Shown here in pieces: positions 1-39,252 of a stretch of 39,252 nt of DNA. The notes beneath the pieces were generated by a model. That model was not told the origin of the DNA. It ran no database searches and saw only the letters and a program-made list of their open reading frames with translations. Source of the DNA: a virus; the IMG/VR virus record IMGVR_UViG_3300035682_000082, positions 1-39,252 of that record; one strand, 5' to 3'. Position numbers and translations under genes: made by a program. Positions within the stretch are counted from its first letter, which is position 1. Every line of letters begins with the position of its first letter.

Positions 1-203
1 TGCTGATTTGAGGCAGAAGCCAGCATCCCACGCACTTTGACAAGCACATCGGCATACGCGGGATCGTTCAGTAGTTGCTCGCGTATGGCAGCCTCTGGCG
101 ATCCGGGGAGTTCGCCTCGCGCTTGGAGTTCCAGAACTTCCGCTTCACGATCTGCGTCGGTGTATGGACGCATCCCACCGTCTTCGGTGTAGATGACTTT
201 CTG
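1..203. repeat. Terminal repeat, left copy
   Basis: Bases 1-203 match 39050-39252 with two mismatches: G at 128 against T at 39177, and T at 138 against C at 39187. The repeat lies inside a gene. In the reading frame of that gene one change is silent (GAA/GAG, Glu) and the other conservative (CTC/ATC, Leu/Ile). This fits the overlapping ends of an assembled circular or circularly permuted genome in which two natural variants were sampled. A true short direct terminal repeat of a T7-like genome would more often lie between genes. Confidence 0.95.
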
Positions 204-671
204 ATTATTGCCATCCGTCCCTACCGAACCCGGCGTGATTTGCCTGCCAGCTACGTTAACAGAACGACGCGGCCCAAAGTCGCCTTTTGACATAGCCAGC
301 GCCACAGACTGTGGGGTAGCTTGAGCGGTTTGGTCTGACATCCTTTGCTGGAAGCCCTGCGATACTTGCCCCCGCCATGGTTCGGCTGGCGCTTGCTCAG
401 GCTCCTTAAGGTTCGAACTAAGCTGCGCCAGCATAGGCGGGGTAGCATTGGAGGCTTCGCCTTGTGCGGGGGGCTGTTGCGGGGCAGGACGCGCCTGTCC
501 CTGCTGCTGCAACTGGGCAAACGTCGGCGCTGTGCCCGCAGCCGTTCCAGCTTGAGCGACGACGGGCTTTTTCTTTTCAGGCGCAACGCCAGCCACTCCA
601 CCGCCAGCGTTGCCGCCAAGTAACTGGGTGGTCGGGCTTGGCAGCGTGCCAAATGCGGTGTTAGTCGGCAT
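1..671 (-). CDS. Ejection-type virion protein, N-terminal part (gene crosses the contig joint)
   Basis: The ATG at 671-669 has TAGGAG seven bases upstream, sharing bases with the stop of the preceding gene (681-683). The frame is open to base 1. If base 203 is joined to 39252 (the overlapping copy), it runs in the same frame into the large frame ending at 37768. The full product is about 650 aa: a Pro/Gln/Ala-rich N-terminus (MPTNTAFGTL... onwards, about 120 residues), then a long Glu/Gln/Arg-rich helical region. This first part alone resembles nothing I recognise. Its place after the fibres and among other large helical proteins suggests an internal virion (DNA ejection) protein. The shorter start at 39222 would cut the protein in the middle. 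Confidence 0.85.
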   Translation of the reverse strand, partial: MPTNTAFGTLPSPTTQLLGGNAGGGVAGVAPEKKKPVVAQAGTAAGTAPTFAQLQQQGQARPAPQQPPAQGEASNATPPMLAQLSSNLKEPEQAPAEPWRGQVSQGFQQRMSDQTAQATPQSVALAMSKGDFGPRRSVNVAGRQITPGSVGTDGNNQKVIYTEDGGMRPYTDADREAEVLELQARGELPGSPEAAIREQLLNDPAYADVLVKVRGMLASASNQ

Positions 672-680
672 GACGATCTC

Positions 681-1676
681 CTAGCGACGGATATTGCCGT
701 AGTTCATCAGCCCTTGGCTTGAACTGGCAGGACGACGGCTGTTGACGTAGTTCATCATCTCAGGGCCAAACTCTTCTTCAGTCGCGTTGGCTCCCGTGGA
801 GTTTATGTAATCCTGCGTGGTCATCGCCGCATTGCCACGGCCAGACGCTCCAATGCCCGCTGCCTGCGGCATGAAGCCGCTCATGCCCAAGTTGCTTGCC
901 ATCTGCGGGGCGAAGAGGGCCATCATCTCGGCCTGCGCCTGCATACGCCGTTGCTGCTCCTCGTACTCCCGCTCCTGCTGCGCGGCCTGTGCCTGTGACC
1001 CCATAATGCTCGCGCCCGTCTGCAAGGCGTTGCCAGCAAAGGCCAGTCCTTCCTTACTCTTGAGCGAAGCAGGGACTTTCCCTGACACACTCCTAGCTGC
1101 TCGCACTATCGGGTTGGACTGCGGAGGGCTTTGGATATTCGGCATCGCTCCCATCTGCGGGGCAGGGATGTTGCCGTACATTCCCGCAGCGGACCCGCTC
1201 GGCGCAGCGGCAGCAGCAGAGCTACCTGCCCCACCAGCCATCGTCGGCTGGTAGCTGCCCATTGCGCCGTAGGACGAAGGACCACCAGCGGTCAAGCCAA
1301 CGCTCGGAGCGCCTCCAAGAGACTGCACAGCCCCAGTCGGTCCCGTTGTCTGCGTCATCACGCCCATCTTGGGAGCGCCCGTCAGCTTATCAATCGGACT
1401 CGCGCCACCCGTAAACATCTTGGCAAGCCCACCCTTGGCCGCCTGACCCAGCTTGGCCCCACCGTAGCCACTCAGGCCACCTTTGACAGCACCACCCACA
1501 TCAAAGCCGCTAAAGTATCCCTTGCCTTCACGGTCGCCACCCAGTGCCGCCCCAAGGGCCGCGCCAATCGCTGGACCAACGCCGGGGATAAACCCAGCGG
1601 CAATCGGAGCAATGGTCTTGATTGCTCCCTTGTTGCGGTCGTAGAACCCCGCCACCCCACCACGCTTCTTTGCCAT
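681..1676 (-). CDS. Gly/Ala-rich virion protein, possible ejection protein
   Basis: A 331-aa protein with a basic N-terminus (MAKKRGG) and a Gly/Ala-rich stretch at about residues 20-85 that includes a hydrophobic helix (IAAGFIPGVGPAIGAALGAA). A low-complexity Ser/Gly/Met/Pro middle follows, then a Gln/Glu-rich coiled coil at about 225-255. It lies between the fibre genes and the large ejection-type genes. The hydrophobic Gly/Ala segment next to a coiled coil is common in internal virion proteins of podoviruses such as the T7 gp14 class, so a membrane-active ejection role is an inference. No enzymatic motif is seen. It could also be a structural protein of unknown place. Confidence 0.75.
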   Translation of the reverse strand: MAKKRGGVAGFYDRNKGAIKTIAPIAAGFIPGVGPAIGAALGAALGGDREGKGYFSGFDVGGAVKGGLSGYGGAKLGQAAKGGLAKMFTGGASPIDKLTGAPKMGVMTQTTGPTGAVQSLGGAPSVGLTAGGPSSYGAMGSYQPTMAGGAGSSAAAAAPSGSAAGMYGNIPAPQMGAMPNIQSPPQSNPIVRAARSVSGKVPASLKSKEGLAFAGNALQTGASIMGSQAQAAQQEREYEEQQRRMQAQAEMMALFAPQMASNLGMSGFMPQAAGIGASGRGNAAMTTQDYINSTGANATEEEFGPEMMNYVNSRRPASSSQGLMNYGNIRR

Positions 1677-1678
1677 AG

Positions 1679-1858
1679 CTACTTCCCCCCTTTGTGTTGA
1701 GTACGCGCCACAGCGGCGTTATCGACGAGATTGGGATACACCCGCCCAGCCGCTTTGGCTCGGGCCTTGGCTTGCGTTTTCTGGTCGGCGGTCAGGGTGG
1801 TCGGCTTGTCCCCCTTCGGAGCAGGCTTCTTCCAGAACGCCACTTTACGCTTCGTCAT
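1679..1858 (-). CDS. Small basic protein, unknown
   Basis: A 59-aa, strongly basic protein (MTKRKVAFWKKPAP...). I chose the ATG at 1858 because it lies two bases after the stop of the upstream fibre gene; the longer reading to 1909 would overlap that gene. The Lys/Ala-rich middle (TADQKTQAKARAKAAGR) is probably one helix. It sits between fibre and ejection-protein genes and is probably made late. Similar short Lys-rich proteins occur in this place in other phage genomes, but I cannot give it a function. Confidence 0.6.
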   Translation of the reverse strand: MTKRKVAFWKKPAPKGDKPTTLTADQKTQAKARAKAAGRVYPNLVDNAAVARTQHKGGK

Positions 1859-1860
1859 AA

Positions 1861-2580
1861 TTATACGCGGGTCATGGTGGCAATAATGGACGCCGTAGAC
1901 GGTGCCCATGCGCTGGCAGCGTTGTGCTCAAGTTTGACTGCCGTACTTGATGCAGCCCAGTACAGCTCCACATAGTCGTTTGCTGCCAACGTCAGGTAGT
2001 AATTCCACCCCGGCAACACATGGCCGTCTATGCTGCCATGCTTCTTGGGGATCGTCACGCGCCCTGTTGATCCCACCACGTTCGTGCCATTGATGCGGAC
2101 CCACACATCAATGTCCTGCTCAGAGGCGTCAGAATTGGCAAACTGGCCGCTCCACTGGAAGTTGTACGTCCCCGCATACGCCGCAGTCATCCGAGAACCA
2201 CTCGCAAGGCTAAAGCCCTGCACGATGTCCGTCGTATTAAACGTAAATCGCGTGGCCGTGTTAACCGCAGCAATCGTCTGATCCGTATAGTCCGAAAACG
2301 ATCCGTACCAGTGCGCCCAGCCAGACTGCACCCATGCGGGACTGACGTAGGTGTAGGTGTCTCGGGTATCCGTGCAAAAGTACGTCGCTCCATTTACCGC
2401 CGTCGCTGGACGAGCGGCCAGCGTGCCAGACTGCACATGGATCGACGCATCCGCATCATGCGCGTTGAAAGCCGTTGCCGTGATGTTGTCGTTGGTCCGC
2501 ACGATGTTGGCGTCAATCGAACTCGCCCCGTTAACCGGACTCGGAAACGTTAGCAACTGATGTTGTCCAACCGCTGCCAC
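1861..2580 (-). CDS. Tail fibre or receptor-binding protein with jelly-roll-like C-terminus
   Basis: A 239-aa protein. Residues 1-80 are closely related to the N-terminus of the next gene upstream: VGQH, a segment of the type N-G-x-x-x-D-A-x-I-V, then a conserved IHVQS followed by a S/T-x-x-x-RPA motif. This is probably an attachment module. The C-terminal part, about 85-239, alternates short hydrophobic strands with Gly/Asn/Thr turns and resembles C1q/TNF-like or phage fibre-tip beta sandwiches (AGTYNFQWSGQF, DVWVRINGT, YYLTLAANDYVELYW). It lies in the fibre position, after the nozzle gene. Receptor binding is inferred from fold type and place. Confidence 0.75.
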   Translation of the reverse strand: MAAVGQHQLLTFPSPVNGASSIDANIVRTNDNITATAFNAHDADASIHVQSGTLAARPATAVNGATYFCTDTRDTYTYVSPAWVQSGWAHWYGSFSDYTDQTIAAVNTATRFTFNTTDIVQGFSLASGSRMTAAYAGTYNFQWSGQFANSDASEQDIDVWVRINGTNVVGSTGRVTIPKKHGSIDGHVLPGWNYYLTLAANDYVELYWAASSTAVKLEHNAASAWAPSTASIIATMTRV

Positions 2581-2592
2581 GACAGTCTCCGC

Positions 2593-3363
2593 TTATAGGT
2601 TGGCAGCTAAACGAGCGCCGTAGAACGTCGTATTGTCCTTGGCAGTGAAAAGCCACAAGTCCGTCTTGTTGGCCGTTGATGTTTGCGTAGGTGTCGTTCC
2701 ACCCGGGAACAGCACATTGGTAAAAGCCAATGTCCTACCACCAACAGCGTCTTGCTTGATTGCCGCGATATACATGGCTGCATATCCCGTTGGATTGCTT
2801 AACGTTACCGTCGCGCTGCCAGTCAAGCTAATAAAGTTAAGAGAAGTCAGTTGAGCGGTAACAGAGCCAGTCCATGTAGGGCTGTTGAGTGTATAGAGCA
2901 CATCTCTTGCGGCGATATACCAAGGAGGGTTTACGATAAGTAATGGGCCATTCACAGTTAATGTGTTAGTCGTTACGAGACCAGCAGAATTAACAGTAAA
3001 GCCCCCTCCACCGGCTGATATCGTTGAAGTATTGACTGCACCTGTCGCCGTCACATTCCCAGTAAACGTGGTGCTTCCCGGCGTTGTAGACAAATAGCTG
3101 ATTTCGCGCCACGCCGTGCCGTCGTCATACCAGAGGCGCGGTGAGGTGCCGTCATACGTCATCCACTTCCGTCCAGCCTCCCCCGCCGCAGGGCGAGAGG
3201 CTGTGGTTGACGACTGCACATGGATACCGGGATCGCTGTCGTGATCGACGTATCCTTCTCGCAACGTGTTGTCGTTGCTTTTGACAATGGTCGCATCAAG
3301 GGCATCCCCGTTGGTCGGGTTGGTAAATGCCACGACGCCATGCTGTCCTACGGTTGTAGCCAT
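2593..3363 (-). CDS. Tail fibre protein with shared attachment module
   Basis: A 256-aa protein whose first 90 residues parallel those of the downstream fibre gene: VGQHGVVAF, NPTNGDALDATIVKSNDN, then IHVQSSTTASRPA. A short Trp/Tyr-rich link follows (LWYDDGTAWREIS). Residues from about 95 on are rich in Thr/Val/Asn beta repeats (TFTGNVTATGAVNTS, FTVNSAGLVTTNTLTVNG), the pattern of a phage fibre shaft. The ATG overlaps the stop of the nozzle gene (ATGA at 3361-3364). The two tandem proteins may form alternative or stacked fibres. Confidence 0.75.
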   Translation of the reverse strand: MATTVGQHGVVAFTNPTNGDALDATIVKSNDNTLREGYVDHDSDPGIHVQSSTTASRPAAGEAGRKWMTYDGTSPRLWYDDGTAWREISYLSTTPGSTTFTGNVTATGAVNTSTISAGGGGFTVNSAGLVTTNTLTVNGPLLIVNPPWYIAARDVLYTLNSPTWTGSVTAQLTSLNFISLTGSATVTLSNPTGYAAMYIAAIKQDAVGGRTLAFTNVLFPGGTTPTQTSTANKTDLWLFTAKDNTTFYGARLAANL

Positions 3364-4907
3364 CAGCGCCTCCCCAGCGCAAAGGTTTCCATCTTGAATC
3401 GGCTAAAGTTGGGGATGGCACTCCCCGAATCAACGATTGATATGTCGATGTAGTATCCAGTGCCGCCCATCTGCACCTTAAGGCTTTCGCTCATTGGACC
3501 ACCCCAGACCCGCGAGGGGGACCATATGCCAAAGCCCCAGAGACTTCGCGATGACACGGGGAACGTCCATGTCCCCGCATCCGTATCGGTGCGCCATGAG
3601 AGCGCACACGATTGTGTCCCATTGAGGTTGGCAGACAAATAGCCAAATCGCAGAGATTTTGACAGCGAGTCGTCGCCGCAGTAAAGACGGCGCAGCCGCA
3701 CGTTCATGGTGTAAATGATTCCACCCGTCCCGTCTGCCGACACATTGTCTTTGTGCGCGACGGTCGCATCGCCGTCGTTAAACGCATCGGTCAGTGTCAC
3801 CCATCCATCTTCATCGCCCCGCAAGACGATGGGCAACCCGTTCGTGTTGGTCGTCTCAAACAACGCCGTAGTGTCGCCTGTCAACCATCCGTCAACCCAC
3901 GGACCAGACCATGCGCGAAGAATCGTGTGGTACTGATAGCACCCAATACCGGGGAGGCTGATCCACAACTCGCGAGTAGAGCGGTTGATGATCGCCTCGA
4001 CTTGTGCAAGTTCTGCCGTCGTCATTGAGCGGAACAACGGCAGCAACGGATCGGGCTGATCTGGCGTCGAGACGGGTGCGACTTCTGCTTCGGTGCAGCG
4101 GTACAGCCCACGCTCTGACACGAAATAGCAGATGTTGTCTACGACCGTGACTGACTGTGGAGCGATCAGTCCAACGTCTGGTGTCAGACCAACTGGCGAC
4201 ACCGTAATGTCGTCCTGCCCGTATCCCGTAATGCGAGAGATACCGCGCTTATGGAAGATCAAGAGCGAGGTGCCAACGCTGGCAATTGTCTGGATCGCTT
4301 CTGCCCCAAAGGTCCGTACGACAATCTGCCCGCCATTGGCTGACCCGTTTCCTAACGTGTCGCCATTGTTCAAGGCAGAATAGAACACGGAATCAGGGCT
4401 GCTCGCCGCCCCACACCCCCAGAGGCGCTGGTTATGGACAACACAAACGGTGGTGTCTGTCGTGCCGCTGATGTTCGTGGTCAGCGTCGTCCCGTTCCAT
4501 TTGTTCAGTGCCCCACCATCCGCGATGTACACCACCTCGTTTGAGGCGTCGCGAAACTCAGCAAACGCTGGGATGCCCGTGGTAGCAAGTGCGCCAGACC
4601 GTGTGGTAAACGTTATCGGAGGCGTTCCATAGGTTGCGGTTCGGAGTACTCCGTTCGCAATAACCATGATTTCCGATGTCCCACCAGACTTTACCCATGT
4701 ATACCCGTTCTGGATATCAGACCCAAAGGAGGTCGTGTGGAGTCGCTGCGTCCCACCACGCTTGGTGATTGCGCCAAAGTCGGTCAGCCGCGCATTGACC
4801 GTCTTTCGCAACTGATTTGGCAGCAACGCCAAATTATCGGAAACACTGTTCAACCCGCCAGCCATGCTTGGCTGCTCATCGACAAGCCGTTGCCGTGTCT
4901 CAGCCAT
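3363..4907 (-). CDS. Tail nozzle / beta-propeller tail protein
   Basis: A 514-aa protein. The chosen ATG at 4907 overlaps the stop of the adaptor gene (ATGA). A start at 4922 would add five residues. The N-terminus carries the pattern of podovirus nozzle or DNA-stabilisation proteins: an early GGLN, then LLPNQLRKTVNARLTDFGAI and KRGGTQRL. The rest is rich in beta strands with propeller-like repeats (VYIADGGALNKWNGT, QRLWGCGAASSPDSVFYSALNNGD, LLIFHKRGISRITGYG, ICYFVSERGLYRC). Family comparison: T7 gp12 (tail tubular protein B) and P22 gp10 fill this place. The gene order adaptor-nozzle-fibre supports the call. Confidence 0.75.
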   Translation of the reverse strand: MAETRQRLVDEQPSMAGGLNSVSDNLALLPNQLRKTVNARLTDFGAITKRGGTQRLHTTSFGSDIQNGYTWVKSGGTSEIMVIANGVLRTATYGTPPITFTTRSGALATTGIPAFAEFRDASNEVVYIADGGALNKWNGTTLTTNISGTTDTTVCVVHNQRLWGCGAASSPDSVFYSALNNGDTLGNGSANGGQIVVRTFGAEAIQTIASVGTSLLIFHKRGISRITGYGQDDITVSPVGLTPDVGLIAPQSVTVVDNICYFVSERGLYRCTEAEVAPVSTPDQPDPLLPLFRSMTTAELAQVEAIINRSTRELWISLPGIGCYQYHTILRAWSGPWVDGWLTGDTTALFETTNTNGLPIVLRGDEDGWVTLTDAFNDGDATVAHKDNVSADGTGGIIYTMNVRLRRLYCGDDSLSKSLRFGYLSANLNGTQSCALSWRTDTDAGTWTFPVSSRSLWGFGIWSPSRVWGGPMSESLKVQMGGTGYYIDISIVDSGSAIPNFSRFKMETFALGRR

Positions 4908-5593
4908 CAGCCGCCACCCCATTCATACTTCTGATCGGGATACGCCATCATGGTCGGGTTGATCGTCATGCGGCGAATGTCGTCCAGCAGCGTCTTGCGG
5001 TCGTCATCGGCCAGTGCCTTAAGGTTGGCCGCTGCCGACGCTTCCGTGCCACCCTTGAGCAGCAACTGTGACGCCGCACTCCAGACCAAGATCAGGTGGG
5101 CGTTGTTCGGGTAGTCTACGGTAGAAGCCACACTCGCCAAATCGGAGATTGACGTAGGCTTGTAGTTCACGCCAACGTACAACGACTGCGTTGGGCTGAC
5201 TGGCAAAATCTGCACGGACTGCCCAGCGATGTAGTACAGTCGCGGGTAGGTTGGGAGATAATTGGTGGTGGTTGCCAGCGGGACATCCTGAAACCGCGTC
5301 TGCCCGTACAGGACGTTGCCGTCGCTGACCGACATGATGCGGTAGAAGTTCTGCTGCGAGTCACCAGACCCAGCATCTAGCGTAGTAAACGCAAACTGGC
5401 CGTTCACATCGGTCGTGACCTGACGCTGGGCGAAGCGATAGTACGGCGCAGCGTTGAGGATGCTCGACCACTCGCTGTCAAAGACGCTGTTCAGAATCGT
5501 CGTAATGATCGAGTCTGACCACCGGGTCGAGCCAACCGCATCCATGTACTCGCGTGTATCCGAGATCAGTTGCTGAAGGGAAACGGCTGCCAT
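4907..5593 (-). CDS. Head-tail adaptor protein
   Basis: A 228-aa protein with a good Shine-Dalgarno (GGAGAG) before the ATG. The N-terminal half begins with a helix typical of adaptor proteins (LQQLISDTREYMDAVGSTRWSD), in which sites for DNA or portal contact are followed by ILNSVFDSEW. The middle is beta-rich (FYRIMSVSDGNVLYGQTRF, PRLYYIAGQSVQILPV). The C-terminus is helical (AHLILVWSAASQLLLKGG). Family comparison: T7 gp11 and P22 gp4 type adaptors have the same size, helix-beta-helix order and place directly before the nozzle gene. It would join the portal ring to the nozzle. Confidence 0.75.
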   Translation of the reverse strand: MAAVSLQQLISDTREYMDAVGSTRWSDSIITTILNSVFDSEWSSILNAAPYYRFAQRQVTTDVNGQFAFTTLDAGSGDSQQNFYRIMSVSDGNVLYGQTRFQDVPLATTTNYLPTYPRLYYIAGQSVQILPVSPTQSLYVGVNYKPTSISDLASVASTVDYPNNAHLILVWSAASQLLLKGGTEASAAANLKALADDDRKTLLDDIRRMTINPTMMAYPDQKYEWGGG

Positions 5594-5604
5594 CTCTTCT
5601 CTCC

Positions 5605-6048
5605 TTAGCTGGCTTTACGAGGACGCCCACGGCCACGACGGATCGTGGACGGATTGGCGCTGTCGAGCACATCCCCAATGGCGGCTTCTACGGCGGTCCT
5701 GACAACCCCTGTGTTGTAGTTCTCCACGGAGTTTGACAGCCGCTGGATGTCTTCCCGAGGGAAAGCGCGGACCATCTTCGACAAGTACGCTGGCGCTTCG
5801 TCAATCGAGCAGCCAAGCGGAAGATAGCCAATAATGTCGTAGGCCATGCGGGCATCATAACTCTCGTTCTGCACCCACTCCCAGCGACGGTCGTCAGGCT
5901 GCCACTCCATGCAGACGCCCCATGTCGGGACACCTGTATCAATGAGCCGCAACTTGAGTCCACCATGCACCTCCCGAAGCCGCCGCTGAATCTCAGACGA
6001 CGGCTCGGGGATGCCCGCAGGATTCACCAGAATCACGGGCGAGGTCAT
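5605..6048 (-). CDS. Unknown protein between capsid and adaptor genes
   Basis: A 147-aa protein starting at an ATG with AGGAG, overlapping the end of the 142-aa gene upstream. The first half is mixed alpha/beta with several Trp (WGVCMEWQPDDRRWEW). The second half is helical. The extreme C-terminus is very basic, STIRRGRGRPRKAS, and includes the GRGRPRK core of an AT-hook-like minor-groove-binding motif. Such a tail would suit contact with packaged DNA, but this is only an inference. Proteins of this length occur between capsid and adaptor genes in many phages without a known role. Confidence 0.6.
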   Translation of the reverse strand: MTSPVILVNPAGIPEPSSEIQRRLREVHGGLKLRLIDTGVPTWGVCMEWQPDDRRWEWVQNESYDARMAYDIIGYLPLGCSIDEAPAYLSKMVRAFPREDIQRLSNSVENYNTGVVRTAVEAAIGDVLDSANPSTIRRGRGRPRKAS

Positions 6049-6049
6049 G

Positions 6050-6481
6050 TTACTCCTGCACCAACAGTTCCACGGTGACCGTCACATCGTCGGGCTGCTG
6101 CGTGACCGACCCTACGGTCACCATCGCTACACGGATGCTGTCAGCCTGCGTCAGGGTCCGCTCGGCGTCCGTCGTCGTGGTCAGAAACACAAACTGCAAC
6201 GGCGTGTCAGCCGTCTTGGTGTTGATGTCGAGACCCGCCGTGAGGGCCACCGCCGTGGCACCCGTCATCTTGAACAGCGTGACGACGCAGGACGTGGCTG
6301 CGGTCGGGAACGTCCCGGCACACAGGGTCGCCCGATTGACATACGACTTGGCAGGGAACCCGCCAATGTTGTGGTTATCCGTGCCAGCCGCCAGCGTGCC
6401 CGTGTTGAGTCGGCCACTGTTGAGCGGGACAGGCAGCGTCCCCAAGCGTCCCGGCTTCGGCGCAAAAAAGTTATAGGCCAT
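6050..6481 (-). CDS. Probable capsid decoration or head-associated protein
   Basis: A 142-aa protein beginning MAYNFFAPKPG. I chose this ATG because GGAGA stands five bases before it; an upstream alternative at 6505 has no such site. The sequence is rich in Thr, Ala and Val and predicted beta throughout (CVVTLFKMTGATAVALTAGLDI, SIRVAMVTVGSVTQQ, VTVTVELLVQE). It follows the major capsid gene directly, where decoration proteins or head-fibre proteins often lie. No sequence family is recognised. A minor head or tail protein is an equal alternative. Confidence 0.6.
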   Translation of the reverse strand: MAYNFFAPKPGRLGTLPVPLNSGRLNTGTLAAGTDNHNIGGFPAKSYVNRATLCAGTFPTAATSCVVTLFKMTGATAVALTAGLDINTKTADTPLQFVFLTTTTDAERTLTQADSIRVAMVTVGSVTQQPDDVTVTVELLVQE

Positions 6482-6547
6482 CTGAAGTCTCCAAGTTGAT
6501 CCCAATGGGGGGCAACAGCCGGAGTGCTGTCACCCCCCACCGCGACT

Positions 6548-7858
6548 TTAGATGTGGCTGTAGCGAGCCGTGTCGGTGTAGCCGGTGATGCTGCCGTGCG
6601 CGTTACGCGCCAAGCAGGCGAGGTTGCCGTACCAGCCATACGTCGTCTCGAACGCATCGCGGCCCTGCAACCAACGCCACGGACCCGCGCCTTCGAACTC
6701 CACGAAGCCCCAGTCCTTCGCATCCACCCACGACAGCGACGGGATGTGCAGGAGGTAGATCGTGCCAGCCGGGACGTAGTAGTCCGTCACGCACGGGATG
6801 CCACAGATTTCGATGGCCTTGTAGCCACCCTTAATCGTGGTGCCAAACTCGCCAGCGGTGAACCGGCGCTGCGCCACCATGCTCTCCATGAGCTTCTTCG
6901 CCAGACCGGGGGTGGTCATGAGGAGGAAGTCCTTGGGCTTCACGTTGGCGTCCTTGCCAGAGCGACCGGCAATGCGCTGGATCAAGTCCCAGATGTCCGA
7001 TTCGGTCGGCTGGGTCGCATCCGGCGTGTCCGTGCCCGCAACAAGGCGGGTGGCATCCCAGATGCTGTACGTCGCGTTGCTGATGTTGTGCAGCGAGGCG
7101 TAGGCGTTGCCACGGTTGGTGATGTTAATCAGACCGTTCATGGCGCTGTTGAACGACGTGTCGTTCGCCGTCGCCTTGACAATCTTGTCGGTCGCGGCCA
7201 TGCCCGAGATGGCCGTGCCCAGCGTCAGCGTGGCGTTGTCGCCGCTGTTCGTGATGGCAGTGATGGCCGAACGACCCAGTACGGCGTTTGACACCGACGT
7301 ATCCAGCACCGCGATGTAGTCGCCCACGGAGAGGAGGAGGGAACCCTGACCCGCGTTTGCCACACCGTAAGGCGAGGAGACGATGATCTCGGTCGTGCTG
7401 GTGACCGTGCCGATCAAGGCCACCACACCGTCAGCCTTGTTGTGCAGCGCCTGCTGCATGAGCAGCATGGAGGCGTCCTTGATTTCTTCCATCGTCTTGC
7501 TGGCGATGGTCGTGAAGGCCGCGTCCTTGGACTGCGTGCCAACGAACGCCAGACCGTCCACCTGACGGGTGGTGTACGCCCGCACGATACCGACGTTGGC
7601 CTGCACTTCCGTCGCCGTCGTATCGGGCGGGAAGTAACCAGCCGAGGAGAAGGTGGCACCAGCCGGGCGGCCAGTCACCACGTCAAAGAACACGTTGTTG
7701 CCGCCCCACCGCATATTGCGAGGGCCACCAGAGCGGCCTTTCTCCAACTGGGCGAGGAGTGGGGTGACAAGGTTCTGCACCTTCTCACGGAACTGCGAGT
7801 ACACGTTCTTCAGGAGGCCGGTTAGTTCGGCATCGGTGATTAAAGTGGGGTTAGCCAC
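6548..7858 (-). CDS. Major capsid protein, HK97-like fold
   Basis: A 436-aa protein starting at GTG (7858) with AGAGG six bases upstream. The N-terminal arm is followed by RWGGNNVFFDVVTGRPAGA and a P-domain-like helix (KTMEEIKDASMLLMQQALHNKADGV). The C-terminal part has the usual capsid features: a tested-residue-rich segment with LLMTTPGLAKKLMESM, a short RRF loop, and GIPCVTDYYVPAGTIYLLH. Size and place, directly after a scaffold gene and two genes after the portal, are those of podovirus major capsid proteins. It would form the icosahedral shell. Confidence 0.85.
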   Translation of the reverse strand: MANPTLITDAELTGLLKNVYSQFREKVQNLVTPLLAQLEKGRSGGPRNMRWGGNNVFFDVVTGRPAGATFSSAGYFPPDTTATEVQANVGIVRAYTTRQVDGLAFVGTQSKDAAFTTIASKTMEEIKDASMLLMQQALHNKADGVVALIGTVTSTTEIIVSSPYGVANAGQGSLLLSVGDYIAVLDTSVSNAVLGRSAITAITNSGDNATLTLGTAISGMAATDKIVKATANDTSFNSAMNGLINITNRGNAYASLHNISNATYSIWDATRLVAGTDTPDATQPTESDIWDLIQRIAGRSGKDANVKPKDFLLMTTPGLAKKLMESMVAQRRFTAGEFGTTIKGGYKAIEICGIPCVTDYYVPAGTIYLLHIPSLSWVDAKDWGFVEFEGAGPWRWLQGRDAFETTYGWYGNLACLARNAHGSITGYTDTARYSHI

Positions 7859-7878
7859 GGGTTACCTCTTGGAATGAA

Positions 7879-8922
7879 TTAACGGAATGACGACAACGCC
7901 GTGCTCAACGCACTGGCAACGGCATCATCAACGGTGTTGCCCGCGTAGGCTTTGGGCTTGCCAGACGGCTTGCCAGCACTGCCAACGGGGAGGGTTTTCT
8001 GTCCTACGGCGCGTTTTGCCTTCTGTGACTCAATGCGAGCGCGATCCCGTTCTGCCAACGCCTGCTGTGTCTCCCGCTGGGGAGTTGAGGTGGTTGCGCG
8101 AGAGCGGCGACCATGCTGCGCCTGTGCCCAGACGGCCAAATCGTCGAGGATGTACTGTCGGACAGCATCGTAGCGTGACGCCGGGATATACGCCTCTCCG
8201 TTGGGAGCGCGTTCGACGTGCGCGTACATCGCCATCTGGAACTTCTCGGCCAGTTCTTCCGCAGGAATGGATGGCAGTGCCTCAGCAATCATGTTGAGGG
8301 CTGGCATCACTTCATTCGTGTAGAACATCTCGCCTTTCTCCGCAATCGCCGACATCTGGTGCTGGACACGAATGTCCTGTACCTGCTGTTCGGCGCGTGT
8401 GGCCCTCTGTTCCGGCGAGTTCTGTTCGCCATACGCATCGCGCACGGCCAATAAGAAGTCGTCGTCTAACAACAGCTTTTCAATCTGTGCTTCTCGTTCC
8501 GACAGCAGGGCGGCGAGTTCCTCGCGCTCCTGTTGGACCTGTTGAGACAGTTGCTCAACCTGCTGGACTTTCTGCTCCCGCTCTTGGTTGTACACGCCCC
8601 ACTGCGCCAGCTTGACCACCTGATCCAGCCGATCTTGGCGCACCTTGCCGTTGGCCTTGTACTCCACCATCAAGTCGGGGACTTCCACCTCCCCTTCGGC
8701 ATCACGAAGCGTGAACTCCGTTGCCAGATCGTCCGTCACCGTGCGAACGGCAACGTACCCCTCTGGCATATCTACTGGCGCATCAGATTCTTCTGAACCG
8801 TCTACGCTATCATCTGCTGCGTCTGGGGCCAGTGTCTCGTCAGCGTCATCCGCCGCCACATTATCCTGTGCCGGTGGGAGGGCGCTTTCAATGGCGCTGG
8901 AAATGGCTTCAGCTACGTCCAT
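7879..8922 (-). CDS. Capsid scaffold protein
   Basis: A 347-aa, very acidic protein lying between portal and capsid genes. Residues 1-60 are Ala/Asp/Glu-rich (VAADDADETLAPDAADD). A long Gln/Glu/Arg coiled coil runs over about 105-160 (VQQVEQLSQQVQQEREELAALL). The C-terminal quarter turns basic (RRSRATTSTPQRE, RARIESQKAKRAVG), as expected for a scaffold whose C-terminus contacts the capsid protein. ATG at 8922, eight bases after the portal stop. It would direct procapsid assembly and leave before DNA packaging is complete. No protease motif is seen. Confidence 0.8.
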   Translation of the reverse strand: MDVAEAISSAIESALPPAQDNVAADDADETLAPDAADDSVDGSEESDAPVDMPEGYVAVRTVTDDLATEFTLRDAEGEVEVPDLMVEYKANGKVRQDRLDQVVKLAQWGVYNQEREQKVQQVEQLSQQVQQEREELAALLSEREAQIEKLLLDDDFLLAVRDAYGEQNSPEQRATRAEQQVQDIRVQHQMSAIAEKGEMFYTNEVMPALNMIAEALPSIPAEELAEKFQMAMYAHVERAPNGEAYIPASRYDAVRQYILDDLAVWAQAQHGRRSRATTSTPQRETQQALAERDRARIESQKAKRAVGQKTLPVGSAGKPSGKPKAYAGNTVDDAVASALSTALSSFR

Positions 8923-8930
8923 GCTCGATC

Positions 8931-11216
8931 CTATTGCTGTCGGGATAAGATGTCAGCTTGCTGTGCGGCCTGCTCTTCCTCTGGAATGCCAGCCAAACTC
9001 TGTTGGAGGAGGTTGGTAATTCCAAGAGGCGGGTTGCCACTGGCAAGCGGTAACTGTCCCGGTGAGATATTCGGTACACTGGCTGCGGAAGGTCCGCTTG
9101 CTGGGCCAGCACCAGCAGGAGCGCCCGCTTGCGGCGGTGCCCCTCCCTGCTTCTGCTGCGCTTGATTTGCCAACTCGGTCCACCGCGCCATAGCTGCCGC
9201 GATGATCTCTGGTGCCACATCGTCCTGCAACAGCAACTCTCGCTGCAACACATCTTGGTGGATACTCTCGTCATCCACCCACCGCATCTCTGGCACATCC
9301 GTCTGCATCCGAATCGCGTCCGCCACCCGCTTGGCCCGTGATTCCTGATCGTCGTCTGGCGAGGCAATGTTGGTCGCCACGGCAAACATCTGGCGACGAC
9401 GGTATTCCTTCATGTCGATCACGCCCGTCTGGAGCCAGTTGTCGAGCAGGTACATACGGAACGCCATCGGCATGGGCATCATGCTGGTCGCTTCGACCTT
9501 CACATCGCTCTGCCCGTCAAAGTCCGACGCCGACACGGCACGAGCCAGATCGGGACGGCCTTTGCCAATCGCGCCTAGGGAGCGGGGCATATCGTAGCCC
9601 CACGCCATGCCTGCCAACGAGATTTTGCCCCAGTCCGTGTACGCCATCGCCAACGCACTCACGCACGGGCTGAACACCCGTTCGAGCTGCTCACGGCTGG
9701 CAATAATCGCACGGCCTGACTCGCCGGTGACCTGCCCACGGCTGACGGTATTCCAGCCCGAGGCGTTCTCAAACGCAGACTTTTCCAGCGCCAGCGCCTC
9801 TTTGACATCGTTGCCAACACTAAACCCGTTGACCGGCTGGATGCTGTCAGACATCGGACCAGCGCCACGGATTTCGATCATGGAGGTCACGCCACCCATG
9901 AACGTTTCGGTGGCAATCGCGTTGGGCCGCGTCAGGAATCGACCACCCGCGTTGACCCGGATGTTCTCGATCCACTTTGACAGCAGCGCATTGGTCCGCA
10001 TCTGGTGGTCTACCCACTGCTCCATGATAGGGCGGGGGTAGTAACTGGGGTCGCTGGAACCGTCGCGGATGGGGACCACGGGAATCACGTTCCACATTAA
10101 GGGCGAGGGTCCAAACACGACTTCATCGCCAACGACCACCATCTGCAAGCCTTCGGGCAGCACATCGGGGTGCGGCTCCAGATAGACCGTGAACCGTTCC
10201 GTCACATCTTCATCCCGCAGCCGCTGGCCTTCGCCAATCGTCGTCTGCGAGAGCACCCATGCGCCGATCCCTTCACTTCCGCTGTACGTCGGGCCATTGC
10301 CGGTGGACATCATCGTATTGGCAGCATCCAGACCCGTAATGCCATACCGATACGCCGCTTCACTCCGCGAGATCACCTCCCGAATAATGACCCAATGCGG
10401 TTTCTGAGTGGCAGTGGCGTTAGGCGAGACACGAACCTGCTCCACCCGAAGCGTTTGGCAGCCAATATCACCCATTGGCTTCTTCTGCCCAGCGATGTCG
10501 CCCATGCGCTCGTCCCACGGGCCACGATTCGGATTCCAGAATTCGTGCCAGAAGGAAATGCCGTCCGTTTGCGCCCAGAATGAGGCTTCTCGCGCCATGC
10601 GCGACATCTCCTGCTGCTCATACTGGTACTCCAGCGCCATCTGTTGCGCCTGCGCTTTGCGCCGATCCTCTGGGTCTTGCGTGACAGGCGTGACCGAGAA
10701 CCCCGGCTTCTGGTCCATCATGATCTGGAGCCGCTGATCCAGCGCCTTGTCAATCATGTTGTAGACCACGCGGGCGGCATCACGCGGGCGAGCGGGTTCC
10801 CGCCACGGACCCATGCCACTGGCAGAAATCCACTGCTGCCCAGCACGAAACAGGCGATTCCGCTCGACTAAGTGCAAGTGCATCTGCACGGCCTCGCGGC
10901 GGCTGTCCCACAGGCCACGACACCACGACGCCCACGCGGACGGGTCGATCTCTTCTACGTCGTCGGCGGCGGGGAAGTCGTGACCGTACAGCGCACGACG
11001 CAGCAAAGCGTCATTCTCTGACGCCGTGTTCGTGTTATTCGATGGAGGATTCGGAGCAACCTTCTCGTTCGGGCCGAGCGGGTTGTTTGACAAGCCTTCC
11101 ATGGCACGGGCGAGTTCTGTCTCAAGAATCGGGCCTTCCAAGGTCGGAACCGTCGCACTCCCCTCATCCAACATCCCCATCGGATCAACGTCGTCAAAAA
11201 ATACGGGTCCGGTCAT
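8931..11216 (-). CDS. Portal protein
   Basis: A 761-aa protein, the size of large podovirus portals such as the P22 gp1 class. Visible features: an N-terminal region with WCRGLWDSRREAVQMHLHLVERNRLFRAGQQW; a core with YNMIDKALDQRLQIMMDQKP and a long helix; PLMWNVIPVVPIRDGSSDPSYYPRP followed by a helical stem; and SGWNTVSRGQVTGESGRAI. The C-terminus is low-complexity (QQKQGGAPPQAGAPAGAGPAS) and could be the flexible barrel end. The ATG overlaps the stop of the small gene upstream (ATGA, 11213-11216). It forms the dodecameric vertex through which DNA is packaged. Confidence 0.88.
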   Translation of the reverse strand: MTGPVFFDDVDPMGMLDEGSATVPTLEGPILETELARAMEGLSNNPLGPNEKVAPNPPSNNTNTASENDALLRRALYGHDFPAADDVEEIDPSAWASWCRGLWDSRREAVQMHLHLVERNRLFRAGQQWISASGMGPWREPARPRDAARVVYNMIDKALDQRLQIMMDQKPGFSVTPVTQDPEDRRKAQAQQMALEYQYEQQEMSRMAREASFWAQTDGISFWHEFWNPNRGPWDERMGDIAGQKKPMGDIGCQTLRVEQVRVSPNATATQKPHWVIIREVISRSEAAYRYGITGLDAANTMMSTGNGPTYSGSEGIGAWVLSQTTIGEGQRLRDEDVTERFTVYLEPHPDVLPEGLQMVVVGDEVVFGPSPLMWNVIPVVPIRDGSSDPSYYPRPIMEQWVDHQMRTNALLSKWIENIRVNAGGRFLTRPNAIATETFMGGVTSMIEIRGAGPMSDSIQPVNGFSVGNDVKEALALEKSAFENASGWNTVSRGQVTGESGRAIIASREQLERVFSPCVSALAMAYTDWGKISLAGMAWGYDMPRSLGAIGKGRPDLARAVSASDFDGQSDVKVEATSMMPMPMAFRMYLLDNWLQTGVIDMKEYRRRQMFAVATNIASPDDDQESRAKRVADAIRMQTDVPEMRWVDDESIHQDVLQRELLLQDDVAPEIIAAAMARWTELANQAQQKQGGAPPQAGAPAGAGPASGPSAASVPNISPGQLPLASGNPPLGITNLLQQSLAGIPEEEQAAQQADILSRQQ

Positions 11217-11497
11217 GCGTCTACTCTCCCTACGCCAAAGGCGGCACGCACCAGATTCCAGTCACGCAGTGCGTCATACTTTTCCCGAATGGCCTTGACC
11301 ATATCTTCTTGCGCCCATGCGTCAGGGTACTGCATCGCCACCGCAATCAAATCCTCGGGCACCGCTGCGTCATACGGGTCTTCTTCGACTTGCTCCGTTT
11401 CACGAACGGGCGCAAACAGAGAGACGACCTCCCCCAGTCGCACAATAGCAAAGAGTGCGACGAGGGGCCATGCCACGGTCTCAAGCAGGGGCATCAT
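11213..11497 (-). CDS. Small membrane-anchored protein, unknown
   Basis: A 94-aa protein. Residues 4-28 (LLETVAWPLVALFAIVRLGEVVSLF) form one likely membrane helix. The rest is soluble and acidic, with Trp/Arg near the C-terminus (YDALRDWNLVRAAFGVGRVDA). Its ATG-ATG start overlaps the stop of the 41-aa gene at 11494-11496, and its own stop overlaps the portal ATG, so the three genes look translationally coupled. A role in lysis or at the membrane is possible, but place alone does not decide it. Confidence 0.6.
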   Translation of the reverse strand: MMPLLETVAWPLVALFAIVRLGEVVSLFAPVRETEQVEEDPYDAAVPEDLIAVAMQYPDAWAQEDMVKAIREKYDALRDWNLVRAAFGVGRVDA

Positions 11498-11619
11498 GCC
11501 TTGGGCGTCCAGTCCCGGCGGCGGCGACGAAAGAACATATTGACGGTCGGGGTAACGGGGGGTGGTGGTGACCCCCCCGCTCCCTCACCCAGCAGCAAAA
11601 TTGTCAGCCAGAGCAGCAT
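11494..11619 (-). CDS. 41-aa coupled small protein with hydrophobic N-terminus
   Basis: Read directly between two genes. The ATG at 11619-11617 shares bases with the TGA of the 255-aa protein (ATGA). The TGA at 11496-11494 overlaps the double ATG of the next gene. The product begins MLLWLTILLLGEGAGG, then a Pro/Thr stretch and a basic end with five consecutive Arg (FFRRRRRDWTPKA). The first ten residues could be a membrane insertion segment. The overlaps at both ends argue that it is translated, but codon evidence is limited by its size. Function unknown; a small lysis or assembly protein is conceivable. Confidence 0.45.
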   Translation of the reverse strand: MLLWLTILLLGEGAGGSPPPPVTPTVNMFFRRRRRDWTPKA

Positions 11620-12386
11620 CAGGTAATGCTCTTGATCGGCAGGTACGCCGCGTCGGTCGTGATGGTCAGTGCGTTCGACCCGCTGGTCGGTCCCGTAATC
11701 GTTGCCGCCGTGTTGGTCGTGCGGTTATAGGTCTCCAAGGCGTCGATCTCGGCCTCGACTACGGCGTTGGCAATAGCGGTCAAACTCGACGTACCGTTTG
11801 GCGCACCCGCAAAAAGGACGTAGGTAATCGTGCCGGATGGCGTGACGGTCCATGCGTCTACCGTCGCCGTGTCGGTTGAGAGCACATAGTCGGTCACACT
11901 CCGCGACTGCCAGTAGCCCTGTGTGGAACCAAACGCCATCAGCGTTGCGCCGATTATCGTGTCGTCCGCAAACGTAGCCGCAGCCCGCAACACTAACGTC
12001 GTGCTCGTTGCACTCTGCGCCGTGCCACGGTCGATGATGCCAATAGCAGGAACGGCACCCACGGTGTCATGCAAACGATCCCATTCGTCAGCCGTGACCA
12101 CAAGATAGTCCTGCCGAATCGGGATAGACGCCGTGCCCGTAGCACCTATGGCAAGGATACCCAGCGTGCCGGTGTCTGTCGCGTTAAACACACAACTGTA
12201 GTAACCGTTTTCCATGTGTGCGATGGCTGTCGCATCAGACCGTGCCGCAAACGCAGCCCCGTTCTTTGACAGCTTTGGCACAGGAGACGCCGCCGTTTTT
12301 GCTGTTACGCCGTCCGTTGAGTCTAGGAAAGGACCAAGGACGATGGTAGGCGTAGCACTCTGTTTGAGATAGCCGTTAAAAGCCAT
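11619..12386 (-). CDS. Virion surface or fibre-type protein
   Basis: A 255-aa protein beginning MAFNGYLKQSATPTIVLGPFLDSTDG. The same theme (fixed length, a GPFLDSTDG segment and a later KLSKNGAAF) is seen in many phage structural proteins of unknown place. The sequence is beta-rich with frequent Thr/Ala (ATGTASIPIRQDYLVVTADEWDRLH). The C-terminal 100 residues change to an Ala-rich helical and then beta region. It overlaps the 236-aa gene upstream by one base at 12386. It probably belongs to the virion, possibly as a baseplate or fibre component. Confidence 0.6.
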   Translation of the reverse strand: MAFNGYLKQSATPTIVLGPFLDSTDGVTAKTAASPVPKLSKNGAAFAARSDATAIAHMENGYYSCVFNATDTGTLGILAIGATGTASIPIRQDYLVVTADEWDRLHDTVGAVPAIGIIDRGTAQSATSTTLVLRAAATFADDTIIGATLMAFGSTQGYWQSRSVTDYVLSTDTATVDAWTVTPSGTITYVLFAGAPNGTSSLTAIANAVVEAEIDALETYNRTTNTAATITGPTSGSNALTITTDAAYLPIKSIT

Positions 12387-13096
12387 TAGCGTAGTCCTCG
12401 GTTATGATGCCCAGATGAGATAACAACGATAGCAGAACCAACAGCATTAAACGGTGCAATAATGTACGTTATCGTCGTGGTGCGACGGGCAGCCGACAGT
12501 GTGAACGTATACGCGGGCACGGACTCTGCTGCCGTTGTTGTTGCATCGCGTCGAAACACCTCAACGCTTGATCCTGCTGCGCTAATGCCAGACTGCGATG
12601 TCCACCCTGCCGGTGGCGTCACGCCGCCCGACGTGGTGTCTTGAGCAAGGGCATTGATAACTCGCCCATCGGCAGCGCCTGCCGTTAGCGCCAATGACGC
12701 TGCGGTAGTTGCTGACGCGCGATTTAACGCGCTTGCTGCGTCAATCGGCGCACTCTGGTTAAAATCACCACTCAACACGCGCCCCGTTGTACATCGCATC
12801 CCTGATGACGTATCAATGGTCACGCTGACCGTGCCAGCCCCCGACGCCCCCTCGGCAATAAAATAAAACACGCCGCCTGAGCCGTCATTTAAGCCAACCG
12901 CCCGCGCTTGCGCCACCATCACGACGGTTTCGCCGCTTGGGCCAGTGCCTGTGAGCGTAATCGTGGCTGCTTGCGAAATAGAGACGTGGAACAGCACCAA
13001 GTCTCCCACACTACACGCTGGAAAATTTAGTGCGTGTGTGGTAGAAGTGGTGCTGCTGTCGGTTGTGACAAAATTGGCAAGTTGCGGCGCGGCCAT
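12386..13096 (-). CDS. Beta-rich virion protein, possibly a fibre
   Basis: A 236-aa protein, very rich in Ala, Thr and Ser, with strand after strand and no helix of note (VGDLVLFHVSISQAATITLTGTGPSGETV, GGVFYFIAEGASGAGTVSVTIDT). One internal Cys and one near the N-terminus. The C-terminus ends in an Arg/His-rich tail. It overlaps its neighbours by single bases at 13096 and 12386, so the three genes 12386-14043 and the next are probably translated together. An immunoglobulin- or jelly-roll-type sandwich is likely. Function is inferred only from context. Confidence 0.55.
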   Translation of the reverse strand: MAAPQLANFVTTDSSTTSTTHALNFPACSVGDLVLFHVSISQAATITLTGTGPSGETVVMVAQARAVGLNDGSGGVFYFIAEGASGAGTVSVTIDTSSGMRCTTGRVLSGDFNQSAPIDAASALNRASATTAASLALTAGAADGRVINALAQDTTSGGVTPPAGWTSQSGISAAGSSVEVFRRDATTTAAESVPAYTFTLSAARRTTTITYIIAPFNAVGSAIVVISSGHHNRGLR

Positions 13097-14043
13097 TAGA
13101 CAAACCCTCCCGTCGAGAACGAAAAGTTGTCCATGTAAATCCGAGAATCTTGCACACCAGAATTACGGTAGCCGAAAAGATAGCCGTAGCGGAAGCTGTT
13201 CATCACCCCGAGACCGCTCGTAACCGCGTAGATACTCAAGTCGGTGCGGGACAATACAAGATCGTTGTCAAGCCAGAACTGTACGATGCCATCGTTGTTG
13301 GCTGCCGTAGCAGCTTTAGCGCGTAATTGATGACGCACCCAGCGCCCAATGTAGGCAGACGCTCCACCGTAGGCGTGTCGCACAACGGGCGATACCTCTC
13401 CAATGTTTGCAACATCTACCGGACCCAATGCCGGATCGGTGTTTGGAGGGTAGACGACGTTAATTGTTTTTTGTGTCTCAATGTAGGCGTTCTCCACCGT
13501 ATTAGCGGCGGTGCCTTTCATGGACATACCGATCTTCACCGTGGTGTTCGGGAAGGAGTACGCAGGACCAAACCCACCGGGTCCGTCGTACAGACGAAAC
13601 ACCTTGTCGTTCGCTGTTCCATTGGCGGTGCCAGACGCTATACGACCACCATACGACGGTGTTTCCGAGCCGGTTGCCATGTAGACGTACCACTCTACAA
13701 ACAACTCGGTTACTGACGTAGCAAGCGAAAAGTCAATTTCGTTTGCGCCCGGACCAGCGTTGTTGTTAATGCGGAAAACCCACTGGCCGCCAGTGTACGT
13801 TGGTGCTTTGAGGATAGGATGATCGCACGGATATATCTGTCCAGTGCCGTCACGGAAAAGCGTCACGCCGTTTTTTGTGACCGCTGAGAAATTTGTGCCA
13901 GCAATCAGCGACGGCGTGCCAAAGTCCACGCTCGCTTGAAAATTGGCAAGCAGGGTGCCGCCGCCACCACCGCCACTTGGAGCGGCCTTGACGCGGCTGA
14001 CACGACCAGCAGGGCTGCTGTTTGTGACGACGATAGGCGTCAT
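13096..14043 (-). CDS. Carbohydrate-binding or lyase-like jelly-roll protein
   Basis: A 315-aa protein with an N-terminal tail, a six-Gly linker (residues about 24-29) and a large C-terminal beta domain. The end of that domain has the pattern of concanavalin-like jelly rolls and polysaccharide lyases: GRWVRHQLRAKA, then DGIVQFWLDNDLVLSRTDLSIY, then a Tyr-rich strand and YMDNFSF. Earlier strands include ELFVEWYVYMATG. I see no catalytic set that I could name, so binding to a host polysaccharide is a safer inference than cleavage. It would serve as a surface receptor or depolymerase module. Confidence 0.6.
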   Translation of the reverse strand: MTPIVVTNSSPAGRVSRVKAAPSGGGGGGTLLANFQASVDFGTPSLIAGTNFSAVTKNGVTLFRDGTGQIYPCDHPILKAPTYTGGQWVFRINNNAGPGANEIDFSLATSVTELFVEWYVYMATGSETPSYGGRIASGTANGTANDKVFRLYDGPGGFGPAYSFPNTTVKIGMSMKGTAANTVENAYIETQKTINVVYPPNTDPALGPVDVANIGEVSPVVRHAYGGASAYIGRWVRHQLRAKAATAANNDGIVQFWLDNDLVLSRTDLSIYAVTSGLGVMNSFRYGYLFGYRNSGVQDSRIYMDNFSFSTGGFV

Positions 14044-14046
14044 CGG

Positions 14047-14373
14047 CTAGTTGGACAGCAGGACCAACGTGGCGTATGCCGTCCCTGACGTATACGCAGA
14101 GCACCGCAGCCGCACACTCGACACGCCGACCAACTCGGTGCGGTACTGGCCGACTGCCGTGATGCTGGTCTCGGTCGCGCCACTCGCGCAGTTGATAAAG
14201 GCATAGGTGTTCCAGTTCGTCCCGTCCATCGTCACTTCGATCAGGAACGTGCCCGCAAACGTGCCGGTCAACTGGACGCCCGCTCCTCCGTTTGACAGAT
14301 GACGGAACTCTGCTGTCACCGCTTGCTGCGCGGCGGTCAGCGTAGCGGTCGCCACGATCTTCATCTGGCCCAT
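14047..14373 (-). CDS. Small beta-sandwich virion protein
   Basis: A 108-aa protein with regular strands (IVATATLTAAQQAVTAEF, FLIEVTMDGTNWNTYAFI, SVRLRCSAYTSGTAYATLVLLS). The DGTNW turn followed by strands is a theme of small phage decoration or fibre-tip domains. It lies in a run of four surface-type genes between terminase and portal. Its stop is four bases before the start of the 315-aa gene, so co-expression is likely. I cannot say whether it is on the head or the tail. Confidence 0.55.
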   Translation of the reverse strand: MGQMKIVATATLTAAQQAVTAEFRHLSNGGAGVQLTGTFAGTFLIEVTMDGTNWNTYAFINCASGATETSITAVGQYRTELVGVSSVRLRCSAYTSGTAYATLVLLSN

Positions 14374-14642
14374 TAGTTACAGTCCCATGCCCGAAGGCTT
14401 TTGTTGATGCGTGAGTTGGGATCGTTCGCGGTCTTGGCGCTGGTCAGCTTGTTCTTCATGCCCGTCATTCGCTTACAGAAGGCGATCCGGCGCTTGGCTG
14501 ACTTCGGGCTTTTGGCAGCTTCGGCGGCTTTGACAGGCGGCTTGATGTCTTTGCCAGCCGCACGCAAGCTCGCACGACCGGCGGCGTTAAGACCGCCATC
14601 GGGGTTTTGCCCTGCCTTCCGCTGCCATGCGGGCGAGGCCAC
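14373..14642 (-). CDS. Small basic phage protein, WQRK-GGLN type
   Basis: An 89-aa protein. Longer readings to 14759 would run deep into the holin gene, so I use the GTG at 14642, which lies one base after that gene's TAA. It begins VASPAWQRKAGQNPDGGLNAAGRAS. It then has a Lys/Ala-rich helix, and a C-terminal KRRIAFCKRMTGMK that continues to a terminal WDCN. The WQR-K/E-G-NPxGGLN-GR pattern with a later RR-x-x-FC-x-RM motif occurs in a conserved family of small phage proteins of unknown function (DUF6321 by memory). The stop overlaps the next ATG. Confidence 0.65.
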   Translation of the reverse strand: MASPAWQRKAGQNPDGGLNAAGRASLRAAGKDIKPPVKAAEAAKSPKSAKRRIAFCKRMTGMKNKLTSAKTANDPNSRINKSLRAWDCN

Positions 14643-14643
14643 G

Positions 14644-14949
14644 TTACCGCTTGACCTTGAGCTGCTGGTGCTGCTTAATCGCGATCGCCAAGAAGCCCGC
14701 GACCAACGCCTTGATAACTTCGCCGTCCCACAGCGCCAGATCAGTCGGGATGCCCACACCGAGGAAGTCTGTCAGCGCTGTGGCTAGTGCGGCGATGGCG
14801 ATAGCCAACCCCTGCTTGGCATAGGCGGGCAGTGCGTCAATCAACGTGCTGCCCCGCTTGATGGCGTCGAGGGCAAACGGGGTGACAAAGCCGATCAGGA
14901 TCGGAGAGACGATCTTGAGCGCGAGGGATAGAGCAGCGGACTCTAGCAT
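14644..14949 (-). CDS. Candidate holin
   Basis: A 101-aa protein with two to three hydrophobic segments: about residues 6-26 (ALSLALKIVSPILIGFVTPF), 47-63 (LAIAIAALATALTDFLG) and 80-92 (IKALVAGFLAIAI). The C-terminus is short and basic (KQHQQLKVKR). This is the common shape of small phage holins, which form pores in the inner membrane to release the endolysin. It lies near the terminase genes and far from the endolysin at 32394, which is unusual. A second membrane-protein candidate stands near the endolysin. A structural membrane protein is the alternative. Confidence 0.55.
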   Translation of the reverse strand: MLESAALSLALKIVSPILIGFVTPFALDAIKRGSTLIDALPAYAKQGLAIAIAALATALTDFLGVGIPTDLALWDGEVIKALVAGFLAIAIKQHQQLKVKR

Positions 14950-15290
14950 CAGTCTTCCTCCTCTTCGTCTTCCATCTCTTCGTCTTCGTCTTCGTTCATG
15001 CCCATCTTGGCTTCGATGGCGTCTAGGCGTTCCATCAGCGCGTCGAGCTTGGCCGACAAGCCTTCAGGGCTGGTCTCCTTGATCGGTTCGTCGTCCTGTC
15101 CTTCCTCGTCCATCGGGTAGCCTTTGTCATCCCGCTTCGCCATTGCGCCGCGACCGCCCATTGGCTTGCCCATGCCGATTACGACCGTCATGCCGGATTC
15201 CTTCATCGGGCTGCTGTCGGTCAAGCCTTTGCGACGGAGCATGGGCTTGCGACCCAGTTTCTTGCCCAGCTTTGCTAGGACTGCATCCAT
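14949..15290 (-). CDS. Acidic-tailed protein of unknown function
   Basis: A 113-aa protein. I chose ATG at 15290 because GAGAGGA stands about seven bases before it; the alternative at 15305 overlaps the site. The N-terminus is basic (LGKKLGRKPMLRRKG) and the middle Gly/Met-rich. The C-terminal 45 residues hold a helix (LSAKLDALMERLDAIEAKMG) and then an almost unbroken Glu/Asp run. Polar charge segregation of this kind is found in scaffolding-like proteins and DNA mimics. The gene lies between terL and the holin candidate. No function is known to me. Confidence 0.6.
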   Translation of the reverse strand: MDAVLAKLGKKLGRKPMLRRKGLTDSSPMKESGMTVVIGMGKPMGGRGAMAKRDDKGYPMDEEGQDDEPIKETSPEGLSAKLDALMERLDAIEAKMGMNEDEDEEMEDEEEED

Positions 15291-15308
15291 GCCTGTCCTC
15301 TCCATGCG

Positions 15309-16643
15309 TTACCAGCCCGATCCGGGCAGTTGCGATTGGAAGTCTCCTGCGGGCGGAAACGCCATGGCAGGGCCGTTCTCTGGAGAAACATAGGGGTCGT
15401 CTACAATTACGCGCAATCCCGGCGGGGCTTCTGGGACGGCTCCCTGTACCCGATCCCAGCCGTGTAGCGCCAGCGCCACGGCCATCACGCCGTCGTCATG
15501 GAACCCGCTCGGGGCCTCATAGCGGACGCCGGTGGCCGTATACGTAAACTCAAACGCCTCCATCTCGCTGGTCAGCCAGCGGGCATCGTCGGCATCAGGC
15601 AACGTCAGTTCCTTGCCTTGGAACGCCGCCACCAGCCGCTGCATCAACCGGAGCTTGGACGATTGGGTGAACACATGAGGCGTGACGTTGACCCCCATGA
15701 CTTGCAGATCAGCCACGATGGCATCGCCCACACCGGTCGCGTCAGCCACAATCGGCGTGTCTTCGACCTTGGCCTTGATCTTGGCCTTCGTAATGGCCCA
15801 CGGGGCCTGCCAGCGGTCTAGGAAAGCCACTCGGCGGTAGGCGTCGAACCCCACCAGCACGGTAAAGTCCATGGATCGGGCCAAGTCCACGCCGTAGACC
15901 ACCACGGGCTGGTCCGACAGCGGCCCAAGGCTGGCACGGATCGCCTCCAGACCGAACGGGTTTGCGCCATCGTCCGTGGGGATGCCTTCAAATTCTTGGG
16001 CAAACACTTCGGGTGGCAACTCTTTTCGGGCCGCTTCGACTTCTTCGGCGGGGATGTACGGGTTTTCCAGCGTCGAGGCCCGAAAGCTGGCCCAATCTGG
16101 GTCTTCGCCCAATCCACGGTTAAACAGCACCACAAACCCGTGTCGGCGGCCCTTTGGCGTGCCTAATATCAGCGCCCGACCCTTCAAATCGACCAGTGTG
16201 GGACGGATGGCGGCTTGCCAGACTTCCAGCAAATCACGGGCAATACCCGCCTCGTCAATCACCACCAGCGCATATTTGCGGCCTCGGGCGGCATCTGGGG
16301 TGTCCAGCGTCCAGACTTCGATGATCCCACCCGTCACCAGTTCCAACCGCTTGTCCTGCTCGTTCATCCGCGCTGTAATGGGCGCCAGCCGCTCCACCAA
16401 CTCCCGCCATGCTTCTAGCGCCAGCTTGTAGGTGGGCGCAAACCAGCCTACGGGCTGTCCTGCAATCGCCACATCGCTGGCTTCCCGAATCCCACAGGCC
16501 GACTTCCCCCACCGTCTCCCGCACATGACCACCCTAAACCGCGCAGGGTGAACGGCGATCTTCGCCTGACCGGGGTGGCGCTTATGGAGGCGAACCTCCA
16601 CCTCCGTTGCGCCAGATTTATGCTTTCCACGTACAGACGCCAC
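15309..16643 (-). CDS. terL: Terminase large subunit
   Basis: A 444-aa protein starting at GTG (16643) behind GAGGG. The ATPase has Walker A CGRRWGKS at 41-48 and Walker B ALVVIDEAG at 125-133 (D130, E131), with ILGTPKGR at 159-166 as coupling motif. The C-terminal nuclease has an RNase H-like set of acidic residues: D253 (GVDLARS), D301 (ADATGVGD) and D383-D384 (FHDDGV). This is the motor and nuclease that packages concatemeric DNA. terS lies directly upstream, separated by the 8-bp repeat region that supplies its Shine-Dalgarno and start codon. Confidence 0.93.
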   Translation of the reverse strand: MASVRGKHKSGATEVEVRLHKRHPGQAKIAVHPARFRVVMCGRRWGKSACGIREASDVAIAGQPVGWFAPTYKLALEAWRELVERLAPITARMNEQDKRLELVTGGIIEVWTLDTPDAARGRKYALVVIDEAGIARDLLEVWQAAIRPTLVDLKGRALILGTPKGRRHGFVVLFNRGLGEDPDWASFRASTLENPYIPAEEVEAARKELPPEVFAQEFEGIPTDDGANPFGLEAIRASLGPLSDQPVVVYGVDLARSMDFTVLVGFDAYRRVAFLDRWQAPWAITKAKIKAKVEDTPIVADATGVGDAIVADLQVMGVNVTPHVFTQSSKLRLMQRLVAAFQGKELTLPDADDARWLTSEMEAFEFTYTATGVRYEAPSGFHDDGVMAVALALHGWDRVQGAVPEAPPGLRVIVDDPYVSPENGPAMAFPPAGDFQSQLPGSGW

Positions 16644-16738
16644 TCGTTCCCTCGTTAACTCGTTAACTCGTTTACTCGTTTACGCAGCTACTCGTTTACT
16701 CGTTGACGAGTTTACTCGTTCACTCGTTCACGTTTACT
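16643..16738. repeat. Phased 8-bp tandem repeat in the terS-terL gap
   Basis: CTCGTT occurs nine times, starting at 16643, 16651, 16659, 16667, 16675, 16691, 16699, 16715 and 16723. All steps are exact multiples of 8, and the missing positions (16683, 16707) hold degenerate units. The full unit is close to CTCGTTTA (AACGAGTW on the transcribed strand). The last unit overlaps the terL GTG, and a variant unit gives its GAGGG ribosome site. It could be a packaging (pac) or TerS-binding site, or a plain slippage array. Confidence 0.9.
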
Positions 16739-16764
16739 ACGTTCACTAATAACTAGTACCGTTA

Positions 16765-16807
16765 GGGTGACTACGTAGTCAGGGGTGACACTGGAGTCAC
16801 CCCCCTG
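16765..16807. promoter_or_regulatory. Palindrome and hairpin at the end of terS
   Basis: TGACTACGTAGTCA at 16768-16781 is a perfect 14-bp palindrome. It adjoins an 8-bp stem (GGGGTGAC at 16782-16789 with GTCACCCC at 16796-16803, loop ACTGGA) that includes the terS stop codon. No T-tract follows in either direction, so an ordinary intrinsic terminator is unlikely. An mRNA hairpin, a protein-binding site or part of the packaging site are the options. Similar words occur at 29886-29950. Confidence 0.6.
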
Positions 16808-17348
16808 AGGGTAGCGCAAAGAAAGCTGGTCCACTGACCACGGCGCTAACCAAGGCATCCTTCCCCGCTGCATTCAGCGCCATCACATTTCTGACCGGCG
16901 CATCATCTTCCACAATCTTCACCGATAACGTCTGCGCGCCTTGGTGTTCCACCGTCTGCTTCTCCCCATACTCCACGGGATTCGCTTTGGCTGCGGCCCA
17001 CTTCAGCGTTTCAATCAGCACCCGATCCATCGCTGTGGTGCTACTCGTACTCTCCCGCGCTACCAAGATCGCTTCCTCGGCAAACGCCTGTCCGAGCATC
17101 GTCTTGGTCCGTTGGTATCGCTGAAACCACGCTTCCTCCGCCACAATCCAGCGCCGAACTAGCCCTGCCGTCAGTGGCTCACCCAGCGCCGACGATACAG
17201 CCTTGACCGTCTCCGAGAGCGTATGACCCTCTGCCATGCCCTCCAGCACCCGCTCCACCACCGCCACCCGCTCCTCCTCCTCCCACTCCCCCCGCTTACT
17301 CCGCTTCTCGACCCCTTGCACGTCCATCCCACGAATCTTGCCCCCCAT
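16797..17348 (-). CDS. terS: Terminase small subunit
   Basis: A 183-aa protein. I chose the ATG at 17348 because AAAGGAG lies five bases before it; a longer reading to 17423 has no such site. Residues 15-60 are acidic/helical (EEEERVAVVERVLEGMAEG), then an HTH-like segment (TLSETVKAVSSALGEPLTAGLVRRWI). The middle has the TerS pattern MDRVLIETLKWAAAKANPVEYGEKQTVEHQG. The small subunit recognises the packaging site and stimulates the large subunit. The gene opens the late leftward block and is followed by the repeat array described above. Confidence 0.8.
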   Translation of the reverse strand: MGGKIRGMDVQGVEKRSKRGEWEEEERVAVVERVLEGMAEGHTLSETVKAVSSALGEPLTAGLVRRWIVAEEAWFQRYQRTKTMLGQAFAEEAILVARESTSSTTAMDRVLIETLKWAAAKANPVEYGEKQTVEHQGAQTLSVKIVEDDAPVRNVMALNAAGKDALVSAVVSGPAFFALPSGG

Positions 17349-17364
17349 GCTAACTCCTTTGCTG

Positions 17365-17760
17365 GTGTTGACACAGCAACGTAGCCCTTTTGTTTTTTTT
17401 GCGCCAGTACCCACCCGTGTCAAAACGACACACTCGCACCCTATGGCTCCCGTTGACTTGTACCGTGCAACGGCTGACCGTGGAGGGGTGGTACCACGTT
17501 CGCCACTGCCGCTGGCGGGGTATACCCCTCACCCCTGAGACTCTCAGCCCTGAGAGAACGCGCAACCCGTTGCAGCGTCAGCACTTAGCCCACTTGCCAG
17601 CGTTGCCAGCGCCAGCGCTCGAACGCCAGCGCTGCCCCGTCTGGGCTGCTGGCTGGCCCCTGCTGCCCGTTGCCAGCGCTGGCAGGGCGTGGGCGTGGGG
17701 CGTGGGGCTGCTGCTGGCCCTGCCCACTACGGGCCAGCGTGGGGTGTGTCACTTTGACAC
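17365..17760. promoter_or_regulatory. Three GTGT(C)-(G)ACAC dyads upstream of terS
   Basis: GTGTTGACAC at 17365-17374, GTGTCAAAACGACAC at 17417-17431 and GTGTCACTTTGACAC at 17746-17760 share the arms GTGT and ACAC. The third has perfect 6-bp arms and a 3-bp spacer. On the minus strand the second contains TTGACA, but I find no good -10 at the usual distance. They may be operators of the late promoter, which I could not place with confidence. Confidence 0.4.
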
Positions 17761-18010
17761 GCTATAGATCGCGCGCGGGGGCGTGGGCACTGACACTTAG
17801 GGAAGCTGTCCCCAAACTGAGCAGCGTTGCCAGCGCCCCCAGCAGCAGCAGCGCCCCAGCGCCCCCAGCGTTCGAGCGTTGCCAGTCCAGCGCCCCAGCG
17901 TTGCCAGCCCCAGCGTCCCCCGTTGCATCGGCTGGCGGTGGGTGGGCTGGCAATACCTTAGCGCTAAGGGGTGTCAGTCCAGCGCCCCAGTGCCTTAGCG
18001 CTAAGGGTAT
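17571..18010. repeat. GC-rich CCAGCGTTGCCAGCG-type array, left flank
   Basis: This gene-free stretch is built from variants of CCAGCG, TTGCCAGCG and CCCCAGCG in many phases. No reading frame in it has a Shine-Dalgarno or plausible composition. Its complement (CGCTGGCAACG) fills the region to the right of the AAA+ cassette (20795-21225), so the two arrays are in inverted orientation. The segment near 17600-17635 resembles the complement of 20752-20780, sharing GTTCGAGCGCTGGC. Confidence 0.75.
17956..18006. promoter_or_regulatory. Twin 14-bp palindromes
   Basis: CCTTAGCGCTAAGG, a perfect 14-bp palindrome, occurs at 17956-17969 and again at 17993-18006, that is 37 bp apart start to start. The two copies stand in GC-rich filler and are not in a gene. 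Two identical dyads at this distance suggest a pair of dimer-binding sites. The factor is unknown. Confidence 0.6.
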
Positions 18011-18058
18011 TTCCAGCGCTTCCCCCTGCTGCCCAGTCCCTGCCCCTACATGAACGCC

Positions 18059-18093
18059 AGTTCATGAACTGCCCAAAAACTGGGGGCAGTTTT
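18059..18093. promoter_or_regulatory. Palindrome plus hairpin with GGGG loop
   Basis: AGTTCATGAACT at 18059-18070 is a perfect 12-bp palindrome. Eight bases away, AAAACTG at 18076-18082 pairs with CAGTTTT at 18087-18093 around GGGG. As RNA the second could act as a weak terminator for rightward transcription. Its T-tail is short, so a regulatory site is equally possible. Confidence 0.4.
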
Positions 18094-18101
18094 GAGAGCA
18101 G

Positions 18102-18192
18102 ATTTGTGATATAGGCAATTTCCCCGAATGAACGCCGAAACAGAGGCAATGTCACAAATATTTGTGATATTTCGCCATCAGATTTGTGATAT
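18102..18192. promoter_or_regulatory. Three ATTTGTGATAT sites and a 16-bp palindrome
   Basis: ATTTGTGATAT occurs at 18102-18112, 18160-18170 and 18182-18192, all in one orientation. The middle copy is half of the perfect palindrome TCACAAATATTTGTGA at 18152-18167. This is the most AT-rich part of a GC-rich region and lies between divergent transcription units. Repressor operators or origin iterons are the main possibilities. Confidence 0.6.
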
Positions 18193-18364
18193 TTCGCCCT
18201 TTTTCCAAAAAGTGAAATTCCCCCCAGATCGACGAACGGGGTGATGTCAATGGCTCTGTACGGGGGAGGGGGGTAAACGCGTTAGAATCGATTTCGCTTT
18301 CGGGATTTAATCGGGCCAGTTTGGCGCTGGTTTGCCAGTGATTTCCACTGCTTTCGTTGACTGA

Positions 18365-18394
18365 TTCGAACACTGAAAAGCGCCCCTATATAAT
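18365..18394 (+). promoter_or_regulatory. Candidate rightward promoter
   Basis: A perfect TATAAT stands at 18389-18394. At 18-bp distance the -35 would be TTCGAA (18365-18370), a weak match; TTGACT at 18357 is too far. A second candidate is TTGACA at 18447-18452 with TACCTT after 17 bp. Either could drive the AAA+ cassette starting at 18528. Confidence 0.4.
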
Positions 18395-18527
18395 GAGAGT
18401 CAGGGGCTGGGCTGTTGTCCCTTGTATTTTGCCCCCTGCCCTACCGTTGACATTGCACACGCCAGCCGATACCTTGACAGTCCAGTACCGTTGGAACCCG
18501 CAAGACAACCCCCGCCAGAGGAACCCT

Positions 18528-19904
18528 ATGTCTACCCCGTTGCCCCGTACCCCGTTAACTGGCACCGTTGGCATTGTGTCAGGGCGAAGACTGAAGCTGG
18601 GCAGTGATTACCAAATCACGCCCATCACGATGCTTCATACAGATTCAGCAGCAACCCGACAGAAGCTGGCCGACAATGGATATAAGGGGGACACTTCTCG
18701 GCTGCACATTGATATATCGAACGTGCTAATCCCTGCCGATAGCTGGGGTATCGTCGTCGATTGTGAGCATTACTACGGTACCCTTGAAATCATTTTCGTA
18801 TTTCAACGGGGGAAGGAATCAGTAGCCGTTCACCTAGCAAAGCTGCCAGCCGAAAAAATCATCACCAGCCGTGGCGCGCCCCCGATGGTAGGGGAGAATT
18901 ATCCGGCCCCGAAAGCTGCCCCCAGCGCTACCCCTGCCCCCGTCCAGTCCCCCACCCCAGCCCCCGCCGCTATGTCCCCCGCCACTGCTGCCCCCGTTGC
19001 CTCCGGTTTCGACGCCCTGATCGCTGGCGTTGTTTCCCAGCTTGTCGAAACTCGGATTTCAGAATTAGAGGCGAAAGTTGCCAGCGCTGCTGCCCCTGCT
19101 GGCCCGTCAGTCGTTCACGTCCAGATCAATCAAGCTGAACCCCGTCCCCTTTCTGCTGCCCGTTCCCACGCCATGTTGGGCAAGCTGTTGCCCCTGCTGG
19201 GGGCTGTCAGCCCTGCCACTGGCAAACGGTTAAACGTTATGCTGGTGGGGCCTGCTGGCACTGGCAAGACGACGCTGGCGTCTCAAGCTGCTGAGGCGTT
19301 CGGGGTGCCTTTTGGTACGGTCAATGGCTCTGCTGGGCTGACGGAAGGGCGGTTACTGGGCACGATGACGCCGAACCTTTCAACGGGGGAGCAAGTCTAC
19401 GCCCCGTCTCAGCTAGTGCGCTGCTATCGTGACGGGGGCGTCTATCTCATGGACGAAATCGACGCCATGGATGAAAACGTCATGTTGAGCGTGAACAATC
19501 TGGTAGACTCTACCAAGTGGCAAGCGCCTGACGGCCAGTGGGTTGCCCGTCATTCTGATTTCTATCTGTTGAGCGCTGCTAATACGTTCGGGCTGGGGGC
19601 AAACCGTTTGTACTCTGGACGGACTCAACTGGACGCGTCGTCTGTTGATCGCTGGTTTCAGGTTGAAGTGGGCTATGATCTGGCCCTTGAGCGTTCGCTG
19701 TGCGTCACGTCGGCGATTGTAGACCGCATCCATGCAGCCCGTGAAGTACTGGCCCAGCGTCCCCAGATTCGGCGCTGGCTGACGATGCGGGGGCTGCTGA
19801 CGGCTGATCTGCTGGTCAACCAATGTGCCTACACGGTGCCCGAAGCGCTCAAGGCCATTACGCAAAGCTGGACGACGGAAGATCGTCAGGCGTGCGGACT
19901 ATGA
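18528..19904 (+). CDS. MoxR/CobS-type AAA+ ATPase
   Basis: A 458-aa protein. I chose the ATG at 18528 because AGAGGA lies just upstream; a frame open from 18357 lacks a site. Residues 1-125 form an unknown N-domain. Residues 126-160 are an Ala/Pro linker. From about 205 there is an AAA+ core: Walker A GPAGTGKT at 241-248, Walker B VYLMDEID at 305-312 and sensor-1 Asn352 (SAANTFG), with possible arginine fingers at R361 or R375. The motif order is that of the MoxR/CobS group (chaperone-like ATPases that work with vWA partners). It overlaps the next gene by ATGA, which suggests a paired product. Confidence 0.8.
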   Translation: MSTPLPRTPLTGTVGIVSGRRLKLGSDYQITPITMLHTDSAATRQKLADNGYKGDTSRLHIDISNVLIPADSWGIVVDCEHYYGTLEIIFVFQRGKESVAVHLAKLPAEKIITSRGAPPMVGENYPAPKAAPSATPAPVQSPTPAPAAMSPATAAPVASGFDALIAGVVSQLVETRISELEAKVASAAAPAGPSVVHVQINQAEPRPLSAARSHAMLGKLLPLLGAVSPATGKRLNVMLVGPAGTGKTTLASQAAEAFGVPFGTVNGSAGLTEGRLLGTMTPNLSTGEQVYAPSQLVRCYRDGGVYLMDEIDAMDENVMLSVNNLVDSTKWQAPDGQWVARHSDFYLLSAANTFGLGANRLYSGRTQLDASSVDRWFQVEVGYDLALERSLCVTSAIVDRIHAAREVLAQRPQIRRWLTMRGLLTADLLVNQCAYTVPEALKAITQSWTTEDRQACGL

Positions 19905-20794
19905 TTACTCAAGAGACTGGCAAGGGAATGACGGTACTACGGGTACCGTCCCCTCTGGACCTTCCTACGCTGCTGACGGGGGACCAAGTGCCCCCCGTCA
20001 ACGCCCAGAAATTTGACGGACTACGGGGGAACTGGTCCGGCATTCATACGGGCTGGCAGTGGGGCGACGTGGCCAGCCTAGACGACGTTAAGGCACTGTT
20101 TGCGGCTGGCTGGGACGCTGGGGCTGAGAAAGCACGGGGGGCCATTGCGGCCCTGCCGCTGGCTGACCTGACGCCTGAAGCGCTGGTTATGCGTCGCCGC
20201 CGCGTCTACCGTGACGCTGGCGACACGGTGCGCGTGGAATCGGCGTTAGCTGGGGACTGGGATCGTGCATTCGAAGGACGGGCCAAGCGCTTGTCGTCTG
20301 CCCCTGCTGCCCTCTCTATCGCTTGCGCTTTCGGCGCTTGCGGGGGGACCAGTCACGATGACTTTTTTTGGACGGGCGTCCAAATGGCTTGCCTAACTGA
20401 CCTTCTTGAAGGGCAGGGCTGGCGTGTCGAACTACGGGCAGTCAAAGCGAACGAAATGGGCAGCGCTGGTACGCACATTCAGGATATCACGGTTAAGCTG
20501 GCTGATCAGCCCATGCGCGATGACGCGGTTATGGCCCTCTTCGGTCACGCTGGCGTGTACCGCGTCTACGGCTGGGCAGGGAACTACCATACGTCGATCA
20601 AAGTGCCCTACGGCATGGGCACTGTCCTGACGGGGCACGATCTGACGGCAGCCGTTGCTAAAGCTGCTGACGCTGGCATGGTCCACCCCGTTAGCCTGAT
20701 CGTGCCGCAAGCGTACAGCCGCTACGCTGCCATCGCGAACCTACGGGCAGCGCTGGCCAGCGTTCGAGCGCTGGCAACGGGGGCAGCAGCGTAG
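19901..20794 (+). CDS. Coupled partner of the AAA+ ATPase, possibly a vWA-like protein without metal site
   Basis: A 297-aa protein whose ATG overlaps the ATPase stop (ATGA at 19901-19904). The N-terminal half is of mixed type with a basic MRRRRVYRD. The core, about residues 130-200, reads LSIACAFGACGGTSHDDFF, then a helix (WTGVQMACLTDLLEGQG) and a strand (WRVELRAV). This order of strand, loop, long helix and strand is that of vWA domains, but the usual DxSxS metal site is absent (AFGACGGTS instead). MoxR ATPases commonly pair with vWA proteins, so a degenerate vWA partner is a reasonable inference. I also recall phage proteins of the DUF7192 type next to such ATPases, but I could not check. 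Confidence 0.6.
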   Translation: MITQETGKGMTVLRVPSPLDLPTLLTGDQVPPVNAQKFDGLRGNWSGIHTGWQWGDVASLDDVKALFAAGWDAGAEKARGAIAALPLADLTPEALVMRRRRVYRDAGDTVRVESALAGDWDRAFEGRAKRLSSAPAALSIACAFGACGGTSHDDFFWTGVQMACLTDLLEGQGWRVELRAVKANEMGSAGTHIQDITVKLADQPMRDDAVMALFGHAGVYRVYGWAGNYHTSIKVPYGMGTVLTGHDLTAAVAKAADAGMVHPVSLIVPQAYSRYAAIANLRAALASVRALATGAAA

Positions 20795-21225
20795 GGGCTG
20801 GGCAGGGCTGGCAAGCGCTGCCAGCGTAGCAAACCGACAAACGGGGGCCAGCCTAGCAAGCTGCCCCCGTTCTGGCGTCTACGGGGCTGCTACGGGCCAT
20901 TACGGGCCAGCGTGTGTAACGCTGGCAAGCTGCTTCAACCCTGCCACTGGCAACGGCTGGCGCTGCTGCTGCTGGCAACGCTGGACGCTGGCAACGGCTG
21001 GGGCTGGCAAGCTGTCCCACTGGCAACGCTGCCCAGTGCCAGCCAGCAGGGCCAGCGTAGGGGCTGGCAAGCTGCCCACGCTGGCAAGCTGGGGACGCTG
21101 GCAGGGCAGGGGCAACGGCTGGCAAGCGTTGGCACTGGCAAACGACTAACCCGTTGACTGGCAACGTGTTAACGCTGGCAACGGGTAGCGCTGGCAAGCG
21201 CTGGCCAACGCTGGCAAGCGCCCGA
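20795..21225. repeat. GC-rich GCTGGCAACG-type array, right flank
   Basis: About sixteen copies of TGGCAA, mostly as GCTGGCAACG or GCTGGCAAGC, stand in this gene-free stretch. Frames that cross it on either strand have low-complexity composition and no ribosome sites. It is the inverted counterpart of the array at 17571-18010. The repeat theme already begins in the last codons of the preceding gene, in the segment around 20752-20780. Confidence 0.75.
20840..20871 (+). terminator. Hairpin after the AAA+ cassette
   Basis: AACGGGGGC at 20840-20848 pairs with GCCCCCGTT at 20863-20871. Three more pairs (AGC with GCT) extend the stem inside, after a one-base bulge. It starts 45 bases after the stop of the partner gene. 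The following bases are only TT, so termination may be weak or need help. Confidence 0.45.
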
Positions 21226-21300
21226 AAAGCGCGGGAACCCGACGCCGGGGGACCACCCAGACAGCCTCCGTCATATATCCCCGACCTATCCGCTATACCC

Positions 21301-21425
21301 CCTACTAAGGCGTCTCCGCGCAGGTGCGCCCGCGTATACCCGCGTAGGCCCCTACTAGGGCGTCTCCGCGAGCGGGTGCCCGCGAACGTCCTACTAGGTG
21401 ATCTCCGCGAGCGGGCGAACGGACG
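21301..21425. repeat. Three direct repeats with inner hairpins
   Basis: The block CCTACTA-G-x-x-(G/A)-TCTCCGCG starts at 21301, 21351 and 21390. The second and third copies continue alike (AGCGGG and a later CGAACG). Between them lie small inverted arms, for example GCGGG and CCCGC around 21372-21383. No gene covers them. They stand about 25-150 bp upstream of the promoter at 21449 and may bind a regulator or mark an origin. Confidence 0.65.
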
Positions 21426-21448
21426 GGAAACTTTCGTGAAGATTGCTG

Positions 21449-21477
21449 TTGACATTAGCGGGGCGTGTTTGTATTGT
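21449..21477 (+). promoter_or_regulatory. Sigma-70-like promoter for the DUF3846-like gene
   Basis: TTGACA at 21449-21454 is followed after 17 bp by TATTGT at 21472-21477, four of six matches to the -10 consensus. The next ATG is at 21526. The three direct repeats lie directly upstream, suggesting control. Confidence 0.6.
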
Positions 21478-21525
21478 TGACTCAAGCCGCACGACGTTCT
21501 TTCTAAACCACTAGCCCTACCCGCC

Positions 21526-21927
21526 ATGCCTAACGCTTTCCGCATCACCAGCCAGACCGCCGAAGCAGTCCAGATTCCCCTCGGTTTGAAATCACTTCAG
21601 AAAGAAGTGGGGGGATATATCGAAGCGGCATTTACGGTGCCGTCTCCCGATGGCGGGAGCCGTTTCGTGACGGGATACGTCAATGAGGAAGGGCTGCTGC
21701 TGGGCCTCCCGATGTGCCTCATTACGGCTGACGGAGGCTCCTACAGTGGCCCGTGCATCATCGTAGGGCTGGATTACAGCACGGGCGACACGGTGCCGCT
21801 GTCGGCTACCGAACTGGCTTGGGTGTCTGAAAACTGTGGGCTGGTTATGGAAATGACCCCCGCAGGGCTGGACACGATGCGCGTCTGGGGACTGGATTTG
21901 ACCTCCGCTAAGGAGGTGGCAGCATGA
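21526..21927 (+). CDS. DUF3846-like protein
   Basis: A 133-aa protein. It has a pattern I connect with the DUF3846 family of phage and actinobacterial proteins: LKSLQKEVGGYIEAAF, then a strand, then VNEEGLLLGLPMC, then an acidic C-terminal part with strands. Function of the family is unknown; many members belong to phages or mobile elements. It lies between the AAA+ pair and a small helical protein in the only rightward unit. A second promoter stands between it and the next gene. The stop overlaps ATGAGC, which would give only a six-codon frame, not called. Confidence 0.65.
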   Translation: MPNAFRITSQTAEAVQIPLGLKSLQKEVGGYIEAAFTVPSPDGGSRFVTGYVNEEGLLLGLPMCLITADGGSYSGPCIIVGLDYSTGDTVPLSATELAWVSENCGLVMEMTPAGLDTMRVWGLDLTSAKEVAA

Positions 21928-21953
21928 GCGCCAACATAAATTAGGCTCTATTG

Positions 21954-21984
21954 TTGACACCTGGGACCACGCACCACATATTAA
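21954..21984 (+). promoter_or_regulatory. Candidate promoter for the 88-aa gene
   Basis: A consensus TTGACA stands at 21954-21959, in the same setting (TTG-TTGACA) as the one at 21449. The best -10 is TATTAA at 21979-21984, with a long 19-bp spacer. The gene starts 40 bases downstream. Confidence 0.4.
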
Positions 21985-22023
21985 CGGCTCAACCGCACCA
22001 CACCAACGCCAACAGGAGAAGCC

Positions 22024-22290
22024 ATGAACGCCAAAGACCGCAAGGCCGTCGCCAGCATCATTTCCAAGCTGGAAGGCATGAAGGCCGAGATGGAAGAACT
22101 GTCGTCCACGCTCAACGACATTGCAGACGCCGCGCAGGAGGCGTATGACAGCATGACCGAGAAGGCGCAAGAATCTGATCGCGGCACTGCACTGGCAGAG
22201 TCAACGCACTGCCTCGCGGATGCTGCTAGCGCGTGTGACAGCGGAAACGTGGACGAAGCGCTTGGCGCCCTTGGCAACTTAGAGAGCTAA
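22024..22290 (+). CDS. Small helical protein, unknown
   Basis: An 88-aa protein behind a good AGGAG. It is almost all helical: residues 5-65 form one or two amphipathic helices (ISKLEGMKAEMEELSSTLNDIADAAQ), followed by Cys-containing Ala/Ser-rich and acidic turns. Small proteins of this kind (coiled-coil, Ala-rich, Asp/Glu-rich end) are common in phage accessory blocks. It is the last gene before the convergent terminator at 22391. No function assigned. Confidence 0.65.
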   Translation: MNAKDRKAVASIISKLEGMKAEMEELSSTLNDIADAAQEAYDSMTEKAQESDRGTALAESTHCLADAASACDSGNVDEALGALGNLES

Positions 22291-22311
22291 TCTCGCCATT
22301 GCGGGGGAAGT

Positions 22312-22379
22312 CCACACTTCGTACATTCTTTGCTAGACATTCCTTGGCGGGGGTGTCATCGGATAAACCCGAAGTGTGG
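22312..22379 (+). ncRNA. Candidate structured RNA in the 3' region
   Basis: CCACACTTCG at 22312-22321 pairs perfectly over 10 bp with CGAAGTGTGG at 22370-22379. Inside, GACA (near 22336) can pair with TGTC (near 22354). The intrinsic terminator follows 12 bases later. This fits a small RNA or structured 3' UTR ending at that terminator. No known RNA family is recognised. Confidence 0.35.
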
Positions 22380-22390
22380 GCAACAGAAAA

Positions 22391-22420
22391 CCCCCTGATA
22401 CTCAGTATCGGGGGGCTTTT
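22391..22420. terminator. Bidirectional intrinsic terminator
   Basis: CCCCCTGATAC at 22391-22401 pairs with GTATCGGGGGG at 22405-22415 (one T-G pair, loop TCA). CTTTTTG follows to the right, and the complement has GGTTTTCTG to the left. It separates the rightward block from the end of the leftward early block (stop at 22423). Confidence 0.85.
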
Positions 22421-22422
22421 TG

Positions 22423-23079
22423 TTATCGGAGAGCCTCGCCAAAGTCTTTCTTTATCTCAAAGACTGGCTTGTCAGGACGTTGCGGGACAGGTATCCCCAA
22501 CGCCCTCGCCCGAATCGGGTGGACCCACTTCGGGTGGTCGTCGTCGTCGGACGGCTTCAGCTTCGGCACGATGCAATCGTCGATGCTAACAAACGGATGC
22601 GCGTAAATGTCGAGGTGCTTCACGCCGCTTTTATACGCCGCGTGGTCTGGGACGAACGACAGTTCGGCCACCTCGTCGATCTCCACCGTCACCCGTTTGT
22701 TGCTCCACGTCAGATCGCGCCGGTGAAACTCCATGCGGTCGAATGTCCGGCCATCGCGGCAGATCACCCGATATGCGCCCATGTTCTTCAGCATGACCTG
22801 CTTTTCCCTCGTTTTGGGCGCAAATTGGGCCGGTTGACCCTCGGGAATGAACACCCAGACGAACTTCGGATAGCCTTTCTTCGTGCATTCCACGACCTGA
22901 AAGCTTTTCAGCTTTTTCAAGATGAAGCTGATATAACTGCCGGTTAGCCCGGTCGTTTTGGGCAGATGCGTGAAGATTTCAACAAACGGAAGCGGCCCCT
23001 CCTCGCGGATGATGTCCACGACCCGCTGCACGATGTTGATGTGTGGCATTTTCGGGTCGATGCGGGGGTCAATGGTCAC
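22423..23079 (-). CDS. Winged-helix DNA-binding protein, unknown role
   Basis: A 218-aa protein starting at GTG (23079), which overlaps the stop of the previous gene (GTGA). An ATG ten codons later is an alternative. Residues about 12-70 resemble a winged helix: HINIVQRVVDIIREEGPLPF, then IFTHLPKTTGLTGSYISFIL and KKLKSFQVVECT-KKGYPKFVWVF. The rest has mixed alpha/beta with a basic loop (FHRRDLTWSNKRV). It is the last gene of the early leftward block. A transcription regulator is a reasonable inference, not proven. It could instead be a replication-related wHTH protein. Confidence 0.6.
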   Translation of the reverse strand: MTIDPRIDPKMPHINIVQRVVDIIREEGPLPFVEIFTHLPKTTGLTGSYISFILKKLKSFQVVECTKKGYPKFVWVFIPEGQPAQFAPKTREKQVMLKNMGAYRVICRDGRTFDRMEFHRRDLTWSNKRVTVEIDEVAELSFVPDHAAYKSGVKHLDIYAHPFVSIDDCIVPKLKPSDDDDHPKWVHPIRARALGIPVPQRPDKPVFEIKKDFGEALR

Positions 23080-23282
23080 GGCTGCACCCCCATCGCGGCG
23101 GAGCGAGGATAGATCAGCACATCCACGTTGCTCTCGTTCTCGGGGTCGATGCGGATTCCGGCGACTTGGATGCCCTCCGCGATCCATTGCGGGATGACCG
23201 CGTTAAGCGAAACCGCCCGAACGTAGGCACCGCTTTTGCCGCTGTCAAACCCGTCGCGCCAGAAGATCAGCGGGGCACTCAC
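23076..23282 (-). CDS. 68-aa protein, unknown
   Basis: Starts at GTG (23282), overlapping the stop of the gene upstream (GTGA), and ends overlapping the GTG of the gene downstream. The sequence is mixed: an N-terminal FWRDGFDSGKSGAYVRAVSLNAVIPQW, then a strand IQVAGIRIDPENESNVDVLIY. The coupling on both sides suggests that it is expressed. No family is recognised; the C-terminal strand pattern could be a small alpha/beta domain. Confidence 0.55.
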   Translation of the reverse strand: MSAPLIFWRDGFDSGKSGAYVRAVSLNAVIPQWIAEGIQVAGIRIDPENESNVDVLIYPRSAAMGVQP

Positions 23283-23836
23283 GGCTGCACCGCCAGCGCC
23301 CGTTCATCCGTGACCGCCACCAGCCGCCGCAGCAGCCCCACGGGGTCGATGGTCGTCCATGCGTATTCGGATGCGTCTGCGTCTGCGTCTGCGTATGCGG
23401 CTGCGTCTGCGTATGCGGATGCGGATGCGTATGCGGCTGCGTATGCGTCTGCGTCTGCGGATGCGGCTGCGTATGCGGCTGCGGCTGCGTCTGCGGCTCT
23501 CGGCTGCACAAGTGCCAGCGCTTCCCACATCCACGCCATGACCAGCGCCAGCCGCTTTGCCTCACGCTCGCGCCCGGTGCCCGCCGACAGCACCAGCAGA
23601 TCGCGCCATGCTCGGCTGTCGCGAATCGTCGCTGGCATGCGGTCTTGCACGCGAATAATCCAGCGCCCGATCACGCGGCTCATGCAGTCGGGCACGGCGT
23701 CTGTCAATGTGCCCGTAAGCGCGAGATTAAGCGCAGCGACGCTGCACGCCTTCTCTTTCGTGCCGATACCTACGGCCAGCGTCGGCATCGTCGCCAGCAC
23801 GTCGCGGATTGCGGTTTCCTGCTCGGTGGTAATCAC
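23279..23836 (-). CDS. Phage protein with Ala-X dipeptide repeats
   Basis: A 185-aa protein. The N-terminal 120 residues are an alpha-helical domain with several conserved-looking aromatic and Arg residues (GRWIIRVQDRM, AWRDLLVLSAGTGREREAKRLALVMAWMWEAL). About residues 115-160 are an Ala-X repeat (X is Tyr, Ser, Asp or Ala) coded by 23 hexamers. The C-terminus returns to normal sequence (WTTIDPVGLLRRLVAV). The repeat keeps the frame open. Similar Ala-Tyr/Asp-rich repeats occur in other phage proteins near Ea22-like genes. Function unknown. Confidence 0.65.
   Translation of the reverse strand: MITTEQETAIRDVLATMPTLAVGIGTKEKACSVAALNLALTGTLTDAVPDCMSRVIGRWIIRVQDRMPATIRDSRAWRDLLVLSAGTGREREAKRLALVMAWMWEALALVQPRAADAAAAAYAAASADADAYAAAYASASAYADAAAYADADADASEYAWTTIDPVGLLRRLVAVTDERALAVQP
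23361..23498. repeat. Hexanucleotide tandem repeat, 23 units
   Basis: Units of GCG(T/G)(A/C)T, with one TCGGAT, run without a break over 138 bp inside the 185-aa gene. Because the unit is 6 bp, gain or loss of units keeps the frame and alters only the length of the Ala-X stretch. The variants are not arranged in a simple order, so repeated unequal exchange or slippage followed by mutation is likely. Confidence 0.95.
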
Positions 23837-24387
23837 TGTGTCTCTCCGGTTGAGGTAGTCGGCTGCACCGCCAGCGCGGCGTCAAGTGCGGCTCGGACTC
23901 CAATCCGATGCGTGAACGTCCACGGGCGCTCATCTTCGCACTCCGTGTAAGCGCGCAGAAAACGCTCCACCATCGCGTCATCCACCGTCCGCAGCTTGTC
24001 CCGCTCGGCTATGGCCGCGTCCCGCATCGCCATCAAACGCGCTTGTTCGATCAGCAGCCCTGACCACTGGTCCCGCAGCGCATCGCGTTCGGCGCGGGCT
24101 TGATCGCGCTGCCCTTCCGCGATGATGAGCGCGTCATGCGACGCAGGGTCTGCATCACGTTCGGCGCGGAGGGTGCGGACCTCGGCCACCAACGCAGGCA
24201 CATCGACACGGGCAGCGGCGATGAACTCCCCGTCTCTTACCATCTGGCACTCCGCGACTTCCATGCCCATGCCGTACACCGACACCGCTGATAATATCGC
24301 TGGCACATAGGCGTCTCCCACGATCCACGGCTCTCGCGTTGCGGCGTTTGCCCTTCTCTCTATCGCTGTCAACTCTTCGTTTGTCAT
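23833..24387 (-). CDS. Ea22-like coiled-coil protein
   Basis: A 184-aa protein with the pattern of phage Ea22/ead-like proteins: MTNEELTAIERRANAATREPW at the start, later a conserved DGEFIAAARVDVPALVAEVRTL, then a coiled coil (RAERDADPASHDALIIAEGQ, ERDALRDQWSGLLIEQARL), and an Arg/Ala-rich helical end. The family is common in temperate and virulent phage early regions and has no established role. ATGA overlaps connect it with the genes on both sides. A short Trp/Tyr-containing segment precedes its last helix. Confidence 0.65.
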   Translation of the reverse strand: MTNEELTAIERRANAATREPWIVGDAYVPAILSAVSVYGMGMEVAECQMVRDGEFIAAARVDVPALVAEVRTLRAERDADPASHDALIIAEGQRDQARAERDALRDQWSGLLIEQARLMAMRDAAIAERDKLRTVDDAMVERFLRAYTECEDERPWTFTHRIGVRAALDAALAVQPTTSTGETQ

Positions 24388-24719
24388 GGTATGTCCTTCC
24401 GCGCCTTCCGAACGGCGCTGTTAAAGTGTTTGAGGATCCACCGTTCTAGTTCTTCGCAGTACTCGGCCTCGGCCTTGAGGTCAGCCACTCGGTCCGGGAT
24501 CAACCGCAACGCCGGTCGCAGCTTCATCTCAGCCCGCATCCTGCCCACAGCCTCGGCATGGACCCGCAGGGCGCGTGCGGCGCTGGCAACGTCCTGCCGG
24601 ATGTCGCTGATGTTTCGCCGCCGCTTCGTGTGATCGGCAATGCGACGGGGTGCTGGCGGGGCGGTCATGTGTGCGAGCCACTCTGCTTCCTGCTCCGGTG
24701 TCAGCTTTGCGGCAGTCAC
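24384..24719 (-). CDS. Basic helical protein, unknown
   Basis: A 111-aa protein starting at GTG (24719), overlapping the stop of the 33-aa gene (GTGA). It is mostly helical and basic: LTPEQEAEWLAHMTAPPAPRR, then DVASAARALRVHAEAVGRM, then DLKAEAEYCEELERWILKHF and a Lys/Arg-rich end (RKARKDIP). The basic end may contact nucleic acid. It belongs to the string of overlapping early genes and has no recognised family. Confidence 0.55.
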   Translation of the reverse strand: MTAAKLTPEQEAEWLAHMTAPPAPRRIADHTKRRRNISDIRQDVASAARALRVHAEAVGRMRAEMKLRPALRLIPDRVADLKAEAEYCEELERWILKHFNSAVRKARKDIP

Positions 24720-24817
24720 GGCCCTTCACCCCGCCACACCCTCCGTGCCCGTCGCACCACCGCTGCCGCTGCTGACAACAGCAGCAGGACAGCGGCGATG
24801 CGTTCTAGTGTGGTCAT
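24716..24817 (-). CDS. 33-aa membrane protein
   Basis: Read directly. The ATG at 24817-24815 overlaps the stop of the 62-aa gene (ATGA), and its TGA (24716-24718) overlaps the GTG of the gene downstream. The product is MTTLERIAAVLLLLSAAAA, then VVRRARRVW and a short end. The hydrophobic segment at about residues 7-21 followed by Arg is a single membrane helix with its basic end on the inside. Small membrane peptides are common in phage early regions. Its short length limits certainty, but the overlaps on both sides favour expression. Confidence 0.45.
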   Translation of the reverse strand: MTTLERIAAVLLLLSAAAAVVRRARRVWRGEGP

Positions 24818-25002
24818 GATGCGGCCTCGGCGGCGAGGAGGGCAGCAACGGCGGCGCGGAGTGCCTCCTCTGCTTTCGTCAGGGCGTATAAATAGACGCC
24901 GCTTTCGCCTGTGTAGTAGGTATTCAGCTCCTCATCAAACTCGACAGCGCGGGACAGCACCACCCGCTCGGCCTCATGCACCTTGCTTTCGTCTCTGGTC
25001 AT
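24814..25002 (-). CDS. 62-aa helical protein, unknown
   Basis: An ATG that overlaps the stop of the 57-aa gene upstream. It has a charged first half (DESKVHEAERVVLSRAVEFDEEL) and an Ala-rich second helix (TKAEEALRAAVAALLAAEAA). A short Tyr-rich link (NTYYTGESGVYLYA) joins them. It belongs to the small-gene string; there are no motifs that would give a function. Confidence 0.5.
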   Translation of the reverse strand: MTRDESKVHEAERVVLSRAVEFDEELNTYYTGESGVYLYALTKAEEALRAAVAALLAAEAAS

Positions 25003-25172
25003 GCTTCCTCTGTGTCTTCTCTCGGCTCAAAGAGCAGCGGGTCCAACTGCATCCCCGTGTCGCGATCTTCCTGCCACTGCGCTTTGGCGTGACGTTTGAT
25101 TGCGTCGTCCTGCGCTCGCTCGTAGGCAAACTCGTCGGCTTCGCACTGGATGTCCCAATCGTCATAGCTCAT
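24999..25172 (-). CDS. 57-aa acidic protein
   Basis: Read directly. The ATG at 25172 has AGGA six bases upstream, and the TGA overlaps the next ATG. The product begins MSYDDWDIQCEADEFAYERA, continues with a short Lys/His-rich middle and ends in LLFEPREDTEEA. It is strongly acidic at both ends. The start lies 11 bases inside the end of the 51-aa gene, in another frame. No family recognised. Confidence 0.5.
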   Translation of the reverse strand: MSYDDWDIQCEADEFAYERAQDDAIKRHAKAQWQEDRDTGMQLDPLLFEPREDTEEA

Positions 25173-25317
25173 CGCAGTCCTCGCAGGGTGTGTGTCTCAT
25201 CTCCGCATCACGCTTCGCGCCCACTTCACGCGCCTTTGCGTCGAGGTACAGCAGTCGCGCTAACTCGACGAGTGCGTACAACACCAGCGCCCAGAACACC
25301 CACATCGGCCACGTCAT
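25162..25317 (-). CDS. 51-aa membrane protein
   Basis: Read directly. The ATG at 25317 has GGAGG eight bases upstream, one of the better ribosome sites of the early block. The N-terminal helix (WPMWVFWALVLYALVELARLL, about residues 3-23) is a clear membrane segment. A charged stretch follows, and the C-terminus carries two Cys with spacing CEDC. It is the first of six small overlapping genes that end at 24384. A lysis-inhibition, superinfection or host-takeover role is possible; none is shown. Confidence 0.5.
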   Translation of the reverse strand: MTWPMWVFWALVLYALVELARLLYLDAKAREVGAKRDAEMRHTPCEDCDEL

Positions 25318-25341
25318 CGTCCAACCTCCAGATCGTTATGG

Positions 25342-26220
25342 TTATTTTTCCCAAAGAGGAATAACACTAGATAGCTTTTTGGCAATCTCTTTGTACGCCT
25401 TTTCATCAACGACACGCACGGTCACGGACGGGTGGTACTTTGCCATGCGCTTGAGCTTCGTGGCGCTTTTCTTGTCCATCCACCCTTTTACTTCCTCGTA
25501 CCACACGCTGCCATCTATGCCGTACACCTTGAAGTCTGGCGTGTACGAACGCACCCCGCGCCGTATCTTCTCAAACCAGAACGTGTCTACCTCAAACTCC
25601 CACCGGAGGATGTGCCCTTGCGCGATCAGCAGATTGAGATACCGCGCATAGTTCGCTTCCCACCGAGATCGAAAAAAGATTCTGCCAAGGTCGTCTCGAT
25701 ATCCACGCTTGGCGTGAGAGTAAATGGAGTTTGGCGCGAATTTCACGCGCTCAATTAATCGTCGTGATGCGGCGGTAAGCTGCTTCTGTGTCTTCTTCTT
25801 CTGGAAATGGTGCGTACCGTCCTGCACTCGCTGACGTTCACGACGGCTCTGCTCTGCACAGAACTCAGCACTGTGCTTTTTGCCAAGCATACCCCTCGCG
25901 TGTTGCTGCTCCCCGGATGCCAGCCGCTCGGCGTATGCTTTCCCGCGCTTCTTGGCAACTTCAGGGCTTGCCTTGACGATCTTCCCTTCCAGCCAATTCT
26001 TTTTCATCACTGCACTCTGGTCGTGCAGCCTTGCCTTCCCTGCACGAACCCACTTGACGTTGTTCCTATACGCCCACATCACAAGGCCGCGAAACGAGAA
26101 CGGAGGGCCAAGCATATCGGCGCATAGTGTCGGCCCAAAATCTCCGTAGTGTTCACGCAACCACTGCGTAACTTCTGGTGAGTATGTGGCCTTACTCTGT
26201 TGCTTCTCTTCTTCAGTAAT
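25342..26220 (-). CDS. PD-(D/E)XK nuclease with NUMOD3-like motif
   Basis: The frame has no ATG near its beginning. I propose ATT at 26220 as the start, as GGAGG stands close before it and the extension completes an HTH-like N-terminus (TYSPEVTQWLREHYGDFGPTLCA). A conservative start is TTG at 26160 (272 aa), which has no ribosome site. By numbering from that TTG, a NUMOD3-like motif lies at 87-110 (HARGMLGKKHSAEFCAEQSR). The nuclease core has E168 (SRWEANYARYL), D209 (TPDF) and E222-E223-x-K225 (YEEVKG), the PD-(D/E)XK pattern. NUMOD3 is known from homing endonucleases. A free-standing mobile endonuclease is a good inference. Confidence 0.7.
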   Translation of the reverse strand: MTEEEKQQSKATYSPEVTQWLREHYGDFGPTLCADMLGPPFSFRGLVMWAYRNNVKWVRAGKARLHDQSAVMKKNWLEGKIVKASPEVAKKRGKAYAERLASGEQQHARGMLGKKHSAEFCAEQSRRERQRVQDGTHHFQKKKTQKQLTAASRRLIERVKFAPNSIYSHAKRGYRDDLGRIFFRSRWEANYARYLNLLIAQGHILRWEFEVDTFWFEKIRRGVRSYTPDFKVYGIDGSVWYEEVKGWMDKKSATKLKRMAKYHPSVTVRVVDEKAYKEIAKKLSSVIPLWEK

Positions 26221-26334
26221 ACCGCCTCCGTGTGTTTAAGTGTACACGGCTACAGTACAGTCAATTAAAGTCTCGCGCAATCCCTAAGTTCAAATCTCTT
26301 GCGATTGTCAGAGCAGAGGGCGGTCCACGGGACA

Positions 26335-27018
26335 CTAAACGTGAGAGTGGTCATCTGTCTTTTGTGGGTAGCTGAGAACCTTATACGTCAACGCTTTACG
26401 AAAGGCGCGTTTTTGCCGTCTGTCACCAACAAATGTTATGTAGCGATGCTTCGGAGACCGTTCGACAAAATACACGTTCTCTTCGCCGAACTTGTCAACG
26501 ACTTGTTGGTTTGTCAGACCATGCGCGTATGTGGCGTGGTGTTGATGCTCTAACCCTCTGACGCGAGGGTCTCTGAACTTTGACGACATCCCCGTATACA
26601 AAAAGTTTGTTGCTTGATAGACGATGCCAGTGTGTTCCTGTGCGGTGTCGGCATATGACACAATGATCTTTGGCGCTGGCAACAAGCGCAGCGATGCGCC
26701 AACTAGCCGGCTGGCTTCATTCTTGTTGTTGTTCTCAAGCACCAGTCTGTTTAACTCCAGCACACTGCTCTGCCACTCATCTCCACACACGCCACGGCAC
26801 AGCGTTGAACTGGCTGGTGTCCCATACGTTACCGCACCGACAAGTCGCTCATCAAAAAACAACCCGTATGCGTAGCTGATAGACGGGACTCTTTTGGCGT
26901 AGTGAATAGCGTGAATCAAGTAATAGGCATCTGTTGGCTCTATTGGCTGCACCTCATACCCAAGAGAGTTCCCAAAAAGGAGACTCTCTTGGATAGCCAT
27001 AGATTTGTACTTTGCCAT
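26335..27018 (-). CDS. Mom-like DNA modification protein
   Basis: A 227-aa protein whose ATG overlaps the stop of the primase-helicase (TGATG). It has the pattern I know from Mom-type proteins (GNAT-like enzymes; phage Mu Mom modifies adenines in DNA so that they resist restriction). Visible segments: HYAKRVPSISYAYGLFFDERLVGAVTYGTPAS (given in part), VLELNRLVLENN, then IIVSYADTAQEHTGIVYQATNFLYTGMSS. The Glu-Leu-Asn-Arg segment and the SYADT segment are the most typical. A position beside replication genes suits modification of new phage DNA. A plain acetyltransferase is the alternative. The 114 bases downstream hold no gene. Confidence 0.75.
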   Translation of the reverse strand: MAKYKSMAIQESLLFGNSLGYEVQPIEPTDAYYLIHAIHYAKRVPSISYAYGLFFDERLVGAVTYGTPASSTLCRGVCGDEWQSSVLELNRLVLENNNKNEASRLVGASLRLLPAPKIIVSYADTAQEHTGIVYQATNFLYTGMSSKFRDPRVRGLEHQHHATYAHGLTNQQVVDKFGEENVYFVERSPKHRYITFVGDRRQKRAFRKALTYKVLSYPQKTDDHSHV

Positions 27019-28769
27019 CAATGTCTCTCCTTCCAGCGGGGCAGCATCGGGCCATGCTTCTCTTCCGCTTCACGGATACTGACCGTGCGTTGTGTCAAGC
27101 GCAGGGTGCGGAAGTCCCACTGCACGGGGATGTCACACATCCCGCCAATGCGATTTTTGTCAACGATCAACCAAGTGTCCGCGAGATTCCCGGCGCGGGT
27201 GAAGCGTGAGTGATCAAAGAGCAGTACTTGGTGGCTGTCGTTCTCAATCGCACTGCCGCCCATCAGCCCCTGACTAATCGGACGCTCTGCCCTGTTTGCG
27301 GAGGTCTGTCGGTTGAACTGTGAGAGCGTCACCATCCGCACGTTCAGGCGCTGTGCCAACTCACGCAACTCATGCGAGACGGCTTCAATGCGGTCGTGGA
27401 TATTGCTCACGTTGGATACGCTGGCAAGCTGTAGGTAGTCAATCACGAAGTAACTGCTTCCACTGACCTCGGCGTGATGCTTAATGCAAGCCGACACATC
27501 CGACATCTTGGACAAGGGACGGCGGTTGACTAACACATGGCCCCCCGTCCGCTCGCGAATCTCGTTCAGTGTTCGTGCGGCTCGCTTGTAGGCATCTTGG
27601 CTGAAGGCTGGGCCTTGCTCCAACAGTGACACCGACTCACCACTGACCACCGACATCAAGCGGGTAGCGAGTTCGCTGCGCCCCATCTCTAGCGAGACAA
27701 AGGTGACTGTCTCCCCATGTTCAATAGCGCGAGCAGCCATGTTGATGCCAATCAGCGACTTGCCAGTTCCTGTGTTCGCGCCAATCGTAATCAGCCAACT
27801 CTTTGCCAGCCCTATCGCACCACCACTGGACCCGCACACCTTGTTCCACTGGTCTAGTGGTGTCGGGACGGCATCAACAGGGGCCAGCTTCTCGTCCAGC
27901 ATCTGATCCAGCGTGTCGCCCGTGATGCTGTCAAACGCCACGGCTGGTGGCTCGGCACCGATAGGCGTGGTGGTGGCGATGATCCCCTGCCACACCGTCG
28001 CCCAGTCGTCCCCGTGTGACTGCACCGACTGGTGCAAATCGCACAGGTCTTTGACAATCTGCTCACGGTGTCTGACATCGCGGAGGATGCGGGCCTTGGG
28101 CAAGCTCGCAGAGATCGCGGCCACCATCGTCGCCCCGCCCTCGTCAGGCTCCTGCCACACGATGACCTCACGGCCTGACAACAGGCTGGCATACTCTGGC
28201 TTCCACTGGCTTGCGCCGGGGAGACCAACGACCGTCACGCCACGCTGCCAGCCTGCATGACAGTCAGACTCCCCCTCTACAATCAGCACAGGGCCAGCAG
28301 GGGATGCAGCCAGCACATCCTGCCCGTAGAGGGGCGTGCCTTCCCCGTCACGGTCCCAGAACGTCCCTTTGCGGGTCCGACACTTGGTGCGGATGGTGCT
28401 GCCATCAGCGCGGCGGTAGGGGATCGCCACGATGGCATCCCCGTACTTGCCGGTTCTCTCCTCGACGCCAGCCTTTGCCAGTCCTGCCAGCGCCAGCCCC
28501 TTCCGCTCGGCGTACTCGGCCAGCGTCAGCCCAGACGGGGCCGCCTCATCAGGCAGGGTGACCCCCAGCGCCTCGCCAAGGGTCGCCAGTGGCTCCGTGA
28601 AGCCACAGGCGCTGCAACCCCATGCGTGGTCCCCCAGCCATGCGGATGAGGTGCTGTCGGTGTGGCGAACGCACCGGAAGGCAATCGCTTTCCCGCTCTT
28701 CTTCGCGCCATACCTCCCTCGCAACAGGGCAGACTTCAGCACGCCATGCGCGTCGAGGGTATTCACCAC
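27018..28769 (-). CDS. Primase-helicase, DnaB-like with TOPRIM
   Basis: A 583-aa protein starting at GTG (28769). A zinc finger of CHC2 type is at C33-x2-H36 and C52-x2-C55. A TOPRIM-like part has VLIVEGESD at 161-169 and WQEPDEGG at 205-212. The helicase part has Walker A GANTGTGKS at 330-338, Walker B FVIDYLQL at 441-448 and a sensor region TLSQFNRQ at 481-488. The architecture parallels T7 gp4. It would unwind DNA and prime at the replication fork. No DNA polymerase gene is visible, so it would need to work with a host polymerase. Confidence 0.88.
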   Translation of the reverse strand: MVNTLDAHGVLKSALLRGRYGAKKSGKAIAFRCVRHTDSTSSAWLGDHAWGCSACGFTEPLATLGEALGVTLPDEAAPSGLTLAEYAERKGLALAGLAKAGVEERTGKYGDAIVAIPYRRADGSTIRTKCRTRKGTFWDRDGEGTPLYGQDVLAASPAGPVLIVEGESDCHAGWQRGVTVVGLPGASQWKPEYASLLSGREVIVWQEPDEGGATMVAAISASLPKARILRDVRHREQIVKDLCDLHQSVQSHGDDWATVWQGIIATTTPIGAEPPAVAFDSITGDTLDQMLDEKLAPVDAVPTPLDQWNKVCGSSGGAIGLAKSWLITIGANTGTGKSLIGINMAARAIEHGETVTFVSLEMGRSELATRLMSVVSGESVSLLEQGPAFSQDAYKRAARTLNEIRERTGGHVLVNRRPLSKMSDVSACIKHHAEVSGSSYFVIDYLQLASVSNVSNIHDRIEAVSHELRELAQRLNVRMVTLSQFNRQTSANRAERPISQGLMGGSAIENDSHQVLLFDHSRFTRAGNLADTWLIVDKNRIGGMCDIPVQWDFRTLRLTQRTVSIREAEEKHGPMLPRWKERH

Positions 28770-28978
28770 TCCTCTTGCAGCAGCAGTTCAGGGTTAAGGT
28801 GTGCGTATCGCTGCATCAGTTCGGCATAGGTGCGATCAGAAAAGGTGTAATGCCACGTCCCACAACGAGGGTCTTCCTCCTCTACAAACCACCCACACCC
28901 GTGCATGAACTTCACATGAAGCAAAGAGTTCGTGTTTTGCAGCCAGAACAGGCGCTCGGTGAAGTATTTCTCGGTCAT
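28763..28978 (-). CDS. 71-aa protein, unknown
   Basis: The ATG at 28978 overlaps the stop of the gene upstream (ATGA); longer readings to 29257 would be inside that gene. The product begins MTEKYFTERLFWLQNT. It is rich in aromatic residues and Cys (HGCGWFVEEEDPRCGTWHYTF) and ends with a helix (YAELMQRYAHLNPELLLQEEW). Its end overlaps the primase-helicase start by seven bases. Small partner proteins sometimes stand beside helicases, but no link is shown. Confidence 0.55.
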   Translation of the reverse strand: MTEKYFTERLFWLQNTNSLLHVKFMHGCGWFVEEEDPRCGTWHYTFSDRTYAELMQRYAHLNPELLLQEEW

Positions 28979-29532
28979 TCCGCGCTCCAGATGGTTGACT
29001 GTCTCTTGATGGGCGGGACGCCGTCGATGTGCGTGAAGCTGAGTTCTTCCACCAGCACACGGTCCTGCGGGAGGAGGAGGAGGGCATGATCCCGTGTCCG
29101 TTCCACGATCCATAAATGCTTGTGTTGCTCTGGCTGGAGCGAGTAACCGTCCTGCACATGGTCGATGGCAAACCACATGGTGCCAGCATCCACCATCCAC
29201 TTGTGGTCCTCGCTCAGGATCGTGCAGGCCAGCCCTGTCAAATACGCTGGCTCCCATGCCTCAGCGGACCAGCCGTAGCAGTCCCATGACACCACCTCGG
29301 ACAGCGGGAGCGGGGAGTGCTCTACCATCTCGCCCCGCAGCGAGTGGAGGGGCAGATCAACGACGATGGCTCCGTTCTCCAGCAGCACATGGCAACCAAT
29401 GCTGCGCCCAGCGGTGACGCTGACTCCGATCCACACGGCAGGGACGAGGGCCGTCCGCAGCGGATCGCGGAGGACGAAGCTGGGCACGACGTAGACGTAG
29501 CGGTGGCGCGGGAGGCTGATGTTATGACTCAT
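28975..29532 (-). CDS. 185-aa protein, unknown
   Basis: I chose the ATG at 29532, which overlaps the stop of the initiator-like gene (ATGA); the reading to 29583 goes inside that gene. Sequence is of mixed alpha/beta type with many Trp and His (HRYVYVVPSFVLRDP, VVSWDCYGWSAEAWEP, TMWFAIDHVQDG). The second half has strands with charged turns (HKHLWIVERTRDHALLLLPQDRVLVEE). No known motif. It lies between an initiator-like and a helicase gene; a replication accessory role is a guess from place. Confidence 0.55.
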   Translation of the reverse strand: MSHNISLPRHRYVYVVPSFVLRDPLRTALVPAVWIGVSVTAGRSIGCHVLLENGAIVVDLPLHSLRGEMVEHSPLPLSEVVSWDCYGWSAEAWEPAYLTGLACTILSEDHKWMVDAGTMWFAIDHVQDGYSLQPEQHKHLWIVERTRDHALLLLPQDRVLVEELSFTHIDGVPPIKRQSTIWSAE

Positions 29533-30227
29533 GCGCCAACCATCCGGTCGAACTCCGCCACATCCTGCCCAGACCGTGCCCATTCCTCGCGGGTGCGGCC
29601 TTCAACCATTGGGGTGGCATAGTTCTCCCATGTGCCATCGGAGAAGAATCGGTGCATCCCCTTGATGTACTTTCGATCAGTCCCTGCCCTACCAGTAGCA
29701 ATCGCATACGCTTCCGCAGCGCTGCACATCTGGTTGGGCGCAACGCCAGCCATCCGCAGGGCTTTGTATGCTTCCGCAAACGGGAGGTAAATGTGCGGAG
29801 CATCGCGCTTGGGGAAGACAGACCAAATGTGTTCCATCGCAACTTTGTCCACTTCCGTTATGGTATACCGTTCTTTCTCTCGTTTGGGTGACTGCGTAGT
29901 CGGGGGTGTGGTGACTGCCAAGTCACCCCCCAGTGACTCTTGTGTCACCCCTTCAAACGGAGCGCCTTGCAGCACCACTTCGTATAACGTGGTGCGCCCA
30001 GTGCGCGGCATACGCTTGAGGTAGCCCCGTTCGATCAGCACAGGCATAGCCCGTTGCACAGATCGCGGGTTCAGATTGCACGACTTTGCCAGTGTTGCCA
30101 CAGATGCCCACACGTTCCCACCCAAGCGATTGGTGAAGGTGCCAATGGCACACAGCACCCGTACTTGCGTGTCGGTCAGGTCTGGATCAGCAACAGCAGC
30201 AGCAGGGATAATGCACAGGTAAGACAT
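29529..30227 (-). CDS. HTH replication-initiator-like protein
   Basis: A 232-aa protein. The N-terminal winged helix has the pattern of phage and plasmid initiators: DLTDTQVRVLCAIGTFTN, then WASVATLAKSCNLNPRSVQRAMPVLIERGYL and a wing RTTLYEVVL. A Thr/Pro/Ser-rich linker (about residues 95-120) is coded by a run of GTGACT/AGTCAC words. The C-terminal half is helical (VFPKRDAPHIYLPFAEAYKALRMAG). By comparison with lambda O-type proteins it could bind an origin inside its own gene and load the helicase. A plain regulator is the alternative. Confidence 0.65.
   Translation of the reverse strand: MSYLCIIPAAAVADPDLTDTQVRVLCAIGTFTNRLGGNVWASVATLAKSCNLNPRSVQRAMPVLIERGYLKRMPRTGRTTLYEVVLQGAPFEGVTQESLGGDLAVTTPPTTQSPKREKERYTITEVDKVAMEHIWSVFPKRDAPHIYLPFAEAYKALRMAGVAPNQMCSAAEAYAIATGRAGTDRKYIKGMHRFFSDGTWENYATPMVEGRTREEWARSGQDVAEFDRMVGA
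29888..29950. repeat. GTGACT/AGTCAC word cluster in the initiator-like gene
   Basis: GTGACT stands at 29888-29893, 29911-29916 and 29933-29938, AGTCAC at 29921-29926 and GTCACCC at 29944-29950. GGTGACT (29910-29916) and AGTCACC (29921-29927) form a perfect hairpin. Similar words appear between terS and terL (16765-16807). Iterons inside an initiator gene are known from lambdoid phages, so this could be an origin. Confidence 0.5.
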
Positions 30228-30251
30228 GGCGGGGGGTTAAGTGTGAGGTGG

Positions 30252-30476
30252 CTACTTCTTGTGTCTGCTGTGGCTTCCTACGTTACATCCTCTCGGTCGA
30301 AGGACAACCCCCGACCTTTTGAGCAGGGCATGAACCGCTTGGAATGACACGCCGATCCGCACGGACACATCGCGGATTGACAAACCGCTCTCGTACAGCA
30401 CACGCACGGTATGGCGACGATGTTCGTTGGGCATATTGCCAGCGTGTCGCGCATAGGTGCTTTTGCTAGGTGGCAC
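30252..30476 (-). CDS. Small HTH DNA-binding protein
   Basis: A 74-aa protein. I chose GTG at 30476 because GGAGG stands six bases upstream, inside the end of the nuclease gene; an ATG at 30434 is the alternative. It holds one HTH of homeodomain/resolvase type: HTVRVLYESGLSIRDVSVRIGVSFQAVHALLKRSG. The C-terminus is basic (RPRGCNVGSHSRHKK). It lies between the nuclease and initiator-like genes. It may regulate the early block or bind an origin. Confidence 0.65.
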   Translation of the reverse strand: MPPSKSTYARHAGNMPNEHRRHTVRVLYESGLSIRDVSVRIGVSFQAVHALLKRSGVVLRPRGCNVGSHSRHKK

Positions 30477-31311
30477 CCGAACCTCCTGCCTTGCGCTGCC
30501 CGCAAAACTCCCGAACGTCACAGTAATGTTCACACCGCTTGAACTCGCCTGCCCGGACTTCAATGCTGTACTGCTCAAAGTCTACCTCTCCAAATTCACG
30601 CGGGTCACTGCTCACCCGTGTCGCCCGCTTTGCGCCACGTTTTGTCAGCGCGTAAGTGTTGCCACTGAACCAGCGTTCTTCATCGGTGCAGGGGACTTCC
30701 TCGCCACGGCTTGCCGCTTGATGGGCGTAGACCCGCTCGATGATGTACTCTTCGGTGTCTTCCAGACTCCATAGAGGAACAGGGATTTCCTGAATCGCCG
30801 CTTGAGGGTAGTCAGGATTGCGCTCGGCTTCCGTCTTACGCCAGTCGCGGAAGATGCCGATAACTTCCAGTTGATTGATCTCGTGGCCGTTTTTGTGGGC
30901 GAGCCAACGCAGCACGTTCAACTGTCGAGTCCAGCCATCGCTGCCGTTCTTCTTGTATACCGTGGTCACCTTGTAATCCGACAGTTTGCCAGCGCCAACG
31001 TGCATCCGGTCCACCTGTCCAGACACTTGCCAGCCGTTGACCTCGGCATACAGCCGCTCTTCTACAATCATGCCTTCTTCTTTCAGGCCAGCACGCTCCA
31101 AGATCGTATGCACTGCCTGACCCAGCAGCGCCCACACCCGCTCCGACACATCAACGGATACGTCATCTTTGTGTTTGCCACCCAGCACCCGAATCTGCGG
31201 GGCGTCAATCAGCTTGGTGGTTGAGATGTCCCCACCGCCCGTGTAGGGATCGTTCTGCACAGCCGCTACGATAGCGGCTGGCAGGTTGTGAACGTTCGTG
31301 ATCTTGCCCAT
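30466..31311 (-). CDS. Cas4/RecB-like PD-(D/E)XK nuclease
   Basis: A 281-aa protein. Core residues: H68 (GQAVHTILE), D101 (SGQVDRMH), D112 and K114 (LSDYKV), and Q130 in RQLNVLRWL, the order of RecB-family nucleases. Four Cys (C208, C260, C264, C270, the last three in CEHYCDVREFC) could bind an iron-sulphur cluster, as in Cas4 and AddB. It is coupled to small genes on both sides and lies beside an SSB-like gene. A DNA exonuclease for replication or recombination is the most likely role. No CRISPR array is seen. Confidence 0.75.
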   Translation of the reverse strand: MGKITNVHNLPAAIVAAVQNDPYTGGGDISTTKLIDAPQIRVLGGKHKDDVSVDVSERVWALLGQAVHTILERAGLKEEGMIVEERLYAEVNGWQVSGQVDRMHVGAGKLSDYKVTTVYKKNGSDGWTRQLNVLRWLAHKNGHEINQLEVIGIFRDWRKTEAERNPDYPQAAIQEIPVPLWSLEDTEEYIIERVYAHQAASRGEEVPCTDEERWFSGNTYALTKRGAKRATRVSSDPREFGEVDFEQYSIEVRAGEFKRCEHYCDVREFCGQRKAGGSGAT

Positions 31312-31547
31312 TAGCTCACGATCTCAATCTTGGGCCGCTGCGATCCTTCAAACACATCGCGAGAGATGGATTGCAGTAGGTCGATGATCTCTTTGGCAAT
31401 CGGCTCCACTTCAGGCTCTGACAACATTGTGGCAAAGCCCTGCGCGGATTCCTGATCGTTCTGCATAACGGCTACACCAAGCCCGGCCAGTCCTGACAAA
31501 ACGGCGAACATATGTGGGGCCAACTGGACGGTGATGTGCTTGTCCAT
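31311..31547 (-). CDS. 78-aa protein, unknown
   Basis: Both ends overlap neighbours by TAATG, which couples it to the SSB-like gene and the nuclease. The sequence begins MDKHITVQLAPHMFAVLSGLAGLGVAV and is helical thereafter, with acidic second half (EVEPIAKEIIDLLQSISRDVFEG). The hydrophobic stretch at about 12-28 is too mixed to call a membrane helix with certainty. Its place between SSB-like and nuclease genes suggests a small partner, but nothing in it shows a function. Confidence 0.55.
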   Translation of the reverse strand: MDKHITVQLAPHMFAVLSGLAGLGVAVMQNDQESAQGFATMLSEPEVEPIAKEIIDLLQSISRDVFEGSQRPKIEIVS

Positions 31548-32008
31548 TAGCGGGTGGCCTTGATAAAGATCGTCGCGGCTGCGGACTGGAGGGCAGCAGC
31601 GTCATACGGAACGCCAGCCGCTTCGCACTTCATACCCAACGTCGCCATCGCAATGTCCACGCACTCAGCGTACAGGACGGCCAGCGCGGCGAGGTCAACG
31701 GGAGCCTTTGGCGCAGCGGGAGCAGAGACCGCCGCAGCGGTTTTTGCCAGCGTTGCTGCACCAGCCAACGCAATATTGGTGTACGTTTTGCCGTCCTTCT
31801 TAATCTGCTCAAAGAACAGCGTCTGCCCAACCACGTCTTCCATCGTCAGGTTCAGGCGAGCGATCTGCTTGGTGGCAGACAATTCGCTGATGTACACAGA
31901 CGTTCCTTCGTCGCCCGTAAAGCACACCTGCGGTCCAAAGTTGCCTTCCGTGGCTTCTACGGACACAATCGTCAGGGTAATCGGGCCAGTCGCGAGCTTG
32001 TGAATCAT
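31547..32008 (-). CDS. SSB-like protein
   Basis: A 153-aa protein behind GGAG. The first 80 residues form strands that resemble an OB fold: GPITLTIVSVEATEGNFGPQVCF, then TSVYISELSATKQIARL and TLFFEQIKKDGKTYTNIAL. The rest is an Ala-rich helical region with two Cys. It lacks a typical acidic C-terminal tip. Single-stranded DNA binding is inferred from the OB-like pattern and the replication neighbours. Other OB-fold roles cannot be excluded. Confidence 0.55.
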   Translation of the reverse strand: MIHKLATGPITLTIVSVEATEGNFGPQVCFTGDEGTSVYISELSATKQIARLNLTMEDVVGQTLFFEQIKKDGKTYTNIALAGAATLAKTAAAVSAPAAPKAPVDLAALAVLYAECVDIAMATLGMKCEAAGVPYDAAALQSAAATIFIKATR

Positions 32009-32021
32009 GGGGATACTCCGG

Positions 32022-32246
32022 TTAGTTCAGGTGAGAAGCACGGGCCTTCGCGATGTCGTCGGCCAGTGATGCCATCATGTCTTTACCTTCGGGCTTGTCC
32101 ACAACGATCTCTTCGATAATGTCCGTAATGGCGCTGATCTCTTTCGCGTGTTTAAGACACGTCATAAGCAGGAACAACGCCTTCTTGTTGAGTACAATGA
32201 TCTCGGCTTCCATCTCCTTCATGCGCTTTTCTAGCTCTGCGGACAC
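32022..32246 (-). CDS. Coiled-coil protein, first gene of the early block
   Basis: A 74-aa protein starting at GTG (32246) with AAGGAG seven bases upstream. The first 45 residues form a coiled coil (EKRMKEMEAEIIVLNKKALFL), then an acidic loop (VVDKPEGKDMM) and a short helix. It is the first gene after the early promoter at 32300-32328, so it is probably made early. First early genes often encode host-takeover or regulator proteins, but no function is visible. Confidence 0.6.
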   Translation of the reverse strand: MSAELEKRMKEMEAEIIVLNKKALFLLMTCLKHAKEISAITDIIEEIVVDKPEGKDMMASLADDIAKARASHLN

Positions 32247-32299
32247 GGTATGCTCCTTGGCGGTAAGTGGGCGTGCGGTTGACTGCGTGACTTATGGGT

Positions 32300-32328
32300 A
32301 TAGTATGTGTCGTTGACTGATCGCGCAA
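32300..32328 (-). promoter_or_regulatory. Early leftward promoter
   Basis: On the minus strand TTGCGC (32328-32323) is followed after 17 bp by TACTAT (32305-32300), a fair sigma-70 pair. The first gene starts at 32246. The region lies just after the late terminator, which fits a fresh transcription start. Confidence 0.65.
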
Positions 32329-32337
32329 GTGTTTCTT

Positions 32338-32371
32338 AAAAAGAAAACCCCCGCAGCGTGTGCCGCGAGGG
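32338..32371 (-). terminator. Late-block intrinsic terminator
   Basis: On the minus strand CCCTCGCGGC pairs with GCTGCGGGGG (two G-T pairs, loop ACAC), followed by TTTTCTTTTT. It stands about 20 bases after the endolysin stop. It would end the long late transcript and shield the early promoter. Confidence 0.88.
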
Positions 32372-32393
32372 ATTCTACTCTATAGGTCTGACA

Positions 32394-32912
32394 CTACAAC
32401 GCGCTGACCGCACTCCACACGGCAACCAACCCACCGCTCTTCTTGAGTTCCACGGCTCGGCTGGAGGGACTCCTTCGCATAGCGCCCCACTGGATATGGG
32501 GGCGATCATGGAATGTCTCGTCGCTGATCGACCAGTCGCCGTTCCAATCGCCACCCCACACCAGCCCGTGCCGTCGAGCGGATGTTCCTAGCACGTGCCA
32601 GAAGTCCGGCGCGGCAGACCATTTGCGGCGAGCGCAGATGATGTCCACCGCCAAACCGTAGCCGTGCCAAGTGTCATGGGCCGTCGCACTCTGGGTCACT
32701 GTCCCACGGCCATCGTCCCACTCGCGGCCAAAGCCGTACAGGAACGTCTGCCGTTCGTTGGTCCGCAGCGTCTCAAAGATGACGGGCGTGTATTCCCAGA
32801 CCCGCATATCGGCAATGACCCGCCCCACTGCTTCCCTGAAGCGCGGGGCCAGCAGCGTCATGTCCGACTGGATGGGGACTTCAGCGGGGGGGAGGGGCAG
32901 CTTATCCGTCAT
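32394..32912 (-). CDS. Endolysin, M15-type peptidase
   Basis: A 172-aa protein. The ATG at 32912 overlaps the stop of the gene upstream (ATGA). It has the zinc-site pattern of M15 peptidases: H83 and D90 (TWHGYGLAVD), then W-G-G-D-W-N-G-D-W and H139 (RPHIQW). Such enzymes cut the peptide part of peptidoglycan (D-Ala-D-Ala or L-Ala-D-Glu type). The early part has RFREAVGRVIADMR and a typical RTNERQTFLYGFGRE. It has no signal peptide, so a holin is needed. It is the last late gene, right before the terminator. Confidence 0.85.
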   Translation of the reverse strand: MTDKLPLPPAEVPIQSDMTLLAPRFREAVGRVIADMRVWEYTPVIFETLRTNERQTFLYGFGREWDDGRGTVTQSATAHDTWHGYGLAVDIICARRKWSAAPDFWHVLGTSARRHGLVWGGDWNGDWSISDETFHDRPHIQWGAMRRSPSSRAVELKKSGGLVAVWSAVSAL

Positions 32913-33607
32913 TTCTGGTTGCGTTCTGGCTTTCGCGCTTGAGTGGGCCACGTTTTATCGCCCATCGTGACGGTGGCTCCCGTTTGGTACAGCCCTTCAA
33001 ACTGCCGAATCGCTTCAAGCAACAACTCTCGTTGATCTGGGGTGAGCTTGTTGATTGGCACATTGGTGCCGACCCGAGACTTCACAAACCGCTTGTACCG
33101 CTCGGTGTCGTTCTTGTCCTCTTTCGGCGCAAATCTCCCAACAGCGGAATCCACTGGCATATTCCGGTACTTGGAGTCTGGCTGGAACAGCAAGGTCCGC
33201 AGCGCCTTTTCTCCTGCGTCTCGCGTCGGGAACACGGCGTACCCTCCGTCATTGGCAAGACGACCGTGCGTGTCTGCAAAATCGCCCGACTTCAGATTGC
33301 CGGGGCTATTGTTGCGGAACGGGCGCGACGCATCCACGCGGAAGGGTTGCCCGTACGGGTCTTCGCCCTCAATGTACCCGGGGCCAGAGGACACGACACG
33401 CCGAAGCTCTGGGGCTGCGTTGAACAGTTCATACGAACGTACTGGCGTAGGAGACAGCGGCTCGTTCGTGTCTGTCATCGTCATGTCGCGTGGTACGGCT
33501 GGTGGCATCCGTTCGGCAGATGGCGCAAACAAGTCTTTGATCTTGCCGCGAAGATTCTTGCGTAAGACGGGGACTTCAATGGAACGAGGGCGGTCAGGGT
33601 CTCTCAA
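32909..33607 (-). CDS. Virion lysozyme-like protein (RNNSPGNL type)
   Basis: A 232-aa protein that starts at TTG (33607) with AAGGG five bases upstream; internal ATGs are alternatives. The N-terminal 85 residues are low-complexity and basic. The domain from about residue 95 has the theme RNNSPGNLKSGDFADTHGRL, then GGYAVFPTRDAGEKALRTLLF, and a later DSAVGRFAPKEDKNDTERYKRF. Similar domains occur in phage virion proteins and have been linked to peptidoglycan-cutting enzymes. With the nearby ejection-type proteins, a role in local wall opening at entry is likely, or a second lysis enzyme. Confidence 0.6.
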   Translation of the reverse strand: MRDPDRPRSIEVPVLRKNLRGKIKDLFAPSAERMPPAVPRDMTMTDTNEPLSPTPVRSYELFNAAPELRRVVSSGPGYIEGEDPYGQPFRVDASRPFRNNSPGNLKSGDFADTHGRLANDGGYAVFPTRDAGEKALRTLLFQPDSKYRNMPVDSAVGRFAPKEDKNDTERYKRFVKSRVGTNVPINKLTPDQRELLLEAIRQFEGLYQTGATVTMGDKTWPTQARKPERNQK

Positions 33608-33866
33608 TGCGCCCTTCCATCTTGCTCACGCGGTCACTGATGTCACGGCTGAGGTTGTAGATGTCGCGGATGTCTTCCCGCATCCCCTTCACATCCCGCT
33701 CGACCACCTTCACCGTGACCCGCATCATGCCCCATGACACGGCGATGCCAATGATGCCCGACATGATCGGCACCACCATGCCGTTCGTGGGGTTGGTCTG
33801 CGCCATTGCCGTCCCGGCGGCAGAGACTGCGCCGATCATCAGCGCGGTACTGGTTTCAGCGGTCAT
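33594..33866 (-). CDS. Membrane protein, second holin candidate
   Basis: A 90-aa protein with a small hydrophobic segment at about 8-22 (ALMIGAVSAAGTAMA) and a clear membrane helix at about 30-50 (MVVPIMSGIIGIAVSWGMM). The C-terminus is a charged coiled coil (RDIYNLSRDISDRVSKMEGRI). It lies two genes before the endolysin. The overall shape fits a class II holin or a related lysis protein. With the other candidate at 14644-14949, only one may be the true holin. The stop overlaps the next gene by 14 bases. Confidence 0.5.
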   Translation of the reverse strand: MTAETSTALMIGAVSAAGTAMAQTNPTNGMVVPIMSGIIGIAVSWGMMRVTVKVVERDVKGMREDIRDIYNLSRDISDRVSKMEGRIERP

Positions 33867-33880
33867 GGAGTGTGATATGG

Positions 33881-36424
33881 TTAGCGTGTCAACTCAGCAG
33901 CCTTCTGCCCAACAAACAACTGGCGAGCCGTTTTTACCGCATCGGGCACACCCTTCTTCTGAATCTGCTCGATCAACGCCCGAATCTGCGGACCCATCTG
34001 CTGACTTATCGCTGGGTTCGCTTCCATCTCCATCAATTTTGCCAGTGATGCCTTCGGGGTCAAGCCAGCGATCTGAGACTGGAGGATAGACCCAAACACA
34101 CCGGGGACGGCTCGGTCGCCAAACCCGCCAAGCTGCTTGCTGGTAATGTTGGCAAACGTCTCGGCTGGCTGACCTCCTGCCATGATCTGCTCAAACGGGA
34201 TGTTGGCAATAGACTGAAGCTGCCCTGCCCGCCTGCCCTGCTCGGTAGACAACCCCTCAAGCTCGCTCACCCTGCCCTGCGCTCGGCTGGCAAACTTCGC
34301 CGCCCGCTCTTCCCCACGGACTACCGCACGACCAGCCCGTGCCGCCGTTGGGCCAGAGAATGCTGCGGCGGTACGCTCCATCTGCGGCTGCAAGAACCGC
34401 TGCATGGATTCTACCGCATCCTTGCCAAGCGCCAGTTCTGTGCGACGACGGGCAAGCGGAGTGCCAACCAGATTGTCAATCAGCTTCACGGCATCATCGG
34501 TAGACGAGTTGGCCAAGTTCGCAATCGCCTCCTTTGCGCCCACCTGAAACGCCGCTTTGGCCTCTGGGTTTTTGCCATACAATTCTGCAATGGTCTTCTC
34601 CAGTTCGCCAATGTCCAGAACACCACCGCTCTTGAGATTGGCAGAACTTGAAAGGCCGAACTTGGACAGGTTCAACCCGTCTTGCAGCGCCTGAAGCTGG
34701 ACCATCTTGGCACGATACGGCCCGCGAGCCGCAAGGACAGCCGCCTTGGCCTCTGGCTCCATTGCGTCAATCAACATCTTCTCAATCTCGTCGATGTTGT
34801 TGAGCATTTCCTTGCCAGACTTCGGAGCCAACCCAGTCTCTGCGCCGTTAAAGAACGCCGTGATCCGGGTGTTGACCTTTTGCCGAAGGTTGTCAAGCAC
34901 CTCAAGGTCAATCTTGGGGACCGTGACATCCTTGACTTCCTTAGTCACAGGGTCGTTGTACGTCCCGATCTTGAACCGAGGCATATTGACATCGGGCACA
35001 TTCACAAACGCTCGCTCCGCTTCGGGAACGCCAGCTTGAGCCTCTGCCAAGCGTTCGTTGAACAGTCGCGTCCCTTTGGCGTCCACTGCCTCTTCCAGAT
35101 CATCAAACAAGTTGGCACCCTTGATCCGCTTGTATACCGCCATTGGCGCAATGGCGTTGCCCGTCACAGGGTCAATGCGCTCCACCACAGGGAAATTCTC
35201 TAGTGCCTTGTAGTGGATAGGCGCTTCTTCCCGCATCTTTGTGACGATGCTCTCTCGCAGCTTGCCAGCACTCTCCACAGGCGAACGCAAGCCGCTGGTG
35301 GTCATCTCCGCTTCGGCCTTTAGCTGGTTAAGCGTAGTCTGCATCTCTTGCTCTGCCCGCTTTGCAAGCTGCTCCTCAGTGGACTTGGCTTTTTTGGCAA
35401 TACGCGACCCAGCTTCCGACACGGACTTTTGCGCCCCTGCAAGCTCAGTCTCCAGCGCCTTTGCGGACGCTGTTGCCTTGCGAGACGCCTCTTCGATTGC
35501 GCCAACCGCCCCACTGCCCGCACGGCCCGGAAGAGTAGCGGCACCAAGTCGAGCAATCTTCTGCGTGTCCATCGGCTCAATCACCCGCGACAAAGCGCGA
35601 GCCACGTTTGACGGCGCAAAGCCGCTCATGTCTATCGGTGCGTTCCGTTCAATGCCTTCTAAAAACGGGGCAGTGCGCTTTGACAACGCATCTGATGCGC
35701 TTCGTGCGACGGATTGTGCCGCTCCTTTAGTGCCTTGTGTTATAGCGTCAACTAAAACGCCCCCTCGCGGGACTGCGGAGATAACGCGAGCAGCGCCTCG
35801 TACTAGCGGCGCAGGTGCCTTAAACAGTCCTTCAATGACAGCACTTCCCCCACCAGCGGCAAGTGCAGGAGCTACTGCCGCAGCCCCTCGCTGACCAAGT
35901 GTCGGCGCTTCGGTGTCTGCTGGGGATGTCCCAGCGCCAAGGAATCCTCTGGCTCCTTCTAGGCCAGCAGATGCCAGCGCCCTGCCAATCAACGTCTTTG
36001 CGCCACCCCCTATCCCGCCAAGAGCCACAGTCGGAAGCGCAGAGGTGATCGCGTAGCGGGTCGGGCTAAGTTCAGCCTTGGCCTCCTCTCGCTTCTGTGC
36101 GACAAACTGACGGCCCTGCTGGCGGTTCATGCCTCCGGGCAACAGCCCAGTGACAAGGCCAGCCACTTCTTCAGCGCCGGGGATGCCAGCAAAGAACGCC
36201 GTGCCTTCTGCGCCCCTCCGCGCTGTGTCTTTGAGTCCCTTCTCGTACAGCGCCTTCCCCCGCTCTTCTACCGAAGCGGAGGGAGACGGCTGCGATGCTT
36301 GTGCTGCTGGCTGCTCGGCAAACTCTCGCTCAACAGTTTTAGTGGCCTCTTCCGGGGAAACCCCTGAATTGACAAGAGAGTCCCACCTGTCGGCTTTTTT
36401 AGCGCGGATAGGGTCTTGAGCCAC
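33881..36424 (-). CDS. Large ejection-type virion protein
   Basis: An 847-aa protein starting at GTG (36424). It begins MAQDPIRAKKADRWDSLV with a helical N-terminus, has a Gly-rich hydrophobic segment at about 125-175 (TSALPTVALGGIGGGAKTL), an Ala/Lys coiled coil at about 310-380, and further long helical regions to the end. No lysozyme motif is seen. By length, helix content and place it resembles large internal core proteins of podoviruses (T7 gp15/gp16 class). Family identity is not clear by eye. Confidence 0.7.
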   Translation of the reverse strand: MAQDPIRAKKADRWDSLVNSGVSPEEATKTVEREFAEQPAAQASQPSPSASVEERGKALYEKGLKDTARRGAEGTAFFAGIPGAEEVAGLVTGLLPGGMNRQQGRQFVAQKREEAKAELSPTRYAITSALPTVALGGIGGGAKTLIGRALASAGLEGARGFLGAGTSPADTEAPTLGQRGAAAVAPALAAGGGSAVIEGLFKAPAPLVRGAARVISAVPRGGVLVDAITQGTKGAAQSVARSASDALSKRTAPFLEGIERNAPIDMSGFAPSNVARALSRVIEPMDTQKIARLGAATLPGRAGSGAVGAIEEASRKATASAKALETELAGAQKSVSEAGSRIAKKAKSTEEQLAKRAEQEMQTTLNQLKAEAEMTTSGLRSPVESAGKLRESIVTKMREEAPIHYKALENFPVVERIDPVTGNAIAPMAVYKRIKGANLFDDLEEAVDAKGTRLFNERLAEAQAGVPEAERAFVNVPDVNMPRFKIGTYNDPVTKEVKDVTVPKIDLEVLDNLRQKVNTRITAFFNGAETGLAPKSGKEMLNNIDEIEKMLIDAMEPEAKAAVLAARGPYRAKMVQLQALQDGLNLSKFGLSSSANLKSGGVLDIGELEKTIAELYGKNPEAKAAFQVGAKEAIANLANSSTDDAVKLIDNLVGTPLARRRTELALGKDAVESMQRFLQPQMERTAAAFSGPTAARAGRAVVRGEERAAKFASRAQGRVSELEGLSTEQGRRAGQLQSIANIPFEQIMAGGQPAETFANITSKQLGGFGDRAVPGVFGSILQSQIAGLTPKASLAKLMEMEANPAISQQMGPQIRALIEQIQKKGVPDAVKTARQLFVGQKAAELTR

Positions 36425-36429
36425 TTGGG

Positions 36430-37752
36430 TTACCTGTATGGGTTTGCGTTTGCGCCAGTCGCGCTTTTGCCAGTGCGCGACTCGTACTCTTTGTCCGTTT
36501 CGCCCGGTATCTTGGCGGCACTGCCGTAGTTACTCGACAAAGTGTTAATGTCGCCGTCTGCGGCGTCGATGTTCTTCTTGCTGTTGGCAAGCCACGATGC
36601 CCAGCTTTTCAGGTTGGCCAGCTTAAACCTGATCTGTGTTTCGTTTTCGCCACCGTCAAACGAGACTTGGCTACGGAAACGATTGATGTCTTGGTTAGTC
36701 AACACGCCCACTTCTGAGGCTCTGGCAACCGCATCAGCGACGGCACTGGCGTATTGCAGGTACTGCTTGTCAAGGTCGGTAATGCCAGTTTTGGACAACG
36801 CCTTTGACTTGATTGCGCCCCAAAGCCCTCCTTCTAGGACAGCAGCGTTCTGCGCGGCAATCCTAAACGGGCTAAGACTCTTTACCTCTGCCTCTCCCCA
36901 CTTGTTGACTGCGTTAGACGCTGCAATCACTGTAGGCAGCACATCGTTCGCGGCCTTCTTTGCCGCCGCCAACTTCGCCGCTTTGTCAGCCTTTGGCTGC
37001 GTTTCTTTGGTCTGGTCAAACGCAAACTTTCTTTCGTCAAGGCCAAACTTCTTCTCGTTCAACGCTGCACCCTGTCGAGCAACGCCAAGGTTGCCTTCAG
37101 AGATCAAGATAGCCCGCGATTCCTGTTCGCTCATCGGCTTGGGCACGAACCCCGCTTCAATCGGGTTCTTGCCCTGCTTGACCGCTGCCAACGCCTTGTC
37201 GCGTGACATGGGCTTGCCCTTCGTGTCCGTGTACGAACGCTCATACAGGTCGGCCAACTCGTTTTCGTCTTGCTCTTTGATACGGCGCTGCTCTTGCTTG
37301 TCTCTGGCAATGCTTACCTGCGCTGCTGAACTCAGGCGCTCTTGGCGCTCAGGCTGCGTTTCGCGTAGGGTTAACTCCTGACCGCCAAACTTGATCGTGC
37401 GGGAAGGCTGTGCCCCAGCGTACCCGCCAGCCAACGAAGCCTGTGCAGACTCTGACGGCATCGGAAGCGCAGCGTTGCCAGAAGCCGCGTTGAGCGCCGA
37501 GCCAATGAGCGACCCGGCTGCGCCAACGGCGTCCTGCTGCTTGCGACGTACGTCAGCCGCTGGCTCCCACCCCTGCGCCATCAGCTCGCCCAAGCGGACC
37601 TGACGCCCTTCTTCGTCTAGCTGCTGCTGCCGCTCAAACTCCTGCGCTTTCCGCTCCTGCTCTTCCCGCTGCGCCCGCGCCTGAGCATACCCTTGGATGC
37701 CGCTACCAACTGACCCGAGGGCCAGTTGGAGGGCGTTCATCATCCGTGCCAT
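36430..37752 (-). CDS. Ejection-type virion protein
   Basis: A 440-aa protein with AAGGAG seven bases before its ATG. The N-terminus (MARMMNALQLALGSVGSGIQGYAQARAQREEQERKAQ, in part) holds a short hydrophobic helix and then a Gln/Glu/Arg coiled coil. The central part has a helical repeat (KPMSRDKALAAVKQGKNPIEAG) and long coiled-coil segments. It belongs to the run of four large proteins that probably form the inner core or are ejected with DNA. No enzymatic motif. Confidence 0.7.
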   Translation of the reverse strand: MARMMNALQLALGSVGSGIQGYAQARAQREEQERKAQEFERQQQLDEEGRQVRLGELMAQGWEPAADVRRKQQDAVGAAGSLIGSALNAASGNAALPMPSESAQASLAGGYAGAQPSRTIKFGGQELTLRETQPERQERLSSAAQVSIARDKQEQRRIKEQDENELADLYERSYTDTKGKPMSRDKALAAVKQGKNPIEAGFVPKPMSEQESRAILISEGNLGVARQGAALNEKKFGLDERKFAFDQTKETQPKADKAAKLAAAKKAANDVLPTVIAASNAVNKWGEAEVKSLSPFRIAAQNAAVLEGGLWGAIKSKALSKTGITDLDKQYLQYASAVADAVARASEVGVLTNQDINRFRSQVSFDGGENETQIRFKLANLKSWASWLANSKKNIDAADGDINTLSSNYGSAAKIPGETDKEYESRTGKSATGANANPYR

Positions 37753-37767
37753 AGTGTGCTCCTTGCG

Positions 37768-39252
37768 TTAGATGCCGGTGTCATTGCCGTACCCGCCACC
37801 AGTCGTGGTCCCACTCACCCCACCACCGACCTTCGGCTTGATGCCAAGGTCTATCAGGATTTCATCGCGCTTCTTCTGGTCCAACGGAGCCAGTGTTGCC
37901 GCCAGCGTTGCCAAGAACTGGTTCCTGTTTTGTGCTGTATCGGCGTTAAACCGCTTCTCGTCCAGACCAAACTGCTTGTTAAAGCGTTCTGACGCGGCTT
38001 TAATCTCATCGCCAGAGAGTTGCGCCCGCAAATCACGATCAAGCTGAGACTGCGCTGCTGAAAACTTGTTGCCTTTTTCGGTTTCCCCGGCTTGCCATGC
38101 TTGCTGGCCTTCCTGCAACGACTTGCTCGCTTCAATCTGCTTAAGCTGGTTTTTCTCGGTAGCCGTAAGCTCTGCGGTTTGCATCTTCTCCCGCAGTTGA
38201 CGCTCCAACAAAGACTGTGCGCCTTGAAACGTCTGCGCGTCGGTCTGCAACGCTCTGTTGGCCTCGATCTGGTTCAACTGACGCTGACCTTCAGCCGTGA
38301 TCTGTCCTGCCTGTAGCTGAGATCGCAAGTCGCGTTCAAGCTGAGACTGCCCAGCCTCAAACGTGAAGCCCAGCTTCTGCATTTGTTCGCGGCTGCCAAT
38401 CTCCGCTTGCGTCATGCGTTCGCGAGAGCCGATCTCCGCGCTCGACATCCGCTCCCGTGCCGCTAGTTCTGATTCAGACAGCTTTTCCTTCGACCCGATA
38501 TCTGCATACCCAAGCGCCAACTGTCCGCGCTGATGTTCGTTGGACGCTATATCGCGAGCCTCTTGCAGATTCAATTCACGTCCTTTGAGTGACGCTTCTT
38601 GCTGCAATTCCTTGGCGCGATAGTCGATGTCAGCGTTTACCTGACGCTCCTGCAACGACAGCTTGGACTGCTCCAACTCGCCCGTAGAAAGCTGACCAGA
38701 GAGGCCCATCATCTGCTGGAGATAGAACCGCTTGTTTTCTGCGGCTTCCTTAGCGGCTTGCGACTGAAGTTCTGTTTCCATCGACGTAATCGCCCGGGCT
38801 TGCTGCCCAGCCAAATCGCCATAGCGACCTGCCCCGATGCTGGAGGCAGACAAACCACGCCGCGCCATCTCTTCGTTAAGCTCAGACGATTTTGCGCCAA
38901 ACTCCGCTTCAATATCCGCTCGACGCGAGGCGCGAAGTTGCTGCATTTCGGGCGTGTCTGTCGTCCCCTGTGCTCCAAACGCCCGCAACTGCTGCATCAG
39001 TTCATCCTGAAACTGATTGGCAGTGGTAGACGGTCGTGACGGCCCCGCCTGCTGATTTGAGGCAGAAGCCAGCATCCCACGCACTTTGACAAGCACATCG
39101 GCATACGCGGGATCGTTCAGTAGTTGCTCGCGTATGGCAGCCTCTGGCGATCCGGGGAGTTCGCCTCGCGCTTGGATTTCCAGAACCTCCGCTTCACGAT
39201 CTGCGTCGGTGTATGGACGCATCCCACCGTCTTCGGTGTAGATGACTTTCTG
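37768..39252 (-). CDS. Ejection-type virion protein, C-terminal part (continues at 671)
   Basis: The frame is open from 39252 to the TAA at 37768 and joins in frame with 1-671 across the overlap. Its ATG at 39222 is internal. The protein has Gln/Glu/Arg/Leu-rich helical repeats: about residues 255-300 of this part contain short EIGSRERM-type heptads (twice and a half), and then three units of about 45-50 residues share the core AQS-x-L-x-R-x-L-R-x-x-(L/M)-Q. Such regular helices suit a rod-like or tape-like virion protein. The extreme end is Gly-rich. Confidence 0.85.
   Translation of the reverse strand, partial: QKVIYTEDGGMRPYTDADREAEVLEIQARGELPGSPEAAIREQLLNDPAYADVLVKVRGMLASASNQQAGPSRPSTTANQFQDELMQQLRAFGAQGTTDTPEMQQLRASRRADIEAEFGAKSSELNEEMARRGLSASSIGAGRYGDLAGQQARAITSMETELQSQAAKEAAENKRFYLQQMMGLSGQLSTGELEQSKLSLQERQVNADIDYRAKELQQEASLKGRELNLQEARDIASNEHQRGQLALGYADIGSKEKLSESELAARERMSSAEIGSRERMTQAEIGSREQMQKLGFTFEAGQSQLERDLRSQLQAGQITAEGQRQLNQIEANRALQTDAQTFQGAQSLLERQLREKMQTAELTATEKNQLKQIEASKSLQEGQQAWQAGETEKGNKFSAAQSQLDRDLRAQLSGDEIKAASERFNKQFGLDEKRFNADTAQNRNQFLATLAATLAPLDQKKRDEILIDLGIKPKVGGGVSGTTTGGGYGNDTGI
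39050..39252. repeat. Terminal repeat, right copy
   Basis: Second copy of bases 1-203, differing at 39177 (T for G) and 39187 (C for T). In the protein these give Ile instead of Leu and a silent Glu codon. Counting one copy only, the genome is 39,049 bp. Confidence 0.95.

Follow-up and report, generated by a model that had tools for sequence, protein, structure and literature searches.

The window analyzed here, the whole 39,252-nucleotide stretch of virus record IMGVR_UViG_3300035682_000082, encodes a 227-aa protein that belongs to the Mom family by every testable feature. With high confidence, we propose that this protein modifies adenines in the phage DNA and thereby protects the genome against restriction by the host, its chemistry, substrate and protective role being deduced by analogy with phage Mu. 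Mom of Mu attaches a bulky group to adenines, and bacterial restriction enzymes then fail to cut the phage DNA. The protein is an additional member of an already known family: Mom-type genes have been described in many phages, and this copy resides in a replication operon without the control system of Mu. The record of 39252 bases contains genes for terminase, portal, major head protein, endolysin and holin, together with the replication genes encoding a replication initiation protein, an exonuclease and a primase-helicase, and thus represents a tailed phage. The features around the mom-like gene are as follows.

26335..27018, minus strand: mom-like gene, 227 aa, GNAT fold (sequence, profile and structure model)
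27018..28769, minus strand: primase/DnaB-type replicative helicase gene, directly upstream of the mom-like gene
27016..27020, minus strand: TGATG, shared by the primase-helicase stop codon and the mom start codon (read from the sequence; coupling inferred)
27027..27032, minus strand: Shine-Dalgarno-like AAGGAG, 8 nt upstream of the mom start codon and within the end of the helicase gene
26957..26995, minus strand: mRNA hairpin in mom codons 8-21, speculative as a control element
25342..26160, minus strand: gene for a DUF1064/Holliday-junction-resolvase-like nuclease, downstream of mom; functional link unsupported

Sequence and structure model assign the protein to the Mom family

The open frame of 227 codons starts with ATG at 27018 and its stop codon ends at 26335. 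The Pfam profile Mom (PF25680; curated cut-off, 27.1 bits) matched the translated protein from profile position 2 to 201 of 202 with 130.9 bits (E 6.3e-38). The protein also matched PHROG 1384, annotated as 'Mom-like DNA modification protein' (5.3e-52), and the crystal structure of Mu Mom, PDB 8bv8, was retrieved by sequence (4.1e-11). Relatives were found in 158 records of annotated phages, at 69 loci in viral contigs, where identity reached 72%, in a single plasmid record and on 7 bacterial genome contigs, which are mostly short and come from metagenome bins. An AlphaFold2 model built from 42 sequences (mean pLDDT 84) superimposed on 8bv8_A over 187 residues with a Z score of 19.6 and an rmsd of 3.7, and Foldseek likewise matched the model to 8bv8 (E 6.7e-12), while the next-best GNAT structure reached Z 13.1. 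As judged from the model, the closest structural match is Mu Mom, far above other GNATs.

We counted residue conservation over 65 homologues including Mu Mom. The title of PDB 8bv8 refers to an 'inactive mutant S124A', and the change is visible as NSEARAIS in the 8bv8 chain versus NSESRAIS in the Mu genome. This Ser124 of Mu in 8bv8 numbering (Ser114 in a shorter numbering) aligns with Ser103 here, and serine occupies the position in 65/65 homologues. Mu Mom His48, Tyr49, Arg101 and Tyr149, which work by Karambelkar and colleagues in 2020 reportedly placed in the functional set, correspond to His39, Tyr40, Arg91 and Tyr134, each likewise kept in 65/65. Arg43, Glu88, Gln135 and Asn138 are also invariant across the 65 homologues, Mu Mom among them.

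The original prediction of a Mom-type GNAT-like protein at 26335-27018 is borne out, as profile, fold and the conserved Mu positions agree, and none of the results contradicts a modified adenine in the phage DNA. It had pointed to ELNRLVL (residues 88-94) and SYADTAQEH (residues 121-129) as typical of Mom. Both segments are present and contain family motifs, with E88, L89, R91 and G131 in this area invariant in the 65 homologues, S121 found in 63/65 and A123 in 64/65. The second segment does not hold throughout: position D124 is glutamate in 11 homologues and position H129 is arginine in Mu.

The gene is maintained for its protein product. When the mom-like gene was compared with five relatives, identity was about 0.74 at the first, 0.81 at the second and 0.36 at the third codon position, and 79-93 identical residues per pair were encoded by different codons. 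Because of these patterns, we conclude from the sequence comparison that the gene is under strong purifying selection.

The mom-like gene is embedded in a replication operon

The primase-helicase gene was said to adjoin the mom-like gene, and it indeed lies directly upstream. The TGATG overlap between the two genes makes translational coupling of mom to the primase-helicase likely, and from its position the mom-like gene is likely expressed together with the replication proteins. A consensus scan found no promoter directly upstream of mom. Among relatives, the upstream neighbour is on the same strand at 41/45 loci, often with a 4-base overlap. The neighbours include primases, polymerase-primases, helicases, replication initiators and N6/N4 methyltransferases, each family being present at few loci.

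This arrangement differs from that of Mu, in which mom belongs to a late operon and its start is overlapped by com, encoding a zinc-ribbon regulator; here the overlapping upstream gene encodes the primase-helicase, and no com was found. A profile search of the window for the Com domain PF10122 gave no match, and no pairs of C-x2-C...C-x2-C at a spacing of 8-25 residues were found in any frame of the window. For this possibly incomplete 39-kb record, these searches agree with the earlier remark that no Com-like regulator is visible.

The hairpin in codons 8-21 has a predicted stability of -24.3 kcal/mol in 45 nt, ranks among the strongest in the less GC-rich segments of the genome, and includes CUCCUU, the complement of the AAGGAG site. 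Speculatively, it could tune mom expression. Conservation of such a 5′ hairpin was sought in the relatives and was not seen, although in two of them (L013 and L047) a strong hairpin lies close to the start.

Probable horizontal spread of the mom-like gene among otherwise unrelated phages

We compared the 36 other genes of the window with the flanks of close relatives (L004-L026), whose Mom proteins are 62-72% identical, and obtained no match at E 1e-5 within flanks of up to 6 kb, beyond which more distant shared genes could escape. Weak helicase or exonuclease matches occurred in the flanks of only a few other relatives. The method does detect shared genes, because nearly all locus pairs with Mom identity above 80% share another nearby gene; at 60-70% identity, the share falls to about 1/9. 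Furthermore, the mom-like gene has the lowest GC content of the 37 genes (0.493; mean 0.585, sd 0.038). The lack of shared flanking genes and the low GC content indicate that the mom-like gene spreads horizontally as an accessory gene or mobile cassette, as also described for the Mom-like gene of Bacillus podoviruses (PMC9965433). Long direct repeats flanking mom were not found; the repeats of only 11-12 nt around the gene are explicable by chance. In Bacillus phage Thornton, repeats of 21 bp are described as flanking the Mom-like gene (PMC9965433).

The protein is a direct member of PHROG 1384, which includes phages of Proteus, Listeria, Enterococcus, Bacillus and Mycobacterium as well as other phages, and is about 40% identical to the Proteus and Listeria versions. 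Com is likewise unannotated in the four neighbourhoods of this group that were examined. What distinguishes this clade from the other members is the GLEHQHHATYAHG segment, and its nearest sequences come from contigs of uncultured viruses, with identities of up to 72%. Among annotated phages, the closest protein is gp22 of Roseobacter phage CRP-902 with 50% identity, whose gene is also part of a tightly overlapping operon, two genes past a DNA helicase. However, gp22 is annotated only as hypothetical, and no other gene of the window matched within the surrounding 16.6 kb. CRP-902 (L086) carries a SAM-dependent DNA methyltransferase in addition to the Mom relative, and the four SASNY palindromes are absent from its genome (0 observed versus about 50 expected).

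Palindrome avoidance is consistent with restriction pressure

Palindromes of 6 bp are scarce in the whole genome, with 152 observed versus 542 expected from shorter words (ratio 0.28). The corresponding ratios are 0.65 in lambda, 0.59 in T7, 0.35 in a spring-water podovirus and 0.24-0.99 in other Mom-carrying contigs. Many palindromes, such as CTGCAG, CAGCTG, CCGCGG, TGCGCA and GTCGAC, are absent though 10-17 copies are expected. This avoidance fits strong host restriction, under which mom would have a plausible benefit.

The target consensus of Mu Mom is SASNY. The window contains 2541 such sites on both strands, equal to 15.8% of adenines, which follows largely from composition and carries no evidential weight; a figure of about 15% of adenines modified is cited in PMC9965433. 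Four palindromes of 6 bp include the Mu-type SASNY; together they occur once versus about 35 expected, so that relief of these palindromes from avoidance, as a trace of Mom, was not seen in this genome. In the pooled Mom-carrying contigs, such relief was slight, with a ratio of 0.78 for SASNY palindromes versus 0.68 for other A-containing palindromes. SASNY palindromes are also depleted in T7 (5 versus 24), which is not known to encode Mom. Recent acquisition of mom, another specificity, or avoidance persisting from the past would each explain the missing relief.

The region 16000-22400 shows much weaker avoidance (60 palindromes observed versus 102 expected), and the ratio falls to 0.20 when 16.0-22.4 kb is left out. 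It has plus-strand genes, whereas most of the genome is coded on the minus strand, and two of its parts (about 17.4-18.3 kb and 20.8-21.5 kb) lack clear genes and are rich in repeats (GTTGCCAGCG / CGCTGGCAAC). The region may have been imported recently, or different DNAs may have been joined here.

Proposed function and alternatives

We propose that the mom product, as a GNAT-fold enzyme of the Mom family, modifies adenines of the phage DNA. By analogy, the added group would most likely be of the Mu Mom type, a methylcarbamoyl at N6 derived from an acetyl-CoA-type donor; a review describes the Mom reaction as adenine methylcarbamoylation using acetyl-CoA (PMC11340752). The modified genome would then be shielded from host restriction enzymes, again as in Mu. 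Through translational coupling with the replication proteins, new DNA would be modified while it is copied, whereas Mu expresses mom late and in dependence on Com. The distribution of relatives suggests that mom passes horizontally between unrelated phages as an accessory gene. Should the predicted modification occur, this small gene alone would provide the phage with broad restriction resistance, and the finding of such genes in many environmental phages without close kinship suggests that the counter-defence extends far beyond the Mu system from which it is known.

From the sequence data, the protein very likely works like Mu Mom. It resembles Mu Mom (8bv8, PF25680) in the fold over nearly the whole length, the inactivation-sensitive serine, the His-Tyr, Arg and Tyr positions, and length; it differs in overall identity, about 27-31%, and in many residues invariant in its clade. 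Mu Mom is accordingly a distant relative on a very long branch, and S70, G76, C78, G79, H129 and K190, which are nearly invariant in this clade, differ in Mu. With such differences, the enzyme could depart from Mu Mom in donor, chemistry or target sequence. A Mom-fold DNA enzyme with another donor group, target base or sequence is possible though somewhat unlikely, and overlaps with our preferred explanation, which itself keeps the target sequence open. Besides the distance from Mu and the divergent residue block, the segment SKFxDPxVxGLEHQHHATYAHGLTN, highly conserved in this clade and replaced in others, and the continued avoidance of SASNY palindromes speak for such a difference, whereas the invariance of the Mu positions, the inactivation-sensitive serine among them, with Mu Mom as top structural match, speaks for Mu-like activity. 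Action on RNA, protein or a small molecule instead of DNA is conceivable in view of the very large GNAT superfamily and the many GNAT structures with the same alpha/beta fold that match the model at Z 11-13. Yet Mu Mom stands 6 Z units above the rest and covers nearly the whole protein, and sequence families assign the protein to Mom, not to generic acetyltransferases, so that we regard a non-DNA substrate as very unlikely. A decayed, functionless passenger gene is the least credible reading of all: the lowest GC content among the 37 genes suggests a foreign origin, but the frame is intact, the ribosome-binding site is strong, the key residues are kept and purifying selection is strong.

The nuclease gene 174 bp downstream on the same strand raises the question of a restriction-modification-like pair, in which Mom would protect and the DUF1064/resolvase-type nuclease would cut unmodified DNA. 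Such a pairing has been proposed for the Mom-nuclease fusions of jumbo phages (PMC7824862), which share the Mom catalytic domain; here, in contrast, Mom stands alone, the nuclease is encoded by a separate downstream gene and their pairing is unsupported. A VRR nuclease gene overlaps mom in Roseobacter phage CRP-902. Across the relatives, however, the neighbours are mixed: RusA accounts for 3/116 and PD-(D/E)XK for 2/116 neighbour proteins, DUF1064 is outside the 25 commonest neighbour families, and resolvases are ordinary members of replication modules. These neighbour counts do not support a conserved nuclease partner of Mom, and we consider the pair hardly probable.

Turning back to the Mom-family enzyme that modifies adenines, a more elaborate version of this proposal would be a Com-independent Mom branch that travels as a cassette in replication operons, modifies DNA at the time of replication, has its own specificity through the GLEHQHHATYAHG segment and, in this phage, is limited in expression by the anti-Shine-Dalgarno hairpin; we hold this combination to be rather doubtful.

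Other features of the window

The frame of the DUF1064 nuclease extends upstream of the listed TTG (26161-26230, minus strand), where GGAGG precedes an in-frame ATT (CACACGGAGGCGGTATTACTGAAG), suggesting that this gene may use an unusual ATT start. At 23279-23836 (minus strand), a protein with long repeat runs of the A-Y-A-D-A-S type is encoded, and the opposite strand reads as RMRLR repeats. Very stable hairpins of about -32 kcal/mol in 45 nt were detected at 6499-6543 and 24754-24798; on the minus strand, the former follows shortly after the gene for the major head protein.
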